DNA from: a virus
Strand: one strand, 5' to 3'
DNA length: 64,000 nucleotides
IMG/VR virus record: IMGVR_UViG_3300029286_000025
Location: 17,159 to 81,158 of that record
Position 1 is the first letter of the stretch; each line of letters starts with the position of its first letter. Positions 1 through 64,000 of the stretch are shown piece after piece. The notes under the pieces are model-generated. The model was not told the origin of the DNA, ran no database searches, and saw only the letters and a list, made by a program, of their open reading frames with translations. Made by a program: the position numbers and the translations under genes.

Positions 1-1662
1 GTACCATCAAAGACTGGTATTGTTGCAAAATGGAGTAATTTATATCAAGATTATTATAATGGTGTAATTAACAATGGTGATTATTTTTATATCGATAATG
101 TAAGTGGTGATACAATGCAAAAAGTGTTTTTAAAGATGTATTTGATAGACGATGTTGATGGTGTTGAAAATTTGACTATTAAATTTGTTGATGAAAACGG
201 AGAAACTGTTGAGATTAGTCAATGGGAGAATAGTTATTTATCTAAACTTATTATTTATTCTGATAAGGCAAATTTAAAAGAAACTATTGAAATTGAAAAT
301 CCAGATGATATCACAGATACAACAAATACTCGTTGGATTTATGTTGATAAAACTAGATATTCACATATCAAAAGAGGATTATATTTAGAAGCATATTATG
401 ATACTACATATTATGATGATCCTACTGGAGAAGGTTATTTGGCAGGAATGGTTCCAAGAAAACTTGTTAGAATTATAGATATAAAGAATGATACGGTTGA
501 TACAACTAGAAAAATTTTATATGCCGATGGTTCTATTAAAATTTCTAATAATGGTACTACCTTAGATCCTGATTATTATACTACTGTTTATACTTCAATA
601 GATAATTATTTTACTGAATATAAAGGTTTGACAATGAAACCATTTACAGTTCACGTAGATTCTATTCCAAATGGAACAGATGATCGTCAAATGGAAATTT
701 TATCAGTAGTAGATAAAACAACAAATTTAGCTAAGGGTTTGGCCAATAAAAATAGAATCAGTTGGAGATACTTAGTTGATGGTTTTGGTTTAGGTTTAAC
801 ACATAACTCAAAACAAGAATTTGTTGATCTTTGTGGTTTGAAACTTAATTGTCTTGGTTTCTTAAATATGCCGAGTGTTCGTCAATTAAAAACATCATTA
901 AATCCTTCGTTTATTAATGATGATAGAACCTTAAACACAGAATATTTGAAAGAAGGGGGAAATCAAGATACAAATCCTAGTTTCTTATATAGTTTTGGTG
1001 AAGGTGATGGTAGATCAACTGTTGGATATTTCTTCCCATATGTTAAGGATGTTAATGATGTCACAAAATTCATTCCACCATCAGCCAAAGTTGCGAAAGC
1101 TTATATGAGTAAGTTTCTCACAACAACAGCTGGTATATATCCTTGGACTATTGTAGCCGGATCTATTTTGGGTAAATTACCAGATGTTGGTTCAACTGAA
1201 ATGAGATTCACTGACGATAATTTGTTGGATTTAATGGAAATGGGTTCAAATCCGATTGATTTTACTCAACAAAGAGGATACTATATTAATTCGGAAAATA
1301 CCGCACAAGTGTTCCCATATAGTTCATTAAGTGTAATTCATAGTCGTGAAGTTCTTATTGAACTTGAAAATAGATTATATGACATGTTGTTAAATTATCA
1401 ATGGAGGTTTAATACCTCAGAAATAAGAAATGAAATCAAAAGTAGAGCAGATCAAATTTGTAAAGAATTATTAGACGCTAGTGCTTTATACGATTTCAAA
1501 AATATTATGGATAAATCAAACAATACCAACTACATAATCGATTTACAGATGGGTGTACTTGATACATATTGTGAGGTGATCAAAGGAATGGGTGTTATTG
1601 TGAACAATATTACAATATTGAAAAAAGGTACAATTTCATCGTCCGGTTTCTTACCAAAATAA
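1..1662 (+). CDS. Contractile tail sheath protein, T4 gp18-like (5' partial)
   Basis: The reading frame is open from base 1, so the start lies outside the window. The last 550 or so residues are present. The C-terminal part has the layout of T4 gp18 and related sheath proteins: an IYPWTIVAG segment like the P-W-x-x-AG motif, then helices around SREVLIELENRLYDMLLNYQ, then the conserved closing domain around DKSNNT and a final strand before the stop. In family members this domain carries the linking arms of the sheath. Sheath subunits polymerise around the tail tube and contract at infection. A strong intrinsic terminator follows at once, and the tube gene lies 4.8 kb downstream, separated by an endonuclease and small genes. 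Confidence 0.88.
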   Translation, partial: VPSKTGIVAKWSNLYQDYYNGVINNGDYFYIDNVSGDTMQKVFLKMYLIDDVDGVENLTIKFVDENGETVEISQWENSYLSKLIIYSDKANLKETIEIENPDDITDTTNTRWIYVDKTRYSHIKRGLYLEAYYDTTYYDDPTGEGYLAGMVPRKLVRIIDIKNDTVDTTRKILYADGSIKISNNGTTLDPDYYTTVYTSIDNYFTEYKGLTMKPFTVHVDSIPNGTDDRQMEILSVVDKTTNLAKGLANKNRISWRYLVDGFGLGLTHNSKQEFVDLCGLKLNCLGFLNMPSVRQLKTSLNPSFINDDRTLNTEYLKEGGNQDTNPSFLYSFGEGDGRSTVGYFFPYVKDVNDVTKFIPPSAKVAKAYMSKFLTTTAGIYPWTIVAGSILGKLPDVGSTEMRFTDDNLLDLMEMGSNPIDFTQQRGYYINSENTAQVFPYSSLSVIHSREVLIELENRLYDMLLNYQWRFNTSEIRNEIKSRADQICKELLDASALYDFKNIMDKSNNTNYIIDLQMGVLDTYCEVIKGMGVIVNNITILKKGTISSSGFLPK

Positions 1663-1681
1663 AAATGTTTGATAACTACAT

Positions 1682-1713
1682 AAAAAAGGGGATTTATTTC
1701 CCCTTTTTTTTTT
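1682..1713 (+). terminator. Intrinsic terminator after the sheath gene
   Basis: An A-run plus GGGGA pairs with TCCCC plus a T-run across a short AT loop, giving a stem followed by about ten T residues. It lies 20 bases past the sheath stop codon. Confidence 0.85.
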
Positions 1714-1756
1714 ATTTATTAAACTTTATATTTTTTATTTAATATATTGATTATAT

Positions 1757-3310
1757 ATGAATTACATAGAAATAATAAGAAAAGAAAACGGACCATCTGG
1801 TAGAATGTATGTGGAAAAATACATAAAAAGAATTTATCCAGAATTACATTTAGAAATTATTAGTTATTGTAATGAAAAATTAAACGATATTTCATTTAAA
1901 GAAAAAGTTTATCATTATGTACATGATATTAAAGAAAAAATATTATGTTGTAATTCAAATTGTAATAACGAAGTAAAATTTAGAAATTCAACTTTGGGAT
2001 ATTATAATTATTGTTCAAATAAATGTATAAGTAGTGATCAGAAAATAAAAGATATTAAAGAAAAGAAATCTTATGAAAAATTTGGAACTAAAGCACCATC
2101 AATGAATATTGATGTTAAAAGAAAAATGATAAAAACGAATCAAGAAACATATGGTTACAATTCACCTTTACAAAATGAAAATATAAAAAGAAAATCCAAA
2201 AAAACATTATTTGAAAATTATAATGTTGATAATCCAAATCAATCTCGAATATTGGTAGAAAGAAGAATTAAAAGTTATAGTAAAAATATCAAGAAAAAAT
2301 ATTTAAATCTATATAAATCGATAGGTGTATATGATATTGATTATAAAAATAGAAAAATGTTTTTAAAATGTGAAAAGGGTCATTTTTTTGAATTGGAATT
2401 GGATTTGTTTCATAATAGAAGAAGAACAAATACATTATTATGTACTGTATGCAATCCAATAAATAAACATATATCTGGATGTGAATTGCAGTTACAAGAT
2501 TTTATAGATAAAAATTTTAATTTCTTTAAAATTTTAAATGATAGAAAAATTTTAAAGCCATATGAAATTGATATTTATTTACCGGATTTGAAACTAGGGT
2601 TTGAATTTAACGGCCTTTTTTATCACTGTGAAAAACGAATTGAAAATAATTATCATTTAAAAAAAACTGAATTATCCGAAAAATTAGGAATAAAATTAAT
2701 TCAAATTTATGAAGATGAGTGGATATATAAACAGGAAATAGTTAAATCTTATATTTTAAATTTATTGAATAAATCACCAAATAAAATATTTACAAGAAAA
2801 TGCATTGTAAAAGAAATATCAGATAATAAATTAGTTGGTGATTTTCTTGAAAATAATCATTTACAAGGTTTTGTTGGTTCAAGAATTAAACTTGGTTTAT
2901 TTTATAATAATGAATTGGTTTCTTTGATGATTTTTAAAAAATGTAAAAACAATACTTATGAAATGCTAAGATTTTGTAATAAATTAAATACAAATATTAT
3001 TGGGTCTGAAAATAAATTATTTAAATATTTCATTAAAAAATACAATCCGATTGAAGTGATTAGTTATGCTGATCGTTCATTGAGTCGAGGCGAATTATAT
3101 TATAAATTAGGATTTAAATTGATTTATAAAATAAAGCCAAATTATTATTATGTTATAAATAGAACAAGAAAATGTAGATCTCTTTATAAGAAAAATATTT
3201 TGATAAATCAAGGCTTTGATCAAAATAAAACGGAAAAAGAAATCATGTTGGACAGAAAAATATATCGTATTTATGATAGTGGAAGTTTGAAATTTATATG
3301 GAAAAAATAA
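1757..3310 (+). CDS. Homing endonuclease, Vsr-like (EDxHD) type with Zn and YG-repeat N-terminus
   Basis: A 517-residue mobile nuclease. The N-terminus has Cys pairs (CCNSNC, then YCSNKC) that look like a zinc finger. Next come repeats of the form T-x-x-x-YG-x-x-x-P-x-Q-N (about residues 110-170). A Vsr-like nuclease core follows: YEIDIYLPDLKLGFEFNG, FYHC, then IKLIQIYEDEW. The C-terminal 190 residues form a separate domain (KEISDNKLVGDFLENNHLQG, later EVISYADRS) found in many phage homing nucleases. A paralogue with clear residue identity across the whole length lies on the other strand at 51205-52827. It sits alone between the sheath gene and a hypothetical gene, as free-standing homing genes do. 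The nuclease class is clear, the target site is unknown. Confidence 0.8.
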   Translation: MNYIEIIRKENGPSGRMYVEKYIKRIYPELHLEIISYCNEKLNDISFKEKVYHYVHDIKEKILCCNSNCNNEVKFRNSTLGYYNYCSNKCISSDQKIKDIKEKKSYEKFGTKAPSMNIDVKRKMIKTNQETYGYNSPLQNENIKRKSKKTLFENYNVDNPNQSRILVERRIKSYSKNIKKKYLNLYKSIGVYDIDYKNRKMFLKCEKGHFFELELDLFHNRRRTNTLLCTVCNPINKHISGCELQLQDFIDKNFNFFKILNDRKILKPYEIDIYLPDLKLGFEFNGLFYHCEKRIENNYHLKKTELSEKLGIKLIQIYEDEWIYKQEIVKSYILNLLNKSPNKIFTRKCIVKEISDNKLVGDFLENNHLQGFVGSRIKLGLFYNNELVSLMIFKKCKNNTYEMLRFCNKLNTNIIGSENKLFKYFIKKYNPIEVISYADRSLSRGELYYKLGFKLIYKIKPNYYYVINRTRKCRSLYKKNILINQGFDQNKTEKEIMLDRKIYRIYDSGSLKFIWKK

Positions 3311-3366
3311 TAAGGAAGAAGAAAAAAGTAAATCGAAACATTTAAAGGAATGGAAAGAATTTAAAA

Positions 3367-4011
3367 ATGATATTTAATGATAATTGGACAAAATTGGATA
3401 ACGATTTTTATCGTCAATTAATTAGAGAAGGAAAATCTATTGATGATATAATTAGAATAATTGGTATGGACAAATTGAAATATCATCCGAAAGGTAGATA
3501 TTTATCCAGTTTTAGTGATTTTTTAATAAAAGAAATAAAATGTACACCGGAAGAAACTAGATTTAAAATGGAAATAAAAGATTCTGAACATTTTAAAAAT
3601 GAATCTGATTTTCAATCAACATTTAAAACTAAATCTGAAACAACATATATTATTGATTTTGTTTATATGAAAGATACGATTGGACCATTTCCAAATAAAG
3701 ATCTTTTTAATTTATCTTTTACTACATTATATCAACACGATTTAAATGATGAAATAATATATGAAAATCCAACAAATAAGAATGAACATATAGAATTAAT
3801 GAAACGATTAATTTATATTATTGAAAAATTTGACGTTTATATAAGACAATTAAAAAAAGAAGTTATATATTTTATAGGACAAACCAATGATACTAAAAAA
3901 ATAAATTTTTACAGAAGTGTAATTAAAGATAGTTTTGATAATGTTGAAGAAATTGAAGGTGAAAGTTCATTTAATAAATTAAAATATGGATTTTATTATA
4001 AAATATTATAA
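3367..4011 (+). CDS. Hypothetical protein, 214 aa
   Basis: I do not recognise this protein. It is soluble, with no membrane segment or signal peptide. The C-terminal third contains YFIGQTNDTKKINFYRSVIK followed by GESSFNKL and a closing YGFYYKIL, which looks like a compact alpha/beta domain ending in a strand. The gene converges with 4018-5046 on the other strand with only six bases between stop codons. The start at 3367 follows an A-rich leader. Base composition matches its neighbours. A virion role is possible from its place inside the tail module, but nothing in the sequence proves it. Confidence 0.6.
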   Translation: MIFNDNWTKLDNDFYRQLIREGKSIDDIIRIIGMDKLKYHPKGRYLSSFSDFLIKEIKCTPEETRFKMEIKDSEHFKNESDFQSTFKTKSETTYIIDFVYMKDTIGPFPNKDLFNLSFTTLYQHDLNDEIIYENPTNKNEHIELMKRLIYIIEKFDVYIRQLKKEVIYFIGQTNDTKKINFYRSVIKDSFDNVEEIEGESSFNKLKYGFYYKIL

Positions 4012-4017
4012 TGTAAT

Positions 4018-5046
4018 TTAAACCAGCCAATGTTTTCTATAATCTTCTTTTGGTAGGATGGATATAAATTTAGGTGGTATATTTTCAAAAGTATAATAAC
4101 CAAATCTTCTAGAATCGATGTCAGAATAAAGTTTAATATCCAAATTATTTGCTAATATTTTTAGTATTTCACATTCTTGATTGGTGGTTCTTTCCAATTC
4201 TTTTTTCATCCCCCAAGCCAATTCTAATTCGTCAGTTAAATTAATTTTCGGTTTGGGTGTCAATCCTATTTTTAATATTTTATCTACATTTTTTACTGGT
4301 GTAATATAATATAAAATACTTGGTTTTATATCAATGTTTCTGATAGAGTCAAATATTGGTTTTAAAACAATATCATCAAATGACATTTCAAAAAATTCTT
4401 TTTTATTAAATTTATATGGTGAATAATCAATATTTCCATGTGATATATACCAACCCAATTGATTGCATATTATAAAAATATCCTTAATATTATCACTAAC
4501 GTGTTCTTTTCTACCAGCACTTATTTCTATTTCACCATTTGGAAGAATACTTATATAATAATCAGGAAATTTTCTTTTTAAAATTTTAACGGTTTTTTTT
4601 GTTGAGAAAGTAGATATTAAACCTTCTTCTATAAAAATATCTTTATATTCTTTGTAAGCTATTTTTTCAGCCAATTCCATAGTTAATTTTTTCCATATAT
4701 TTCCTATTTTAATTTGGAAATCACCGATAATTGGTTTTTTACTATACCAATCGGAATCAGATTCATCATCAAATATTAATTTATTTGAATCTATTTGAAT
4801 TCTTAAAATTACGGAAAAAGATGGATAATTAATCATTTTACTATACATTATAGCATTAGATAATGCATCTGTTACAAAAATTTTCCCTTTACTCCATTTA
4901 CCTAATTCATCACTCCAGTTTGTTTTTCTATCTATATTTGGTGTTAAACCGAATTTTACAATTTCTGGTAAATATTCGGGTTTAGTTGCGTGATAAAATA
5001 TTCTTTTGTTTTCACTTTGTTCAAATATTTGAAATTTCGTTATCAT
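4018..5046 (-). CDS. ADP-ribosyltransferase/KptA-like protein, two modules, capsid-targeting-like N-terminus
   Basis: The 342-residue protein starts MITKFQIFEQS, which matches the capsid-targeting-like N-terminus shared by several small genes here, with I-F-E as a possible protease site. Residues 16-75 (FYHATKPEYLPEIVKFGLTP, then GKIFVTDALSNA) have the layout of ART and KptA folds: Tyr-His, a helix ending IxxxGLxP, then a strand with Phe/Thr. A weaker second copy (YYITPVKNVDKILKIGLTP) begins near residue 245, so the domain seems duplicated. T4 packages an ADP-ribosyltransferase (Alt) using such an N-terminus, so a co-injected host-modifying enzyme is the natural hypothesis. The substrate is unknown, and an RNA 2'-phosphotransferase-like role is the main alternative. 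Confidence 0.55.
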   Translation of the reverse strand: MITKFQIFEQSENKRIFYHATKPEYLPEIVKFGLTPNIDRKTNWSDELGKWSKGKIFVTDALSNAIMYSKMINYPSFSVILRIQIDSNKLIFDDESDSDWYSKKPIIGDFQIKIGNIWKKLTMELAEKIAYKEYKDIFIEEGLISTFSTKKTVKILKRKFPDYYISILPNGEIEISAGRKEHVSDNIKDIFIICNQLGWYISHGNIDYSPYKFNKKEFFEMSFDDIVLKPIFDSIRNIDIKPSILYYITPVKNVDKILKIGLTPKPKINLTDELELAWGMKKELERTTNQECEILKILANNLDIKLYSDIDSRRFGYYTFENIPPKFISILPKEDYRKHWLV

Positions 5047-5086
5047 TTATTTATATATAATTTTATTGAAATGAAAAATATTAAAT

Positions 5087-5728
5087 ATGAAAACATTTGA
5101 ACAATTTATAAATGATGATAAATTTTCGATAATTAGTTTTACCAATGATAAAAAATTTATCAATAAAGATATATTTGAATTGGATGTTTGTAAAGATTAT
5201 TTTTATAAAAATGAAAGTGTTTTTAATATAATAAAGGATAATACAAACAAAAAAACATACTTTGTTATTGTTGTTTTAAAAAATACAAAACAAGTTGTTG
5301 GTTATTTCTGGAAATCTGAATATAAAGAACAATCGGAATATTTCAATAAATTTATGGGTAGATATGAAACTGATGAAAATTATAGAAAACAGGGTATTAG
5401 TAAATTATTCACAAAACAAATGTTATTTTTCTTGAAAAAAATGTATGGTACAGTATTTTTTACTAATTTGAAATCATTAAAGACACAAATAAGTAGTGGT
5501 GCTAAAATAATTGATTCAGATAATCATTATCAACCAGATTTTTATTTTATTGTTGGTGATAAAAAAATTAAATTTGATAATTATAAAGAAGTGACAAATA
5601 TGTTAAAAAACAACGAATTAAAAAATATCATTTTGGAATGTAATGGTAAAAAATATCAAAATATTCATGATAATTGGAATGAAATAAAAATTCCAATTGA
5701 TGGAAAATATGTATTATTGATACAATAA
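5087..5728 (+). CDS. GNAT-like acetyltransferase with capsid-targeting-like N-terminus
   Basis: Residues 1-10 are MKTFEQFIND, nearly the T4 internal-protein targeting peptide (MKTYQEFI...). The middle of the 213-residue protein has a strand KQVVGYFWKS followed by YETDENYRKQGISKLFTKQM, which resembles GNAT motif A (a strand, then R-x-x-G-I/K, then a helix binding acetyl-CoA). The C-terminal 70 residues are unassigned. The first 30 bases are identical to those of the next gene (5733), so one probably arose by duplication or recombination of the 5' end. A packaged acetyltransferase acting on a host protein is an inference. The GNAT call itself is moderate. Confidence 0.5.
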   Translation: MKTFEQFINDDKFSIISFTNDKKFINKDIFELDVCKDYFYKNESVFNIIKDNTNKKTYFVIVVLKNTKQVVGYFWKSEYKEQSEYFNKFMGRYETDENYRKQGISKLFTKQMLFFLKKMYGTVFFTNLKSLKTQISSGAKIIDSDNHYQPDFYFIVGDKKIKFDNYKEVTNMLKNNELKNIILECNGKKYQNIHDNWNEIKIPIDGKYVLLIQ

Positions 5729-5732
5729 AATT

Positions 5733-6023
5733 ATGAAAACATTTGAACAATTTATAAATGAATCTTTGAAAGGGGGAGATTTACCAGTTATACAAAAATG
5801 GTTAAAAGATAATGGGTTTGAATTGGCCAATTATGATTTGGATAATCCAACAAATATTGCCGGGAATCCACTTGTTAGGGATGGTTTAGATGGTATAAGG
5901 GCATCATATCACAAAAGAAGAGATGAATTAAATATATGGTTTACCAATTTATATCAAGATTCAAATAATGAAACAAGACAAAAGGTTGAAAATTTTTTAT
6001 TGGGTTTAAAAAATAATATATAA
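5733..6023 (+). CDS. Small protein with capsid-targeting-like N-terminus
   Basis: The 96-residue product begins MKTFEQFINES, identical in its first nine residues to the upstream gene and matching the pattern of T4 capsid-targeting peptides with an I-N-E site for prohead protease. The rest is a small mixed alpha/beta domain with a helix (LPVIQKWLKDNGFELANYDL) and a C-terminal helix (ETRQKVENFLLGLKN). I do not recognise the mature domain. It starts four bases after the previous stop and is surely cotranscribed. A packaged internal protein is the most likely role, by analogy only. Confidence 0.6.
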   Translation: MKTFEQFINESLKGGDLPVIQKWLKDNGFELANYDLDNPTNIAGNPLVRDGLDGIRASYHKRRDELNIWFTNLYQDSNNETRQKVENFLLGLKNNI

Positions 6024-6076
6024 TGAAATAAAAAGATTTATTCTCACAATTGGAATGAAATAAAAATAAATAAATT

Positions 6077-6292
6077 ATGAAACATTTAAACGAATTTAAA
6101 TTAAACGAAATGAACGATGATAAATTTTATAATGTTTGGAAAACATTATCCGCAATTTGTAACGGAAAAAATTCAAAAGGTCAATCATATTTATCTGATT
6201 CTTGGAATGAAAGTGGTGAAAAAGATCCAGAACTTATGAAAAAATTAAGAAATTTAAAATTTTATTTGAATCAACTTGAAGATTTAGGATGA
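6077..6292 (+). CDS. Small protein with capsid-targeting-like N-terminus
   Basis: A 71-residue product starting MKHLNEFKLNEM. The spacing of Phe and of L-N-E matches the other targeting-like N-termini in this window. The remaining 60 residues are charged and likely helical (YNVWKTLSAICNGKN, then DPELMKKLRNLKFYLNQLED). No family is recognised. It is the third consecutive gene with this type of N-terminus and precedes a triple promoter-like repeat in front of the tail tube gene. Confidence 0.55.
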   Translation: MKHLNEFKLNEMNDDKFYNVWKTLSAICNGKNSKGQSYLSDSWNESGEKDPELMKKLRNLKFYLNQLEDLG

Positions 6293-6304
6293 AACGAACC
6301 AATA

Positions 6305-6400
6305 TTAATATATAATATTAGAAACTGAAAAAACCAGTTTTAAAGATTAATATATAATATTAGAAACTGAAAAAAACCAGTTTTAAAAATTAATATATAA
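6305..6400 (+). promoter_or_regulatory. Three tandem promoter-like boxes with hairpins before the tail tube gene
   Basis: The box TTAATATATAA occurs at 6305, 6347 and 6390, at intervals of 42 and 43 bases. Between boxes are near-identical segments with a 6-bp hairpin (AAACTG and CAGTTT around an A-rich loop) at 6322-6340 and 6364-6383. The same box precedes many other genes here and resembles the T4 late promoter core TATAAATA. The tail tube protein is needed in many copies per virion, so a tripled promoter makes sense. The hairpins could also trim or stabilise mRNA ends. Confidence 0.5.
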
Positions 6401-6421
6401 TTAAAAAATAAGATAAATAAT

Positions 6422-6997
6422 ATGCCATTAGCACATTTTACAAACATCGAAACTGCAATGAATTTACATGAACCGATTTACAAAAATTTGTTTGAAGTTC
6501 GTATTAAATTGCCGACAGCTCTTACTGCAAATAACCCACCTGATATAGCTACAAAATTATTAATGGAAAATGCTATTAAAGTGAGTTTACCAATTTATCC
6601 GGATTTGGCTGTTCAAACCCAGAGATTTAAATATTCAACACGTTTATATCCAACAACACCAGAAGAAACATCTCTTAAAGCACAAGAAATCCAATTCAAC
6701 TTAAATCAAGATAAAACATCAAATTCTGTTTTTGTTTTTAGAATGTTGAAGGATTGGTACGATTTAGTATGGAATAATGAAACTGGACAATTATCTTATA
6801 AGAGAAATCTTATGTCACCAATGGTGACAATTGATGTCCATGATAGAGAAGGTCGTGTTATTAGACGTGTTAATTGGATAAATGTTTGGATTGTTAATTT
6901 TACAGGTTTTGAAGATTTTGATTGGTCAACTGGTGATATTCAAAATCCGTTGACAGCAAAGTTCGCTGTTGATTATTGGAACGACTTATACTATTGA
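6422..6997 (+). CDS. Tail tube protein, T4 gp19-like
   Basis: 191 residues, the usual size of a tail tube subunit. It begins MPLAHFTNIETAMNLHEPIY, like the N-terminus of gp19 family proteins that place the first strand in the tube wall. The closing segment WINVWIVNFTGFEDFDWSTG followed by IQNPLTAKFAVDYW is the typical C-terminal strand pair of this family. Subunits stack as hexameric rings inside the sheath. The gene has three promoter-like boxes upstream and a strong terminator downstream, fitting a highly expressed single gene. A shorter paralogue beginning with the same six residues lies at 8057-8482. Confidence 0.85.
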   Translation: MPLAHFTNIETAMNLHEPIYKNLFEVRIKLPTALTANNPPDIATKLLMENAIKVSLPIYPDLAVQTQRFKYSTRLYPTTPEETSLKAQEIQFNLNQDKTSNSVFVFRMLKDWYDLVWNNETGQLSYKRNLMSPMVTIDVHDREGRVIRRVNWINVWIVNFTGFEDFDWSTGDIQNPLTAKFAVDYWNDLYY

Positions 6998-7022
6998 TAA
7001 GTTGATTATAAAAAAAATGATT

Positions 7023-7057
7023 AAAAAATTCACAAAAATTTTGTGAATTTTTTTTTT
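7023..7057 (+). terminator. Intrinsic terminator after the tail tube gene
   Basis: AAAAATTCACAAAA pairs with TTTTGTGAATTTTT around a very short loop, with a run of T residues at the 3' end. It lies about 30 bases past the tube stop codon. Confidence 0.85.
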
Positions 7058-7097
7058 ATTTATTTCGTGGTTGATTATTTAAAAATAAATTAAAATT

Positions 7098-8018
7098 ATG
7101 AATACGAAATTATGTAGAATATGTGGAAAAATTAAAAACAACAATGAATTTAGAATAGACAATTTAATGAAAGATGGTTATCGAAATGAATGTAAAAAAT
7201 GTTCAAATGAAATATATTATAATGGTGAGAGAAGAAGAGAATTGAATCTCGAAAAAGATATAAAAAATGAAGGAAGTAAAAAATGTAGAATTTGTGATGA
7301 ATCAAAAGATATAAATGAATTTCATTTAAAAAGAGGAACAAAGGACGGACATCGTAGTGAGTGTAAAGATTGTGTTAAAAATTTTTTTAAAAAATATAAA
7401 GAAGTTCCAGATTTTAAAGAAAAACAAAAAGAATATGATAAAGAAAGATATCAAAAATTGAAAGACGAAACTATTGATAGAATGAAACAATATAGAATTG
7501 ATAATAAAGAAGAAGTTAATAAAAAGGCGAGAGAAAAAAGAAAATTACCACGTGTTAAACAAAGATATACTGAATATAATAAAAAATATATGTTTGAACA
7601 CAAAGAAGAATTAAAAGAATATAGAAATAAAAATAAAAAAATGTTGGCTGAAATACAAAGTAGATATAGAGAAAATAATCCACATGTTATAGCTTGGAGA
7701 TCTATTCTTCATTCTACATTAGATAGACTAGAAACTAAAAAAGAAGGACATACTATTGATTTATTGGGTTATTCAGCATTAGAATTGAAAGAGCATTTAG
7801 AAAACAAATTTACAAATGGTATGTGTTGGGATAATTATGGTGAGTGGCATATAGATCATCATATTCCGGTTGTATCTTTTTCAAAAGATACTGATGTTAA
7901 AATAGTTTGTGCTTTATCCAATTTAAAACCGATGTGGTCAACTACAAGAATTATTGATGGAATTCTTTATGAGGGTAATTTGAATAAAGGAGATAAGATT
8001 CCTGATATAATTTTTTAG
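7098..8018 (+). CDS. HNH homing endonuclease with two zinc-ribbon repeats
   Basis: Two similar zinc modules open the protein: CRICGK with ECKKC (residues 6-35) and CRICDE with ECKDC (about 62-92). A highly charged Lys/Glu-rich helical linker follows. The C-terminal 80 residues are an HNH nuclease: LGYSALELKEHLENKF, then EWHIDHHIPVVSF, then LSNLKPMWS, the family's usual spacing of His, Asp-His and Asn. It lies between the tail tube gene and its paralogue, a typical place for an intronless homing gene. Target site unknown. Confidence 0.85.
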   Translation: MNTKLCRICGKIKNNNEFRIDNLMKDGYRNECKKCSNEIYYNGERRRELNLEKDIKNEGSKKCRICDESKDINEFHLKRGTKDGHRSECKDCVKNFFKKYKEVPDFKEKQKEYDKERYQKLKDETIDRMKQYRIDNKEEVNKKAREKRKLPRVKQRYTEYNKKYMFEHKEELKEYRNKNKKMLAEIQSRYRENNPHVIAWRSILHSTLDRLETKKEGHTIDLLGYSALELKEHLENKFTNGMCWDNYGEWHIDHHIPVVSFSKDTDVKIVCALSNLKPMWSTTRIIDGILYEGNLNKGDKIPDIIF

Positions 8019-8033
8019 AGACCCGGCTATCTG

Positions 8034-8051
8034 TAATATATAAAAATAAAA
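8034..8051 (+). promoter_or_regulatory. Promoter-like box TAATATATAAAAATAAA
   Basis: The box lies just before the start codon at 8057 and belongs to the window-wide family described in the findings. The A-rich 3' part may also serve as translation leader. Confidence 0.35.
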
Positions 8052-8056
8052 ACAAT

Positions 8057-8482
8057 ATGCCGTTAGCACATTTTGGTACTTATAAATTAAATGAAGATTT
8101 TTATAAATTATCTGGTAGAACCGAAGGTTGGGAACCAGTTTGGAATAATTTGGCACAAATAAATTTTACACCAGTTTATTTAAATGATAAATTATCTTAT
8201 CAATTATTTAGAATTGAAGAAGATGTAATGTTTTTTAATTTAAATTGGGATATAGACAAAAAAGAAGTTATTCCATTAAAAACAATTGTAGATTGGTTGA
8301 ATAAACCATTACAAGCTGAAGTTGTTTTTCACGATGTTGAAAATGTTATTATGTATAAAGTAGAATTGATTAATTTGATGTTTATTGAAATATTAGAACC
8401 TTTTTATTTTAATTGGGAAGATCACTCAATAAAACAATTGGTTGTTAAATTTAAATATGATTCAGTAAAAATAATAGTTTAA
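8057..8482 (+). CDS. Divergent tail tube-like protein (gp19 family paralogue)
   Basis: 141 residues starting MPLAHFGTYKLNEDFYKL, the same first six residues as the tail tube protein at 6422. The C-terminal pattern is also parallel: NLMFIEILEPFYFNWEDHSIKQ then LVVKFKYD against the tube's N-x-W-I-V-N-F-T-G-F-x-x-F-D-W and FAVDYW. It is 50 residues shorter than the tube. In T4, several tail-end proteins share the tube fold (gp54, gp3), so a tube initiator or terminator is plausible. The HNH gene between the two suggests they were once adjacent. Confidence 0.6.
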   Translation: MPLAHFGTYKLNEDFYKLSGRTEGWEPVWNNLAQINFTPVYLNDKLSYQLFRIEEDVMFFNLNWDIDKKEVIPLKTIVDWLNKPLQAEVVFHDVENVIMYKVELINLMFIEILEPFYFNWEDHSIKQLVVKFKYDSVKIIV

Positions 8483-9208
8483 GTGATTTATAAAAAAATT
8501 GAAGATTTTGAAAGTGCAATATGTGAGGGATTGATTCATACTCATAATATAGAATCTTCAGTACATATGTTAAGTAATTGGTATGAAGTTATGACGAAAT
8601 ATTTTCACATTGATATTTTAGATAATGATACTTTTAAAATTATAATAAAAGATATTATTACAACAAGTTTATTTAAAGTTTTGATAAGAGATATAAATAA
8701 TTTGGGTTATTTTTCATCTTTAATATATTTAGAAAATGATGGTAATATGATTAATCGTTTTGAATATAATTACGATAAAATTAATAATATCATAATGAGT
8801 AAAAACATAATTGGAATTGAAATTATATGTGAAAAAAAATTTGATGATGAAATAAAAATATTAAATAAATTGTATCATGTTTGTAGAAAACAAAGTATAG
8901 AAAAAATATTAAAAAATGGGTTATGTCCAAAATCAAAAAAAAGAATTAGTAATCATCCAGAAAGAATTTATTTTTGCTTAGATATACAAAGTTGTGAGGA
9001 TTTAATAAATAGATTCGAAATGAATGATACAATTAAAAAATTACCAGAACAAAAATATAAAATTTTGGAAATAGATATACCAAAATTGAAATCAGATTAT
9101 TTTGAAATAAATAAAGAAATTATATTTAGAAAAGATCCAAATATGAATAAAAATGGAATTTATACTTATGATAATATTCCAAAGGAATATGTAAAAATAA
9201 ATAAATAA
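8483..9208 (+). CDS. ADP-ribosyltransferase/KptA-like protein
   Basis: The frame begins with GTG directly after the previous stop codon, so translation is probably coupled. Another possible start is the Met at codon 29. The C-terminal 110 residues contain LYHVCRKQSIEKILKNGLCP, then RIYFCLDIQSC, then ILEID and a closing YDNIPKEYVKI. That matches, segment by segment, the ART-like module of 4018-5046 (FYHATKPEYL..., IxxxGLxP, ENIPPKFISI). The N-terminal 130 residues are unassigned. Catalytic ability cannot be judged from the motif alone. A nucleic-acid or protein ADP-ribosylation role, or tRNA 2'-phosphate removal, are both possible. Confidence 0.5.
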   Translation: MIYKKIEDFESAICEGLIHTHNIESSVHMLSNWYEVMTKYFHIDILDNDTFKIIIKDIITTSLFKVLIRDINNLGYFSSLIYLENDGNMINRFEYNYDKINNIIMSKNIIGIEIICEKKFDDEIKILNKLYHVCRKQSIEKILKNGLCPKSKKRISNHPERIYFCLDIQSCEDLINRFEMNDTIKKLPEQKYKILEIDIPKLKSDYFEINKEIIFRKDPNMNKNGIYTYDNIPKEYVKINK

Positions 9209-9213
9209 AAATT

Positions 9214-10161
9214 ATGACAGAAGAAAAAATTAAACAAGAAGATCCTTTAACAAAGTATTTACAACAAGAAACAACAACAAAAACGGAATCAGTTCCAATC
9301 GATTCGGTTGATTACGAAATGTCAAATGAGAATTTATTAGATTATTTGACTGTTGATTTAAACGCTTTACCAGCTGGAGTGTTTTACAAGCCCGGAACTA
9401 AAATTATGATAAGAGCGGCAAGTGTTTCTGAAGTTCAGGCGTATTCTGCGATTGTAAATGAAAATTTAGTGGATGTTACAGAAAAAATGAATGAAATGTT
9501 ATCACGTTGTATTCGTATTAAATTTCCAAATGGGTTATTGGGATCATATAAAGATTTAAGGGATAATGATAGAATTTTTTTAATTTTTATGGTTAGAGAA
9601 TTAACATTTCAAAAAAATGTAAATTTAGCAAAAGATGTTAAATGTGGTGAATGTGATCACGAATTTAAAATTCAATATCGTGCAACACCAAATAAAGAAT
9701 ATCCAAAAACATTTGTTAATCATGAAACTAATAATGATTTAAAACAATTTTTTAATACAAATGAAAGAGTTTTTGAATTTAATGTTAATGGAAAAATATG
9801 GAAAATAGCACCACCGACAATTAGTTTACAGGAAGCGTTTTTTAAATCAATAAAAGACTCAGTTCAAAACGGAAAAACACCAAATGTTTCTTTTATGAAA
9901 ATCATTCCATATACTTTAACACATTTAAGAACAATATCAGAAGATGGAATTAAAGCGAAGGAAGAAGAATTTAAGAAGATGGATATGGAAGAGTTTCAAT
10001 TTTTAAATCAAGCTGTTGAAAAATTACAATTTGGTATTAAAGAATTAGAAACAAAATGTCCATCGTGTGGGTTGGAGGTCCACACCGAATTTACGTTTCC
10101 CGAAGGAGCCTCAAGTATTTTCGTTATTCCAAGTATCTTTGACAAGTTTACGAAAAAATAA
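9214..10161 (+). CDS. Baseplate hub assembly protein, T4 gp26-like, with split zinc ribbon
   Basis: 315 residues. After a disordered acidic N-terminus comes a beta segment (LPAGVFYKPGTKIMIRAAS), a helical part, and two Cys pairs: KCGEC at 144-147 and KCPSCG near 285, which together could bind one zinc. This arrangement is seen in gp26-like baseplate proteins of T4-like phages, which act in hub assembly and may not remain in the virion. Its place after tail tube genes agrees. The 3' end overlaps an open frame shifted by one base that encodes the next small protein (see findings). The family assignment is from memory of the layout, so moderate. Confidence 0.5.
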   Translation: MTEEKIKQEDPLTKYLQQETTTKTESVPIDSVDYEMSNENLLDYLTVDLNALPAGVFYKPGTKIMIRAASVSEVQAYSAIVNENLVDVTEKMNEMLSRCIRIKFPNGLLGSYKDLRDNDRIFLIFMVRELTFQKNVNLAKDVKCGECDHEFKIQYRATPNKEYPKTFVNHETNNDLKQFFNTNERVFEFNVNGKIWKIAPPTISLQEAFFKSIKDSVQNGKTPNVSFMKIIPYTLTHLRTISEDGIKAKEEEFKKMDMEEFQFLNQAVEKLQFGIKELETKCPSCGLEVHTEFTFPEGASSIFVIPSIFDKFTKK

Positions 10162-10171
10162 ATTTGAATTC

Positions 10172-10387
10172 ATGTATCAAATGAGACAACCAACATCTGT
10201 TGTTGATAGTTGGCCTTATTATGAATTTGAAGATTATATAAATTTATTAAATGAAAGACACGAAGAAGAGAAAAAACATAGAGATAAACAGGAAACAGAA
10301 CAAGGAAAAGGTGTTCCAAATTTTGGAAACTTATCCAATTTGACAAAATCTTTTAATCCTAGTAGTTTTAAACTTCCAAAATTCTAA
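10172..10387 (+). CDS. Small tail protein downstream of the gp26-like gene
   Basis: 71 residues beginning MYQMRQPTSVVDSWPYYEFE, then a charged helix (LNERHEEEKKHRDKQE) and a low-complexity Asn/Ser-rich tail. The W-x-YYEFE motif near the start recalls the short second partner of tail assembly chaperone pairs. The start at 10172 lies 11 bases after the upstream stop. The same frame is open back to about 10067, overlapping the upstream gene. An internal alternative start is the Met at 10181. Confidence 0.5.
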   Translation: MYQMRQPTSVVDSWPYYEFEDYINLLNERHEEEKKHRDKQETEQGKGVPNFGNLSNLTKSFNPSSFKLPKF

Positions 10388-10399
10388 AATGATTATGAA

Positions 10400-11287
10400 A
10401 TGATGATTAAGAATTTAAAATATTTGAAAAAATTTGAAAATTTTCAAGAAAAATCTGTTCCGATTTTGTTGAAAAAAATTTCATTGATTATAAGAAAAGA
10501 TATTGTTGATAGTGGTAATAAATCTTTTAAAAAATCATATTCAATAGATGGTATTGATTTTATTATAATTGTAAATTATAAGTTTGGTGAACATCAACCA
10601 TATTATTCAAATGTTAATATTTATAGTATATTATCAGATCCCGAAAAATATATTGAAATACCGATTAATGTGGTTGATAATGATATAAATATTGATTATT
10701 TAATGTCAATTATTTTACACGAATTAAGACATATATATGATATTTATACTGTGGTGGATGATATTGAAATGAATGAATTTTTAAAAATTTATGGATTTGA
10801 TAAATTTAAAGGAACTGATTTTTCTTATTTTACAAATTTAATATATTTATCATTAGAACACGAACTTATTGCACGTCATAATATGTTATATGAATTATTT
10901 AGATGGATTAATATTACAGATAAATTATATGAGATATTTAAAAAATCTTACACTTATGTTGCATTAAATAATTTTAATCATGTAAAATTTATAAATATGT
11001 ATAATTTTTCACAATTACTTATTTTCACCGAAAATTTTATAAATCATATAAAAGGTGATGAAATAATAAATAATGAAAATGATTTGATTTTATATTATAA
11101 AAAATGGGAAGAATTTTTTATAAATAAATCAAACGAATTTATGATATATGTAGATGAATTATTAAATGATGTTATTGATGATGTTGTTAATGATAAAGTT
11201 TATGAAAGATTATGTGGTTATGTTTCATATAATGAAGATATTAATAATAAAGTTTCATTAAAAATGTTTGAAAAAATGATAAAATAA
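10400..11287 (+). CDS. Putative zinc metallopeptidase (HELRH motif)
   Basis: 295 residues. Residues 107-111 are HELRH within SIILHELRHIYDIYT, a zincin HExxH helix with hydrophobic residues before it. EHELIARHN near residue 160 could give the third ligand. The N-terminus (MMIKNLKYLKKFENFQE) resembles, with extra residues, the capsid-targeting-like peptides nearby. The remainder is helical and very rich in Asn, Ile and Lys. No close family is recognised. A packaged protease, or one acting on virion proteins, is possible. The catalytic motif is clear but a single HExxH can also occur by chance. Confidence 0.5.
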   Translation: MMIKNLKYLKKFENFQEKSVPILLKKISLIIRKDIVDSGNKSFKKSYSIDGIDFIIIVNYKFGEHQPYYSNVNIYSILSDPEKYIEIPINVVDNDINIDYLMSIILHELRHIYDIYTVVDDIEMNEFLKIYGFDKFKGTDFSYFTNLIYLSLEHELIARHNMLYELFRWINITDKLYEIFKKSYTYVALNNFNHVKFINMYNFSQLLIFTENFINHIKGDEIINNENDLILYYKKWEEFFINKSNEFMIYVDELLNDVIDDVVNDKVYERLCGYVSYNEDINNKVSLKMFEKMIK

Positions 11288-11303
11288 AAATGAATATCAT
11301 TTT

Positions 11304-11314
11304 TTAATATATAA
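11304..11314 (+). promoter_or_regulatory. Promoter-like box TTAATATATAA
   Basis: The core lies 22 bases before the HAD-like gene start and matches the box found before the tail tube and other genes. Confidence 0.35.
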
Positions 11315-11335
11315 TGGAAATATAAATGATATTAA

Positions 11336-12202
11336 ATGAATAAGAAGATAGTTTTCTTTGATTTGGACGGTTCTTTGTGGAATAATGATAACGATATATG
11401 GATCATAGACAAAGAACGTCCTAGCAAACCTGTGGTGGTTTTAAACCCAATTGAATTTGCATTAATTAAAAGGGGACATTATAAGAAAGATAATATTGTT
11501 TTGGATTATAATGGTCAATGTTTTTATATTAGTGAAGAATTATCAAAACGTATCCAGAAAAAAGTCAAAACAGAAAATATGGAACGTTTTGGTATATCTT
11601 TAATGCCATTTGTTAGTAAAGAATTGCTTAATAAATCAAAAATTGAATTTCTATTAAAAAATATAGAACATTTAAGATTTGATAAATTTGTTGATATTGG
11701 AATATTAACAGCAAGATCCAATCAAAGAACCAGTTCAGATCAATTAAACAAATTAAGATTGGAATTAAAAAACATAAATATTGATTTGAAAAAAATTTAT
11801 TTTGTTGGTACTAGTGTTAATACCGGACAAAATTACATGAATAAAATAAATATTTTACTTGAACATTTAATTGGTTTTAAAATTAAAACAGGTAAATTTG
11901 TATCATTGAAACAAGATTGGTATCCCAATGTTAGTTTTTATGATGATGATACCCAAAACATTTTTTATGCAAATGATATTCAAAAATTCTTCGAAGAAAT
12001 AATAAGAAAAACTGATGATGAAATGTTACATCTGATAATGGAAAGATTAGATACAGTTAAAATTCAACTGGATAATTATTTAGTAACTTCAAACGATATA
12101 AATAGATTTGTTAAATCAACAGTAATATTACAAAAACCAATGAGATTTCCTATAAGAGAAAGAATGAAATATATTAAGGATTTTAAAGGTTTTAAATTGT
12201 GA
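11336..12202 (+). CDS. HAD-superfamily phosphatase-like protein
   Basis: The protein opens with IVFFDLDGSLW, which is HAD motif I (D-x-D-G) with the nucleophile Asp near residue 9 and general acid Asp near 11. Motif II may be GILTARSN, with Thr/Ser after a hydrophobic strand. SFYDDDTQN near residue 205 fits motif IV with its paired Asp. The cap is about 130 residues. Such proteins dephosphorylate nucleotides, sugars or 3'-phosphate nucleic acid ends. The next genes are RNA-related by homology, which would suit an end-healing phosphatase, but this is inference. The C-terminus ends RMKYIKDFKGFKL. Confidence 0.65.
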   Translation: MNKKIVFFDLDGSLWNNDNDIWIIDKERPSKPVVVLNPIEFALIKRGHYKKDNIVLDYNGQCFYISEELSKRIQKKVKTENMERFGISLMPFVSKELLNKSKIEFLLKNIEHLRFDKFVDIGILTARSNQRTSSDQLNKLRLELKNINIDLKKIYFVGTSVNTGQNYMNKINILLEHLIGFKIKTGKFVSLKQDWYPNVSFYDDDTQNIFYANDIQKFFEEIIRKTDDEMLHLIMERLDTVKIQLDNYLVTSNDINRFVKSTVILQKPMRFPIRERMKYIKDFKGFKL

Positions 12203-12265
12203 ATTCAAAAGAAATCTACGACATCTTTAGTAAATGAATTTTGATGAAATGGTCTTTAAATAATT

Positions 12266-12514
12266 TCATATCGTGAATTCTATTCCAAGTTCATCGTACT
12301 TTTCAATCCAAAGTAGTGTTAGAAAATCATTAAGTTTTTTATATTTTTCATCAATAAATTTGTTTTTACATATCGGTTTAAACATTTTAAAATATAAATC
12401 TATGAGTTTTCTGGAATTTTTAAGATGTTCTTCTTTTACACATGAATCAATAGTATCTACAATTTTATAAAATGATTCAAATTCGTTTGGTTTTTTATTA
12501 CTTGATATTTTCAT
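12266..12514 (-). CDS. Hypothetical protein, 82 aa
   Basis: A small, mostly helical, charged protein (ESFYKIVDTIDSCVKEEHLKN, then DEKYKKLNDFLTLLW). It starts two bases after the stop of the Pth2-like gene, so both are in one operon read leftward. No family recognised. Confidence 0.5.
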   Translation of the reverse strand: MKISSNKKPNEFESFYKIVDTIDSCVKEEHLKNSRKLIDLYFKMFKPICKNKFIDEKYKKLNDFLTLLWIEKYDELGIEFTI

Positions 12515-12515
12515 T

Positions 12516-13070
12516 TTAAGCCAATTTTTTACCGTAAATTAATTCTTTCAATTTTGCGTTTTGTTGTCCACCAACAAGATGAACCCAACTTAAAAATTCT
12601 GTATTCAAGTTTTCAGATTCATCATATGGTGGTTCCATTTCTTTTTCATCGTCAGATAAATGATAAAACTCAGAAACCCATTTAATAAAAGGTGGATATG
12701 TTTCCCAATCAAAAACTTTTTCATCACAAATGAAACAAAGAGATGAAAGTGAATTGTTTAAATCAGGTTCACGAAAAGATGAAAATGGGATTTTATTATC
12801 AATGAGATATCTTTCGTATAATTCCATTGTTCCCAATTTGGATTCATCAATATAAATATTTTTATCACCGTGAACAATTCCATCATTACTTACGCCACCA
12901 TTGAGTAAAATAAAAGTTTTATGGTTATTAAACCAATCCTTATATAATTTGGTTTTTCCAAATTGATTTGAATATTCTTGTGAACAATGTCCGGCTTGTA
13001 TCCCTTTATCAATTGTTCCAATGTTTCCCATAACAAAAAAATACATTCTTAATTCTTTTTCTTTTTTCAT
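12516..13070 (-). CDS. Peptidyl-tRNA hydrolase Pth2-like protein
   Basis: 184 residues. The N-terminal strand RMYFFVMGNIGTIDKG leads into IQAGHCSQEYS, which matches the Q-x-x-H helix start of Pth2 proteins. A Trp-containing segment (YKDWFNNHKTFILL) is followed by a helix (MELYERYLIDNKIPF) and FREPDLNNSLSSLCFICDE, resembling the Pth2 closing strand (D/E-P-D-x-x-x-x-T/S-L). Pth2 enzymes release peptides from peptidyl-tRNA. It is first of a short leftward operon and lies beside a split CCA/poly(A)-type nucleotidyltransferase, so a tRNA-related role is attractive. Catalysis is unproven. Confidence 0.5.
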   Translation of the reverse strand: MKKEKELRMYFFVMGNIGTIDKGIQAGHCSQEYSNQFGKTKLYKDWFNNHKTFILLNGGVSNDGIVHGDKNIYIDESKLGTMELYERYLIDNKIPFSSFREPDLNNSLSSLCFICDEKVFDWETYPPFIKWVSEFYHLSDDEKEMEPPYDESENLNTEFLSWVHLVGGQQNAKLKELIYGKKLA

Positions 13071-13110
13071 TTATTTATACTTATAGTATGATTGTGAATA
13101 CAAAATTAAA

Positions 13111-13494
13111 CTATTCTTCAAAATTTTCAAATAAAACAGAAATTGCTTCTCTGATGGTTGGTTTCCAATTATCTTTTTCTACAAAAAAGGTAAGACTACA
13201 ATCTGATGGTACTGTTGATACAGAACTGTATCCATCTGTTCCCATAGCAAAGTTTCCATTATCATCGTATAAAATAGAAGCATCACCACCCAATTTTGTC
13301 AATGTTTCAAGAATGAAATCGACTGGTAAGTTTTTATGATGTAGTGATAATAAATCGTGAATTTCTTCACCCAATTCATCAATTTCTTTTGGTTCTTCCA
13401 TATCGTAATCCAGTGTTTCTTCGTTCCAACTATTTTCGTATTGGTTAAGAAATGATTCACGAATTTTTAATTTATTTTCTATAATATTTATCAT
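13111..13494 (-). CDS. Hypothetical acidic protein, 127 aa
   Basis: I place the start at 13494 (MINIIENKLKIRESF) because an A-rich leader precedes it, while an upstream in-frame Met would overlap the neighbouring gene's end. The protein has an acidic middle (YDMEEPKEIDELGEEIHDLL), then ILETLTKLGGDASILYDDNG, a compact strand pair and a C-terminal helix. The second half resembles small alpha/beta single-domain proteins, but I do not recognise it. Confidence 0.5.
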   Translation of the reverse strand: MINIIENKLKIRESFLNQYENSWNEETLDYDMEEPKEIDELGEEIHDLLSLHHKNLPVDFILETLTKLGGDASILYDDNGNFAMGTDGYSSVSTVPSDCSLTFFVEKDNWKPTIREAISVLFENFEE

Positions 13495-13508
13495 AATTAT
13501 ATTATTTT

Positions 13509-14345
13509 TTATTTTTGATAATCTAAACCACATTCCAAAGTGGAATTCAGTTCTTTTTTAATATAATCCAAATACCATTTTCCAAAATCGGATTTGATGT
13601 CATCAGAATTTGTATCTTTAAAAAATTGTTCATTTTTTTCTTTACGATATTCAGTAATAACATTACCCAATTCTTTTCCTTTTAATCCAGACCATTCCAT
13701 CACCAATTCACCATTGAATTTAGCCCTTATCTTTTGATTATCTTCATCTTTCTTTTTCAAAATTTCAATTTGTTCAAGAAAATGAACTTCCGGAAAACTG
13801 GAATCGATTAAATTCAATACATCATTTGTTAATTTTTCATTATCGAATTGAAAATCTTTAATATATTCCAAAAATTTATTAAAAGTTGGACGTTTCTTGT
13901 TTCTTTTTCTATCATCTTGATTTAAATTTTCCAAGAAAAATATTTGTGGTTTAAAATATTTACATGAAATAATCCAATCATAAATTTCTTCTAATGTTTC
14001 AAATCCATTATATTTACGATTAATGTCCAATCCCATAAATGGAAACATTTTATTTATATCTTTTGTGATTAAAATTTCACCCAATTTATTAGACAGTGAT
14101 TTATTGAAAATGATAGCATATAATCCATCTGGTCTATATTTTAAATATCCACGAATAGTATTATCATATTTTTTAATTAATCCCATTTTATATCCTTTTT
14201 TTGTATAACTTTCAATTTCTTTTTTTAAAACGTATAAATTTTTATTTCCGTTATTCATCCAAGTTTTACCATAAGATGAATTATCATTTCCACAATTTTT
14301 ACCTTTTTTTGATAATGATAATTTATTTTTTGTTTCTTCTGACAT
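13509..14345 (-). CDS. C-terminal half of a split CCA/poly(A)-type nucleotidyltransferase, fused to a homing endonuclease tail
   Basis: From about residue 68 (YLKYRPDGLYAIIFN) onward this is the helical body of a class II nucleotidyltransferase: FPFMGLDINRKYNGFETLEE, then helices, then GLKGKELGNVITEYRKEKNE, which is the G-x-E-L-G-x-x-I motif of tRNA nucleotidyltransferases and poly(A) polymerases. The first 60 residues instead match the end of a NUMOD3-containing GIY-YIG endonuclease (MSEETKNKLSLSKKGKN, GKTWMNNGNKN, GYKMGLIKK). The same frame stays open upstream to 14867. The catalytic N-terminal half lies at 14927-15337. An endonuclease gene has thus split the enzyme. Whether the halves still assemble is unknown. 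Confidence 0.7.
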   Translation of the reverse strand: MSEETKNKLSLSKKGKNCGNDNSSYGKTWMNNGNKNLYVLKKEIESYTKKGYKMGLIKKYDNTIRGYLKYRPDGLYAIIFNKSLSNKLGEILITKDINKMFPFMGLDINRKYNGFETLEEIYDWIISCKYFKPQIFFLENLNQDDRKRNKKRPTFNKFLEYIKDFQFDNEKLTNDVLNLIDSSFPEVHFLEQIEILKKKDEDNQKIRAKFNGELVMEWSGLKGKELGNVITEYRKEKNEQFFKDTNSDDIKSDFGKWYLDYIKKELNSTLECGLDYQK

Positions 14346-14910
14346 TGGTATATTTTTGTTCCAAGGTATATTACCGATGTTTTTTCCTTTTGTTGCTTTT
14401 GATATTTTTATACGAGTTTCTTCTGATGTTAAATGTCCTGTTTGTGTTTTAAATTTATCTTTTTGTTCTTGAGTCCATTTTTTACCTTTATTATATTCGG
14501 ATAATTTTAATTTTGTAATATCAGATAATTTTTTCCCTTTATGTTTTTTAGATATTTTTTCTTTTGTTTCATTAGAATGTTTATACCATTTTCTATTTTC
14601 TATTGTTTTTTTATATATTTCATTCTTTTTTTCTTCTGAATATCCTTTGATAACATTTCCACCATCACCACCTTTTGCTATATTATAAAATTGATTCGAT
14701 TCACATGCTTTGTAAAAATCAATCCAATATTTTTCTTTTTCCTTTAATTCTTCCGATGTATTACAATGTTCAATTATTTCTTTTTTGAAATTTTCTTTAC
14801 CATATTTTTTTACAGATCTAGTTAAATGTATTCCAGAACCAAAATAATTTGAATCATTTTTTTCATCTTAAATTACCATTATGATTTTTATTTTTATATA
14901 TAAAAATCAT
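14165..14910 (-). pseudogene. Decayed GIY-YIG homing endonuclease inserted in the nucleotidyltransferase gene
   Basis: Read leftward, a short frame at 14910-14863 encodes MIFIYKNKNHNGNLR and stops. A different frame, open from 14867, continues with SNYFGSGIHLTRSVKKYGKE, KYWIDFYKA and AKGGDGG, which is the second half of a GIY-YIG domain, and then NUMOD3 repeats (KEKISKKHKGKKLSD and similar). The segment with the YIG strand and catalytic Arg is missing, and the two pieces need a frameshift to join. The nuclease is therefore probably dead. The insert is about 750 bases, too small to hold a group I intron as well, so splicing is unlikely. Confidence 0.7.
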
Positions 14911-14926
14911 AAGGTTCGTTATCGGG

Positions 14927-15337
14927 TCATTCTTCAAATTTTATAGATCTAAATAATTTTCCCAACAAATTACTTGTTGGGTCGTAATCCATCCAAAATT
15001 TAGTGGATTCCCAAACAGATTCAGCGACCGGAATTAAATCAATTTGAAATTGTTCAAAATCAAAAGTTGTTGTTCCATCATTTACCACAATTTCATTTGG
15101 TGATAAATGTTTATCGATTTCTTTACGAATATTTATACCTTTATTATAAAACTGATTATCTACTTTCAATAGAATATCCATATCACCATGATCCGGTTTG
15201 GTATGGTAAAATTTCAGAACATAAATTTCAGTTCCAAAAATTTCTTTCAATTTCGGAATTAAACGACTTTGAATGTCATAAAACTGTTCTGTCGTTTTAC
15301 GCTCGGTGAATGTATGCTTTAACGCCTTTCCTCCCAT
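14927..15337 (-). CDS. N-terminal catalytic half of the split nucleotidyltransferase
   Basis: 136 residues holding the Pol-beta-type palm: FYHTKPDHGDMDILLKVDNQ gives the paired metal-binding Asp residues (D-x-D), and FDFEQFQIDLIPVAES gives the third carboxylate (I-D-L). It ends KFWMDYDPTSNLLGKLFRSI plus a few residues before a TGA. In intact relatives the chain continues directly into the part found at 13509-14345. The start codon overlaps the upstream stop (TAATG), implying coupled translation. The substrate could be tRNA 3' ends or other RNAs, perhaps those near the Ro60 gene. Confidence 0.7.
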   Translation of the reverse strand: MGGKALKHTFTERKTTEQFYDIQSRLIPKLKEIFGTEIYVLKFYHTKPDHGDMDILLKVDNQFYNKGINIRKEIDKHLSPNEIVVNDGTTTFDFEQFQIDLIPVAESVWESTKFWMDYDPTSNLLGKLFRSIKFEE

Positions 15338-15630
15338 TATTTCAAAAGTTTTATTTGTTTCATATATTTTTTGAATATTTTTATGTCAGGTGTTGTGATC
15401 CAATCCTTATTGTTTTGTAAATCATCTTCACTATTATAAATATAATATATGGTTTGATGTGAAAATAATAATGTATTGTTTTTTTGTCTTTTATATTTAT
15501 TCCACAATTTTTTATCCGATGTTATTAAACAAGGGATTTTATCGTTTGCTAAATCTGATTCACTTCTATAAACATAGAATGTGGTTTGAGCTAAAAAAAT
15601 TTTACCGTTTATTATTTCACGAACTACCAT
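15337..15630 (-). CDS. Hypothetical protein with two similar halves, 97 aa
   Basis: I choose the start at 15630 because the upstream gene stops one base before it, the usual coupled arrangement. The protein contains two related units: TTFYVYRSESDLANDKIPCL with SDKKLWNKYK, and QTIYYIYNSEDDLQNNKDWI with PDIKIFKKYM, so it is an internal duplication of about 40 residues. No known family is recognised. It overlaps the nucleotidyltransferase start and is probably in the same operon. Confidence 0.6.
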   Translation of the reverse strand: MVVREIINGKIFLAQTTFYVYRSESDLANDKIPCLITSDKKLWNKYKRQKNNTLLFSHQTIYYIYNSEDDLQNNKDWITTPDIKIFKKYMKQIKLLK

Positions 15631-15631
15631 T

Positions 15632-15928
15632 TCACCCCCATTGACTTCTAAGTTCGTCCCCTGCATCATCATCCCCATCTAACCAATTGGCTGCCATTGT
15701 AGCGGAATTATTCATATCATAAACTTCATCCGGATTCCATTGATCATAAACTTCATCCGGATTCCATTGATCATCAACTTGATCGGTGTCCATTTCTTCT
15801 TCAATGACTTGAATTTGAGCATCAAGTTGTGCATGATTATCTTCCCCAAAAAAATTAAAGTGTGGGGCCTTTTCTTTTTGTCCTTCTAATAAGGAAACCA
15901 TTTCATTTCTTTCGGCAAGTGTTCTCAT
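15632..15928 (-). CDS. Acidic protein with short tandem repeat, 98 aa
   Basis: Starts MRTLAERNEMVSLLEGQKEK and becomes strongly acidic. The unit QWNPDEVYD occurs twice in a row, encoded by a 30-bp DNA tandem repeat near 15720-15775. The end (DGDDDAGDELRSQWG) is also acidic. It is the first gene of a leftward operon leading through a duplicated-domain protein to the split nucleotidyltransferase. Function unknown, and a partner-binding or nucleic-acid-mimicking role would only be a guess. Confidence 0.5.
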   Translation of the reverse strand: MRTLAERNEMVSLLEGQKEKAPHFNFFGEDNHAQLDAQIQVIEEEMDTDQVDDQWNPDEVYDQWNPDEVYDMNNSATMAANWLDGDDDAGDELRSQWG

Positions 15929-15987
15929 AATATTTTTATATTTTTATTTGAATTACAAAACTACAACAAACTTTTGAAATAAAAAAA

Positions 15988-16004
15988 TAATATATAAAAT
16001 AAAT
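15988..16004 (+). promoter_or_regulatory. Promoter-like box TAATATATAAAATAAAT
   Basis: Lies 15 bases before the gene at 16019 and matches the window-wide box. Confidence 0.35.
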
Positions 16005-16018
16005 CAAATTAATTTAAT

Positions 16019-16441
16019 ATGAAAAATTATAAGAATTTCATTAACGAAGAAATGGTAAGTTTCGATACCGTTTTTAAAACAGAAGTTAGTGATGTAACAA
16101 TATATGGATTGGAAGAAACATTATCTAATAGTCCAGATGATGTGGATATAAGTCCAAGTAATGCAATTGTAACTTGGAATTTACAACCGGATATGAGACA
16201 AGATAGAATAAAATCTATGGATTTAGTTGTTACAAGAATAGAATGTCAAATTGAATGGAGTATTTATAAAGAAGGTTTGAATAATGCTAGACTTAAAGAT
16301 AATTATATTTATTTTGATACTGATTCACAAGATTTTAAAGATTGGGAAATAGATCCACATATAGATTTTGAAACAGATGGTGGTGTTTGTCCAGATTGTG
16401 TGGAAATTGATTATAATTACAAAAAGATTACTATTACTTAA
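16019..16441 (+). CDS. Protein with capsid-targeting-like N-terminus, 140 aa
   Basis: Begins MKNYKNFINEE, the same pattern as the MKTFEQFINE proteins at 5-6 kb, with I-N-E as a candidate prohead protease site. The rest looks like a beta-rich single domain (DVTIYGLEETL, MDLVVTRIECQIEWSIYKEG) with a CPDC motif near the end. The gene stands alone between leftward genes and a homing endonuclease and has its own promoter-like box. A packaged internal protein is suggested by the N-terminus only. Confidence 0.55.
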   Translation: MKNYKNFINEEMVSFDTVFKTEVSDVTIYGLEETLSNSPDDVDISPSNAIVTWNLQPDMRQDRIKSMDLVVTRIECQIEWSIYKEGLNNARLKDNYIYFDTDSQDFKDWEIDPHIDFETDGGVCPDCVEIDYNYKKITIT

Positions 16442-16567
16442 TTTTCTGATTTTACAAATGAAAGTCCAGAATTAATTACAGAAATTTTCAAATCAATTTT
16501 TATTTTAAATCCGGGATAATGATTTGATTAAAAATGAAGTCATAGACGAAAAAGAATTTTATATAGT

Positions 16568-17563
16568 ATGATATTAGATGAATTTGTTTTAATGTATTGG
16601 AATAATTATGATAAAAAATATTATGTTGATAAAGGATATGTTTTCACAAAAAGATTTGATAAATTTGAAGTAAATATTAAAGATTTAATGTTGTGTAGTA
16701 ACTTGAAGATAAATGTTAAATGCGATATTTGTGGTAAAGAAAAACTATTATCATATCGTAAATATTTAAAAAATATGAATAATGGTGATTATTATTCTTG
16801 TTCTCAGAAATGTTCTCATAATAAATCTAAACAAACTAGTTTAAAAAATTATGGAGTGGAACATTATTTACAATCTGATATTGGTATAAAAAGAATACAA
16901 AATACATGTTTGGAAAGATATGGATTTGAAAATGTATCTAAAAACAATGAAATAAAAAAAAGGAAAAAACAAACTTGTTTAAAAAATTATGGAACTGAAT
17001 ATCCAAGTCAATCGAAAGAAATACAAGAAAGATATAAACAAACTTGTTTAAAAAAATATGGTTGCGAATGGCCTTGGTTAAATATAGAAGTGAAAGAAAA
17101 AGTTGAAAATACTATGTTAAAAAAATATGGAACAAAAAACCCAACACAAAACATAAATATAATGAATAGTATAATTCAAACACAAATAGATAAATATGGT
17201 GAAATTTGGAAAAATCATGTTCCTAGATATAATCCAAATTCAATAATGTATTTAGATTTAATATCAAAAAAATTAAATATACCAATTCAGCATGCTTTAA
17301 ATGGTGGTGAAAAGAAATTCATAAAATATTGGATAGATGGATATATTGATAAATATAATATATGTATTGAATGGGATGAAGAATGTCATAATTTAGAAAA
17401 TGATAAAAAAAGAGATGAATATTTAAAAGATAATTTTAATTGTAAAATGATAAGAATTAGACAAAAAACATTTCTTAAAAATATAGATATTGAAATTGAA
17501 AAAATAGTTGATGAAATAAATGATTATATTTTATCATTAAAATCGTATGAAAAGAAAAAATAA
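16568..17563 (+). CDS. Homing endonuclease with Zn motif, YG repeats and PD-(D/E)XK-like domain
   Basis: 331 residues. The N-terminus carries CDICGKEKLLSYRKY with SCSQKC, a likely zinc site. Four repeats of T-C-L-x-x-YG-x-x-x-x-x-Q-N/S (about residues 90-200) follow, as in other nucleases in this window. The C-terminal 100 residues contain QHALNGGEKKFIKYWIDGYI, CIEWDEECH and KMIRIRQKTF, fitting a PD-(D/E)XK or Vsr-like core (D, then E-x-D/E). The gene at 48623 ends with a related domain. It converges with the Ro60 gene, with a shared bidirectional terminator between. Confidence 0.75.
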   Translation: MILDEFVLMYWNNYDKKYYVDKGYVFTKRFDKFEVNIKDLMLCSNLKINVKCDICGKEKLLSYRKYLKNMNNGDYYSCSQKCSHNKSKQTSLKNYGVEHYLQSDIGIKRIQNTCLERYGFENVSKNNEIKKRKKQTCLKNYGTEYPSQSKEIQERYKQTCLKKYGCEWPWLNIEVKEKVENTMLKKYGTKNPTQNINIMNSIIQTQIDKYGEIWKNHVPRYNPNSIMYLDLISKKLNIPIQHALNGGEKKFIKYWIDGYIDKYNICIEWDEECHNLENDKKRDEYLKDNFNCKMIRIRQKTFLKNIDIEIEKIVDEINDYILSLKSYEKKK

Positions 17564-17596
17564 AAAAGGGATGAAAATAAATTTCATCCCCTTTTG
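17562..17596. terminator. Bidirectional terminator between endonuclease and Ro60 genes
   Basis: GGGATGAAA pairs perfectly with TTTCATCCC around a five-base loop, flanked by A-run and T-run, so it can stop transcription from both sides. A second perfect 9-bp hairpin (CTGTTCATT, AATGAACAG) follows at 17611-17631. Confidence 0.8.
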
Positions 17597-17649
17597 TTCA
17601 TTTTTTTCATCTGTTCATTGATAATGAACAGTAGATTAAAATGAACAGT

Positions 17650-19257
17650 TTAGATTTCAACTGCTTCAATCTTGTGAATCAAAGCCTGACGATCTTGTTC
17701 CAACATTTTCATTAAATCGAAAACTTTATCTGAAAATCCAGCCAAAGCGTAAACTTTGTTTTCTGGGAATTGTAAAGTTCCGTAACCTTTAAGGTCAATA
17801 GAATAGATATGAGACTGACATTTATACTTTTTACAGTATTCTTTGAAAGTTGTTGTTGGTGCGTGATATCCAACCCAACCTTGTTCATCAGATAAAATAA
17901 TTATTCTATCGTAAGCTTTATTGGCTTTTTGAAAGATACTATGGAAATTAGTACCAGCACAAGCGAACTTGTAAATGTTTGTAATAGTCATCAAACTATC
18001 AGATGGGTTATAGTTTTTGTATTCTGCATGATCATCAAATCTCATCAAATCACAACCATTACGTTTTGCGATAGCGGCTGCGAATTGTGCACCAGCTTCA
18101 GCACAACTAATTGTACTTTTTGCTACTTTATTTGATGTCATAGAACCAGATGTATCTAAAACAACCAATGTTTCACCATCAAATTTCGGAATATTATTAA
18201 GTGAAATTTCAGTAGCTTCGTTGATGGCAGTTAGAACTTTTCTGTATTTAGAATCCGAAGTACCAAGACTTTGTAATTCTTTGTAAGCTACAAGAAATCT
18301 GAATGGTAAAACCAATGATTTCTTAATTAACTTTTCATCAGTTAAAAGTTCACAAGCGACATCAATCATTTCCGGTGCTTGTTCAACAATGTTTCTTAGG
18401 TTACGAAGTAAAGCGAAGTAACCGATTTTACGTTCACTAAGAAGCTTTGTCCAAGCGTCTTTTTTAAGGTCTTGTTTTTCATCTTCATTGTTAGCTATTT
18501 GACCAGCTTTTGACAATTCAGATTCCCAAGTGTCTTTACTACGAAGTAAATCAATTACAAGTGCTTCAAGAGCGTGAATTTTGATAGTTCCACCTTCTTG
18601 TGATTTAACCCAATTAAGTTTCTTTTCAATTTCTTTCTTATCTTCAGCTTTCTTTTTCAAAGATAATTTCTTGTTAAGTATGTCAATGTATTCTTGACGA
18701 TTAACAGTTACCAAAAATTTATCACCCTGTGTTGGTACTGGGTGTACCAAGTTGGCAATATCAACTAATTTGAAGTCTTTACCTTCACCTCTCCATTTTC
18801 CAAGTTGGTATGCATCGAATCTTGAAATAGCTTCAGCGAAGCCTTTTTTCATCGAATTGGTAATTTTGTTGTCTTTCTTTTTCATGTAGTAAGCCAAGAT
18901 TTCCATCATATCATCCGGTCTACGGACAATTTTGTTATAGAAATTTTTTGCCCAAGGTAAGTTGGACAAATATTTAGCCAATTCAGCAGCTGTAATATGT
19001 GATATGGATCTCATACCAAATTCATTACGGGCATAAAGTGCAGATTTAGCTACAAAATCCGGTTGTGTCTTACCAATAAGATCAATCAATCTGTTATTGG
19101 TTTGTTCTTCAGTTTCGTAAAAAGAATTCTGTACAAAGGATGTTAACAAAATAGAAACTAATTCTAATTTATTTGATTCTTTGTAGGCTTCACCACCTGC
19201 TAAGTTAACAGTTTTTTCTGCTTTGTAAGCAACTTTTTTTTCATTGAATTTTGACAT
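17650..19257 (-). CDS. rsr: Ro60/TROVE-domain RNA-binding protein (Rsr-like)
   Basis: 535 residues, the usual length of Ro60/Rsr. The N-terminal two thirds are TROVE helical repeats (FVAKSALYARNEFGMRSISH, then YYMKKKDNKITNSMKKGFAE, then YQLGKWRGEG). From about residue 360 a von Willebrand A domain starts with VVLDTSGSM, the metal-site DxSxS motif, followed by GTNFHSIF (MIDAS Thr) and IIILSDEQGW. Ro60 proteins form a ring that binds Y RNAs on the outside and the ends of misfolded RNAs in the cavity, and in bacteria they work with nucleases such as PNPase. Immediately upstream lie a structured RNA gene and a Y-RNA-like element. Codon use looks less biased to A/T than in neighbouring hypothetical genes, so it is probably well expressed. 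Confidence 0.92.
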   Translation of the reverse strand: MSKFNEKKVAYKAEKTVNLAGGEAYKESNKLELVSILLTSFVQNSFYETEEQTNNRLIDLIGKTQPDFVAKSALYARNEFGMRSISHITAAELAKYLSNLPWAKNFYNKIVRRPDDMMEILAYYMKKKDNKITNSMKKGFAEAISRFDAYQLGKWRGEGKDFKLVDIANLVHPVPTQGDKFLVTVNRQEYIDILNKKLSLKKKAEDKKEIEKKLNWVKSQEGGTIKIHALEALVIDLLRSKDTWESELSKAGQIANNEDEKQDLKKDAWTKLLSERKIGYFALLRNLRNIVEQAPEMIDVACELLTDEKLIKKSLVLPFRFLVAYKELQSLGTSDSKYRKVLTAINEATEISLNNIPKFDGETLVVLDTSGSMTSNKVAKSTISCAEAGAQFAAAIAKRNGCDLMRFDDHAEYKNYNPSDSLMTITNIYKFACAGTNFHSIFQKANKAYDRIIILSDEQGWVGYHAPTTTFKEYCKKYKCQSHIYSIDLKGYGTLQFPENKVYALAGFSDKVFDLMKMLEQDRQALIHKIEAVEI

Positions 19258-19303
19258 AATAATCCTTTCTTTTTTATTTTTTGTTTGTTTGTAATTTAAA
19301 GTT

Positions 19304-19347
19304 AAAAAAAAAAGGGACTATCGAAATAAATTTCAGTAGCCCCTTTT
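19304..19347 (-). terminator. Intrinsic terminator of the structured RNA
   Basis: On the minus strand AAAAGGGGCTA pairs with TAGTCCCTTTT, with the stem extended through GAAA and TTTC, and ten T residues follow. The other strand has only four T residues, so the direction is leftward. It ends about 50 bases before the Ro60 start. Confidence 0.8.
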
Positions 19348-19720
19348 GGTGACATTCATTTCTGAATGTCTTAATCTATAGATGAAGAAAACGATAAGTG
19401 AGATGTGAAATTTAGGTTTTCACTAAAATGAAAGATTTATCATCTTTCATATTCAACCCCGATTTTGGGTTAATTGGAACCTTGACTTTTTGGATGTCAA
19501 ATCCTCGGTTTTAGGTAGAACCGAACCACCTGTTATCACCTTATTGGTGATAACGTTTCTGATGCCCGAAGGCTTCTTCCATAATTGTCGAAGTAACACT
19601 CAATCTTACTATCATCAGTAAATATTATAAGGAGTAAATCTAAAATAACTTTTTTTCATTTCCTACGAAGTAAGTTATTTTATCACTACCTTTTTTAAAA
19701 ATCATTAAAATTAAGAACGT
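19304..19720 (-). ncRNA. Large structured RNA gene upstream of Ro60 (candidate, new or unrecognised)
   Basis: No credible ORF is present, yet the minus-strand transcript can fold into about ten local hairpins. In plus coordinates the arms include: 19642-19651 with 19672-19681 (10 bp); 19564-19573 (GCC-TTCG-GGC tetraloop); 19532-19540 with 19546-19554 (perfect 9 bp); 19505-19510 with 19519-19524; 19482-19486 with 19496-19500; 19455-19460 with 19467-19471; 19428-19436 with 19442-19450 (perfect 9 bp); 19405-19410 with 19418-19423; 19351-19370 (8 bp, GAAA loop). It is clearly richer in G+C than its surroundings. It ends in an intrinsic terminator, and TATAAATA at 19727-19734 could be its promoter. 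Confidence 0.7.
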
Positions 19721-19726
19721 TTGTTT

Positions 19727-19734
19727 TATTTATA
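19727..19734 (-). promoter_or_regulatory. T4-late-like promoter core TATAAATA
   Basis: On the minus strand the sequence reads GAAATATAAATAAAAC. The octamer TATAAATA is the T4 late core. Its spacing to the first hairpin of the structured RNA (about 45 bases) would suit a transcript start near 19715. Confidence 0.4.
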
Positions 19735-19762
19735 TTTCAAAAAAACATAAAAGTTTAAAAAA

Positions 19763-19869
19763 TTGTAAAGATATTTTTTTAAGAGTTTTGATAAAAAGCG
19801 ACTTTTTGGTGCTTTCTATTGGAGTCGAACCAATTAGAACCGAAGTATCTCTTAAAATTGCTATTACAA
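19763..19869 (-). ncRNA. Y-RNA (YrlA)-like candidate with tRNA-like module
   Basis: On the minus strand the ends pair: TTGTAA (19869-19864) with TTACAA (19768-19763), and after an internal loop TTTTAAGAG (19857-19849) with CTCTTAAAA (19785-19777). Inside are a small UUCG hairpin, a tRNA-like T arm (ATTGG-TTCGACT-CCAAT, 19834-19818), and a 7-bp acceptor-like stem AGAAAGC (19817-19811) with GCTTTTT (19799-19793), one wobble pair, whose 3' arm is followed by ACCA. A tRNA fold with closed acceptor joined to a long end-stem is how I understand bacterial YrlA RNAs, which bind Ro60. No clear D arm is visible, which weakens the call. Confidence 0.5.
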
Positions 19870-19960
19870 CATTTATTTTATATATTTGTCAAAAAAAGTC
19901 TATTTTTTCCATTTTTGATAAATATACATCTTTTTTATTAAGAAAAAAATAAAAAGTTTA

Positions 19961-22387
19961 TTAAATATTATATTTTTTTGGCCAAAATTGTTTTTTTTGT
20001 GAATTTGGCCAAAATAATGGATTTTTATTTTCATCATCATTTTTTCTAAATGGGTCAGGTTCTCTCCAAGGATTTCGTTTAAATATTTCGTTTGAATCAT
20101 CTTCTCTCCAAGGATTATTTGGTTTAATAGAATTTATTTGTGACATCACATCAACTTTATTTATGAATTGTTTTCTAGCTAATCTGAATGATTTGTAGTT
20201 TATTGTATTTTCAAGTGGTGCAGTTTCTAAGAAATTTTTAACAATTTCTTTTTCTATATCTGTTGCATTAAAGTCAATATAAGTGTCAATTATATTTTTC
20301 CAATCAATATGACTATAAATAGTTGCCAAGTTTATAATTGACATCACACAGTCATCAGTACCACTTTGAGATTTATATGTCACTTCACCATTTGCCAATT
20401 CTTTTTTGGAGAATGAACTTAATTCTATTATGGTTCCACTGTGATGTAATACCATCGCGTCTTTTTTGATACAATCTTGAAAATCTTTTATCATTAGTTT
20501 CTTGCCTTTTTCTCCACTTTTCACAAGGAAACCAACAGTTAGGTAAGTATCAGTTTCATTTTGTTTGTAACGAACAAATACCGAATCACCATAATTGTTG
20601 ATATCATTAAATACATGTTTCATATTATCTAGAAGTCTATCACCCAGATTTTTATTTTTTTCAAGAACTATTTTTACTTTTTCAGAATCGAATAATTCAA
20701 ATCCTATTAAATATAATATATGTGATATTTCATTTGCGTTATAAATATTATTTTGAAAAACACCAATTTGTTCCAATTTAAATAAATCATATTTGCTTTC
20801 ATACATTAGTCTTTTTCTATTTATAATATCTTTATCTTTCATCATTAATCTAAAAATATTTATCACAGTGTAATTTTGTGCAAGTCCTTCACCCATGTCA
20901 ATTCCTATAAATATATTATAATTTTTTACTTGTCTAATATCAAATAGATCCGGTCTATTTTTTATCCATTTTAAATCTGTATAAGGAAATTTTAATTTAT
21001 TTTCAAATTGTGGTATTTCTTTATATTCAAATGGTGTTTCATTATTAGTTAAACTTTCAAATATAATACTATCAAATAATAAATTTTGATCTGTTATAAA
21101 TTGAAGTCCGTATTCTTGTTTGAATTTATCTTCACCACCTATAAGATTTGTTTCTTCTTCTTCCCAATTAGAAATATATGCAATTTCAGTAAAAGGAATT
21201 TCACTTTCAAATTCCATATTGTCATCTCTTGTTTCTAAATTTGTTGCAATTCTTAATGAACGGATACTGGAAATATCAGATTGAAGTGATGGGGTTATTT
21301 CATCATCTTCGTAAAATTTAATATGATGTATAGCTATACCATCAAGTACCTTATCATAAAGTTTATAACCCAATTCATTTCTCAAATAATTCAAAACATA
21401 ACCTTCAGTTAATCCGTGTTTTTTGAGTTTGTCGTCAATGAATTTTATTTTAGTATCCCTCCTACCTTTTATTTGATACCAATAAACTTTAAGTGCTTTA
21501 TATGGGTTTTTATGTGGATCACCTTCTGGTAATTCGGCATCTCTTAATAATTCAAAGAATAAATTTCTACCGTCCGGGGTTGATGTAATAATAATTTTTG
21601 AATTTGTAATTGATGATACAGTTGGTACAACGGATGAATAATAAGCTCTAATTATATTATCTGGAATTTTAGCAAACTCATCGAGATATAGTAAATCTAT
21701 TGTAAAACCAATGGCCGGTTCTTTGGATCTATTTTGTGTTTGTATTCTACTACCATTTTCAAAAGATAGTGATCTTTCGTTCCAGTTGTTTATACCGGCC
21801 TTTAAGTAGAATGGTAATAATTTATATATGTCTTTTATTTTTCTTATAATTTCTTTAACAGTATTAGATACGTTAGCAACAACCATAACCCCTTTATCTT
21901 TATTAAATAAAACAGTCCACAACATTACAATTGCAGCACTAACTGTATTTAAACTTAAAATATCATTTGTATAATAACTATGTTCATTGGATTGAATTGA
22001 TAAATCGAACATAGAAACTTTATAGTTTTGTTTAATAATAGATTTTATTTTTGATGGACCCCTTTTGGTTAAAACTATATCATCGTGTGTTAAATCTTTA
22101 ACAAATTTAATTATATGATTTTCACAAAAAACACCATGAACATCCGCACAATTTAATTTAATACCATTTTCCAATTTTAGTGTATAAAATGTATATGGTT
22201 GTGTTAAATTAATTTCTTCAATTGGAACAAAACCATAATCTGTTTCGACTAATAAATTTTCTAATGGTAAAAAATTTAATATTTTTTTTGTTTCATCATT
22301 TTCATCTAAATCTATGTTTCTATATTCATAATTTTCTAATTTTTCAATTAAAAAATATATAATATTTCTTAATATTTTCTTAAACAT
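19961..22387 (-). CDS. terL: Terminase large subunit, C-terminal part, preceded by split-intein C-half
   Basis: Residues 1-147 are the C-terminal part of an intein (VETDYGFVPIEEINL, CADVHGVF, ending YTNDILSLN). Residue 148 (Thr) starts the C-extein TVSAAIVMLW, which joins exactly to the Walker A motif SRQSGK of 24561-25094. The rest is a T4 gp17-type motor: LLYLDEFAK is Walker B, ITSTPDG is the coupling motif, and FIGIDMGEG starts the RNase H-like nuclease. The last 60 residues are an odd Trp/Asn/Pro-rich tail. After protein splicing in trans the full motor would be about 780 residues. The start codon overlaps the end of the upstream endonuclease gene (ATGTTTAA). The penultimate intein residue is Leu, not the usual His. 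Confidence 0.85.
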   Translation of the reverse strand: MFKKILRNIIYFLIEKLENYEYRNIDLDENDETKKILNFLPLENLLVETDYGFVPIEEINLTQPYTFYTLKLENGIKLNCADVHGVFCENHIIKFVKDLTHDDIVLTKRGPSKIKSIIKQNYKVSMFDLSIQSNEHSYYTNDILSLNTVSAAIVMLWTVLFNKDKGVMVVANVSNTVKEIIRKIKDIYKLLPFYLKAGINNWNERSLSFENGSRIQTQNRSKEPAIGFTIDLLYLDEFAKIPDNIIRAYYSSVVPTVSSITNSKIIITSTPDGRNLFFELLRDAELPEGDPHKNPYKALKVYWYQIKGRRDTKIKFIDDKLKKHGLTEGYVLNYLRNELGYKLYDKVLDGIAIHHIKFYEDDEITPSLQSDISSIRSLRIATNLETRDDNMEFESEIPFTEIAYISNWEEEETNLIGGEDKFKQEYGLQFITDQNLLFDSIIFESLTNNETPFEYKEIPQFENKLKFPYTDLKWIKNRPDLFDIRQVKNYNIFIGIDMGEGLAQNYTVINIFRLMMKDKDIINRKRLMYESKYDLFKLEQIGVFQNNIYNANEISHILYLIGFELFDSEKVKIVLEKNKNLGDRLLDNMKHVFNDINNYGDSVFVRYKQNETDTYLTVGFLVKSGEKGKKLMIKDFQDCIKKDAMVLHHSGTIIELSSFSKKELANGEVTYKSQSGTDDCVMSIINLATIYSHIDWKNIIDTYIDFNATDIEKEIVKNFLETAPLENTINYKSFRLARKQFINKVDVMSQINSIKPNNPWREDDSNEIFKRNPWREPDPFRKNDDENKNPLFWPNSQKKQFWPKKYNI
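21947..22387 (-). other. TerL split intein, C-half (147 aa)
   Basis: The fragment holds the intein folding motifs after the first 50 residues, including the terminal Asn followed by Thr +1. With only 54 residues in the N-half, the split lies near the N-terminus, as in the atypical phage split inteins such as AceL-TerL. Confidence 0.75.
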
Positions 22388-23525
22388 TTTTATTTTTTAT
22401 TAATTTTAAAATAATAGATTTTATATATTTATTATTATTTTTCCATTCTTTTTCCCATACATGTATTAAATTGATATTTTTATTTTTACAATTATTTGTT
22501 TTATCATTATGATAATTTTCATTTTTATAGATATTACTATGCCAATAATCACCGTTATATTCAAATGCTAAATTTAAATCTGGTAAATAAATGTCTAATT
22601 CTTTACCATTTAATATTTTTCTATCATTTTTAATTATTACCCCTTTATAATTTTCTTTTATGAATTTAAATAATTTTCTTTCACCGTCTGATGTTAAAGA
22701 ATGTTCTGGATAACATATTGTACATGTTGTTATGTTATGTGACAACCTATTATGAAATAAATTAATATTTATTTCATAATTATGTCCTTCTTCACAACAA
22801 CAGAAATATTTTTTATTTTCGTAATCTATTTTTTTAATAAATAAATATTTAGATAACATTTTTTTATTATAATATTTTTGTGTTTTTTCTTTATGTTCTG
22901 GTAATTGTGATACATTTTCAATATTATATTTTGTTTTACATGTTTTTTTAATTTTTATAATGTTATTGTAATTTTCATTATCATATTTTTTGTTTTTTGT
23001 ATTTTTCGCTTTTTCAACAAAAAATGAATTTTGTGCTGGTCTATCACAATTGTATTTTTCATTATTTGTTTTTATAGATTTTTGTAAAATTTCTTTATTT
23101 TGTTGTGGATAGTCACAATCATATTTTTCATTATTTGTTAATTTAATTTTATTTTTAATTTCTTCATTTTGAAAAACATTTTCAAATCCATAAATTTCCA
23201 AATTTGTTTTTTTACATTTATTTCTATTATTATAAGTTTTATTATTATATTTTTTTTGACATGTTAATTTGTTTTTAATGGATGAACATTTGTGACAAGT
23301 ATATAAATTATATTTATTAAAATTATTATTATAACTTTGATAAGATATAATTTTTTCACATCCACAAATATCACAAATTCCTGTTATTTTAACATGTGAT
23401 TTTAATGAGACGTGTTCTATTTTTATTAAAATTTCATCATTTAAATTACAAACATAACCAAAATTTCTAAATTTTTTAATTGTTTTGTCTGCAATTTTGA
23501 TGTTTACTTCTTTTTCTTTTATCAT
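22380..23525 (-). CDS. Vsr-like homing endonuclease inside the fractured terminase locus
   Basis: 381 residues. The N-terminus has CDICGCEKIISYQSY and a later CHKC zinc pair. Six repeats of N-x-x-KYDCDxPQQN or IYGFENVFQN type follow (about residues 110-220). The nuclease core is LNGKELDIYLPDLNLAFEYN, GDYWHS and INLIHVWEKEW, with the D, E and H positions of Vsr-like (EDxHD) enzymes. It lacks the extra C-terminal domain of the 1757 and 51205 proteins. It lies between the two intein halves of terminase, overlapping the start of the C-half. By analogy with fractured genes, it should cut intein-less terminase alleles. Confidence 0.8.
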   Translation of the reverse strand: MIKEKEVNIKIADKTIKKFRNFGYVCNLNDEILIKIEHVSLKSHVKITGICDICGCEKIISYQSYNNNFNKYNLYTCHKCSSIKNKLTCQKKYNNKTYNNRNKCKKTNLEIYGFENVFQNEEIKNKIKLTNNEKYDCDYPQQNKEILQKSIKTNNEKYNCDRPAQNSFFVEKAKNTKNKKYDNENYNNIIKIKKTCKTKYNIENVSQLPEHKEKTQKYYNKKMLSKYLFIKKIDYENKKYFCCCEEGHNYEININLFHNRLSHNITTCTICYPEHSLTSDGERKLFKFIKENYKGVIIKNDRKILNGKELDIYLPDLNLAFEYNGDYWHSNIYKNENYHNDKTNNCKNKNINLIHVWEKEWKNNNKYIKSIILKLIKNKNV

Positions 23526-23533
23526 TTTTTATT

Positions 23534-24511
23534 TTATTTTAAAAATTTTAAACATTTTTGAATTGTTTTTTCTGGATCGTTTTTATAATCCGATTCCCAT
23601 ATGATCAAAATGCTAAAATTTTTCTTTTCGGCTGCTAATATTTTTTCTTTATCGTGTTTCCAAATATCTTCGGATTTTAACCATTTTCTATATGGGTGTG
23701 GATTATCATTATTTTTCCATTTGATTGGATTTGCGTGATACATATCACTATTAAATTCGATTATCTTTTTTTTATTTTTATCAGTAAAATCATATTGATA
23801 AAATTTATTTTTTTCAGATAAATTTTCATTTTTTTCAGATATGAAATATTCTTTGTTTTTAGTTGCAAAATAAACATTTATTCTATCTTTAATTTCATAT
23901 TGTTCTAAAATATCATAGAAAAGTTTTTGAGATATTTTAGAGAACCCACATTTTAAATTTCCATTTTCCAATAAAGATTTTTGCCATTTATTTTGACGTT
24001 CATTCCATATTTTTAAACCATCAATTTCACCGTGTTTTTCTATATATTTTTCTAAAGTAAATGTTCTTTGTCTTTCAGATAATTTTTGTTTTGCATCAAT
24101 TTCATTGTATCCTTTCTTTAACCAATATTCAATTCTGGTAGATTGTTGTTCTGGTGTTATATTTTCATGAACCTTTTTTGAAAATTCAATAGCTTCATTT
24201 TCATTTTCATACTTTATAAAATTTTTTGAAAAAGGACTTCTCTGTTTTCTTTGTTCTTCTGTTGTTTTTGATTTACTGTTTGGATTTTTTTGTCCTGTTA
24301 TTTTGTCTGAAAATAATTTTTTATATTTTTCTTGTTTCATGTGTAATCCACCATTTTTAGTTGTTTCTTTATAATCGGATTCTGAATATAAAGGTTCACC
24401 GGGATATAACTTTAAATATTCGTCTGATGTTAAACCATGTTTTTTTAAATGTCTACCATATATTCTGGTTGATTTTTTTCCACATATTTTACAAGTAATT
24501 AAATTTTCCAT
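23534..24511 (-). CDS. Second homing endonuclease inside the fractured terminase locus
   Basis: 325 residues. Starts with a zinc-finger-like CKICGKKSTRIYGRHLKKHG and a segment resembling a MucR/Ros-type fold (TSDEYLKLYPGE). The middle (QKLSERQRTFTLEKYIEKHG, LKIWNERQNKW) is closely shared with the endonuclease of the fractured helicase locus (45634-46539). The C-terminal core is YQYDFTDKNKKKIIEFNSDM, YHANPIKW and FSILIIWESDYK, a Vsr-like nuclease. It has its own promoter-like box upstream (24521-24535). Two such genes in one intein gap is unusual. Confidence 0.75.
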   Translation of the reverse strand: MENLITCKICGKKSTRIYGRHLKKHGLTSDEYLKLYPGEPLYSESDYKETTKNGGLHMKQEKYKKLFSDKITGQKNPNSKSKTTEEQRKQRSPFSKNFIKYENENEAIEFSKKVHENITPEQQSTRIEYWLKKGYNEIDAKQKLSERQRTFTLEKYIEKHGEIDGLKIWNERQNKWQKSLLENGNLKCGFSKISQKLFYDILEQYEIKDRINVYFATKNKEYFISEKNENLSEKNKFYQYDFTDKNKKKIIEFNSDMYHANPIKWKNNDNPHPYRKWLKSEDIWKHDKEKILAAEKKNFSILIIWESDYKNDPEKTIQKCLKFLK

Positions 24512-24520
24512 TGTTGTTTT

Positions 24521-24535
24521 TATTTTTATATATTA
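24521..24535 (-). promoter_or_regulatory. Promoter-like box TTAATATATAAAAATA
   Basis: Read on the minus strand, the box lies about ten bases before the endonuclease start at 24511, so this gene can be expressed apart from the terminase N-half. Confidence 0.4.
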
Positions 24536-24560
24536 ATAGCAAGCGGACAAAATGGGATAT

Positions 24561-25094
24561 TTATTCTACATATTTTAGAATTTTATAAAGAAATAATTTA
24601 GTTTTTTCAATAATGGTTAATTTTCTATATTTTTTAAGCGTTTCGTAATATAATTCACCAATTGAAATTTTAAAAATATATCCATTTTCATCTTTTAAAT
24701 TTGCTAACGTATTGAAAATTAAGCACTTACCGGATTGTCTACTAGCCATTAGTATCGAATATCTGTTTTCAGTATATAATTTTATAATATCTTTTTGGTA
24801 TTCACGAAGTTTCATTTGTCCGATGCTACCATCTTCCAATTTAATTTTACAGTAGTGTTCCGCGAAGTAATATACAGATAATTTACATCTGACATATTCA
24901 CGTATCTCTTCTTCTGTCATAGCGAATTTTAATCCCGGTCTTCTAATACCCGGATTATTCTTAAACCACAGTCTTTCAGTTAGTTTAAGTGGTAATGCTA
25001 ATCTTTCTTTCTCTTGAATTTCTTTAACTTTTTCAGTAGTTAATATGTGACTTTGATCAATATTTTTATTTTTGGGTGATGTTGTTTTTGCCAT
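24561..25094 (-). CDS. terL: Terminase large subunit, N-terminal part plus split-intein N-half
   Basis: Residues 1-123 are the N-extein: an N-terminal region typical of terminases, FAEHYCKIKLEDGSIGQMKL and REYQKDIIKLYTENRYSILM, ending in the Walker A element ASRQSGK. Residue 124 is Cys, beginning an intein N-half CLIFNTLANLKDENGYIFKI of 54 residues that ends at a stop. The insertion point is inside the ATP-binding loop, so neither fragment can act as an ATPase alone. The partner is at 19961-22387. Leader and promoter-like sequence lie upstream toward 25130. Confidence 0.85.
   Translation of the reverse strand: MAKTTSPKNKNIDQSHILTTEKVKEIQEKERLALPLKLTERLWFKNNPGIRRPGLKFAMTEEEIREYVRCKLSVYYFAEHYCKIKLEDGSIGQMKLREYQKDIIKLYTENRYSILMASRQSGKCLIFNTLANLKDENGYIFKISIGELYYETLKKYRKLTIIEKTKLFLYKILKYVE
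24564..24725 (-). other. TerL split intein, N-half (54 aa)
   Basis: Starts with Cys after SRQSGK and has the block A pattern C-x-x-x-N-T-x-x. It ends in a basic helix rather than in the block B found in longer N-halves. Confidence 0.7.
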
Positions 25095-25198
25095 AATTGT
25101 ATTTATTTCTTTTTCAACGTATTATATATATTAAATTTTTAATGTCATTTTTTTAAACTTAATTTCATATTTTATTTATAAAAAAATAAAAATTATTA

Positions 25199-26020
25199 AT
25201 GAATAGAACAGAAATTTTAGGAACTGGAAATAAAAATATTTTAGTATTAACTGGTGTTCATGGAAATGAAATATCACCAGTTTATGCTGGATATATATTA
25301 AAGAAATTTGATTTTGATAAATCTAAATTTAAAAAATTAACAATTTTAAATGCTGTAAATACTGATGGAATAAAAAACAATATAAGGGAAATTCCAAATG
25401 ATAATACTAGTGATTTAAATAGAATGTTTAAAGTTGATTTTGATAATAATATATCTATTGATGAATTAACAAAATTATTTAATGATAATGATATTATTAT
25501 TGATGTACATTCATCTCCAAGATGTTGTGAATTTATATTGTTAAATCAGGATGAAACAACAAATTCGTATGTTGAATTTGCATTAAAACATGATATTAAA
25601 TATCTTATTCGTTATTCTGATTCAAATACAATTAAGAAATACGGTTTAGATAAAGGGAAGATTAGTTTTACAATTGAAATAAATCAAATGAATTATATTG
25701 ATTATGATAGTGCAAAAAGATGTTCCGAATTGATAATTAATATTATAAATAATTGTGATGATTTTAAATTAACTTTATGTGAACCCAAATACGATGAATT
25801 TTTTGAATTTTTCACTTATAAAGATGGATTATTTTTACCTAAAGTAAAAATTGGTGATATTATATCAGAAGGTGATTGGTTGGGTGAATTGTTGGATCTA
25901 ACTACTTTTGATACAGAAAAGATTTTTTATAGAAAAGATAGAAAGTCTAGAATTATATGTAGTGGTGAAAGTCAATATGTATCCGCTGGGAGAAGTATGT
26001 TCTTTTTACAACCAGTTTAA
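25199..26020 (+). CDS. Succinylglutamate desuccinylase/aspartoacylase-family zinc hydrolase
   Basis: 273 residues. GVHGNEISP (His21, Glu24) and IDVHSSPRCC (His104) give the zinc ligands, and SDLNRMF gives the Asn-Arg pair that binds the substrate carboxylate, so the M14-like AstE/AspA architecture is complete. The C-terminal part (LPKVKIGDIISEGDWLGELL) is the beta domain of the family. These enzymes release an acyl group from N-acyl amino acids. The substrate here is unknown. A phage could use it to alter host metabolite pools or a cell-surface component. It stands alone with its own A-rich leader. Confidence 0.75.
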   Translation: MNRTEILGTGNKNILVLTGVHGNEISPVYAGYILKKFDFDKSKFKKLTILNAVNTDGIKNNIREIPNDNTSDLNRMFKVDFDNNISIDELTKLFNDNDIIIDVHSSPRCCEFILLNQDETTNSYVEFALKHDIKYLIRYSDSNTIKKYGLDKGKISFTIEINQMNYIDYDSAKRCSELIINIINNCDDFKLTLCEPKYDEFFEFFTYKDGLFLPKVKIGDIISEGDWLGELLDLTTFDTEKIFYRKDRKSRIICSGESQYVSAGRSMFFLQPV

Positions 26021-26050
26021 ATTATATATACTAAAAATAAATATATTTTT

Positions 26051-26345
26051 ATGAAACACATAAAGGAATAGAAATGAATACGATCCTAATACATATAAAG
26101 AAACTGGTTGGAAGAAATTACAAAAAAGATGGTGGTGTGGATTTTTTAGATTTTTAAAAATTATATTAAAAAATGAATGAAGATATTTTAATTGGATCAT
26201 CATTTTTTGCACCTTGGATGTTAATGGATTATATTACGGATGGATATGTTATTGTAAGTATGAGTGATGTTTATTATAAGACCGCAAAGGGATTGCTGAT
26301 AGAATGGGTTTTGCATTACCAAAAATAAAATTTCACAAATTTTAA
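26051..26345 (+). pseudogene. Frameshifted remnant with capsid-targeting-like start
   Basis: ATG at 26051 encodes MKHIKE then stops. One frame over the message continues NEYDPNTYKETGWKKLQKRW and more. Then a frame starting at 26173 encodes MNEDILIGSSFFAPWMLMDY up to a stop at 26328, while another frame shift near 26287 would give ADRMGFALPKIKFHKF up to 26345. Joined, the pieces make one protein of about 95 residues starting MKHIKE(F)NEY like the other targeting peptides. I read this as a decayed gene of that family. A short intact gene at 26173-26328 (51 aa) is the alternative. Confidence 0.45.
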
Positions 26346-27236
26346 TCATTCTCTTTTATTAGTGTCATAAATTTGAAATATTTCGTTCAAATGATCAACC
26401 ATATCTGATTCTGCGTTATCTATTAAAATATTTCTTATATCGTTATTATCTTTTATTTTAATATCCTTTTCAATTTTTGTACTTTCAGTAAAGTACACAT
26501 TATGAAAATCATTTTTTGATATAAAAATATCCACTTTATTTTTATTTTCAGTTTTTTCTACAACTTTAGAATTTATAATTAAATCGACAAAATCATTAGA
26601 TATTTTATCTATTTCATTCAATTGAGAAATATCATCAATATATATTTCTTTGAATTTAGGACTGTAATTATTTTCAATAAATCTAACTTCATTTTGTTTT
26701 AAACTAAAAGCATAAAACCCATGTGGTGATGTTGTATAATCTTTATTTAATTGATAAGGTGATGTAATATTTATATTTATATCACTACCTTTTTCATTGT
26801 CGTAAAACCCGTTAAATGTTTTTTTGATATCTTTTATTTCTTTTGGTGTGTTATTATAAAATAGATATTCAGTATCATTGTCTGGCATTAAAAAATTACC
26901 ATTTGGTATGAACATTAAATTTTTAACTTTTTTGGTTTCTTTAAATATTTTTATATTCTTTCTATTGAATAAATCTATTGATAAATCATCATTAGACCCT
27001 TTCAGAACGAATATTTGTATAAAGGTGGATAGTTCATCAAATATATCAAAGACATCCCTCAAAACCTTAAAATGTGTAGATTGTTTGTTATAAAATATGT
27101 TTCCGGTATGAACAAGAATATCACCTTCACGATATACTTTTTTCAAGTATGGTATGAAAGAATTTTTAAAATAATTAATTTGAATGTCGAACATTTTCGG
27201 GTATCCAAATAGTGTGTTCCCTATAATATATATCAT
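26346..27236 (-). CDS. Degenerate calcineurin-like phosphoesterase (SbcD/gp47-like?)
   Basis: 296 residues whose first 110 follow the layout of metallophosphoesterases: a strand plus IIGNTLFG where active enzymes have I-x-D-x-H-x-G, then ILVHTGNIFYN where they have GD-x-x-D, then IFVLKGSNDD where they have GNHD. The conserved metal ligands are mostly replaced by Asn, Thr or Ser. The fold is probably kept but catalysis is doubtful. The second half is unassigned and charged. It may be a diverged gp47 (SbcD) relative or a structural protein that reused the fold. Confidence 0.5.
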   Translation of the reverse strand: MIYIIGNTLFGYPKMFDIQINYFKNSFIPYLKKVYREGDILVHTGNIFYNKQSTHFKVLRDVFDIFDELSTFIQIFVLKGSNDDLSIDLFNRKNIKIFKETKKVKNLMFIPNGNFLMPDNDTEYLFYNNTPKEIKDIKKTFNGFYDNEKGSDININITSPYQLNKDYTTSPHGFYAFSLKQNEVRFIENNYSPKFKEIYIDDISQLNEIDKISNDFVDLIINSKVVEKTENKNKVDIFISKNDFHNVYFTESTKIEKDIKIKDNNDIRNILIDNAESDMVDHLNEIFQIYDTNKRE

Positions 27237-27281
27237 GTATATTTTATAATATTTTTAGTTAAAAGTTTTAATTCATGGCAC

Positions 27282-27307
27282 AAAAAACCCCGTCCTGTCG
27301 GCGGGGT
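27282..27307 (-). terminator. Intrinsic terminator of the gene at 27323
   Basis: On the minus strand CCCCG pairs with CGGGG around a nine-base loop followed by six T residues. Confidence 0.85.
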
Positions 27308-27322
27308 AATATTTAATTTAAA

Positions 27323-28174
27323 TTATTTTGATAAAAGGACAATTAGACCATTTCTTATTAAATCGTATAAATCTTTTGGGATATTTGATATAATAGAAAA
27401 ATTATTGTTTCCTTTAATTTTTATTTGTGATGAATTTTCATTTAATTTTTTATTTTTAATTTGAATTTCCATGAAACTTAATACAAAAGGTTGAATTTTG
27501 AAACCTTTATCATTATTTCTAATAACGTGAATTTCATCATTTTTTTCAGAAACCATATACCAACATTTTTCCTTGATACCTTTTGTTGTTAAAAAATCTT
27601 CAACATCTTGAAGTTTCAATCCTGTATAATGTGTAACTTTTCCAATGACTTTAATTTCCTTCTTCGAATCTAACATTTCGTTTGTTGGGTTTGAATTATC
27701 TGGATTTTTTTCAATTTCCTCTTTTTCGAGTTTTTTCGGATCAGTTAAAACTTTTTGTGGTTGTTCTCCCTTATCTACTTTATGTGATGGTTTTTCTGGT
27801 TCTACTTTATTTTCTATTATGGATTTTATTGGAACTTTATTTTCCACTTTTTTTACGGGTGGTTTTAATATTTGTTTCGGTTCTTCTTTTCGAACAGTTT
27901 CGAACTTATTATTTTTTGGATAATGTTCTAAAATATTTTCAAATTTAACAGATATTATTGTTTGACCCACTTTAACGTCATAGGTTTCAATTCCGTTTTT
28001 TTCATATGTTTTACAAATTTCACCCCTAAACTCACGTCCTTTGAATTCAGTAACAACTATATCACCATCTTTTATCATACTAACAACTTTTTGTGGTTGT
28101 TGTTGAATGGGTATTTGTGGAGATAAATTATTATCTTCAAATAGTTTATACAAATCTTTAATATCTAATTCCAT
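27323..28174 (-). CDS. Hypothetical protein with SH3-like segment and charged linker
   Basis: I set the start at 28174 (MELDIKDLYKLFEDNN), since the longer frame would overlap the next gene with low-complexity shadow sequence and this Met has an A-rich leader. Residues 35-85 (KDGDIVVTEFKGREFRGEIC) resemble a small beta-barrel. A Lys/Pro/Glu-rich linker of about 80 residues follows. A C-terminal domain of about 110 residues starts near VIGKVTHYTGLKLQDVEDFL. No family recognised. Linker and barrel suggest a binding protein, perhaps virion-associated. Confidence 0.55.
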   Translation of the reverse strand: MELDIKDLYKLFEDNNLSPQIPIQQQPQKVVSMIKDGDIVVTEFKGREFRGEICKTYEKNGIETYDVKVGQTIISVKFENILEHYPKNNKFETVRKEEPKQILKPPVKKVENKVPIKSIIENKVEPEKPSHKVDKGEQPQKVLTDPKKLEKEEIEKNPDNSNPTNEMLDSKKEIKVIGKVTHYTGLKLQDVEDFLTTKGIKEKCWYMVSEKNDEIHVIRNNDKGFKIQPFVLSFMEIQIKNKKLNENSSQIKIKGNNNFSIISNIPKDLYDLIRNGLIVLLSK

Positions 28175-28187
28175 ATTTAATATATTT

Positions 28188-28682
28188 TTATTGTTCAGTT
28201 GCTGGTATTTGTTGTGCTGTTTGTTGAGGATTTGGTTGTCCTGATGTTGCCGGTGGACTTTGAATTTGCTGTCCTTGTCCACCTTGTGATGTTTGTGCTG
28301 GTGGTTGTGATTGAATTTGTGCTGGTGGTTGAGCAATTTGAGCTTGAGTAGATTGAGCAGATTGAGCTTTTTGTTCACCTTCAGTTCCAGTTGCAATTGA
28401 TACTGGAAAATTCTCAATTATCATTAAGTGTGAAGTGGATGTGGCATAATCAACTAAAGTTCTAGCAATTAAATCATCTGACCATATACCACCTTTGGCT
28501 ATATCTTTACCTGTTTCATCCAGTACTTTTTTAATAAAACTTTTTACTAAGGCCAAAGGAAAATTTACCATTTTGACTATTGGTATTGAATCCATTTGTG
28601 ATTGTGAAGCTTCAATAATTTTAGATTCATTAGTAGATTTTTTTTCACGAAAATCTTCGAAATTTGTTAAGTTTTTTGCCAT
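28188..28682 (-). CDS. Hypothetical protein with Gln/Pro/Ala-rich tail
   Basis: 164 residues. The N-terminal MAKNLTNFEDFREK recalls, loosely, the targeting-like peptides. A folded part of about 75 residues (MVNFPLALVKSFIKKVLDET, GIWSDDLIARTLVDY) is followed by about 65 residues made mostly of Gln, Pro, Ala, Ser and Gly, certainly disordered. The tail would make good surface display or a flexible tether. It is immediately upstream of 27323-28174, with 13 bases between, in one operon. Confidence 0.55.
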   Translation of the reverse strand: MAKNLTNFEDFREKKSTNESKIIEASQSQMDSIPIVKMVNFPLALVKSFIKKVLDETGKDIAKGGIWSDDLIARTLVDYATSTSHLMIIENFPVSIATGTEGEQKAQSAQSTQAQIAQPPAQIQSQPPAQTSQGGQGQQIQSPPATSGQPNPQQTAQQIPATEQ

Positions 28683-28719
28683 AATATTTTTTAATTATTT
28701 TTCTAGTATATATTAAAGT

Positions 28720-28748
28720 AAAAAACTCATTTTTAAATGAGTTTTTTA
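28720..28748 (-). terminator. Intrinsic terminator of the membrane-protein gene
   Basis: AAAAACTCATTT pairs with AAATGAGTTTTT around a two-to-three-base loop with T-run on either side. It lies about 45 bases past the stop at 28792. Confidence 0.75.
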
Positions 28749-28791
28749 CAGGTAATTTCTATATATTAAAAAATAAAGGACTAAAATTGAT

Positions 28792-29616
28792 TTATTTCTT
28801 TTTACCGAATCTCCATTGAAGAATGTCATAATGTATAGAAAATCCCATACTCCAACCAAATCTGGGATTTGCTAAATTATAATCTGTATTTAAACCAAAT
28901 CCAATATATGGTCCTATTGCCCAATTTTTTGATTTATCTATTAATGGTTGTGGTGCTTTTTTGTAGAAAAAACCACCATCTAATTCTATCAATTTTATTT
29001 TTGGTGATTCTGATATGGCGAAAACTCTATATTTGTCATCTAAATCTTTTAATCCGTATGTTATTTTTATTGTTGTTAAATTAGTATCAATTATAGTAAT
29101 ATCTGGTTGTATTGTCCATTTTTTAGTTATTTCATTTGGTAATAAATAAAATCTACTAGAACCGACAAGTTTTTGTTCAAAACCTTTATCTTGATAAAAT
29201 GATTTAAATTTTAAACCATATTGAAATTTAGTAGAGTCGATAGTGATTAATTCATTGGATGTTTTAATACCACCCAAATCACCTTGAACTTTTGAATTTA
29301 TTGCAGCTATAATATCACCTTGAACTTTTTTAAGTTTATCATATAATACTTTATTATAATTTTCTAAATCTTTCAATTGTTCCAAAACATAATTATCTTT
29401 TGAAAACTCATATGCTTTTAATTTTTCATTAAATTCCACTCTAATACTATCTGTCATAGCACTTATATTTTGAGTTCTAATTTTTTCTTGAAAAACTCTA
29501 TCTTCACGTTCTTTTTTTAAATTTGAACACGTTTGAAATAAAAAAACGGATAAAACAAGTATGATGCCGAATAATATTATCGAATAATATTTCTTAATGA
29601 ATTCTAAAATTTTCAT
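28792..29616 (-). CDS. Membrane-anchored coiled-coil protein with beta-rich C-terminus
   Basis: One transmembrane helix near the N-terminus (YYSIILFGIILVLSVFLFQ) followed by Cys, then a coiled coil (about residues 33-110) and a C-terminal part of alternating strands ending IGPYIGFGLNTDYNLANPRF and a basic tail. This layout is common in proteins of Bacteroidota phages and is one reason for my host guess. Possible roles are in lysis (spanin-like link between membranes) or superinfection exclusion. The sequence does not settle it. Confidence 0.6.
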   Translation of the reverse strand: MKILEFIKKYYSIILFGIILVLSVFLFQTCSNLKKEREDRVFQEKIRTQNISAMTDSIRVEFNEKLKAYEFSKDNYVLEQLKDLENYNKVLYDKLKKVQGDIIAAINSKVQGDLGGIKTSNELITIDSTKFQYGLKFKSFYQDKGFEQKLVGSSRFYLLPNEITKKWTIQPDITIIDTNLTTIKITYGLKDLDDKYRVFAISESPKIKLIELDGGFFYKKAPQPLIDKSKNWAIGPYIGFGLNTDYNLANPRFGWSMGFSIHYDILQWRFGKKK

Positions 29617-29669
29617 AATTTTAATTTTAATTTAATTTATGTTTTATATAAATAAAATATTTTTTTGTT

Positions 29670-31778
29670 TTATAAATTATAAGTATTTATTGCTGTTTTA
29701 TTAGATATTTGATAATTTTTTTTAATGGACAGTGTTATGATTTGATTTGTCCAATTATAACCCCCAAAATAACCATTTATCCATTGTCCACCCAAATAAA
29801 CACCATAAAAATATCCTTCGTGAAATACACCATTAAAAAACGCACCACTTGATGGAATGTTTGTAGTTAAACCATAACGATTATTATAAAATTTTCCACC
29901 GTAAAAATCACCATTATACCAATTTATTATTGATGGTGTTAATGTATAACTTGATTCCGGTTCTGGGTTAACATCAGTTGAAATATTATCAGAATTACCA
30001 AAAATACCATTATTAAATGTTCCGCCACTCCAATTGATTTGGGGTGGATCATACAAAATTGATGATGATATTTTCATTTTTATGCCCATTGTACCATTAT
30101 TAAATGTTCCATTATACCAATTAACTGCATGAAATGTGGAATCGTTGACAATACCATTTTTCCAAATACCATAAAGCCAAACCGAATTATTAAAATTACC
30201 ATAATTAAAAGTTCCACCACTCCACATACTATTTGTGAAATTACCACCATTAAATATTCCATTTAACCAAAAAGAATTTACAAAATTACCACTATTAAAT
30301 GTACCATTTTTCCATTGCTGTGTAATTCCAGATGATAGAAAAACATTTGTATTATTAACACCTGTATTGAAAATTCCATTATTGAAAATTCCATTATACC
30401 AAGTACTATTTTCAAAAGTTCCATTATTAAATGTCCCACCTGACCAAATACTATCTTTAAAAATTCCATTATTAAATGTCCCACCACTCCACATACTATT
30501 GTCAAAAGTTCCATTATTAAAAGTTCCATCTGACCATATTGATGACTCTAAAAAATTTTCACCATTAAAACAACCACCCAACCAATTGGAATTGAAAAAT
30601 TTTCCACCATTGAAAGTTCCACCACTCCAATTACTGAAAGAAAAATCGGGATCATCCGGATCTTTAAAAATACTACTATTTCCATTAAATATACCACCCA
30701 ACCAAGTACTATATTCAAAAATTCCATTATTAAAAATTCCAGTTACCCATGTTTTTCCATTAAATACCCCCTCATTCCAAATTCCATTATACCATATATT
30801 TGGACCAAAATTTGTAGTTAAACCACTACCGTACCAAATACCATATTTCCATATTGATTTATTATCTATATTACAATTTATAAAATTACCATATTCAACT
30901 GTTAATCCCTTAAAATCACAATTTATAAAATTCCCGTTATATATCGTTCCACCAGAAAATGTACAATTTGAATAATATCCATTATTTATTATTGAACAAA
31001 AGAATTTTGTGTATGATATATAAGTGTAACCATATAAATTATTATTTTTCGTATAATAACTAGTTACAGGGTTTTCTGTTTTTATATTATAATCATATTT
31101 TTTATATTTATATGGATTTATAGAAATTGGTGATTTTTTTGTTAAAGATGATAATTGAGAATTAACAGATGTATATTGTGTATCATATTTATCTTTAATA
31201 TCAATATAATAAGCATTATAAACATTTCCTAAAAGAACACTCGAATTGGTTCCACCACTTAATATAATACACTGTTTAATATCAATATCAATATAAGTAT
31301 CTGTTTGACTATTCAAATCTACAGATCTAAAACAAACACCATCGACCCAACCACCATAAAAATTTATTTTATTTATATATATTTTACATAAATAGTGATT
31401 ATTTAATTGAATATTATCCAAATTTGAATTATAATATCGTTTAATTGTTATTTCATTGTTTGATTCGTTGGTGTTCAAAACTTCATAACCTTGACTTGAT
31501 TTTAAATAAATCCAATTTGTATTTCCACTATATTCATAATAATTATCTAATATTGTTTGTCCGGTTCCACTATATCCATTATCATCAAACATTATAAAAA
31601 CATAATCACCTTTATTAATTGACATATTTGTTTCAGTATATAACTTAACATAATTATTATCATTTGATATTACGGGTAATAATTTGACAGAATTTGGTGA
31701 AATTGAATATTTTGTATTATTATTTATATTTAATATTTCTCCAAATTTTTGATTGGATACATTTGTTTGGGTTGTCAT
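29670..31778 (-). CDS. Long NG-F repeat protein (beta-solenoid-like), likely tail fibre or surface protein
   Basis: 702 residues. After a 280-residue N-terminal part, more than 20 copies follow of a unit such as WSGGTFNNGIFKDSIWSGGT (W-x-G-G-T-F-N-x-G-x-F-x-x-S). The regular Phe and Trp positions suggest a right-handed beta-solenoid related in principle to pentapeptide or MORN proteins. The N-terminal region (residues 1-70) is beta-rich. Several repeats are interrupted by variable insertions, which often marks receptor-binding surfaces. It is monocistronic with A-rich leader. Function as fibre or adhesin is inferred from architecture. Confidence 0.6.
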   Translation of the reverse strand: MTTQTNVSNQKFGEILNINNNTKYSISPNSVKLLPVISNDNNYVKLYTETNMSINKGDYVFIMFDDNGYSGTGQTILDNYYEYSGNTNWIYLKSSQGYEVLNTNESNNEITIKRYYNSNLDNIQLNNHYLCKIYINKINFYGGWVDGVCFRSVDLNSQTDTYIDIDIKQCIILSGGTNSSVLLGNVYNAYYIDIKDKYDTQYTSVNSQLSSLTKKSPISINPYKYKKYDYNIKTENPVTSYYTKNNNLYGYTYISYTKFFCSIINNGYYSNCTFSGGTIYNGNFINCDFKGLTVEYGNFINCNIDNKSIWKYGIWYGSGLTTNFGPNIWYNGIWNEGVFNGKTWVTGIFNNGIFEYSTWLGGIFNGNSSIFKDPDDPDFSFSNWSGGTFNGGKFFNSNWLGGCFNGENFLESSIWSDGTFNNGTFDNSMWSGGTFNNGIFKDSIWSGGTFNNGTFENSTWYNGIFNNGIFNTGVNNTNVFLSSGITQQWKNGTFNSGNFVNSFWLNGIFNGGNFTNSMWSGGTFNYGNFNNSVWLYGIWKNGIVNDSTFHAVNWYNGTFNNGTMGIKMKISSSILYDPPQINWSGGTFNNGIFGNSDNISTDVNPEPESSYTLTPSIINWYNGDFYGGKFYNNRYGLTTNIPSSGAFFNGVFHEGYFYGVYLGGQWINGYFGGYNWTNQIITLSIKKNYQISNKTAINTYNL

Positions 31779-31876
31779 TAAATTGGTTACACTTTTTATT
31801 GTATATATTAAAAAGTGTTTGTTAAATTAAACTTTTTTTATTTTGATAAGTATATTAGAAAAATAATATTTATTGA

Positions 31877-32203
31877 ATGATTAGTCAATCTGAAGAAGAA
31901 TATAAAAAATTTCTAACATCTATTTTTGTTGAAAAAAGGGATATTTTTAAAAAAATGATAATTGAAGTTAATAAGGCATTGAAAGATTCCATGAAATTGG
32001 ATTTTCAATATAATTATGATGATTTTTGTACAGATTATATGACTGTTTTTATATCTTTTTTTAAAAGACACCCGGATGTGGATTATCTGGATATGAATAT
32101 GGTAACGTTTTATACAAATATTATTTTGGGGGAGATTTTTTTAAAAATAAAAATTAAGTATTCTAACAATGAAGGAAGAAATGTTGATAATGTTGACAAA
32201 TGA
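31877..32203 (+). CDS. Small helical protein, paralogue of the next gene
   Basis: 108 residues, helical: KRDIFKKMIIEVNKALKDSM, then YNYDDFCTDYMTVFISFFKR, then YLDMNMVTFYTNIILGEIFL. Its 3' end overlaps the start of the next gene by 35 bases. Both share the pattern Y-D-D/E-F-C followed by a basic helix, so they are tandem duplicates. No family recognised. Confidence 0.55.
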   Translation: MISQSEEEYKKFLTSIFVEKRDIFKKMIIEVNKALKDSMKLDFQYNYDDFCTDYMTVFISFFKRHPDVDYLDMNMVTFYTNIILGEIFLKIKIKYSNNEGRNVDNVDK

Positions 32204-32507
32204 TTTAGTTGAAAATAGAGAAAAATTTAAAGAAATGAAAGATGATGTTTCTAAATTGGTTGAAAGATATGATGGAAAAGGTATCGATTGGTCATATGAT
32301 GAATTTTGTATAAAATTCATCAATAATTTAAAAAGAAAAAATATAAAAACTAATTTTACAGTTGAACAAATGAAAATGGTTTTTCTAGATTGCATGGTGG
32401 AAATCGGAGTTGAAGAATTACACTACCGGGGGAAAGAAAGTGAATCTGAAATATTGTATAGAATATTGAAAAATAAAGAATATGATTATGAAAAATCCAG
32501 TATTTGA
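32169..32507 (+). CDS. Small helical protein, paralogue of the previous gene
   Basis: 112 residues with DWSYDEFCIKFINNLKRK aligned to the YNYDDFC segment of 31877-32203, and a following helix (TVEQMKMVFLDCMVEIGVEE). The overlap of the two genes implies coupled translation. The duplication and overlap suggest a pair working together. Confidence 0.55.
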   Translation: MKEEMLIMLTNDLVENREKFKEMKDDVSKLVERYDGKGIDWSYDEFCIKFINNLKRKNIKTNFTVEQMKMVFLDCMVEIGVEELHYRGKESESEILYRILKNKEYDYEKSSI

Positions 32508-32512
32508 AAAAA

Positions 32513-33338
32513 TTATAATTTCAATTTAATATTTGATATATCAAATTCAGAATTATTTTGTTTAATAATCCAAAAATTTCTTTTTACGAATCTATAATTT
32601 TTTATCGCATCATATACATTTCTTGTACATATACCAACAAATTTTGAACATTCTTCAACATTATTAAAATTATTAATTATTTCTAAATTTTGATTTAATA
32701 GATATAATGGTGTTTCATGACTTCTAATACCTAAGTGAGATTTACTTATTTTTTCTTTGGTAATATCTGAATGTTTTCTTCCTGTTTGTGATATACTCAT
32801 TTTTTTCTTCGTTTCATTGGAAATTTTCCCCCCTACTTTTCCAAGATTCAATCATTTTTGATTTGGTTTCCATAGAATGTTTTTTACCATAAAAATGATT
32901 ATTATTACCGATTGTAGAATTTCTAATTTTTTCAATTGTTTTATTTGAAACTTCTTTATTTAAATTTATTTGTCTTAGTTTTTCTTTTGTAATATCACTA
33001 ACTTTACTATTTTTTCCTCCGGGTCTAATATTATATCCAATTTTTTTATCTGTTGATTTATAAAATTCTATATAATATAATTCTTTTTCATTTAATTCTT
33101 CAATTGAATTTGCATAATATAAAATTTCACACTGAAAATTTTTATATCCATATTTGTGAATAGATTTCGATATTATTTGTTTGGAATTTTTTTTGGAATT
33201 TTTGTGTTTATTTAGTCTTGATTTTAAATTTATTGATTGTCCAATATATATTTTATTATTGATATTATTTTTTAATAAATAAATTGTAAAATTTGTTTTA
33301 TTTTCTAATAAAAAATTATCAATTAAACTTATCATCAT
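32513..33338 (-). pseudogene. GIY-YIG homing endonuclease with a frameshift in a G run
   Basis: The first frame (33338-32814) encodes a GIY-YIG domain (FTIYLLKNNINNKIYIGQSI, then KYGYKNFQCEIL, then GYNIRPGGKN) and NUMOD3 repeats. It stops just after ESWKSRGENFQ. The second frame (32851-32513) continues with GKISNETKKKMSISQTGRKH NUMOD3 repeats and a NUMOD1-like C-terminus (NNVEECSKFVGICTRNVYDA). The two overlap at a run of six G residues on the minus strand near 32823-32828, so a one-base slip restores one protein of about 270 residues. Either the gene is broken, or the homopolymer is a sequencing error or slippage site. Confidence 0.7.
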
Positions 33339-33340
33339 AA

Positions 33341-33354
33341 TATTTATATATTAA
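33341..33354 (-). promoter_or_regulatory. Promoter-like box TTAATATATAAATA
   Basis: On the minus strand the box contains TATAAATA, the T4 late core, directly before the start of the GIY-YIG gene. Confidence 0.4.
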
Positions 33355-33404
33355 AAAATAAATTGAAAATAAATTAAAAAAACACCAATTTGGACCGATT
33401 AAAT

Positions 33405-33418
33405 TTAATATATAAAAA
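33405..33418 (+). promoter_or_regulatory. Promoter-like box TTAATATATAAAAA upstream of gp32
   Basis: The box lies 137 bases before the gp32 start codon. The leader between holds short complementary segments (GAAAG and CTTTC). T4 gp32 represses its own mRNA through a folded leader, so a similar control could operate here, though no pseudoknot is obvious by eye. Confidence 0.35.
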
Positions 33419-33555
33419 AGCCTATTATAATTTTTAAACTTTTTTGTTTTGATGTTATAAAAGGTTTTGAAAGGCAATTTTTAAATTTTTAGGATTAATT
33501 GGCTTAACGAAAGACTTCACATTTAAAGGCTTTCTAAAAAACAATCAAAGCATGT

Positions 33556-34563
33556 ATGGAATACAAGGAATTTGATGACAAATTTTTGTTCGAATCTGAC
33601 GCAGATCAACAAAAAGAAGAAATGAGTTTTCTTAATAAGAAAACTAAAAACCAAGACGGTATTTATCGTCCAACACTCGAAGAAGCCGCTGATGTAAAAG
33701 TGGGCTACAAATCAAAAATTCGTTTTCTTCGTAATTTAACTAGAGGTGGTAAATTAGGACCAGCTTCAGTTGAAAAACATGTGCATTATGTTGCACGTGG
33801 ACCATTTGACAATCATCCTGATTTAATCGGGTATTATGATTGTGAACGTAATTTTAAAGAAAAATGTGATCTTTGCACAATGTTTTGGAAATTGAAAAAA
33901 TCTAAAAATCAAGCTGATGTTGAAAAGGCAGAACTGTTGAATAGGAATACTAAATATTACAGTTATGTTGAAATAATTGAAGATGTTCAACACCCAGAAT
34001 TGGTTGGAAAGATTTTAGTTTTCCCTTACGGGTACAAAATTAAAGAGAAGATTAATCTCGAAATGACAGGTGAAGTTACCGGAACGAAGTGTAATATTTT
34101 TGATTTCGCGAAAGGAAAAGATTTTATCTTAATCATTAAAGAAAGAAAAACGGCAGTTGGTACTTTCCCAGACTATGATAATAGTACATTTTTGGAATCA
34201 TCACCATTAAAAATCTATAACGAAAAATCACAAAAATTTGTGGCAGTTCAATTAGATGAAAATAATGAAATTTCTGATAAGAAATGGCAATCAAAAATTA
34301 GAGAAGTTCTTTTGGGTCGTGATGAAAAAGTAAATATTGAAGATCATATTCCCAACAAGGAATGGACTGATGAAGAAAGAGATAAAGTTGGTAGGATTAT
34401 CAATGTGTTAAATGGATCTGATGTATTTGCAGCAGAATCGGCAACCAGAGAAGTACGTAATACTAACCCATCCACAACATCAAAACCACAATCACAATCA
34501 GTTGTGGCTGATGCTGAACTTGACGATTTTTTTAATTTCGCAGAAGCTGAAGATGAAAAATAA
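33556..34563 (+). CDS. Single-stranded DNA-binding protein, T4 gp32-like
   Basis: 335 residues with gp32 architecture: a short basic/acidic N-terminal arm, a core with a zinc site (His75 or His77, Cys96, Cys104, Cys107 in the segment YYDCERNFKEKCDLC) and a C-terminal acidic tail (DAELDDFFNFAEAEDEK). In T4 the zinc ligands are one His and three Cys in the same order. The KVGYKSKIRFLRN and VFPYGYKIKEKI segments fit the OB-fold. The protein coats ssDNA during replication and recombination and recruits partners through its tail. Codons are more evenly used here than in hypothetical genes, fitting high expression. A clear terminator follows. Confidence 0.9.
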   Translation: MEYKEFDDKFLFESDADQQKEEMSFLNKKTKNQDGIYRPTLEEAADVKVGYKSKIRFLRNLTRGGKLGPASVEKHVHYVARGPFDNHPDLIGYYDCERNFKEKCDLCTMFWKLKKSKNQADVEKAELLNRNTKYYSYVEIIEDVQHPELVGKILVFPYGYKIKEKINLEMTGEVTGTKCNIFDFAKGKDFILIIKERKTAVGTFPDYDNSTFLESSPLKIYNEKSQKFVAVQLDENNEISDKKWQSKIREVLLGRDEKVNIEDHIPNKEWTDEERDKVGRIINVLNGSDVFAAESATREVRNTNPSTTSKPQSQSVVADAELDDFFNFAEAEDEK

Positions 34564-34591
34564 ATAAGATTATTTTTCTAAAATAGAAAAG

Positions 34592-34620
34592 GACTGAATT
34601 AACATTCAGTCTTTTTTTTT
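34592..34620 (+). terminator. Intrinsic terminator after gp32
   Basis: GACTGAAT pairs perfectly with ATTCAGTC around the loop TAAC, and nine T residues follow. Confidence 0.9.
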
Positions 34621-34765
34621 GAAATACGAAAAAAATTTAGTTCGTGCCGTAAGGAATTTTTAACTAAAAAAATTTTAAATATTTTTAAAACAAAAATGTA
34701 AAAGTGAAATATAATAAATTATATTTCAAAAAACCATTTAAGTTTAAAAAATAATTACAAATTTA

Positions 34766-35461
34766 ATGATTAAACCCATCGATGAAATTGAAAAAAATGA
34801 AGAAGATACTATATGGGATGACATAGAAAATAAATTAGACACAGTTCAAAATGAAGAAATAGAAGATATATTAATTGATAATAGTGAGATGGGGGAATTA
34901 GAACAAGATGATATAATAAGTAATATAAATGATGAATCTGAAAGTGATTTAGATATTTATTTTAAATTCGGTACAAATAATCATAAATTAGATGGAAAAC
35001 ATAGCTTAAAAAGAGATACAATTTTAAATGGTAAAGTGGATGAGGTGGAAGTGGAGGGAATGGAAACTTATAAACAAGATATGGATTATTTTTCATCACA
35101 CGATCCAGTAGAACATGGATCAATTTTTGAAGATGAAAGTAGAAATAATGAAGAATTAGCGAATAGAAGAAATTTATCACAAGATATTTATACAATTTTA
35201 AAAGAAAAAACAAATATAGATTTTAATGTGAATCGTAGAAAACCAAATAAAATAACATTCAATTCGTATTATAAAATGTTATTAAATGACGTTGGAAAAA
35301 CATATACTAAATCGGAAATATTTGTGGAATTGGCGTATTATTTCACAGATAATATTTTCAATATGTATAAACTTTTGGATAAGAAATATGCTATCGGTAT
35401 TATTGAAGAATTAAGAGATAAGGGTTATTTATCTAATCTTAAATCAATAAATTTCATGTAA
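34766..35461 (+). CDS. Acidic protein after gp32 (late-transcription or helicase-loader-like position)
   Basis: 231 residues with a very acidic first half (EIEKNEEDTIWDDIENKLDT, NEEIEDILIDNSEMGELEQD) and a helical C-terminal domain of about 75 residues (PNKITFNSYYKMLLNDVGKT, FVELAYYFTDNIFNMYKLLD, GIIEELRDKGYL). In T4, genes 33 and 59 lie next to gene 32, and gp33 has an acidic N-terminal part and a small helical domain. Position and shape make a gp33 or gp59 analogue possible, but I see no decisive motif. It is followed directly by an endonuclease gene whose ATG abuts its stop. Confidence 0.5.
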   Translation: MIKPIDEIEKNEEDTIWDDIENKLDTVQNEEIEDILIDNSEMGELEQDDIISNINDESESDLDIYFKFGTNNHKLDGKHSLKRDTILNGKVDEVEVEGMETYKQDMDYFSSHDPVEHGSIFEDESRNNEELANRRNLSQDIYTILKEKTNIDFNVNRRKPNKITFNSYYKMLLNDVGKTYTKSEIFVELAYYFTDNIFNMYKLLDKKYAIGIIEELRDKGYLSNLKSINFM

Positions 35462-36535
35462 ATGAATAAAACAGAAAATTTTATTAAAAAATCTATTGAT
35501 ATTCATGGTAATTTATATGATTATTCATTGGTTGAATATATTAATAATAATACCAAAGTAAAAATTTTATGTAATGAACATGGTGAATTTAAACAAAAAC
35601 CAGTAAATCATATATATTTTAAATGTGGTTGTCCTAAATGTGCAGGAAAAAATATAACTACACAAGAATTTATAGAAAAATGTAATAAAATTCATGGTAA
35701 TTTATATGATTATTCATTGGTTGATTATAAAACAATGCACATTAAAATAAAGATAATATGTCCAGAACACGGTATTTTTGAACAAACACCATCTAATCAT
35801 ATTCATCATGGATGTAAAAAATGTTTTTTTGATAAAAAGAGAAATAATGAAAAAATAATAATTGAAAAATTCAAAAAATTACATAATAATTTATATGATT
35901 ATTCATTGATTGATTATAAAACTATGAATACCAAAATAAAAATAGTTTGTTTAAAACACGGTATTTTTGAACAAACACCAGTGAATCATTTACAAGGTAA
36001 AGGATGTTATAAATGTTCACCAAATAGTAAAAAAGATATTTTTTTAATTTTAGAAAAATTAAATGAATTACATAATAATAAATATAATTATGATATGAAT
36101 TTTAATAAAACTTCAAATAAAATTGAAATTTTATGTGACAAACACGGTATTTTTTACCAAACACTAAATAATCATTTGGATGGTCATGGGTGTCCTTTTT
36201 GTAATGAAAGTAGTGGTGAAAAGAAAATTAATCAATATTTAAGTGAAAAAAATATAAAATTTGAAAGACAAAAAACATTTTCATCTTGTAAAGATAAAAG
36301 AAAATTACCATTTGATTTTTATTTATGTGATTATAATTTATGTATTGAATATGATGGTGAACAGCATTTTATGATTGTGGAAGAATGGGGTGGTGAAGAA
36401 AAATTTTTAATTATTAAAAAACATGATGAAATAAAAAATGAATTCTGTTGGAAAAATTCAATAAAATTATTGAGAATTAATTATGAAGAAAAAATAGAAG
36501 AAAAAATATCTAATTTTTTTTTAGACATTCTTTAA
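35462..36535 (+). CDS. Homing endonuclease with four DUF723-like Zn repeats and PD-(D/E)XK-like end
   Basis: 357 residues. Four repeats of about 65 residues, each containing H-G-N-L-Y-D-Y-S-L-V then K-I-x-x-x-C-x-x-H-G-x-F-x-Q-x-P-x-x-H and a CxxC, for example IICPEHGIFEQTPSNHI. The C-terminal 110 residues contain LPFDFYLCDYNLCIEYDGEQ then HF and KNEFCWKNSIKLLRINYEE, fitting a nuclease with D-x-x, E-x-D-G-x-x-H. Such repeats are DNA-binding modules in phage homing nucleases. The gene begins right after the previous stop and ends 34 bases before the first ribonucleotide reductase gene, a likely target. Confidence 0.75.
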   Translation: MNKTENFIKKSIDIHGNLYDYSLVEYINNNTKVKILCNEHGEFKQKPVNHIYFKCGCPKCAGKNITTQEFIEKCNKIHGNLYDYSLVDYKTMHIKIKIICPEHGIFEQTPSNHIHHGCKKCFFDKKRNNEKIIIEKFKKLHNNLYDYSLIDYKTMNTKIKIVCLKHGIFEQTPVNHLQGKGCYKCSPNSKKDIFLILEKLNELHNNKYNYDMNFNKTSNKIEILCDKHGIFYQTLNNHLDGHGCPFCNESSGEKKINQYLSEKNIKFERQKTFSSCKDKRKLPFDFYLCDYNLCIEYDGEQHFMIVEEWGGEEKFLIIKKHDEIKNEFCWKNSIKLLRINYEEKIEEKISNFFLDIL

Positions 36536-36569
36536 AAATTATTATATAAATAAAAAATAAATATATTTT

Positions 36570-37751
36570 ATGGATAGAAAAAACGTATTCGACTCAACTT
36601 TGAAATATTTTAATGGAGATACTTTAGCAGCTGATGTTTGGGTGAATAAATATTGTTTAAAAAATGTTGAAAATGGTGAAATAGTATATTATGAAAATAC
36701 ACCCGATGATATGCATCGAAGAATATCAGATGAATTATATAGAATTGAAAACAAATATAAAAATCCTCTTGAAAAAGAAAAAATATTTGATTTACTTAAA
36801 AATTTTAAATATATTATACCACAGGGATCTCCAATGTCTGGTATAGGTAATAATTTTCAAATAGTGAGTTTAAGTAATTGTTTTGTCATTGGACATGAAT
36901 ATGATTCATATGGTTCCATTATCATGTGTGATGAAGAACAGATTCAATTGATGAAAAGAAGGGGTGGTGTAGGACACGATTTATCACATATCAGACCAAC
37001 AGGAACCGTAGTTCAAAATTCCGCGTTGACATCAACTGGTATTGTTCCGTTTATGGAAAGATATTCAAATTCAACAAAAGAAGTGGCACAGGATGGTAGA
37101 AGAGGAGCTTTAATGCTTACAATTTCAGTCAAACATCCGGACGCTGAAAATTTTATTGATGCAAAACTAGAGCAAGGAAAAGTGACAGGTTCAAATATTT
37201 CAATAAAAATTGATGATGAATTTATGAATTGTGTTTTAAATGATACACCATATATTCAAAAATTTCCAATAAATTCAGACAATCCAAAGGTTACTAAAAG
37301 TATCGATGCTAAAAAATTATGGAAAAAAATAATTTACAATGCATGGAAATCAGCAGAACCGGGGGTTTTATTTTGGGATACTGTTATTAGAGAATCTGTT
37401 CCAGATTGTTATAAAGAAGATGGTTTCACTACAATCAGTACTAATCCTTGTTTATCTGGTGATTCTCTTATTACAACAACAAAGGGTGAAATATCAATTA
37501 AAGAAATTTTTAATAATTTCAAAAATGAAAAATATCAAGTTTTAACATATAATGAAAAAAATAAAAATTTAGAATATAATAATGTATCTGATGCTATTTT
37601 AACAAAAAGAAATGCCAATATAATAGAAATTGAATTAGTTGATGGAACTACATTAAGATTAACACCAGATCATAAAGTTTATACGAAAAATAGAAAATGG
37701 ATAGAAGCATCAAAATTAACAAATGATGATATATTAATAAAAATAGATTAA
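36570..37751 (+). CDS. nrdJ: Class II ribonucleotide reductase, N-part, plus split-intein N-half
   Basis: Residues 1-293 are the first part of an adenosylcobalamin-dependent (class II) reductase: SLSNCFVIG has the first redox Cys, MKRRGGVGHDLSHIRP and DGRRGALM are typical strand-helix blocks, and the extein ends TTISTNP. Residue 294 (Cys) opens an intein N-half of 100 residues: CLSGDSLITTTKGEISIKEI (block A) and LRLTPDHKVYTKNRKWIEAS (block B). Insertion lies directly before the active-site C-G-E of the partner gene (38575), so the catalytic cysteine is the +1 residue of the C-extein. This site and the intein resemble the reported NrdJ-1 split intein. Confidence 0.9.
   Translation: MDRKNVFDSTLKYFNGDTLAADVWVNKYCLKNVENGEIVYYENTPDDMHRRISDELYRIENKYKNPLEKEKIFDLLKNFKYIIPQGSPMSGIGNNFQIVSLSNCFVIGHEYDSYGSIIMCDEEQIQLMKRRGGVGHDLSHIRPTGTVVQNSALTSTGIVPFMERYSNSTKEVAQDGRRGALMLTISVKHPDAENFIDAKLEQGKVTGSNISIKIDDEFMNCVLNDTPYIQKFPINSDNPKVTKSIDAKKLWKKIIYNAWKSAEPGVLFWDTVIRESVPDCYKEDGFTTISTNPCLSGDSLITTTKGEISIKEIFNNFKNEKYQVLTYNEKNKNLEYNNVSDAILTKRNANIIEIELVDGTTLRLTPDHKVYTKNRKWIEASKLTNDDILIKID
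37449..37748 (+). other. NrdJ split intein, N-half (100 aa)
   Basis: Contains blocks A and B, with block B His in TPDHKVY. This is the common split position, between block B and the place where an endonuclease domain normally sits. Confidence 0.85.
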
Positions 37752-37753
37752 TA

Positions 37754-37801
37754 AATCCATGTGATTATTTTATATATAGGTATAAAATAATCACATGGAT
37801 T
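37754..37801 (+). repeat. Perfect 21-bp inverted repeat just before the endonuclease start codon
   Basis: Left arm 37754-37774, loop 37775-37780, right arm 37781-37801, with no mismatch. The ATG of the next gene begins at 37803. In mRNA the hairpin would hide the ribosome-binding region. No T run follows, so it is not a normal terminator. Confidence 0.9.
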
Positions 37802-37802
37802 G

Positions 37803-38567
37803 ATGGAAAAAATATTATCCTTTTTTAATGATGTAAAATTAAAAAAATTTAAAACAAGAAATGGTGGTTCAATTTATCATGATAAAGACAAAATAAAATC
37901 AGATATTAGATATGATTTGGTTAAAGAATTTATAGAAAAAAATTATTATACTAATGGTATGGGAATAAAATCAATTATTAAAAAATATAATTTACCAATT
38001 ACATATTCTATTTTAAGATTTTATTTTATAAATTTTTTTAAAATTAAAATTAGAGATAATAAAGAAATAACAGATTTTATAAGAAAATCAAGAAGAGAAA
38101 AGGCAACATATGAACGAGATAATAAAATTGGGTTTTTTAATCAAAATTTACAAGATAACCTTAAAATTAGAAATAGTACAATAAGAGGGATACAAGGTTA
38201 TTATTTTAATATTTCATTAAATAAATATGTATGGTTGAGAAGTTCTTGGGAATATATTTTTGCGAAATGGTTAGATAAAAATAATTATAAATGGGATGTC
38301 GAAATTAAAACTTTTGAAATTTCGAATAATAAAAAATATAGACCCGATTTTTTTATATTTGATAATAATGATAATATTATTAAAATAATAGAAGTTAAAG
38401 GTTATTGGAAAGATAAACTTTATAAATTTGTAGAACTAAAAAATATGTTAAATAAATCTAATATTGAATTTATTTTGGTTGATAAAATAAAAACATATTC
38501 ATATAATGGATTTAAACAAGATTTGAATAATTGGAAAAGAGAAAGAATTTTGGATTTAAAAAAATAA
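37803..38567 (+). CDS. PD-(D/E)XK homing endonuclease inside the fractured nrdJ locus
   Basis: 254 residues. The N-terminal half is basic and helical, with a helix-turn-helix-like stretch (GIKSIIKKYNLPITYSILRF). The nuclease core is VWLRSSWEYIFAKWLDKNNY, then KKYRPDFFIF and IIKIIEVKGYWKDK, giving P-D...E-V-K typical of PD-(D/E)XK nucleases such as those of phage homing genes. I start at the ATG 37803 rather than the TTG three bases earlier. A perfect hairpin ends one base before the ATG, so translation may be restrained. It sits between the two intein halves and would mobilise the split locus. Confidence 0.8.
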   Translation: MEKILSFFNDVKLKKFKTRNGGSIYHDKDKIKSDIRYDLVKEFIEKNYYTNGMGIKSIIKKYNLPITYSILRFYFINFFKIKIRDNKEITDFIRKSRREKATYERDNKIGFFNQNLQDNLKIRNSTIRGIQGYYFNISLNKYVWLRSSWEYIFAKWLDKNNYKWDVEIKTFEISNNKKYRPDFFIFDNNDNIIKIIEVKGYWKDKLYKFVELKNMLNKSNIEFILVDKIKTYSYNGFKQDLNNWKRERILDLKK

Positions 38568-38574
38568 TTTTAAT

Positions 38575-38685
38575 ATGAAAGAGATAAAAATTAAAAAAAT
38601 AAACATTAAACAAAATGATGATGTATATGATTTAAAAATAGAAAATAATCATAACTTTTTTGCAAATAAAATATTAGTTCACAAC
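38575..38685 (+). other. NrdJ split intein, C-half (37 aa)
   Basis: Short C-half with blocks F and G. The ending I-L-V-H-N followed by Cys is the standard splice junction. Confidence 0.85.
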
Positions 38686-40338
38686 TGTGGTGAGATTCCA
38701 TTATGTCCAAATGATTCTTGCCGCTTATTGGCAATAAATTTATATAATTTTGTAAAAAATCCATTTACTAAAGATCCAATTTTTGATTGGGAATGGTTTA
38801 AAAAATGTGTTTTGTATGCAGAAAGATTCATGGATGATATTATAGATTTGGAAATTGAAAAAATTGAAAAAATTATTGAAAAAATAAAATTAGATCCAGA
38901 ACCAGAATATATGAAAAAAGTGGAAATGGAAGTTTGGAATAAAATTATGAATATGACTAAAAAAGGTCGTAGAACTGGATTGGGTGTTACAGCAGAGGGA
39001 GATATGTTAGCTGGTATGGGTTTAATTTATGGAACCCCGGAAGCAACTGAATTTTCAACTAAAATTCATAAAACACTCGCAATCGAAGCTTATCGTTCAT
39101 CCTGTATTTTAGCTAAAGAAAGAGGTACATTTCCTATATATGATTACAATAAAGAAATAAATAATCCATTTATTAGCAGATTAAAAAATGATGATCCAGA
39201 ATTGGATGAAATGTTAAAAAAATATGGAAGAAGAAATATATCATTACTTACAATTGCACCAACCGGCAGTGTGAGTATTTTAACACAAACGACATCAGGT
39301 GTCGAACCTGTTTTTCTTGTGTCTTATAAAAGAAGAAGAAAAATAAATCCATCAGATAAAGATATGATGGTGAATTTTGTTGACGATGAGGGAATTAAAT
39401 GGCAAGAATATAATGTATTTCATCATAAATTTGAAGTTTGGTTGAAAAACAATGGATATAATATCGATGAAGTGAAACTTATGAAGGAAGAAGATTTGAA
39501 AGAAATAATCAAATTATCACCTTACTATAAAGCAACATCAAATGATGTTGATTGGGTTGAAAAAATTAAAATGCAAGGTAGTATTCAAAAATATGTCGAT
39601 CATTCTATTTCAGTAACAGTAAATTTACCGAAAACTGCAACAGAAGAAATGGTTTCCCAAGTGTATGAAACCGGATGGAGTAGTGGGTGTAAAGGCGTTA
39701 CTGTATATAGAGATGGTTCAAGACAGGGTGTTATTATTTCTAATGAAAGTAAAGATAAAAAAACATCAACAAATAATATTCCAAAAAGGCCAGTAAAATT
39801 ACAATGTGATGTACTTAGATTTGTAAGTAGAGGTAATAAATGGGTTGGTTTTGTTGGTTTAATGGAAGATACTGATGAAACCTATCCATATGAAATGTTT
39901 ACTGGATTGGCTGATGATTTTGTTATTCCTAATTATGTCGAAAAGGGTTTTATTAGAAAGGAAAAAATAAAAGATAGTGAAAACAATTTAATTTCCAGAT
40001 ACGATTTTATTTACCATGATAAAGATGGATTTGAAGTGACAATGCAGGGTCTTAATCGTGCATTTGATAGAGAATATTGGAATATTGGTAAATTATTAAG
40101 TGGTTTACTTCGTCATAGAATGCATTTTCCATCAATTATAAAAATCATAGAATCTTTAAAATTAGACGGTGATACTTTGGGTACTTGGAAAAAAGGTGTT
40201 ATCAGAATTTTAAAAAGATATATCAAAGAAGGTGAGATGGAAACTGATGAAGAATGTCCAATTTGTAAATCTAAAAATTTGGTTCATAAAGAAGGTTGTG
40301 TTTCATGTTTGGACTGTCAATGGTCGAGATGTTCTTGA
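38575..40338 (+). CDS. nrdJ: Class II ribonucleotide reductase, C-part, preceded by split-intein C-half
   Basis: Residues 1-37 are an intein C-half (DDVYDLKIENNHNFFANKIL then VHN), with canonical His-Asn ending and Cys +1. The extein CGEIPLCPNDSCRLLAINLY carries the thiyl-radical cysteine. Downstream SLLTIAPTGSVSIL and GCKGVTVYRDGSRQG are class II reductase blocks. The last 25 residues have a zinc-ribbon-like set of cysteines (CPICKSKN, CVSCLDCQWSRCS) including the C-terminal redox pair. Spliced to the N-part it makes a reductase of about 840 residues. It needs a B12 cofactor, presumably taken from the host. A transposon remnant begins about 25 bases after the stop. Confidence 0.9.
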   Translation: MKEIKIKKINIKQNDDVYDLKIENNHNFFANKILVHNCGEIPLCPNDSCRLLAINLYNFVKNPFTKDPIFDWEWFKKCVLYAERFMDDIIDLEIEKIEKIIEKIKLDPEPEYMKKVEMEVWNKIMNMTKKGRRTGLGVTAEGDMLAGMGLIYGTPEATEFSTKIHKTLAIEAYRSSCILAKERGTFPIYDYNKEINNPFISRLKNDDPELDEMLKKYGRRNISLLTIAPTGSVSILTQTTSGVEPVFLVSYKRRRKINPSDKDMMVNFVDDEGIKWQEYNVFHHKFEVWLKNNGYNIDEVKLMKEEDLKEIIKLSPYYKATSNDVDWVEKIKMQGSIQKYVDHSISVTVNLPKTATEEMVSQVYETGWSSGCKGVTVYRDGSRQGVIISNESKDKKTSTNNIPKRPVKLQCDVLRFVSRGNKWVGFVGLMEDTDETYPYEMFTGLADDFVIPNYVEKGFIRKEKIKDSENNLISRYDFIYHDKDGFEVTMQGLNRAFDREYWNIGKLLSGLLRHRMHFPSIIKIIESLKLDGDTLGTWKKGVIRILKRYIKEGEMETDEECPICKSKNLVHKEGCVSCLDCQWSRCS

Positions 40339-40362
40339 TTTGAGAACAAAATTTTTGGGATA

Positions 40363-40571
40363 ATTATGTCCAAATTTTTGTATACATATCATGGGTGTGT
40401 TCGGTTTGTGGTGAAAAACATGATCGTGATGTAAATGCAGCAAAAAATATAAAAAATTGGCCGATGGAATGTCGGTTGTTGAACGTGGAGGCCGGCTCTG
40501 TGGACGAACGTTTCATTTCGATGAAACCTAAGAAGCATCTTGTCTGTGAAACGTTAAAAAAGATGGGTTGA
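40363..40571 (+). pseudogene. Remnant of an IS605-type TnpB (OrfB) C-terminus
   Basis: The frame ending TGA at 40569-40571 encodes SWVCSVCGEKHDRDVNAAKN and continues into NIKNWPMECRLLNVEAGS. C-x-x-C plus R-D-x-N-A-A-x-N-I is the signature of the TnpB zinc finger and RuvC-III motif. No start or upstream RuvC parts are present, so only about 65 residues survive. The sequence is much richer in G+C than its surroundings, a mark of transfer. The 3' part of a tnpB gene normally overlaps its guide (omega) RNA. Here a UUCG hairpin (40510-40527) and an end palindrome (40583-40605) remain. Confidence 0.7.
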
Positions 40572-40582
40572 AAACCCAGAAA

Positions 40583-40605
40583 CCACTACATCTTTAGTGT
40601 AGTGG
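40583..40605. repeat. IS605-type right-end palindrome
   Basis: CCACTACA pairs with TGTAGTGG around the loop TCTTTAG, followed by TAATTCA. Subterminal hairpins of this kind mark the right end of IS200/IS605 elements. The stop codon of the leftward gene lies in the loop. Confidence 0.6.
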
Positions 40606-42135
40606 TAATTCATATGGTTCCATTTGATTATCTATTCTATCCATTAAACTATAAATATCGGGAATCCCAATTTTTTTAGAATAATCATCAATATTTTGAA
40701 TTAATTCATTATACATATCATAAAAGTCACAAGGTGATGGTAAATATACAACGAATTTATACATGTGTGTGACTGGTTTTTTAAAGTCTATGATGATATA
40801 AACATGACCACCTAATGCGTAATCATTCCAAAATTCATAGCTTTCACGAGCGAAACACCACAAAGTATTATTACCAAGGGTGATCATATCCCGATTACTA
40901 CCAACCAAAATTATCATAACTTTATTTTTTTCATATACAATATTTGACGATTTACAATATTTAACTTCTTCCCTAATTTGAACTGGTGTTATATCATTTA
41001 CTAAAAAATTTTTAATGTCTTTTAAATGTAGTAAAACAGAATCAATTGTTTTATTTTTACTGGAAAATGCCTTTTTAAATATTTTATCAGAATAAACAGG
41101 ATTGATGGTTTTTAATGTATTGAATTGAGACCTTAAATCTTTCATTTTTTGAAATAATTGAACAAATTCCCATCTTGTTCTTGGTTTTCTTATATCATCT
41201 CTTATATTACGAAGATAAATACGATCAAAATTTTCTCTAACAAAACCAACAACATATGATCTGTCTTGTAATGCTTCTAATAATTCTAAAATATGTAATT
41301 TTGGTTTCACAATATTATTTGGATCATAATCCACAATAGGGAAAAAATTATTATCATAATCCTTAATATATTCGTACATTTTTTTCATCATCCGGATTGA
41401 ATTCGGATTCCAATCATCTTTGTCTTGTTCAAATTGTTTAAAATGATGAAAAGCGTCAGCTATCAATTTTGTATAATTATCTCCACCAGTAATAGATAAA
41501 ATTAGTTTTTTATCATTATCAGTAAGTTCACCAGTTTTGAAATATAATTTATTTGCCAATTGAAGATTTTCAGATAATACTAATTTTTTGTTTTGTACTT
41601 TTTCAATATGATTTTCAATTTTATCAATAATATAATTATCAAATCCATAACTTATCAAATCATATAAATTACTAATTTGTAAATCAATATTATTTGCTGA
41701 CCAAGCTTCAATTTTAATATTATTATAAATTGTAAATGTGATGCATAATTTAGATAAATTTACAAAATCATCATCTTCCATTAATTTTTCTAATCTTTCT
41801 TGTTCTTTTTTTGTTAAATCTTCACCATCTTCTTTTTTCTTATTCAAGTAATAATATAATTCGGAATTTTTTTCATTTCTACTAGTTATTTTATCTTTTT
41901 TGATTAAAATAATTAATCCAGTATCACTATATTCATCATTTGGGACATTATCACTATCCCATATTTCTATATATGAACCGTCTGAAACACTAGTACACCA
42001 ATGTGTAAAAGCACCATATTTCATGGAAGCTTTTGCGGTTAATGGTGCAACTAAAATATATTTGTTGTCCCTAAAAATATCTATTCTTTCAGATGATTTA
42101 ACGGAACCTTCGAAAATTTTAAAATTAGTAATCAT
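40594..42135 (-). CDS. Large protein with capsid-targeting-like N-terminus and two W-C modules
   Basis: 513 residues starting MITNFKIFEGS, matching the N-terminus of 4018-5046 (MITKFQIFEQS) and offering I-F-E as protease site. Near residue 35-95 lies YILVAPLTAKASMKYGAFTH then WCTS. A second, similar module occurs near residue 415-455 (VMIILVGSNRDMITLGNNTL then WCFARESYEFW and VYIIIDF). The middle is helical. The two modules seem to be a duplicated domain of unknown function. The last codons (ELPLH, stop) are read from the insertion-sequence end palindrome, so the natural C-terminus was probably lost or changed by that insertion. Confidence 0.6.
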   Translation of the reverse strand: MITNFKIFEGSVKSSERIDIFRDNKYILVAPLTAKASMKYGAFTHWCTSVSDGSYIEIWDSDNVPNDEYSDTGLIILIKKDKITSRNEKNSELYYYLNKKKEDGEDLTKKEQERLEKLMEDDDFVNLSKLCITFTIYNNIKIEAWSANNIDLQISNLYDLISYGFDNYIIDKIENHIEKVQNKKLVLSENLQLANKLYFKTGELTDNDKKLILSITGGDNYTKLIADAFHHFKQFEQDKDDWNPNSIRMMKKMYEYIKDYDNNFFPIVDYDPNNIVKPKLHILELLEALQDRSYVVGFVRENFDRIYLRNIRDDIRKPRTRWEFVQLFQKMKDLRSQFNTLKTINPVYSDKIFKKAFSSKNKTIDSVLLHLKDIKNFLVNDITPVQIREEVKYCKSSNIVYEKNKVMIILVGSNRDMITLGNNTLWCFARESYEFWNDYALGGHVYIIIDFKKPVTHMYKFVVYLPSPCDFYDMYNELIQNIDDYSKKIGIPDIYSLMDRIDNQMEPYELPLH

Positions 42136-42252
42136 ATATATTATTTTTTTATTTTATATAAATTTTGTAATTTTGTATCAAATTAAATAATCATATCATA
42201 TATATTATTTTTTTATTTCATATAAATTTTGTAATTTTGTATCAAATTAAAT
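42131..42252. repeat. Direct duplication of about 58 bp in a divergent promoter region
   Basis: The segment starting ATCATATATATTATTTTTTT at 42131-42189 recurs at 42195-42252 with one clear mismatch. It lies between the divergent genes 40594-42135 and 42255-44375 and carries their leaders, so promoter or leader elements may be doubled. Confidence 0.8.
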
Positions 42253-42254
42253 AT

Positions 42255-44375
42255 ATGTCAGATTTAGAAAAATATTCGGGAAATTTAGGAAAAGAAATCG
42301 AAATTATAAAATCATTTCTTGAAAAAGTTTTGGGATCAGATGTTTTAGAAATAGGTGATATTTTTATACAACCATCTTCATCTTATATCGCTGTTAAAGT
42401 TACTAATATAACATATAAAGAAAATGACAATAAGAATCAAGATCATCTGGGATATAAAGTTATAGTAACTTATAAAAGAGCCTCAAATTGGGAATTGAGT
42501 GATTGGGAAGATGAACATAATTCAGATTTCAATAATTTTAATAGTACTTGGATTAGAAATTCAACAAAGGTTAAACACGGTGAAAATATTTCAGACTATT
42601 TAGACAAAGCAAAAAAGATTATTTCCGGTGAAATAGATATTGAATCATTAAATGATAATAACGATGATGATACAAATACAGAAACATCACTTATATCAAA
42701 AAACTCAAAAACCAATCTTTTGACACTTCAAAATGATTTAGAAGAAAAAAGGAAAAATGCGGAACTGATTAAATCCTTCGTTTCTATTGAAATGGAGAAA
42801 AAGAAAAGAGAACTTGATAAGATAAGACAAAAATTAAACGGGGTAATCGATATTTTTAAGAAAAAAATAGTCAAAATAATGAAAGTTATCACTACCATTG
42901 AATTATATCTTGGTATTGATGAAGAATTATTTCAAATTCAAGATGGTGAATTAGCACCAAAAGATACCCCAATATCATTTCGTCAAGCAGTTCTTTATAT
43001 GGATGAAGAAATTGGTCATTGGGAAAATGGTGGGTTGGATTTTACAAATATTGACTGGTTTGATCAATGGTTGATAAAAGATAATAATTATAAAAAATTA
43101 TTACCTGAAGAAAAAGGGTTGGTTGTTTTCAGACCTAGAAGATATGAAAAGGATTATGGTGGTGATCCTAGATATAATAGTGCAATGAATCAGGAAAATA
43201 AATACAGAACTTATCTTCTCATAAGAAATGGTGAATGTCTTTATAGGGTTTATACTGAAAATATTGTAATCTTACCTAGATTGTTTCCTAAACGTGATGA
43301 GTTACAGAAATTGATGAATGAAATTCAAAAAGAAAATTTGAGTTCGTGGAGTGAAGAAAAAAAGCAAGAAAATGTTGAAGATTTGGTTTATCAGTATAAA
43401 AAAAGAGCAATATTACTTCAAGGATTAGTTGATAGAACTGAAGTTTTTCATCCATTACCAGTTGATAAGATAAATATTTTTGATATGACAAATCTTGAAG
43501 GAAAAGTAAATTTCATTTATGATGATGAATATTTATTACCATCCGATAGATTATCATTTTGGGATTGGCATAAAGAAATAAATAGGAAAATAGGAAAAGG
43601 TAGTAGGATATTATTAACTGGATTTCATGATGGTAAACATGGTGTTCGAGATAGAATTTATTATTATTGTAGTGAATATCGAATACCTGATAGACCATCC
43701 GTTGGAATTTATGAAGTCGAAGAATATTTACAGGAAGAAAAAAAGGATATGAAAATGTCCGATTTTGAAGAACTGAAAAAAGTATGGGATGAAAGAGGAA
43801 TTAAATATGAAATAAAAGAAACTCGTAAAAATCAATATCATATAAATTGGGAAAGTAATTTTTCACGTGAAAAAGATTATGTTCCAATATATGAAGATGG
43901 TGTTATAGTAAAAAGTACATTCATACATTTAACCATTCTTTATAATCCAAAAGATGAAGTTTATGGGCCTTGGGGAACATATGATCCACATGATCGTAAG
44001 AAAAGAATTCGTTTAAGAATATATCCATCTGATGATTTTGTTTTAAATTATGATCAAATAAGTCTGAATGATATTGAATTTTATCTTACGAGTAGGGTGG
44101 ATAGACCTAACTATTTGAAGATGTTACCAATGTTGAATGATATGAAAAAATGGAGAATTCAGGAATTGGAAAATGAAAAGAATTTTACCAAACTTATTTA
44201 TTCTCAAGTTTATAAAAATTTCAAAGGAAAATCCGAAGAATATATTTATAATAAAATATGGGAAACTATCGATTGGTGGAAATATAAAAATATGTGGAAA
44301 AGACCTATCGATAAGGATGATACCAAAGCTTTACGAATGATTGTAAAAAAATTGAAAGGTACAACAAATGATTAA
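42255..44375 (+). CDS. Large hypothetical protein, 706 aa
   Basis: Start set at 42255 (MSDLEKYSG), since the in-frame TTG six codons earlier lies in the duplicated leader. The first 140 residues form an alpha/beta domain (DIFIQPSSSYIAVKVTNITY, LGYKVIVTYKRASNWELSDW). A coiled coil follows (about 165-220). Then a large region with VVFRPRRYEKDYGGDPRYNS and KYRTYLLIRNGECLYRVYTE, and GSRILLTGFHDGKHGVRDRI. I recall similar unnamed proteins on mobile elements but know no function. It is cytoplasmic by sequence. The stop overlaps the start of a tiny gene. Confidence 0.6.
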   Translation: MSDLEKYSGNLGKEIEIIKSFLEKVLGSDVLEIGDIFIQPSSSYIAVKVTNITYKENDNKNQDHLGYKVIVTYKRASNWELSDWEDEHNSDFNNFNSTWIRNSTKVKHGENISDYLDKAKKIISGEIDIESLNDNNDDDTNTETSLISKNSKTNLLTLQNDLEEKRKNAELIKSFVSIEMEKKKRELDKIRQKLNGVIDIFKKKIVKIMKVITTIELYLGIDEELFQIQDGELAPKDTPISFRQAVLYMDEEIGHWENGGLDFTNIDWFDQWLIKDNNYKKLLPEEKGLVVFRPRRYEKDYGGDPRYNSAMNQENKYRTYLLIRNGECLYRVYTENIVILPRLFPKRDELQKLMNEIQKENLSSWSEEKKQENVEDLVYQYKKRAILLQGLVDRTEVFHPLPVDKINIFDMTNLEGKVNFIYDDEYLLPSDRLSFWDWHKEINRKIGKGSRILLTGFHDGKHGVRDRIYYYCSEYRIPDRPSVGIYEVEEYLQEEKKDMKMSDFEELKKVWDERGIKYEIKETRKNQYHINWESNFSREKDYVPIYEDGVIVKSTFIHLTILYNPKDEVYGPWGTYDPHDRKKRIRLRIYPSDDFVLNYDQISLNDIEFYLTSRVDRPNYLKMLPMLNDMKKWRIQELENEKNFTKLIYSQVYKNFKGKSEEYIYNKIWETIDWWKYKNMWKRPIDKDDTKALRMIVKKLKGTTND

Positions 44376-44526
44376 TTTCGATAACATTGATGATTCAGTC
44401 GATCTAAAAAGAAGATATACCCAAGAACAATTACTGAAGATATGGGATGATACATATCCTAAATTATCAGAAATTAGTAGTGATAAAATTATTATAACAA
44501 TTACACCACCTGAAAGGTGTTTATAA
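44368..44526 (+). CDS. Small ORF overlapping the previous gene, 52 aa
   Basis: ATG overlaps the previous stop (ATGATTAA). The product (LKRRYTQEQLLKIWDDTYPK in the middle) is helical and ends PPERCL. It also overlaps the helicase gene stop on the other strand by six bases. Coupled translation is plausible, function unknown. Confidence 0.4.
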   Translation: MINFDNIDDSVDLKRRYTQEQLLKIWDDTYPKLSEISSDKIIITITPPERCL

Positions 44527-45615
44527 TTTTCCTGTTCCCTCTAAGTTATCATTTTCAATGGATAAATATCTTGGATGAAAATCGAAACCAATTATTTCAC
44601 CTTTATGATCACCGTCGCGAAGTTTAAGAATTTTTAAACGATATTTGTTATTCTTTCTCATTTCGTTATTTCTGATAATAGCCCATACACAATCCGCTGT
44701 TTCAGCGACAGCTTTACTTTCTGGAATATCCGCCAACTTAATATCATTTGCACCCCAAACAGATTTATCGGTTTGTGTAGCTGTTATCATAGCAACGTTG
44801 TATTTGTCTGCTAAATACCTTAATCCTTCTGCCAGATGTTTTCCTTTTAAGAAAAGGTTGTTACCCATTTCTTTATGTAATTTATCAACAGACATGAGAT
44901 TAATGTAGTCAATAATAATCATATCGAATTTAACATTTCTAACTTCAATATATTTATTTATAAGATTATCCAAATCATCGATTGTACATTGACCAGTATT
45001 GAATTTTTTGACCCAAATTTTTCCAATTTTCCCATTATTAAATAAACCTAGATTTGTTGTGTTTTTTAATTGTGATATTTTTGATTTAATAAAATTTGGA
45101 TCTTTACTTAATTCGTCATATTGATCTGCATCAATTTTTAATCTCATTGCACCTAAACGTTTCATAACTTTTCTCTTAGATAATTCGACTGAAACTACTA
45201 ATACGTTCGCACCACTATCTGCTGCGTTTTTTGCAGTATTATATAACCACATTGAATTATGACTCAAAATATCATTTGTCCAAAATCTATGATTTTCATC
45301 GTTTAGTTGAAAATCAAACATATTTGATTTTTTATCATGAATATCTTTATAACATTTACAAACAACTTCCACACCATTTTTTGTTTGTATTTTATCACCT
45401 GATACTAAGTCTTTAACAAAAACTTCGTTCATATTTTCATCAAAAACAATATGGGTATCTGCACATATTAATTCAGATGTTTGTGTTATTAAAACCCATT
45501 CATCATATTCTATTGTTTTACCTATTGATTTGATATCTGACCAACCATTATCGGTTTCTATTTGCCATTCATCTATTTCTACTGTATCTATAAATTTTCT
45601 TTCAAAATCTAACAT
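44521..45615 (-). CDS. Replicative DNA helicase gp41/DnaB-like, C-part, preceded by split-intein C-half
   Basis: Residues 1-120 are an intein C-part (WQIETDNGWSDIKSIGKTI, CADTHIVFDE, then FWTNDILSHN) ending His-Asn with Ser +1. The extein SMWLYNTAKNAADSGANVLV continues the RecA-like core after Walker A: FDMIIIDYINLMS is Walker B, ITATQTDKS is motif H3, and RLKILKLRDG is the arginine-finger/H4 region. It joins to 46663-47376. The full helicase would be about 450 residues. The C-half start has an A-rich leader after two stop codons in the same frame, so it is independently translated. Confidence 0.85.
   Translation of the reverse strand: MLDFERKFIDTVEIDEWQIETDNGWSDIKSIGKTIEYDEWVLITQTSELICADTHIVFDENMNEVFVKDLVSGDKIQTKNGVEVVCKCYKDIHDKKSNMFDFQLNDENHRFWTNDILSHNSMWLYNTAKNAADSGANVLVVSVELSKRKVMKRLGAMRLKIDADQYDELSKDPNFIKSKISQLKNTTNLGLFNNGKIGKIWVKKFNTGQCTIDDLDNLINKYIEVRNVKFDMIIIDYINLMSVDKLHKEMGNNLFLKGKHLAEGLRYLADKYNVAMITATQTDKSVWGANDIKLADIPESKAVAETADCVWAIIRNNEMRKNNKYRLKILKLRDGDHKGEIIGFDFHPRYLSIENDNLEGTGKL
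45256..45615 (-). other. gp41 split intein, C-half (120 aa)
   Basis: Long C-half that includes block B (CADTHIVF) and the terminal His-Asn. With a 32-residue N-half, this is the atypical early-split class. Confidence 0.8.
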
Positions 45616-45633
45616 TTTTTATTTTATTCTTTT

Positions 45634-46539
45634 TTAACCATTCAAAAAATCTATACACGTTTGAATAGTTTTTTCTTTATGAAATTTATAATCACATTCC
45701 CATACAATTAAAATATTATATCCAACATCTTTTATAGAATCAATTTTCAATTTATCTTTTTCCCAAATTTCATATGCAAACATTTGGAGATATTTATGAA
45801 AATAATTTTTATTATATGTTTTAGGATTACAGTGCCAGTAATCACCGTTGAATTCTATTATTTTTTTATTATATACAAAATCATATGAGAATGTTTTTCC
45901 CAATTCTTTAAAATGTCTAAAAAATTGTTTTTTTCCGTAATGAACATTTTCTAATTTTATTTTTTCCAAAATATTTTCAAATAATTCTAATTCTGGTCCG
46001 GAATAATTATCATATTTAAATTTTACAAAATCACCATTTTTATATTTGGCTTCTATTTTTTCACTCCATTTATTTTGTCTATTATTCCATATTTCTAGAC
46101 CTTTAATTTCACCATATTTTTCTATACATTTTTCTAATGTGAATGTTTTTTGTCTTTCCGATACTTTATTTTTAGATTCATCTTCCGTGAATCCTTTTTT
46201 CATCCAATATAATTTTTGTGTTGGGTTTACATCAGTATATAAGTGTTTATTATCGTGTCTTTTTTTTATTGCTTTTTTAGATATATCATTTTGTATATTT
46301 TTTATTATTTTTAATGAATCTTCATTATTAAATCCTCTTTTCAACCAAAATTCGATACTTTGTCTGGATTTTTCCTTAAAAAAATTCTTATTTTTTTCGA
46401 ATGATTTTTGTAATCCAATTGTAATTTTTTCACCTCTGTTTAATGCTCTATCATTCATTAAATCAATAGCATCTTTTTTTGATAAACCATATTTATACAT
46501 AAGAAATTCATACGTTCCTGTGGCTCTAGTTTTTCCCAA
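45634..46539 (-). CDS. Vsr-like homing endonuclease inside the fractured helicase locus
   Basis: 301 residues from the first candidate start (TTG at 46539), but the frame is open further upstream to 46662 and that stretch encodes a zinc-finger-like segment (GTCYYCGNPSIFF, then HRICNSKECLGK) with no ATG, directly after the intein N-half stop in the same frame. The middle (KVSERQKTFTLEKCIEKYGE, LEIWNNRQNKW) is closely shared with 23534-24511 in the terminase locus. The core FSYDFVYNKKIIEFNGDYWH and YNILIVWECDYK is Vsr-like. How it is translated is unclear: read-through, rare start or a recently created stop. Confidence 0.75.
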   Translation of the reverse strand: MGKTRATGTYEFLMYKYGLSKKDAIDLMNDRALNRGEKITIGLQKSFEKNKNFFKEKSRQSIEFWLKRGFNNEDSLKIIKNIQNDISKKAIKKRHDNKHLYTDVNPTQKLYWMKKGFTEDESKNKVSERQKTFTLEKCIEKYGEIKGLEIWNNRQNKWSEKIEAKYKNGDFVKFKYDNYSGPELELFENILEKIKLENVHYGKKQFFRHFKELGKTFSYDFVYNKKIIEFNGDYWHCNPKTYNKNYFHKYLQMFAYEIWEKDKLKIDSIKDVGYNILIVWECDYKFHKEKTIQTCIDFLNG

Positions 46540-46662
46540 ACACTCTTTGGAATTACATATCCTATGATACCCCCCACTTATATTAAAAAAAATTGAAGGG
46601 TTTCCACAGTAATAACAAGTACCTTCATTTTCCTTTTTAAAGTGTTTATCATAGTATTCAAA

Positions 46663-47376
46663 TTACAGTTTTAGATAATTGAAAAATTCACCAATTGTAA
46701 TTTCCTTTATTTCTTTGGTTTTTTTATTTTTAATTTTTATGTGAGTATTTGATTTACAGCACTTACCAACTCCAGTTTCACCAAGAAATACATTGAATGT
46801 TGATTTATCCCATCCACCGTGCAAAAGTGTGTCTACACTAGACCAACCGGATGTTATTTTATTTTTGGAAACTTCTTGTTTATGTGATTCTGGATCATCA
46901 AAATCGTCACCCAAATCTTCTTCATCTTCAAGTATTGATATATTACTAAATACTGTTTTTACTTTAGATAAAACATCGACAACATTATCATAATCTATTT
47001 CTTTCAGATTACGAATTAAGTCTATAACAGTATATGTTTTGTTTTTTAAATCATTTGATAATTTCCAAGCTTTGAAATGTCTTTCCAACCATTCTTTATC
47101 GTGTACGGAATTGTCATTTTTTAGTAATGTTTTTATGACATTATTATTTATCTTTTCTTCCGGATCATTTAATTTGATCATCGCAACAATTTGTTGTGGT
47201 GATGCTACATTTTTTGTTATAATATATTCATCTTTTACTATTTTAAATATAAAACGAATTTCATCGTTTTTAAAGAAATCTGGTTCTACATTTAAGAATT
47301 GAGATGAATGATCCATTATCCAAGTGAAGAAAAATTTCTCCATTTGAACATTCATCGTTTCTTTATCATTACTCAT
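46663..47376 (-). CDS. Replicative DNA helicase gp41/DnaB-like, N-part, plus split-intein N-half
   Basis: Residues 1-205 hold a DnaB-type N-terminal helical domain (QMEKFFFTWIMDHSSQFLNV, FIFKIVKDEYIITKNVASPQ), an acidic linker (EDEEDLGDDFDD) and the start of the motor (ITSGWSSVDTLLHGG) up to Walker A FLGETGVGK. Residue 206 (Cys) opens an intein N-half of only 32 residues, CCKSNTHIKIKNKKTKEIKE to a stop. The site is the gp41-1 type insertion point in the P-loop. The first Cys fits the N-x-T spacing better than the second. Partner at 44521-45615. Confidence 0.85.
   Translation of the reverse strand: MSNDKETMNVQMEKFFFTWIMDHSSQFLNVEPDFFKNDEIRFIFKIVKDEYIITKNVASPQQIVAMIKLNDPEEKINNNVIKTLLKNDNSVHDKEWLERHFKAWKLSNDLKNKTYTVIDLIRNLKEIDYDNVVDVLSKVKTVFSNISILEDEEDLGDDFDDPESHKQEVSKNKITSGWSSVDTLLHGGWDKSTFNVFLGETGVGKCCKSNTHIKIKNKKTKEIKEITIGEFFNYLKL
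46666..46761 (-). other. gp41 split intein, N-half (32 aa)
   Basis: Very short N-half with block A only (C-C-K-S-N-T). Its length is close to that of the shortest known natural N-inteins. Confidence 0.75.
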
Positions 47377-47393
47377 TCATAAGTTATTATTTT

Positions 47394-47492
47394 TTAAGAA
47401 TTTTGTTCATAGTTCGGTTTTATGGTTGAATCTTGTGCATCCGGACTGACTATTACCCAGATTGGATTTTTTATATCTTTAACATTTTTCAT
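47394..47492 (-). CDS. Tiny ORF between IMPDH/GMPR and helicase genes, 32 aa
   Basis: ATG overlaps the upstream stop (ATGA). The product is MKNVKDIKNPIWVIVSPDAQ plus 12 residues. The coupled start and tight spacing to the helicase gene support expression, but it is too short to judge. Confidence 0.35.
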   Translation of the reverse strand: MKNVKDIKNPIWVIVSPDAQDSTIKPNYEQNS

Positions 47493-48514
47493 TTGTTAAA
47501 TCTATTAAAACTGTTTTGTGATATAAATACATATTCGGAATTTCCTATAAAGTTTTTTAAATCATTATCTCCTTGATATGACATACAAGATTTTAAATAA
47601 TCTTTAAAATTATCAACCCAACCACCTATTGAATATTCAACTTTATTCATTCTGATAATACCTTCCGATGTTCTTAATTCTTTTTTACCCCATTTTCTTT
47701 GAACATCTTTTGTACTCATTCCCCTAAATAATTTATAAATATCACCACCATCTTTAAAATAATCGATTGCATCGTTTTTATCAATTTTTATATATGTTTC
47801 ATCTTCTTTTATATAATCTTGTCCACAAGATTCAATTGATTTGTTGATTATATTTCCGAGCATTACACCATCTGATCCTAAACCAATAGATTTTATGATG
47901 TCATCGAAATTTTTAAAACCACCATCAGCTATAATTTTTGTTTTATAATCGTTTTTTATTTTTATGTCATAACATTCTTTTATTAATGATGCCATTGGAT
48001 AATGTATAGAACTGTTTGCGGATGTCGTACATGCGTGCCCCGCCCCTATTCCGCATCGGATATAATTAACATTTAATTTTGCATATTGTTCAAAAGTTTT
48101 GGGATTTGCAATATTTCCTATCATTAATTCAATATCAATATATTTTTCTTTAATAATTTTAGATATCTCATAAATTCTTATTGAATGTGCATTAGCAACA
48201 TCAATTAATATTCTTTTTGGTAAAGTCTTGTTATTTTTTATTTTCTCTTCTATTTCATCCAAACTATAAGATATGAAACAATCATCTTCAAATTTTGTTT
48301 TATCATTATTTATTCCTCTAGGAATACAAATATAGAAACCCAAATCTCTAAAAATTTTATAATTGTTTTCATCTATTACTGTATCCATTGGTGATACAAA
48401 TAATGGTAAATTGTTATTTTTATCAAATATATTTATTTCTTTTCTAGATCTTATATCACTTATAATAGTTGGTATTAATGAAATATCATTGAAATCGAAT
48501 TTAATATTATTCAT
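47489..48514 (-). CDS. IMP dehydrogenase/GMP reductase family protein
   Basis: 341 residues of TIM-barrel with no CBS domains. PLFVSPMDTVID is the N-terminal barrel motif, YIRCGIGAGHACTTSANSS carries the catalytic Cys162 loop, IIADGGFKN is the phosphate-binding D-G-G, and DGVMLGNII the following G-x-x-x-G. The flap region (KLFRGMSTKDVQRKWG) has the R-G-M-x-S/T pattern. The short form and lack of CBS favour GMP reductase or a minimal IMPDH, and the sequence does not decide. Either would adjust guanine nucleotide pools for phage DNA synthesis alongside the reductase. IMPDH is one of the genes reported to be fractured by inteins elsewhere, but here it is whole. Confidence 0.8.
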   Translation of the reverse strand: MNNIKFDFNDISLIPTIISDIRSRKEINIFDKNNNLPLFVSPMDTVIDENNYKIFRDLGFYICIPRGINNDKTKFEDDCFISYSLDEIEEKIKNNKTLPKRILIDVANAHSIRIYEISKIIKEKYIDIELMIGNIANPKTFEQYAKLNVNYIRCGIGAGHACTTSANSSIHYPMASLIKECYDIKIKNDYKTKIIADGGFKNFDDIIKSIGLGSDGVMLGNIINKSIESCGQDYIKEDETYIKIDKNDAIDYFKDGGDIYKLFRGMSTKDVQRKWGKKELRTSEGIIRMNKVEYSIGGWVDNFKDYLKSCMSYQGDNDLKNFIGNSEYVFISQNSFNRFNK

Positions 48515-48595
48515 ATGTTTTTTTCTTTATAATATAAAATAAAAAAGTGAAAGTTTAAGCCATTTCCAATATCAATTCAAATAGACTTTAAAAAA

Positions 48596-48614
48596 TTAAT
48601 ATATAAAAATAAAA
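48596..48614 (+). promoter_or_regulatory. Promoter-like box TTAATATATAAAAATAAAA
   Basis: One of the fullest copies of the box, located about ten bases before the endonuclease start at 48623. Confidence 0.4.
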
Positions 48615-48622
48615 TTTTATAA

Positions 48623-49603
48623 ATGAAAATATTTTTTCATGATAAAACATATGATGATTTCGAATTAATAAATGGGACATTTTTTATAAAAAATAAAATT
48701 GGTGATACAATTAAATGTAAAAATGCAATAGAATTTGAAATTGAATGTGTGAAATGTTTATCTAAAATTAAAATAAAAAAAATAAAAAGATATCATCTTG
48801 ATAAAGATTATATTTGTATAAGATGTAGAACAAAAGGTGAAAATAATCCCATGTATGGAAAAAGAATGAGTGATGAGAAAAAATTAGAGATAAGTAAAAA
48901 AAATAGTGGGGAAAATAATCCGTTTTTTGGTAAGAAACATACAGATGAAACTAAAAAAAAGATAGGTGAAAAAAATAAAGAACATATGAAGGGTGAAAAT
49001 AATCCAATGTATAAAAAATCTGTTTTTGATATTTGGGTTGAAAAATATGGTAAAGAAAAAGCTGATGAATTAATGAAAAATAAATCATTGAAACATTCAT
49101 TTTCTGGTGAAAATAATCCATTTTTCGGAAAAAAACATACTGATGAAACAAGAAAAAAATTATCAGAATCTTTAAAAAATTCAGATAAATTAAAAAAACT
49201 TGTGAATAGTAAAGAATATAGAGAAAAAATGTCAAACAAATTAAAAAACAGAAAATTTTCCGATGAACACAAAAGAAAATTAAGATTGTCTAGGATAAAA
49301 AATATAAAATATTTAAACAACGGACAAATATTACCAAATTTTAGTTTGATTGGTTGTGAAATATTAAATAAAATTTCAACCGAAAAAAATATTTATATAC
49401 AACACGCGATGAATGATGGTGAATTTTATATAAAAGAATTGGGTTACTGGGTTGATGGTTATGATAAATTAAATAATGTTGTTTATGAAATAGATGAAAG
49501 TGGACATTTTGATATGAACGGTGAATTAAAAGAAAAGGATATAAAAAGACAAACCCAAATAGAAAATCATTTGGGTTGTCAATTTATTAGAATAAAAATT
49601 TAA
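48623..49603 (+). CDS. NUMOD3-repeat homing endonuclease with PD-(D/E)XK-like end
   Basis: 326 residues. CVKCLSKIKIKKIKRYHLDK with CIRC gives a zinc site near residue 40-70. At least four NUMOD3 motifs follow (GENNPMYGKRMSDEKKLEIS, GENNPFFGKKHTDETKKKIG), known as DNA-binding modules. The C-terminal 75 residues (IQHAMNDGEFYIKELGYWVD, VVYEIDESGH, GCQFIRIKI) match the nuclease end of 16568-17563 (IQHALNGGEKKF..., CIEWDEECH, CKMIRIRQ). Thus the same nuclease core is joined to two different recognition modules in this phage. Confidence 0.75.
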   Translation: MKIFFHDKTYDDFELINGTFFIKNKIGDTIKCKNAIEFEIECVKCLSKIKIKKIKRYHLDKDYICIRCRTKGENNPMYGKRMSDEKKLEISKKNSGENNPFFGKKHTDETKKKIGEKNKEHMKGENNPMYKKSVFDIWVEKYGKEKADELMKNKSLKHSFSGENNPFFGKKHTDETRKKLSESLKNSDKLKKLVNSKEYREKMSNKLKNRKFSDEHKRKLRLSRIKNIKYLNNGQILPNFSLIGCEILNKISTEKNIYIQHAMNDGEFYIKELGYWVDGYDKLNNVVYEIDESGHFDMNGELKEKDIKRQTQIENHLGCQFIRIKI

Positions 49604-49637
49604 AATATTGTTCCTGTTTTCTTCAAAGATTTATTTT

Positions 49638-49892
49638 TTATTCCACTTGTAATGATTCTTTAGCTCTTTGTAGGAATTCTATTAAATCATCGATTGAACT
49701 TTTATTGTTCAAATAGAAATTATCTAATTCAATTGAGTCGATATGATGACCAACGGTACAGTTTTTAATATCATCGTCCATTTTCATGTTCATTTCCCAA
49801 TCATAAGATTTAATTCTGGTGTACCAAGTTGCTTCATCAGATTTAACACTATCATTAATAAAATCTGGATTAATAATTCTAATTGTTATCAT
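49638..49892 (-). CDS. Hypothetical protein, 84 aa
   Basis: Small protein downstream of uvsX in the same direction. It starts MITIRIINPDFINDSVKSDE and ends in a helix (IDDLIEFLQRAKESLQVE). 17 bases separate it from the uvsX stop. No family recognised. Confidence 0.5.
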   Translation of the reverse strand: MITIRIINPDFINDSVKSDEATWYTRIKSYDWEMNMKMDDDIKNCTVGHHIDSIELDNFYLNNKSSIDDLIEFLQRAKESLQVE

Positions 49893-49909
49893 TTTTTGTA
49901 AATTATTTT

Positions 49910-51151
49910 TTATTTTAACAAAATATCATCTGACATTTCACTATCAATTTCAAAATCATTATCTTCTTCAAATTCTTTATATTCTTCGTCAAGTTCTTCA
50001 TTTGATTTTTGAATTTCTTCAAAAGATGAATATTTGAAATAATCGAAAACAATAGGTTCTAATGAATTAATTACATCATCATTAAAAACTTTTCCATTGA
50101 ATAAATTATTTTCATGAATTACTTTATCTAAATGTTTCACGTACCATTTTTTAGGTGGTCCAGATTCATATGTAATTTCTCCTGTTTTTTTATCAACAAC
50201 TGGTTTTAACATAGCGATACCAACTTTTTCAAAATTTTCGGGTGTGCAGAAAAATTCTAATCCCTTATATGGATTACAACCTTTGGTGTGATCAATTTCA
50301 AATTTTACTTTTTTTGGTTTTGCTAAACGATTTTTACGAGATTTTGCTGTAATAACAACCCCCTGTGAACCAAGTGAAAAATCATCCTTATCCTTATCTT
50401 CCAATTTCGCAATAGTTAAATAGATGATTACAGATGCTGAATAATTTATACCTTCACCACCAGATTGTTTTTCGGTGGGGAAAAGATCCATTGTCATGTA
50501 GATGTGATTTGTTGCCACTAAAGGTATGTTTAAGTAACCCAAATCGTTAGTAATAACTCTAAACAATGACTTGATTGCTTTGGCTCTACTCATATCAGAT
50601 TTTTGTTTACCTTCAAGTGCATCTTCTACTTCTTTTGTAGATGCTAATTGGCCGATACTATCTAATATAAATAATGTTTTTGATACATCGACACCTTTTT
50701 CTTTTTGTTCTTTCAGAGCATCTAAAATTTGAACAACTGCTATTTTAAGATTTTCGACTTTGTTAGAACGAATCAGTTTAAATTTATCTTCATTTTCAAT
50801 ATTAATACCGAACATGTCAAAATCAGTATTTTCAATAGAAAATTCAGTATCAATATAAAAAATATTATATCCTTCTTTTTGGGCGTTTCTTACTATATTT
50901 AAAGCGATGTAGGATTTACCTGTTTGTGGAGGACCTGCTAGTATAGTAATTCTATTTTTCGGAACTCCACCTTTTTTAATGCTTTTTGAAATTAATGCAT
51001 TAAGAATATAAATTCCCGTGCTGATATAAGATTTTTCCCCTTTCAGATTATCAATAGTAATCATAGATTTCTTTGATAATCCATCAATTACATTTGAAAT
51101 TTTTGAAAAATCAAAATCGTTTTTTGGATTTGATTTTATTTGTTTCGCCAT
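49910..51151 (-). CDS. uvsX: UvsX/RecA-like recombinase
   Basis: 413 residues. Walker A is AGPPQTGKSY (73-81), with the UvsX-type strand RITILAGPP before it. YIDTEFSIENTDFDMFGINI carries the catalytic Glu region, TLFILDSIGQL is Walker B, and PLVATNHIYMTMDLFPTEKQ with SGGEGINYSASVIIYL covers loops L1/L2. The acidic C-terminus (EELDEEYKEFEEDNDFEI) is typical of the family. It pairs homologous DNA for recombination-dependent replication and repair with gp32 and gp41 of this window. No intein is present. An endonuclease gene lies just upstream on the same strand. Confidence 0.9.
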   Translation of the reverse strand: MAKQIKSNPKNDFDFSKISNVIDGLSKKSMITIDNLKGEKSYISTGIYILNALISKSIKKGGVPKNRITILAGPPQTGKSYIALNIVRNAQKEGYNIFYIDTEFSIENTDFDMFGINIENEDKFKLIRSNKVENLKIAVVQILDALKEQKEKGVDVSKTLFILDSIGQLASTKEVEDALEGKQKSDMSRAKAIKSLFRVITNDLGYLNIPLVATNHIYMTMDLFPTEKQSGGEGINYSASVIIYLTIAKLEDKDKDDFSLGSQGVVITAKSRKNRLAKPKKVKFEIDHTKGCNPYKGLEFFCTPENFEKVGIAMLKPVVDKKTGEITYESGPPKKWYVKHLDKVIHENNLFNGKVFNDDVINSLEPIVFDYFKYSSFEEIQKSNEELDEEYKEFEEDNDFEIDSEMSDDILLK

Positions 51152-51204
51152 TCATGTTTGATTATTTTTTAGATAATATTAATATAAATATTTTCAAGAA
51201 AAGT

Positions 51205-52827
51205 TTAATTTTTCCAGATAAATTTCAAACTACCACTATCATAAATTCGATAAATCTTTCTTTCTAACATGATTTCATGTTCTGTTTTGTTCGGATCAAA
51301 ACCTTCACTAACTAATTTATCTTTTCTAAAATTAAATCTATGATAACGTTTTTTATCTATAATATAGTAATAATTTGGTTGAGTTTTGTGAATTAATTTA
51401 AATCCAAGTTGTTTATACAATTCCCCTTGACTCCATGATCTATCAGCGTAACTAATCACTTCCTTATGTTTGTAATTTTCGATAAAATATTTGAATACTT
51501 TTTCAGAGCCACCAATTACTGATGTGTTTAATTTACTACAAAATCTCAACATTTCATAAACACCATCAGAATTACTTTGTTTCATAAATTTACGTTTCGA
51601 TCCAAAAGTCATCAAGGAAACCAATACATCATTATAAAACAAACCAAGTTTAATCTGTGATCCGACAAATCCTTGTAAATGACTTTTTTCTAAAAAATCA
51701 CGAATTAATTTATTATCTGTAATTTCTTTAATGATACATTTACGGGCGTAAATTTTATTTGGTGTTTTACCTATTAAATTTAGGATTCTGGATTTAATTA
51801 TTTCTTGTTTATAAATCCAATCATCTTCATAAATATGTATTAATTTTATATCTTGTTGTTCACATTTTTCTGTTTTATCTAAATGATAATTATTATCGAC
51901 ACCAAATTCATTGTGCCAAAATAATCCATTAAATTCAAATGCCAATTTTAAATCTGGTAAATAAATGTCTAGTTCATATGGTGAAATAATATTTCTTTTA
52001 TTTAATTGAATTTCTTTATTGTAATTTTCTTTAATGAAATTTTGAAGTTGTATTTCATAACCACTATTTGAAAAAGAATTTATCGGATTACAAAATGGAC
52101 ATAAAATAGTTTTATATGATATTCTATTTTTTATTGAAGAATTCATTTTAAATATATGTCCTTTTTCACACACATATTCATTATTATTGTTTACTAACAT
52201 AATACCATATTTAGATAAAATATTTAATCTTTTTATCATACGAGTATGTGATGATTTTTTACGAAAATCAGAATTTTTATTTAAATTATCAACTCCATAT
52301 TTTTCTAAACATGTTTTTTTATATTGTTCTAAATTATTATAGTTTTCATCACCATATTTTTCAAGTTTAGTTTGCTTTGATTTGTTTTTGAATTCATCCA
52401 ATTGTAAAGCGTGTTCTATCCCATAATTTTTAAATATTGTTTTTTTATTTTTTTCTATGTTATTATAGTTTTCATCATTATATCTTTCAATTTTAGTTTG
52501 TTTGGATTTATCTTTAAAAATATTAGTAGTAAAAAAATATTCATTACCATATTTATTTTTATTTGTAAGTTTATTTTTTACTATACTACATTTTTTACAA
52601 GTTATAAAATTATATTTTGATAACCTCAAAACGTAAGTTTGATATGACATTTTTAATATTTTTTCACACAAATCACATTTAACTTCAATTATTTGATGAG
52701 ATCCATTTGATAAATGTTCAACAGGAATTTTTAAGATATCTTTTAATTTAATATCATATTTAAGATTTTTATAAAAATTAATATTCTTTTTATTTATTTT
52801 TATTTCAACTTCTTTTGTTATTAACAT
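51205..52827 (-). CDS. Vsr-like homing endonuclease, paralogue of 1757-3310
   Basis: 540 residues. Zinc motif CDLCEKILKMSYQTY with CKKC, repeats of N-K-x-K-x-T-x-x-x-N/KYG (about residues 110-190), nuclease core YELDIYLPDLKLAFEFNGLF, WHNEFG and IKLIHIYEDDW, and the same C-terminal domain (KEITDNKLIRDFLEKSHLQG, EVISYADRSWSQGELYKQLG, ending IYRIYDSGSLKFIW). Identity with the copy beside the sheath gene runs over the whole length, though the N-terminal thirds differ most. It is intact, located directly upstream of uvsX. Confidence 0.82.
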   Translation of the reverse strand: MLITKEVEIKINKKNINFYKNLKYDIKLKDILKIPVEHLSNGSHQIIEVKCDLCEKILKMSYQTYVLRLSKYNFITCKKCSIVKNKLTNKNKYGNEYFFTTNIFKDKSKQTKIERYNDENYNNIEKNKKTIFKNYGIEHALQLDEFKNKSKQTKLEKYGDENYNNLEQYKKTCLEKYGVDNLNKNSDFRKKSSHTRMIKRLNILSKYGIMLVNNNNEYVCEKGHIFKMNSSIKNRISYKTILCPFCNPINSFSNSGYEIQLQNFIKENYNKEIQLNKRNIISPYELDIYLPDLKLAFEFNGLFWHNEFGVDNNYHLDKTEKCEQQDIKLIHIYEDDWIYKQEIIKSRILNLIGKTPNKIYARKCIIKEITDNKLIRDFLEKSHLQGFVGSQIKLGLFYNDVLVSLMTFGSKRKFMKQSNSDGVYEMLRFCSKLNTSVIGGSEKVFKYFIENYKHKEVISYADRSWSQGELYKQLGFKLIHKTQPNYYYIIDKKRYHRFNFRKDKLVSEGFDPNKTEHEIMLERKIYRIYDSGSLKFIWKN

Positions 52828-52931
52828 ATCATATTTTTATATAAAAATATTAAATTTGTTTTAATTTTTTCAATTTGGAACTAATTAATAATATATATAA
52901 ATTATCTTCAAAAATCAATCACCTTAAAAAT

Positions 52932-53327
52932 ATGAATTTCTATTTGGTACTAAGTAAAGATAACAGAAAATGGAAGAAATATATTAAAGTAAACAGAATA
53001 CGAAATAAGGTAATAATCGATATTAAGACAGCACTGGAAGAAAATGATATAACAGATGAAAAATTTTCTGATTATTTCAATTTATTAATTTATACCAGAA
53101 TCATACAGGCACTAAATAAAGAAAAGGATGTGTATTACATCCCTAACTTCTCGAATAAGAAATTCGATATAAAAGAAATATTTAAGATTAAAAAGATATT
53201 AACTGGTGGAACTTATTTTAATATCCTGATGTTTTTTGATGAATTTAAGGATGATGTTAGATTCCAGAATGAAGTTTTAACAAATATTACTTTATTTGAT
53301 AAATCTCAAATAATTAAGGATTATTAA
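52932..53327 (+). CDS. Hypothetical protein, 131 aa
   Basis: Start chosen at ATG 52932 (MNFYLVLSKDNRKWKKYIKV), since the in-frame TTG at 52875 precedes a promoter-like TTAATAATATATATAAA. The protein is alpha/beta, basic in its first half, with IKTALEENDITDEKFSDYFN and ILTGGTYFNILMFFDEF. I do not recognise it. Its stop overlaps the stop of the converging gene. Confidence 0.5.
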   Translation: MNFYLVLSKDNRKWKKYIKVNRIRNKVIIDIKTALEENDITDEKFSDYFNLLIYTRIIQALNKEKDVYYIPNFSNKKFDIKEIFKIKKILTGGTYFNILMFFDEFKDDVRFQNEVLTNITLFDKSQIIKDY

Positions 53328-53791
53328 GATAAATATTTAGATAAGTTTGGACAACCCATTTCATTAAGATACATAGATAAAGCTTTATATCTCAATTCTT
53401 TGGATAATAATGGATTTTTATCTCTTACGGAAAGAAAATCAACTAAATTTTTCCATCTGGCTGCATATTCTCTATCTTCCCAATCACCAGCAATATTCAT
53501 CATTTCCTGCCACTCTTTTTCCTTTTGTTCTATTTCTTTACGTAAAGAATTGCAATAATTTAACCATTTTTCACCCCTATTTGGATCAAATTCTGGACCA
53601 AAATCGTCCATATTTGATATTGATATTTTATTAAATCTACTTTGTATTTCATTTTCATAAAAAGTATCAGCATTAAAAAACATATCATCTGCTTTTTTTC
53701 TACAATATTGATAACTTTCTGTGGTTTCGGCAATTACTTTTACAGTGGAAGTAATATCATTTCCATTTTCATCAATAACAATATATTTCAT
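53324..53791 (-). CDS. Hypothetical protein, 155 aa
   Basis: Begins MKYIVIDENGNDITSTVKVI, a beta-hairpin-like opening, then largely helical and charged (KWLNYCNSLRKEIEQKEKEW, DFLSVRDKNPLLSKELRYKA). No known domain recognised. It is the last gene of a leftward group starting at 55756. Confidence 0.5.
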   Translation of the reverse strand: MKYIVIDENGNDITSTVKVIAETTESYQYCRKKADDMFFNADTFYENEIQSRFNKISISNMDDFGPEFDPNRGEKWLNYCNSLRKEIEQKEKEWQEMMNIAGDWEDREYAARWKNLVDFLSVRDKNPLLSKELRYKALSMYLNEMGCPNLSKYLS

Positions 53792-53800
53792 ATTTTTAAT

Positions 53801-54325
53801 TTAACAAGTAAGTAATTCTAATTCACAGGGTGGTTCGGTAAAAATATCATTTAGAATTGTTCTTCTAGATTCATTGATATATTTTTCTTCATTTTTATAT
53901 TGAACACCATTTATCCAATATTCTTGTTTAAAAATTTCAATATAAGCTGGATTATTAACTCTATGCCAAAATCCGTTTTTACTGTATATTTTAAGACTAT
54001 CAGATTCATAGGCTGGTAAATCACCATCTCTATGTAATTTTCCATTGATTACCCAAATACATATATCGTTTTTTCTTATAAATGCTGGACCATTTTTTCG
54101 ATAAAGTTTGTTATCTAAAAAATAAAGGATATCACCACTAAATATATCTATTTGTCCATAACCTTCTATTTTAATATTACATTTTTCTATATTTTCTGTA
54201 TATATTCTAATTGTTAATTTAATACCATTTTCCATAACATTATCTGTTACAAAATGTGCTATTTTTCGTAAATCTCCACTTCCATGTTCTACTAAATTCG
54301 AACTTGTTCTTTTTTTACCCCACAT
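53801..54325 (-). CDS. MORN-variant repeat protein
   Basis: 174 residues with the repeated pattern G-x-L-H-R-x-x-x-x-P-A-x: LYRKNGPAFIRKNDICIWVI, GKLHRDGDLPAYESDSLKIY and GFWHRVNNPAYIEIFKQEYW then INGVQYK. These hairpin repeats occur in many phage and bacterial proteins of unknown role. It starts one base after the stop of the small zinc protein gene, in the methyltransferase operon. Confidence 0.55.
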   Translation of the reverse strand: MWGKKRTSSNLVEHGSGDLRKIAHFVTDNVMENGIKLTIRIYTENIEKCNIKIEGYGQIDIFSGDILYFLDNKLYRKNGPAFIRKNDICIWVINGKLHRDGDLPAYESDSLKIYSKNGFWHRVNNPAYIEIFKQEYWINGVQYKNEEKYINESRRTILNDIFTEPPCELELLTC

Positions 54326-54326
54326 A

Positions 54327-54482
54327 TTATTTTACAGTATACCAATCACCATTATAATTTAATTGTGTCTTTTTACAATGAATGCAAGTTCTTGTCACAT
54401 TAAAATCATAAAATGATACTTTTTCTAACCATTCGTGTTTACCAAATAAACATTTTAAATAATTTTTTAGTTTTTCTTTCAT
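54327..54482 (-). CDS. Small zinc-finger-like protein, 51 aa (DUF1660-like)
   Basis: ATG overlaps the methyltransferase stop (ATGA), so it is translationally coupled. KCLFGKHEWLEK followed by RTCIHCKK gives Cys, His and a CxxC that may bind zinc, like the small prophage proteins called DUF1660. Function unknown. Confidence 0.55.
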   Translation of the reverse strand: MKEKLKNYLKCLFGKHEWLEKVSFYDFNVTRTCIHCKKTQLNYNGDWYTVK

Positions 54483-55393
54483 GGTTTAATTTTTGGAATG
54501 TTTTTAAGTATATGTGAAATTACATCAATCGTCCAACCGTTGCCCAACATCTTAAATCTTTCATTAATTGGAACTCCGTCCACTTCAGTATATTTATCTG
54601 GAACTGTTTGTAGTCTTTCCGCTTCAATTATATCTAATTTCCGATAAACATCATTATTATAATCCAGACAAATATTTAACCCAGCACAAGTTGTTGATAA
54701 TGTACAAGTTTTACCATTTGGAAAATATGCTCTATGTCCTTGTGATTTCCACCCAGTATCATTTAAATCCCATTGAACATAGGTTCCTTTTTTAGTTATC
54801 CATTTACTTCTGGTAATTCTACTATCTTTTTTTAAGAGTCTGTGTTTTGCGTTATTATTGATTATGTCCTTAAATGATAAATATTTGTTTTTTGGCAAAT
54901 CAACAACAGGAATATTTGTCCAATAAAGTCTCCGTCTATTTTGAGCAGATACCAAATTACTATTAATTTCGATTAAGATGGTATCCGGATAAATTTTCAA
55001 CAACATTTCTGTTATTTGATTTTTCCATTTTTCTAACATAATAACATTTTCGAGTAAGAAATATTTGGGTTTCGTTTCTTTTAATATTCTTATGAATTCC
55101 AAAAACAATCCACTTTTAAGACCATTCAACCCCAATCCATTGGGGTTTGATCTACTTAAATCCTGACAAGGACTACCTGCAAACAAAAGGTCAATTTCCT
55201 CTTTAAATGAATGACCATTGACCCCCCGTACATCATTGAGTTGAATTGTATTAGGATAATTACATTGTGTTACTAATTTGGAAAATTGATCAATTTCACT
55301 TGCATAATAATTATCATATTTTATTCCCGCTTTATTTAGTGCGATTTGTCCACATGACATTCCATCGAATAATGATAAGATATTGTATCCCAT
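54479..55393 (-). CDS. DNA (cytosine-5) methyltransferase
   Basis: 304 residues with all main C5 motifs in order: SLFDGMSCGQIAL (motif I, SAM binding), AGSPCQDLS (motif IV, catalytic Cys76), LLENV (motif VI, Glu115), QNRRRLYW (motif VIII) and KMLGNGWTIDVI (motif X). The target recognition part between VIII and IX is short. No restriction partner is beside it, so it is an orphan enzyme that may protect phage DNA from host restriction or mark it. The recognition site cannot be read from the sequence. Confidence 0.92.
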   Translation of the reverse strand: MGYNILSLFDGMSCGQIALNKAGIKYDNYYASEIDQFSKLVTQCNYPNTIQLNDVRGVNGHSFKEEIDLLFAGSPCQDLSRSNPNGLGLNGLKSGLFLEFIRILKETKPKYFLLENVIMLEKWKNQITEMLLKIYPDTILIEINSNLVSAQNRRRLYWTNIPVVDLPKNKYLSFKDIINNNAKHRLLKKDSRITRSKWITKKGTYVQWDLNDTGWKSQGHRAYFPNGKTCTLSTTCAGLNICLDYNNDVYRKLDIIEAERLQTVPDKYTEVDGVPINERFKMLGNGWTIDVISHILKNIPKIKP

Positions 55394-55402
55394 ATTTTTT
55401 AT

Positions 55403-55756
55403 TTAAAGTTCGTTAATACTATTTCTATCTGTTGTGTCTTTATCAAATACTGTTTCATTTATTTCTTGAACAAAATCTTCAAATTCTCTTCTGTTTTTCA
55501 TAATCATGTAATCACCAGAATCAAATTTTATATAAAAGTTGGTTTTTCTTTCGTGTAACGAAATTAACATTACATTATTACTTGTTACACCCATTCCGAA
55601 TAGATTTGTGTATAATGACAATACATAATCATCATCCATATAAATCAGTGCTTTATTTGGATGATCAGATGATATAACTATGATTTTTTCTGTATTTTTT
55701 AGGAGATTTCTAACTATTTGAAATAGTTTAGTCCTGACTTCCGGTTTTAATTTCAT
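55403..55756 (-). CDS. Hypothetical protein, 117 aa
   Basis: First gene of the leftward methyltransferase group, nine bases upstream of it. A helix (PEVRTKLFQIVRNLLKNTEK) is followed by a beta-rich segment (IIVISSDHPNKALIYMDDDY, VTSNNVMLISLHE) and an acidic tail. No family recognised. Confidence 0.5.
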   Translation of the reverse strand: MKLKPEVRTKLFQIVRNLLKNTEKIIVISSDHPNKALIYMDDDYVLSLYTNLFGMGVTSNNVMLISLHERKTNFYIKFDSGDYMIMKNRREFEDFVQEINETVFDKDTTDRNSINEL

Positions 55757-55873
55757 ATTACAAAATTATGAAAAAATAATTAAATAAAAAAATTTAATTG
55801 AAATATATTTTATATTCCCCTCAAATATAGGAAAAAAATTCAATAAAAAAAAATTCAATAGGTGTTTCCATTT

Positions 55874-55892
55874 TTAATATATAAAAACAAAA
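55874..55892 (+). promoter_or_regulatory. Promoter-like box TTAATATATAAAAACAAAA before the baseplate operon
   Basis: The box lies about 16 bases before the start at 55908 and would drive the whole rightward baseplate operon. Confidence 0.45.
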
Positions 55893-55907
55893 GTAATATA
55901 ATTTTAG

Positions 55908-57746
55908 ATGGTTCACAATGAAATGAGTTTTTTATTTAATCCAACAATACAGCCAACTGTGGGTGATCCGATTAGAGTAAACAATAATAACAATACTGGT
56001 GATATTTTTGGAACGATTCCAACGAAAACTAAAGCTAGAATTTATAAAGATCCGGGTGATGGTAAAAATGTAATAGATTATGTGAATAATAAAATATATG
56101 CTAGGGATAGATTAGAACAAGACCCATATGTTACATTGTTGAATTATTTTAATGATTCTGGAACTAAAGGTCCAATTTCAATGATTTTAAAACCAGCGGA
56201 TTTTGTTTATTTAAAAGATTTGGGGGTTTATCCAATCAATAGATTAATAATTTTAAGAAGATATAGGGATGGTTGTATTGTACCAAATAATCTAACATTA
56301 TTTAAAGAGAAACCAATAGCAACCGTAATTGGGTGGATTAAAGTGGATGATTCAAATAAAGATTTATTTTCATTTTCTTTTGGTGAAAGTTGGGTTGATC
56401 AAACTGATACATTAGATAAGGTTATTGGAAAAATAATGAAAGAACAATTTGGTGTAAGTGTAGGTGATTTTTTACCAGTTCCTGCTTGGTCACAAGGGTT
56501 TTTATTTGGTATGTTAAACCGTATGGGTTTAACAACATACAGTGCAACTAATGTTCCTACTGGTGATCCAAATGTATTAAGAACATCAAAAATGAGAGAA
56601 GTTGAATCACAATCATTAAAAAGTGATTTGAAAATCACTTTTGAAACATCATATGAACAGAAATATATCGATAAAGTAGATCCGGGTTTGGCATTTCAAG
56701 ATATTTTGTCAAATTTGGCTAGAATCGGAACATCTGATCAGAGGTTTATTTTAAATGCGGATAATAATAATTCTTTTAGTAAATTTGTTGAGGCCGTAAA
56801 TGCAAAAGCCGAATATGCATCAAGTGCGTGGGTCGCGTTTGGAAAACAATTAATAGATGAATTTATGGGTGCGATTACTGATTTTTTTTATGGTGAAAAA
56901 TCTGAATTTGCACCAATATATGATAGTATTACTAAAGAAAATGTAAAATTGGCCGGAAGTGACACAGAAAGGGATAAAAAAATAGCGAGTTTAGATGCTG
57001 ATATTGCAAGATTTAAAAAATTAAAAGATAAATCTAAAAATAATAAAGAATTTTGGGACAGACAAATTTTAGATAAAGAAAACAAAAAGAATGAAATTTT
57101 AAATCCAAAAGAAAAACCAAAAATAAAACAAGATTCATTACAAAAAATGAGTGGGGCGAAAGAAACATTTGATGCAATATCAGGTGTAATGGAAAGGGGT
57201 GCTAATACTTTATTAGCAGGTTCTGTTTATCGTTATCGTTGGCCTTTAATAGGAAGTATTGGTTTAATGAGTGGACTATCTACAACACCTTGGCATTTAA
57301 CAGTTGGAAATCCATTTTCACCAATTTTAAGTATGGGAAATGTTTATTTAGAAAATGGTGTTGATTTAAAATTTAGTAATGAATTAGGTTTTCAGGACAT
57401 GCCCAAAAGGGTTGATGTTACAATTGATTTAAAAATGGGTAGACCACTTGGTAGATGGGAAATTGAAAGAATGTTTAATAATCAATATGGTAGGGTTTAT
57501 ACAAAAGCTGCAGTGGATGGTGGGACTTTGGGTGAAGTCGAAATAACAGCTAAACGTGAATCAATTATTAAATCTCCAAATGGCCAAGTAAATTTAGATT
57601 TAAGTAATTTTAAAACTACAATGAAACCAGTTCCGACACTAAATGCTATTGTACCAAATGATAAAACCCAAGATGATCCAGTGACTTATTATGGAAATGG
57701 TAATTTTAAATATCAAGAAAATCCAGAGGGTGGTTATACCTCTTAA
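55908..57746 (+). CDS. Tail/baseplate structural protein, 612 aa
   Basis: First gene of the baseplate operon. The N-terminal 200 residues contain PISMILKPADFVYLKDLGVY and NRLIILRRYRDGCIVPNNLT, a beta-rich part like those in tail proteins. A middle coiled-coil stretch (DTERDKKIASLDADIARFKK, around residues 345-410) is followed by WPLIGSIGLMSGLSTTPWHL and PKRVDVTIDLKMGRPLGRWE, which looks like a second tube-like domain. I cannot name a T4 counterpart with certainty, perhaps a gp48-type tube cap. The next gene starts 14 bases after its stop. Confidence 0.6.
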   Translation: MVHNEMSFLFNPTIQPTVGDPIRVNNNNNTGDIFGTIPTKTKARIYKDPGDGKNVIDYVNNKIYARDRLEQDPYVTLLNYFNDSGTKGPISMILKPADFVYLKDLGVYPINRLIILRRYRDGCIVPNNLTLFKEKPIATVIGWIKVDDSNKDLFSFSFGESWVDQTDTLDKVIGKIMKEQFGVSVGDFLPVPAWSQGFLFGMLNRMGLTTYSATNVPTGDPNVLRTSKMREVESQSLKSDLKITFETSYEQKYIDKVDPGLAFQDILSNLARIGTSDQRFILNADNNNSFSKFVEAVNAKAEYASSAWVAFGKQLIDEFMGAITDFFYGEKSEFAPIYDSITKENVKLAGSDTERDKKIASLDADIARFKKLKDKSKNNKEFWDRQILDKENKKNEILNPKEKPKIKQDSLQKMSGAKETFDAISGVMERGANTLLAGSVYRYRWPLIGSIGLMSGLSTTPWHLTVGNPFSPILSMGNVYLENGVDLKFSNELGFQDMPKRVDVTIDLKMGRPLGRWEIERMFNNQYGRVYTKAAVDGGTLGEVEITAKRESIIKSPNGQVNLDLSNFKTTMKPVPTLNAIVPNDKTQDDPVTYYGNGNFKYQENPEGGYTS

Positions 57747-57760
57747 AAAATAAATTAAAA

Positions 57761-58240
57761 ATGGCAAACTTATATACATTAGAAAACGCAACAATTCAAA
57801 TAGACAGTGATGGAAATCCGATCACAAATATTATCACACCATTGGTTATTACACGTGATGATATAACATTATATCCACATATAATAACTATCACGGAGGA
57901 AATGAGACCGGATTTGATTACTTGGTCGATATATGGTAAGAAAGGATATATTGATGAAATTATGACATTAAACAATATAGTTGATGTTTTTTCTATAAGG
58001 CAAGGTGATATAGTGTGGTTTTGTGATGAAAGTGATATTCCAAAATTACAAGTTGCACAAGGTTCAAAAACAAATGCTGAAATTATTAATTCTTTAGTTG
58101 ATCCGAATTCTGAAAGAAAAATAGATTTTAATAGAGAAACTGGTGAAAATTTATTACCATCAATTAAGCCAACAAATTTGAAACAAGTTCAGGTTGATTC
58201 AAATAATAGTACTATAACAATAATTAATAAACTAAAATGA
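57761..58240 (+). CDS. Baseplate wedge protein with LysM-like segment (gp53-like)
   Basis: 159 residues. The segment ITEEMRPDLITWSIYGKKGY followed by DEIMTLNNIVDVFSIRQGDI resembles the LysM-like part of gp53-type wedge proteins (R-x-D-L-I, Y-G, N-x-I, x-P/V-F-x-I-x-x-G-D). These join wedge sectors around the hub. The C-terminal 50 residues are polar and probably extended. The stop overlaps the next start by four bases. Confidence 0.6.
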   Translation: MANLYTLENATIQIDSDGNPITNIITPLVITRDDITLYPHIITITEEMRPDLITWSIYGKKGYIDEIMTLNNIVDVFSIRQGDIVWFCDESDIPKLQVAQGSKTNAEIINSLVDPNSERKIDFNRETGENLLPSIKPTNLKQVQVDSNNSTITIINKLK

Positions 58241-59658
58241 TAAAAAGAATAACATCATCGGATAAAGTAATGGAGGAATTGGTAATATCTTATAAAGAAG
58301 ACGTAACCGAATCAGATGCTCAGATTTGGGCTAGGGATTTGGGAAAATTTCCGTATATGGTTTTTTCATATGGTAATAAATTGGCATTGGATGCGAATGA
58401 TATAATTTATTTTAAATTAATTGGTGATGGTTATATTCCGGAAATACAAGTTGTTTTTAGAGACCCAACAAATAAACTAATTGATGATAATTTCCCATTA
58501 GATAAATCAATTGTGAGTTTGATGATAAAATCAAATTCTGAAATTTTAATGCCAATAAGATGTGATTTTTATATTACTAATTTTAATCCAGTTAAAAGTT
58601 CGTCAATTGGTGATGATAAAGTTTTTACTATGAGAGCTGTATTGGATTTGCCAATAATTATTAAAAATTCCAGTTTTCCAAAAATGACAAGTTTTGATGT
58701 GTTGAAAAAAATTGCAAACGAATGTTTATTGGGTTTTTGTACAAATATCGATAATACAACTGACACTATGACTTGGATATGTCCGGGTGATGATTATATT
58801 AAAGAATTTATACCAGAAACAGTTTCACAGGCATATAAAAGTAATGATAGTTTCTTATGGTCTTTTGTTGATTATTATTATAATTTAAATTATATTGATA
58901 TTGAAACAGAATTAAACGAAAATATAAATAGTCAATTAACAGTTTTAAACACAAAAGATACAAAAGATACTGAAGAAACAATACCATTAATATTAAATAA
59001 TCATCCAAATTCAAAACATTCCAATTTATATATTCAATCTTGGAATTTGATAAATGATAGTACATCTATAAATTTTGATGTTGGTTATGAACCTTATATT
59101 TATTATTTTGATGATTTGGGAAAGAAATTTAATTATTTATTAATGGATACGATTTCTACAGCTGGTGACGATAAATCAAAAATAGTTTTGAAACAAAGAA
59201 ATGATGATGTTAATACAAACGCTGGAAATGTTCAACAGAAAAAGAAATATTTTATGGGAAAAATTGATACAGATAATGTTCATGAGAATTTTATTTATAC
59301 CCAATTACAAAATAAGAATAACATTAAATCACTTCAAAAAATAAAAATAAATGTTGTTTTACCAAATCCAAATTTTGAACTTTATCGTTTTCAACCAGTT
59401 GAAATTGTTTTATATGATTTAAATGATATGCAAGCAAAAGCAGGAAAAAGTGATAATAGTGTTCAACAAACAATCAATAATGAAAATAGAATAAATAATA
59501 GATTATCAGGAAAATGGTTAATAACTGGTATTAATTGGATTTTTGATAAACCAAGTGGAAAATATAGAGGTAATCAAACAGTTTTTAGACAAGAAGTGAC
59601 ACTTGTTAGAAGAGAATTAACCACATTATATACAAATAAAAAAGTAACAACAACATAA
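58237..59658 (+). CDS. Baseplate hub protein (gp27/gpD-like)
   Basis: 473 residues. The order of segments is that of hub proteins: beta-barrel with ALDANDIIYFKLIGDGYIPE, then SFDVLKKIANECLLGFCTNI, then SFLWSFVDYYYNLNYID, and a C-terminal beta domain with NFELYRFQPVEIVLYDLND and SGKWLITGINWIFDKP. T4 gp27 and phage D-proteins form the trimeric hub that connects tube and spike. ATG overlaps the previous stop (ATGATAA type). The next gene follows by one base. Confidence 0.6.
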   Translation: MIKRITSSDKVMEELVISYKEDVTESDAQIWARDLGKFPYMVFSYGNKLALDANDIIYFKLIGDGYIPEIQVVFRDPTNKLIDDNFPLDKSIVSLMIKSNSEILMPIRCDFYITNFNPVKSSSIGDDKVFTMRAVLDLPIIIKNSSFPKMTSFDVLKKIANECLLGFCTNIDNTTDTMTWICPGDDYIKEFIPETVSQAYKSNDSFLWSFVDYYYNLNYIDIETELNENINSQLTVLNTKDTKDTEETIPLILNNHPNSKHSNLYIQSWNLINDSTSINFDVGYEPYIYYFDDLGKKFNYLLMDTISTAGDDKSKIVLKQRNDDVNTNAGNVQQKKKYFMGKIDTDNVHENFIYTQLQNKNNIKSLQKIKINVVLPNPNFELYRFQPVEIVLYDLNDMQAKAGKSDNSVQQTINNENRINNRLSGKWLITGINWIFDKPSGKYRGNQTVFRQEVTLVRRELTTLYTNKKVTTT

Positions 59659-59659
59659 T

Positions 59660-62600
59660 ATGGCCGGAGGAGGTTTAATAAGTAGCATATCTAGTATTAG
59701 TAATAGTAGTAGGGGTATTGGGAGTTCAATATATAAAATGAAAAATCCAAATAATTTCGCAACCGCTTCTGTTGAATTGGCAAATTCTGCAATAAATTTA
59801 GCTGGTAGTATTGGTAGTTTACAAAGAGGAATTAATGATTTATTTTATAATGATAGAGATGTTATAAATCAGGATATGAATATAATGACAGGTAATAATT
59901 ATATTTCCGGTTACGAGAAGATTCCATTTCAACCACTTATGAATATGATTATTCCGGATGATGCCAAGGAAATTATGGGGATGAAACAAGACATCAGAAC
60001 TCAACCGATGGTTGATTATGATATGGAAAATTTTAAATATTCATTGGATAGACAAACCGATAATACGGATTATTATTATGAAGACCCATTATTTGTTTCA
60101 TTTGATTTAATGTTTGATGATATGGAATCACCATTATTTACTGAAGTGGATAATTTCTTTGAAACTTATTATACTAACAATGATAATATTGCATTTTTTA
60201 AAGCTTGGAGTTATTATGATAAATTCAAACAATTATTTTGGAAAATATTTAATTCAACATCACACCCAGATAAAAAATCAAATAAAGTTTGGTATATAAA
60301 TTCTATTACTGGATTGGATAAATTAACATCAAAAATTCCAAAATATACTGAAGATAAATTGACAATCACATTATCGGAAGATATTGCAATGTTGGTTAAT
60401 TATTTGGTAGATTCATATAATAATTTTGCATATAATTATAGGGATCAAAGATATAATTTACCAGATAATTTATTAAGATTTAAAATGATGATTCAATTTA
60501 CAGATATGAGAACAATGAAATTGTTGGATCATTTCGAAACACCGGGATATATGTATGATAAAGCGACCCAAATATACACATTATATGATTGTAACTTTGA
60601 TTTTTTCAATTCTAAGAACTTCGCTGACGAAGTTATAAATGGTGGATATGGTGCGTCTAAAAATGACACACCCGCAACAGTTAAATTTGATATAATATAC
60701 AAATCGATTCAAAAGGAATTTAGAACACCTTTACTCAAAGGTGAAAGAGATAATATAGTTGATAATAAAGAATATGATGTGTCATCAAGAAATATTTTAA
60801 ATTTCAGAAGTAATTTGAAAAGAACTGATGAAAATGAATTGGAATTAAAAGATATTTTAAAAAATGCATTTGGTATCGCTAATTCATTAAATAATATGTT
60901 ACAAGATTATATACCAAAAATTCCAATCCCAATTCCAAGCTTACCCCCAGATGTTTTGGGTACGACATATGAGAGTGTAATACCAGTTAATAAGGCTTTG
61001 ATTTTAAATCAAGATACAGACGATAGAAAAATTAATCCGTTGGCTGCTAGAAAAAAATTAATTGAAGATTTTACAAAATCGATGGAACCATCATTAATAC
61101 CAAATTTGAGAATAACTGGAACTACTATAAATAGTTTGGGATATGATTTTGAACAAATAATTGAATTACCAAGGTCTGAATCATTGAAAAATGTTTTTGA
61201 AAATAATGTATCATCACCTTTACCTGTTTATACAAATCTTGGATTTATTGAATTGTTTTTAAAATCACCTTTTTCTGGTAATTTGGGTGAAATTGAATTA
61301 TATTTAAAACCGACATTTTCTGGCAATTTGGGTGAAATTGAATTATATTTAAAACCACCTTTTTCAGATGATTTGGGATATAATTATCAAAACATATCAA
61401 CACCAACACACGATAATCTTGGAATTTTGCCGTTTATTACAAACCCATTTGTTGTTGGAAATTTGGGTTATGATTTTCAGAATATTTCGAATCAGGAACA
61501 TGAAAATTTAGGAATTTTACCTTTTATTATTAATCCTGTTATTGTTGGTAATTTGGGATATGATTATCAAAATTTACCCACTATATTACATGGTGATCTT
61601 GGAATAGAATTTGAAAATAATATAAATATTGTACCACAAAATTTAGGTAATGATTATCTTAATATTGGAAAAAGACCACCGATTCCAGATATAATTTTAT
61701 TTGGAGGATCTATAATAAACCCATCAAATTTGGGTTATATTTATACAAATATTCAAGAGTTGACGAATATAAATTTAGGAATAAATTTTGATAATACAGT
61801 TAAAAGACAATTAACATCCTTAAATACTTTATATAATAATTTTATTAAAAAACAAGAAATTATATTGGGTAATGATTTCACAAATTTAACTAAAATTAAA
61901 AATGAATTAAATTTGGGAAATTCGTTTGATATTTCTGAAAAAATAAATATTGAATTGAAATTATTAAATGTTTATGATAATGTTGGTCAAAAAAATAATA
62001 TTGATAATGTTGTTCTTTTTGAAAAATCAGAAAAACAAATATCTGAATTAAATAATATATTTGATAATGTTGTTGAAAAAAAATCAATTATAAATATGGG
62101 TGAGTCGTTTATTGGGGTTGAAAAATCGTTAATTGATGATATGGGTGAAGTCTTTACGGGAACCGAAAAATTACCAACCAATGATATGGGTGAAGTCTTT
62201 ACAGGAACCGAAAAATTACCAACCAATGATATGGGTGAAGTCTTTACGGGAACTGAAAAATTACTAACCAATGATATGGGTGAAGTCTTTACGGGAACCG
62301 AAAAATTACCAATTAATGATATGGGTGAGGTGTTTATTGGAACTGAAAAATTACCAACCAATGATATGGGTGAAGTGTTTACAGGAACTGAAAAATTACC
62401 AACCAATGATATGGGTGAGGTGTTTACAGGAACTGAAAAATTACTAACCAATGATATGGGTGAAGTCTTTACGGGAACCGAAAAATTACCAATTAATGAT
62501 ATGGGTGAAGTCTTTACGGGAACCGAAAAATTACCAACCAATGATATGGGTGAAGTCTTTACAGGAACCGAAAAATTACCAACCAATGATATGGGTGAAG

Positions 62601-64000
62601 TCTTTACGGGAACTGAAAAATTACTAACCAATGATATGGGTGAAGTCTTTACGGGAACCGAAAAATTACAAATTAATGATATGGGTGAGGTGTTTATTGG
62701 AACTGAAAAATTACCAACCAATGATATGGGTGAGGTGTTTACAGGAACTGAAAAATTACTAACCAATGATATGGGTGAAGTCTTTACGGGAACCGAAAAA
62801 TTACTAACCAATGATATGGGTGAAGTCTTTACGGGAACCGAAAAATTACCAATTAATGATATGGGTGAAGTCTTTACGGGAACCGAAAAATTACTAACCA
62901 ATGATATGGGTGAAGTCTTTACGGGGGGTGAAAAATCGTTAATTGATGATATGGGTGAAGTTTTTACAGGAACTGAAAAATTACCAATTAATGATATGGG
63001 TGAGGTGTTTATTGGGGTTGAAAAATCGTTGATTGATAATATTGGTGAAATTTATTCTAATTTACAAACAAAAAATAAAACAAATATGGATGATATTTTT
63101 ATTAATAATATTGATAAACAAGATAAATATCTAAAAACAACACAAACTGGTGATGTTTTAGGATATTCTTATGATAAATACGGTAATTTGATTCCTATTT
63201 TTATACACGATGAAGAAAATGAAACTGTAACAACAAATATATATAAATCTTTAGATACAAATATATCAGACACCACAAAAAAAGAAATAATTTTTTCTGA
63301 TATGGGACAGGTATTTAATGGTATAAACCAACCACCAATAGCCGATATGGGACAAGTTTTCAATGGTATAAACCAACTACCGATTGAAGATATGGGTCGG
63401 GTATTTAATGGCATGAACCAACCACCGATTGAAGATATGGGTCAAGTTTTCAATGGTATAAATCAACCACCGATTGAAGATATGGGCCAGGTATTTAATG
63501 GTATGAACCAACCACCGATTGAAGATATGGGTCAGGTATTTAATGGTATAAATCAACCACCGATTGAAGATATGGGTCAAGTTTTCAATGGTATAAACCA
63601 ACCACCAATAGCCGATATGGGACAAGTTTTCAATGGTATGAACCAACCACCGATTGAAGATATGGGTCAGGTATTTAATGGTATAAATCAACCACCGATT
63701 GAAGATATGGGTCAAGTTTTTAATGGTATAAATCAACCACCGATTGAAGATATGGGTCAGGTATTTAATGGCATGAACCAACCACCGATTGAAGATATGG
63801 GTCAGGTATTTAATGGCATGAACCAACCACCGATTGAAGATATGGGTCAAGTTTTTAATGGTATAAATCAACCACCGATTGAAGATATGGGTCAGGTATT
63901 TAATGGCATGAACCAACCACCGATTGAAGATATGGGTCAGGTATTTAATGGCATGAACCAACCACCGATTGAAGATATGGGTCAAGTTTTTAATGGTATA
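59660..64000 (+). CDS. Very long tail protein with 15-residue tandem repeats (3' partial)
   Basis: The frame is open from ATG 59660 to the window end, at least 1447 residues. The first 480 or so residues are a folded tail domain (SFDLMFDDMESPLFTEVDNF, DKLTITLSEDIAMLVNYLVD, RYNLPDNLLRFKMMIQFTDM). From residue 526 on, units of 15 residues beginning [N/D]-[L/M]-G repeat: ten degenerate units (NLGEIELYLKPTFSG, NLGYDFQNISNQEHE), then less regular ones, then 21 near-identical units (DMGEVFTGTEKLPTN), a spacer, and at least 15 of DMGQVFNGINQPPIE. Length and position after hub genes make a tape-measure or tail-fibre role possible. Repeat number may differ between isolates. Confidence 0.75.
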   Translation, partial: MAGGGLISSISSISNSSRGIGSSIYKMKNPNNFATASVELANSAINLAGSIGSLQRGINDLFYNDRDVINQDMNIMTGNNYISGYEKIPFQPLMNMIIPDDAKEIMGMKQDIRTQPMVDYDMENFKYSLDRQTDNTDYYYEDPLFVSFDLMFDDMESPLFTEVDNFFETYYTNNDNIAFFKAWSYYDKFKQLFWKIFNSTSHPDKKSNKVWYINSITGLDKLTSKIPKYTEDKLTITLSEDIAMLVNYLVDSYNNFAYNYRDQRYNLPDNLLRFKMMIQFTDMRTMKLLDHFETPGYMYDKATQIYTLYDCNFDFFNSKNFADEVINGGYGASKNDTPATVKFDIIYKSIQKEFRTPLLKGERDNIVDNKEYDVSSRNILNFRSNLKRTDENELELKDILKNAFGIANSLNNMLQDYIPKIPIPIPSLPPDVLGTTYESVIPVNKALILNQDTDDRKINPLAARKKLIEDFTKSMEPSLIPNLRITGTTINSLGYDFEQIIELPRSESLKNVFENNVSSPLPVYTNLGFIELFLKSPFSGNLGEIELYLKPTFSGNLGEIELYLKPPFSDDLGYNYQNISTPTHDNLGILPFITNPFVVGNLGYDFQNISNQEHENLGILPFIINPVIVGNLGYDYQNLPTILHGDLGIEFENNINIVPQNLGNDYLNIGKRPPIPDIILFGGSIINPSNLGYIYTNIQELTNINLGINFDNTVKRQLTSLNTLYNNFIKKQEIILGNDFTNLTKIKNELNLGNSFDISEKINIELKLLNVYDNVGQKNNIDNVVLFEKSEKQISELNNIFDNVVEKKSIINMGESFIGVEKSLIDDMGEVFTGTEKLPTNDMGEVFTGTEKLPTNDMGEVFTGTEKLLTNDMGEVFTGTEKLPINDMGEVFIGTEKLPTNDMGEVFTGTEKLPTNDMGEVFTGTEKLLTNDMGEVFTGTEKLPINDMGEVFTGTEKLPTNDMGEVFTGTEKLPTNDMGEVFTGTEKLLTNDMGEVFTGTEKLQINDMGEVFIGTEKLPTNDMGEVFTGTEKLLTNDMGEVFTGTEKLLTNDMGEVFTGTEKLPINDMGEVFTGTEKLLTNDMGEVFTGGEKSLIDDMGEVFTGTEKLPINDMGEVFIGVEKSLIDNIGEIYSNLQTKNKTNMDDIFINNIDKQDKYLKTTQTGDVLGYSYDKYGNLIPIFIHDEENETVTTNIYKSLDTNISDTTKKEIIFSDMGQVFNGINQPPIADMGQVFNGINQLPIEDMGRVFNGMNQPPIEDMGQVFNGINQPPIEDMGQVFNGMNQPPIEDMGQVFNGINQPPIEDMGQVFNGINQPPIADMGQVFNGMNQPPIEDMGQVFNGINQPPIEDMGQVFNGINQPPIEDMGQVFNGMNQPPIEDMGQVFNGMNQPPIEDMGQVFNGINQPPIEDMGQVFNGMNQPPIEDMGQVFNGMNQPPIEDMGQVFNGI
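61235..61684 (+). repeat. Degenerate 45-bp tandem repeats (ten units)
   Basis: Units start every 45 bases exactly (61235, 61280, 61325, 61370, 61415 and so on) with the codons for Asn/Asp-Leu-Gly, but the remaining bases have diverged. These are the older members of the arrays further right. Confidence 0.8.
62093..63037 (+). repeat. 45-bp tandem repeat array, 21 units
   Basis: Units encode DMGEVFTGTEKLPTN with small changes (LPTN, LLTN, LPIN; TG or IG). Blocks of several units are repeated as groups, so the array grew by unequal exchange or slippage. A long open frame on the opposite strand is only a by-product of the repeat. Confidence 0.95.
63299..64000 (+). repeat. Second 45-bp tandem repeat array, at least 15 units, cut by window end
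   Basis: Units encode DMGQVFNGINQPPIE with alternation of I/M at position 9. The array continues past the window. It shares the D-M-G-x-V-F-x-G core with the first array. Confidence 0.95.

What the first reader, a model, noticed from the sequence alone, without database searches (positions are those of the whole stretch)
17650..19869. Phage Ro60 with two adjacent candidate RNA partners
A complete TROVE/Ro60 protein is encoded beside about 700 bases with no protein gene. That stretch holds a 400-base RNA candidate with about ten hairpins, its own terminator and a late-like promoter, and a second 107-base element whose folded form (paired ends, internal loop, T arm, capped acceptor stem with ACCA) fits a YrlA-type Y RNA. 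Bacterial Ro60 is known to bind Y RNAs that tether it to nucleases. A phage carrying both protein and RNAs would have a portable RNA surveillance or RNA-capturing machine. The larger RNA does not look like any RNA I know.
Basis: partly seen in the sequence, partly recalled or inferred. Interest (0 to 1): 0.92.

Follow-up and report, generated by a model that had tools for sequence, protein, structure and literature searches.

The report
Phage Ro60 with three Y RNAs
A very large bacterial virus carries the RNA-binding ring protein Ro60 next to three RNAs that look built to plug into it, one of them unusually large and probably carrying a string of RNA knots; the protein and the small RNAs are a known kind of partnership, while the large RNA is a new variation.

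Summary
Ro60 (17650-19257, minus) is a full TROVE + vWA protein. The ~700 bases before it hold three, not two, candidate Y RNAs on the minus strand: Y-a (19763-19869; T arm and capped acceptor-like stem, no D arm), Y-b (19629-19692; minimal hairpin) and Y-c (19381-19616; giant, ~190-nt insert). The '400-base RNA' is Y-b plus Y-c, between a TATAAATA and a terminator. All three share a bipartite stem: outer stem, UAGURA-like loop, inner stem, UACUUC ... inner stem, U-rich loop, outer stem. A strict search found this stem 59 times before 60 virus ro60 genes (34 of 60 loci; shuffles 1, 0, 0). Rfam's YrlA model hits such elements in 6 of 6 relatives tested, always below its cut-off, but not in the window. 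Phages with Ro60 and YrlA-type RNAs are already in print. What is unusual is Y-c: five phages keep its Ro60-type ends while the inside varies, with hairpins and probably 2-4 tandem pseudoknots (strong in three of the five). Likeliest role: interchangeable adaptors that gate Ro60 and tether it to RNA-processing partners. Binding and function are inferred. The terminase is 57.6% identical to that of a 735-kb phage.

The parts
17650..19257 (-). ro60 gene, 535 aa: TROVE ring plus vWA domain with D-x-S-x-S (D368, S370, S372)
19304..19345 (-). intrinsic terminator (hairpin with one mismatch, then T run) between the RNA array and ro60
   Evidence: not listed by the stricter scan
19351..19370 (-). extra hairpin between Y-c and terminator; not seen in L002, L011 or L027
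   Evidence: sequence
19381..19616 (-). Y-c, giant Y-type RNA, 236 nt; outer stem GAUGA/UCAUC, loop UAGUAA, bulged inner stem, UACUUC at 19590-19595, then about 190 nt of insert
   Evidence: homologs L002, L011, L027, L091
19405..19423 (-). 3' hairpin of Y-c, GUGAAA-ACCUAAA-UUUCAC; loop kept and stem changed on both sides in L091
19505..19531 (-). pseudoknot unit 1 of Y-c
19482..19504 (-). pseudoknot unit 2 of Y-c
19459..19481 (-). pseudoknot unit 3 of Y-c, weak in the window (3 bp in the second helix), complete in L002 and L027
   Evidence: not found by the automated chain in the window
19629..19692 (-). Y-b, minimal Y-type RNA, 64 nt
   Evidence: (z -3.88, 0 of 200 shuffles)
19727..19734 (-). 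TATAAATA, T4-type late promoter-like box, 35 nt upstream of Y-b
   Evidence: 46 in window, 28.0 expected, 0 of 100 shuffles reach 46
19763..19869 (-). Y-a, YrlA-like Y RNA, 107 nt; outer stem UUGUA/UACAA, inner stem UUUUAAGAG/CUCUUAAAA
19818..19834 (-). T arm of Y-a, AUUGG-UUCGACU-CCAAU; outermost pair changed on both sides in L011
19793..19817 (-). capped acceptor-like stem of Y-a, AGAAAGC ... GCUUUUU
   Evidence: not recovered by the consensus fold

Best explanation
The locus encodes a phage Ro60 ribonucleoprotein: the Ro60 ring and a set of three Y RNAs with one common Ro60-docking stem and three different heads. Y-a ends in a tRNA-like head, Y-b in a bare loop, Y-c in a ~190-nt head of hairpins and probably tandem pseudoknots. 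Y-b and Y-c are probably made as one ~410-nt late transcript that stops before ro60; ro60 is reached by read-through or a promoter of its own. By analogy with the D. radiodurans Rsr-Y RNA-PNPase machine (PMC7790460 and PMC12282133, passages), each docking stem binds the outside of the Ro60 ring; the heads decide what the ring is coupled to: the bare Y-b gates the ring, tRNA-like Y-a addresses tRNA-handling enzymes, and giant Y-c scaffolds a larger host or phage RNA-processing partner, so that structured or damaged RNA is fed to it during late infection. Shown: protein family and fold; the common stem and its covariation across relatives; the T arm; the giant's conserved ends and variable inside. 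Inferred: binding, transcription units, partners, purpose.
For: Ro60 identity and fold; residues aligned to Xenopus K170 and H187 are K154 (30 of 30) and H172 (at least 90% of 30) (that these contact Y RNA is recalled). Docking stem: 59 hits in 34 of 60 ro60 loci, against 1, 0 and 0 in three sets of shuffles, 0 on the reverse strand, 0 in the first 1200 nt of ro60. The outer stem, not used by that search, pairs with its own partner at -5.73 kcal/mol on average against -2.50 for permuted partners (0 of 5000 reach it; 69 modules, 38 of 61 loci). YrlA model hits such elements in 6 of 6 relatives tested (28.5-44.8 bits, best E 7.6e-7). Y-a: 5 of 21 predicted pairs compensated among 6 phages. Y-c: a bulge-tolerant scan finds it as the only hit on both strands of the 64-kb window, against 2 hits in 20 shuffled strands; ends conserved in 5 of 5 homologs with a GAU/AUC to GAG/CUC change in 2 of 5.
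Against: No RNA or binding data. Rfam recognises none of the three RNAs. The strict finder missed Y-c, paired Y-a with a wrong 3' partner and found nothing in 26 of 60 loci, L002 included. The relaxed scan was written after Y-c had been seen. Consensus folding of the Y-b alignment did not recover the stem (alignment out of register). No partner nuclease was identified; I did not search the window for PNPase-like genes beyond the proteins. Terminators before ro60 were found in only 14 of 38 loci.
Confidence: 0.72

Rival explanations
1. The stretch is a cis-acting leader: Ro60 binds the stems in its own mRNA and controls read-through of the terminator at 19304-19345, so the RNAs are regulators of ro60 and not Y RNAs.
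For: Same strand and directly upstream of ro60, with a terminator between (14 of 38 loci have one within 220 nt).
Against: Loci with up to four modules (8 loci with three, 3 with four), 30 of 69 modules with a T arm, TATAAATA upstream of Y-b, and 24 of 38 loci without a detected terminator fit stable RNAs better. Both roles could coexist.
Confidence: 0.12
2. The RNAs are decoys against host defence: Y-a mimics tRNA to absorb tRNA-cutting toxins, and the pseudoknots of Y-c mimic the pseudoknot RNA antitoxins of type III toxin-antitoxin systems.
For: tRNA-like head; tandem pseudoknots; fast change of the inside of Y-c while the ends stay. PMC7790460 (passages) suggests that YrlA could act as a competitive inhibitor of a tRNA nuclease.
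Against: No Rfam match; that ToxI-type RNAs are modelled in Rfam is recalled. Units in Y-c differ in sequence and are about 23 nt, shorter than the ToxI repeats I recall. Does not explain the shared Ro60-type ends.
Confidence: 0.15
3. Y-c is an unrelated large structured RNA of GOLLD, ROOL or tmRNA type that happens to lie near ro60.
For: Size, hairpin density (z -5.20) and pseudoknots; phages carry such RNAs (recalled).
Against: No Rfam match at E<=10. Its best conserved parts are the Ro60-type ends, it was the only hit of the docking-stem scan in the window, and it lies in an array with Y-a and Y-b in 5 of the 6 relatives examined.
Confidence: 0.07

Closest known systems
YrlA, Y RNA-like (Rfam RF02553)
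   Same: 5' and 3' ends form a Ro60-type stem; T arm; capped acceptor-like stem; gene next to ro60. Rfam's model hits elements of the same kind in L003, L012, L014, L015, L022 and L064.
   Different: Y-a is not recognised by the model, has no D arm, and its cap is degenerate. Y-b and Y-c have no tRNA-like head at all.
Bacterial Rsr-Y RNA-PNPase machine (RYPER) of Deinococcus radiodurans
   Same: Ro60 orthologue and adjacent Y RNAs; PDB 2nvo matched by sequence and fold.
   Different: Three RNAs instead of the single Y RNA that I recall as the tether; a giant head; phage-borne; no nuclease partner known. Known from passages in PMC7790460, PMC12282133 and PMC8058203.
Phage Ro60 and putative phage Y RNAs: Listeria phage CKA15, Vibrio phage pv03-type jumbo phage vB_VhaM_pir03, Thermus phage phiLo Ro60 (PDB 9l5y)
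   Same: Ro60 in a phage; in CKA15 abundant RNAs near it are proposed to be Y RNAs (passages); phiLo Ro60 is the top fold match.
   Different: The passages seen describe neither a giant Y RNA nor pseudoknots; the CKA15 proposal is stated there as unverified.
tmRNA pseudoknot string; ToxI-type pseudoknot RNAs
   Same: Several H-type pseudoknots in a row (recalled).
   Different: No Rfam match, no tag reading frame or toxin gene looked for or found; Y-c is closed by a Ro60-type stem.

Membership tests
Ro60 / TROVE | TROVE domain followed by vWA domain | tested here: met
   Pfam TROVE 2.8e-20 over 42-337, vWA_Ro60 8.7e-11 over 364-516
Ro60 / TROVE | Ro60 ring fold | tested here: met
   AlphaFold2 model pLDDT 88.3, pTM 0.83; 9l5y E 8.8e-17, 1yvp E 4.8e-15, 2nvo E 8.2e-13, TM about 0.5-0.7
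Ro60 / TROVE | Y RNA contact residues (Xenopus K170, R174, H187; recalled) | tested here: inconclusive
   K170 and H187 align with K154 and H172, which are conserved; R174 aligns with a variable position
Y RNA (Ro60 partner) | 5' and 3' ends pair into a bulged stem shared with Y RNAs of other Ro60 loci | tested here: met
Y RNA (Ro60 partner) | gene close to ro60 | tested here: met
   window, and the relatives L002, L009, L011, L027, L091
Y RNA (Ro60 partner) | binds Ro60 | not testable with these tools
   needs pull-down or binding assay
YrlA (RF02553), for Y-a | covariance model score at or above 69 bits | tested here: not met
   no match, even at E<=10 on 126 bases
YrlA (RF02553), for Y-a | T arm | tested here: met
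   invariant UUC-A loop and 5-bp stem in 6 of 6, one compensated pair
YrlA (RF02553), for Y-a | acceptor-like stem closed by a cap | tested here: inconclusive
   single-sequence folds show it and the caps in L002, L009, L011, L091 can each form a hairpin by eye, but the consensus fold paired AGAA elsewhere
YrlA (RF02553), for Y-a | D arm | tested here: not met
   only AUCAAAA between the acceptor-like stem and the inner stem
tmRNA / GOLLD / ROOL | match to the Rfam model | tested here: not met
   ARAGORN finds no tmRNA in the window

The most novel reading that the evidence does not exclude
Y-c is the first of a class of giant Y RNAs of very large phages: a Ro60-docked scaffold whose head is a run of hairpins and 2-4 tandem pseudoknots, gained and lost as units, that turns the Ro60 ring into a larger phage-controlled RNA machine. 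A second, sequence-unrelated giant of about 225-280 nt before ro60 in L057, L020/L021/L023 and the 634-kb phage LR745206 (L062) would be another member.
Probability: 0.45. Interest if true: 0.78.

Novelty: new variant of a known kind. Interest (0 to 1): 0.6.

Why it matters
Bacterial Y RNAs are described as small adaptors with one head. Here one locus offers three heads on one docking stem, from nothing to a giant. That is a natural head-swap experiment: it makes it testable whether Ro60's partners are chosen by the Y RNA head, and gives a phage system in which a large Y RNA may scaffold RNA surveillance or RNA capture. If the tandem pseudoknots hold, they are a new module for Y RNAs and a handle for structure work on a 236-nt RNA-protein complex.

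Tried and rejected
Rejected: (1) one 400-base RNA of an unknown class, because both halves carry the docking stem. (2) ACCA as a CCA tail: 2 of 6 homologs only. (3) Family membership by Rfam: none for the window RNAs; YrlA reached gathering score in 0 of 16 phage loci and 0 of 15 bacterial loci. (4) Pseudoknot counts sequence by sequence: not significant for the window (21 of 100 shuffles reach it), L011 (21), L057 (65), L062 (25), L020 (33); L002 5 of 100, L027 0 of 100. The case rests on the unit test (hand-parsed) and the chain test. In one search the first window unit, the last two L002 units and the last two L027 units overlap plain hairpins that fold well, and are better read as hairpins; L091 was not significant (40 of 100), L011 marginal (3 of 100). 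(5) The second giant group: folding z -1.19, 0.25, -1.09 and chain test 65, 20 and 1 of 100 for L057, L062, L020, so it is a lead only. (6) Same locus in the 735-kb phage: no such module seen near its terminase (10 kb of 735 kb read). (7) The 5' half-motif alone is not specific: of 80 listed of 94 stretches, 79 new ones were examined and 14 had Ro60 in the held stretch (the window's own contig L092 counts as a miss there).

Rows left out: one search used 60 loci (the notebook says 61, a slip; near-duplicates such as L020/L021/L023 were kept there; L058 and duplicate contigs L001, L007, L008, L010, L024, L036, L037, L045 were not used). One search left out L021, L023, L042, L052, L053 and L105 as duplicates. 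One search used 75 of 80 bacterial loci (without L170, L187, L224, L225, L243) and had no shuffle control.

Papers: core papers on bacterial Y RNAs (PMC4201824, PMC6047535, PMC10870794, and a Structure 2018 DOI) are not held; what I say of them is recalled. Seen as passages only: PMC12282133, PMC7765460, PMC7790460, PMC7824862, PMC8058203, PMC11208441. The ten searches were made; none of their listings showed a giant or pseudoknotted bacterial Y RNA, which is no proof that none is in print.
Full report
What is there. The window is part of an 81,158-base virus record; the same stretch is in a 132-kb IMG/VR contig (L001). Its terminase is 57.6% identical over 92% to that of the 735-kb phage LR756501 and 39.2% to that of LR745206 (634 kb), so this is probably a fragment of a very large phage (that these belong to the huge-phage clades is recalled). 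Ro60 is complete, with a confident model (pLDDT 88.3) whose best solved relatives are phage phiLo Ro60 (9l5y), vertebrate Ro60 and Deinococcus Rsr.

The common stem. Reading the sequence upstream of ro60 in relatives shows repeated elements: outer stem, a loop like (U/C)AGURA, inner stem, UACUUC, a head, the other side of the inner stem, a U-rich loop, the other side of the outer stem. A strict finder (inner stem of 7 or more pairs, both loop motifs, UACUUC) gave 59 hits in 1.2 kb upstream of 60 virus ro60 genes, in 34 of the 60 loci; three shuffled sets gave 1, 0 and 0; the reverse strand 0; the first 1200 nt of ro60 0. The outer stem was not part of that search; in 69 non-redundant modules from 38 of 61 loci its own partner pairs at -5.73 kcal/mol on average, permuted partners at -2.50, best of 5000 permutations -3.22. 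The inner stem shows several standard pair types at every position 1-8, though there pairing was a search criterion. Rfam's YrlA model, run at E<=1 on six of these loci, hits all six: eight matches of 28.5-44.8 bits, best E 7.6e-7; six of the eight start on modules of the finder, the other two (L012 2607, L022 2839) on UACUUC elements seen by eye. All are below the 69-bit cut-off. The same stem was found before 34 of 75 bacterial ro60 genes, mainly Verrucomicrobia and Bacteroidota (62 hits; no shuffle control). So the element is the shared Ro60-type end of a known RNA kind, and arrays of several are common: 21 loci with one, 6 with two, 8 with three, 3 with four; 30 of 69 modules carry a T arm and 30 have heads under 45 nt.

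Y-a. In six related phages (window, L002, L009, L011, L027, L091) the consensus fold recovers the outer stem, the inner stem and the T stem, and 5 of its 21 pairs have compensated changes: two outer, two inner, one T stem. The T loop UUC-A is invariant. The acceptor-like stem AGAAAGC/GCUUUUU appears in single folds; its cap differs (GGU-GAAA-ACC, GC-GAAA-GC, CGC-GAAA-GCG by eye; degenerate in the window). The consensus fold put AGAA elsewhere, so this stem is less certain. There is no D arm. It works like a YrlA but is not a member by Rfam's test.

Y-b. 64 nt, z -3.88, found by the strict finder. In relatives the inner stem changes on both sides (UAACU/AGUUA, AGAGU/ACUCU, AAGGU/ACCUU, read), but automatic alignment was out of register and its consensus fold did not show this.

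Y-c. 236 nt, z -5.20. The strict finder missed it because the inner stem is bulged. A bulge-tolerant scan that also asks for the outer stem found it as the only hit on both strands of the 64 kb; 20 shuffled strands gave 2 hits. That scan was written after Y-c had been seen. Homologs in L002, L011, L027 and L091 (229-264 nt) keep the ends; the third pair of the inner stem is U-A in three and G-C in two; the 3' hairpin keeps its ACCU-AA loop, and L091 has the stem changed on both sides. The inside differs in sequence and length, but each folds better than shuffles: z -4.67, -3.02, -4.10, -3.68, -2.16. L009 has Y-a and Y-b but no Y-c.

Pseudoknots. Between the hairpins, units of about 23 nt follow one another: short stem, loop, short stem, A-rich linker, strand complementary to the loop. 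I parsed 12 units by hand in four phages (window 3, L002 3, L027 4, L011 2). Loops pair with their own tails for 57 bp in sum against 42.6 on average and 55 at most in 20,000 permutations, and 42 at most with shuffled tails. An automated chain search found the same core units: window, L002 and L027 beyond 100 of 100 shuffles, L011 reached by 3 of 100, L091 not significant (40 of 100). Some chain units are better read as hairpins, and simple counting was not significant for the window. I hold tandem pseudoknots likely for the window, L002 and L027, open for L011 and L091.

A second giant. L057, L020/L021/L023 and LR745206 (L062) have another large element with the same ends. Its ends covary by eye (CAAACA/UGUUUG to CAGACA/UGUCUG), but its folding is not better than shuffles. 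A lead only.

Expression. TATAAATA is enriched in the window (46 against 28.0), which fits T4-type late promoters (recalled consensus); one lies 35 nt upstream of Y-b. The sigma-70 scan found no excess (3 against 4.4). A terminator separates Y-c from ro60, also in L009, L011 and L027; the script did not find one in L091, and L002 was not in that run although a similar hairpin can be read.

Known or new. Passages in PMC12282133 state that Y RNAs were found in diverse bacteria and mycobacteriophages, and propose Y RNAs for Listeria phage CKA15 beside an Rsr-like gene. PMC7765460 states that several phages have YrlA. I recall Chen et al. 2014 reporting Y RNAs near Ro60 in over 250 bacterial and phage species; that paper is not held. 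So protein plus YrlA-type RNAs in a phage is known. I found no description of a giant or pseudoknotted bacterial Y RNA in the searches, which cover only openly licensed papers.

Verdict. New variant of a known kind. The common stem and three-RNA array are well supported; Ro60 binding, head function and the late-infection role are inferred.

Noticed in passing
window 19961-22387 and 36570-40338: Probable inteins: an intein-like N-terminal region in the terminase (Pfam Intein_splicing 5.2e-4, below cut-off) and a ribonucleotide reductase large subunit split over two ORFs, the first ending in an intein domain (2.1e-10).
   Followed up: no
window 1757-3310, 35462-36535, 51205-52827; also 16568-17563 and 22380-23525: Many homing/HNH-endonuclease-like genes (PHROGs) and two DUF7487 proteins flanking ro60 and terminase.
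   Followed up: no
L194, L197, L202, L205, L209, L226 and others: Bacterial ro60 genes of Verrucomicrobia and Saprospiraceae lie just downstream of long runs of tRNA genes: all 95 Rfam matches in 15 loci are tRNA.
   Followed up: no
L012, L014, L015, L107: Arrays of three to five or more Y-type elements before one ro60, several with full tRNA-like heads (T arm, capped acceptor, D arm) by eye.
   Followed up: partly
L062 2628-2907, L057 2658-2911, L020 2673-2898: Second giant Y-type element with a conserved 3' loop near UUUCGGGAGAAUU, not significant by folding.
   Followed up: partly
window, ro60 residues about 182-241: An insertion predicted as helices and short strands, present in the window and L002 and absent in L003-L006.
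   Followed up: no
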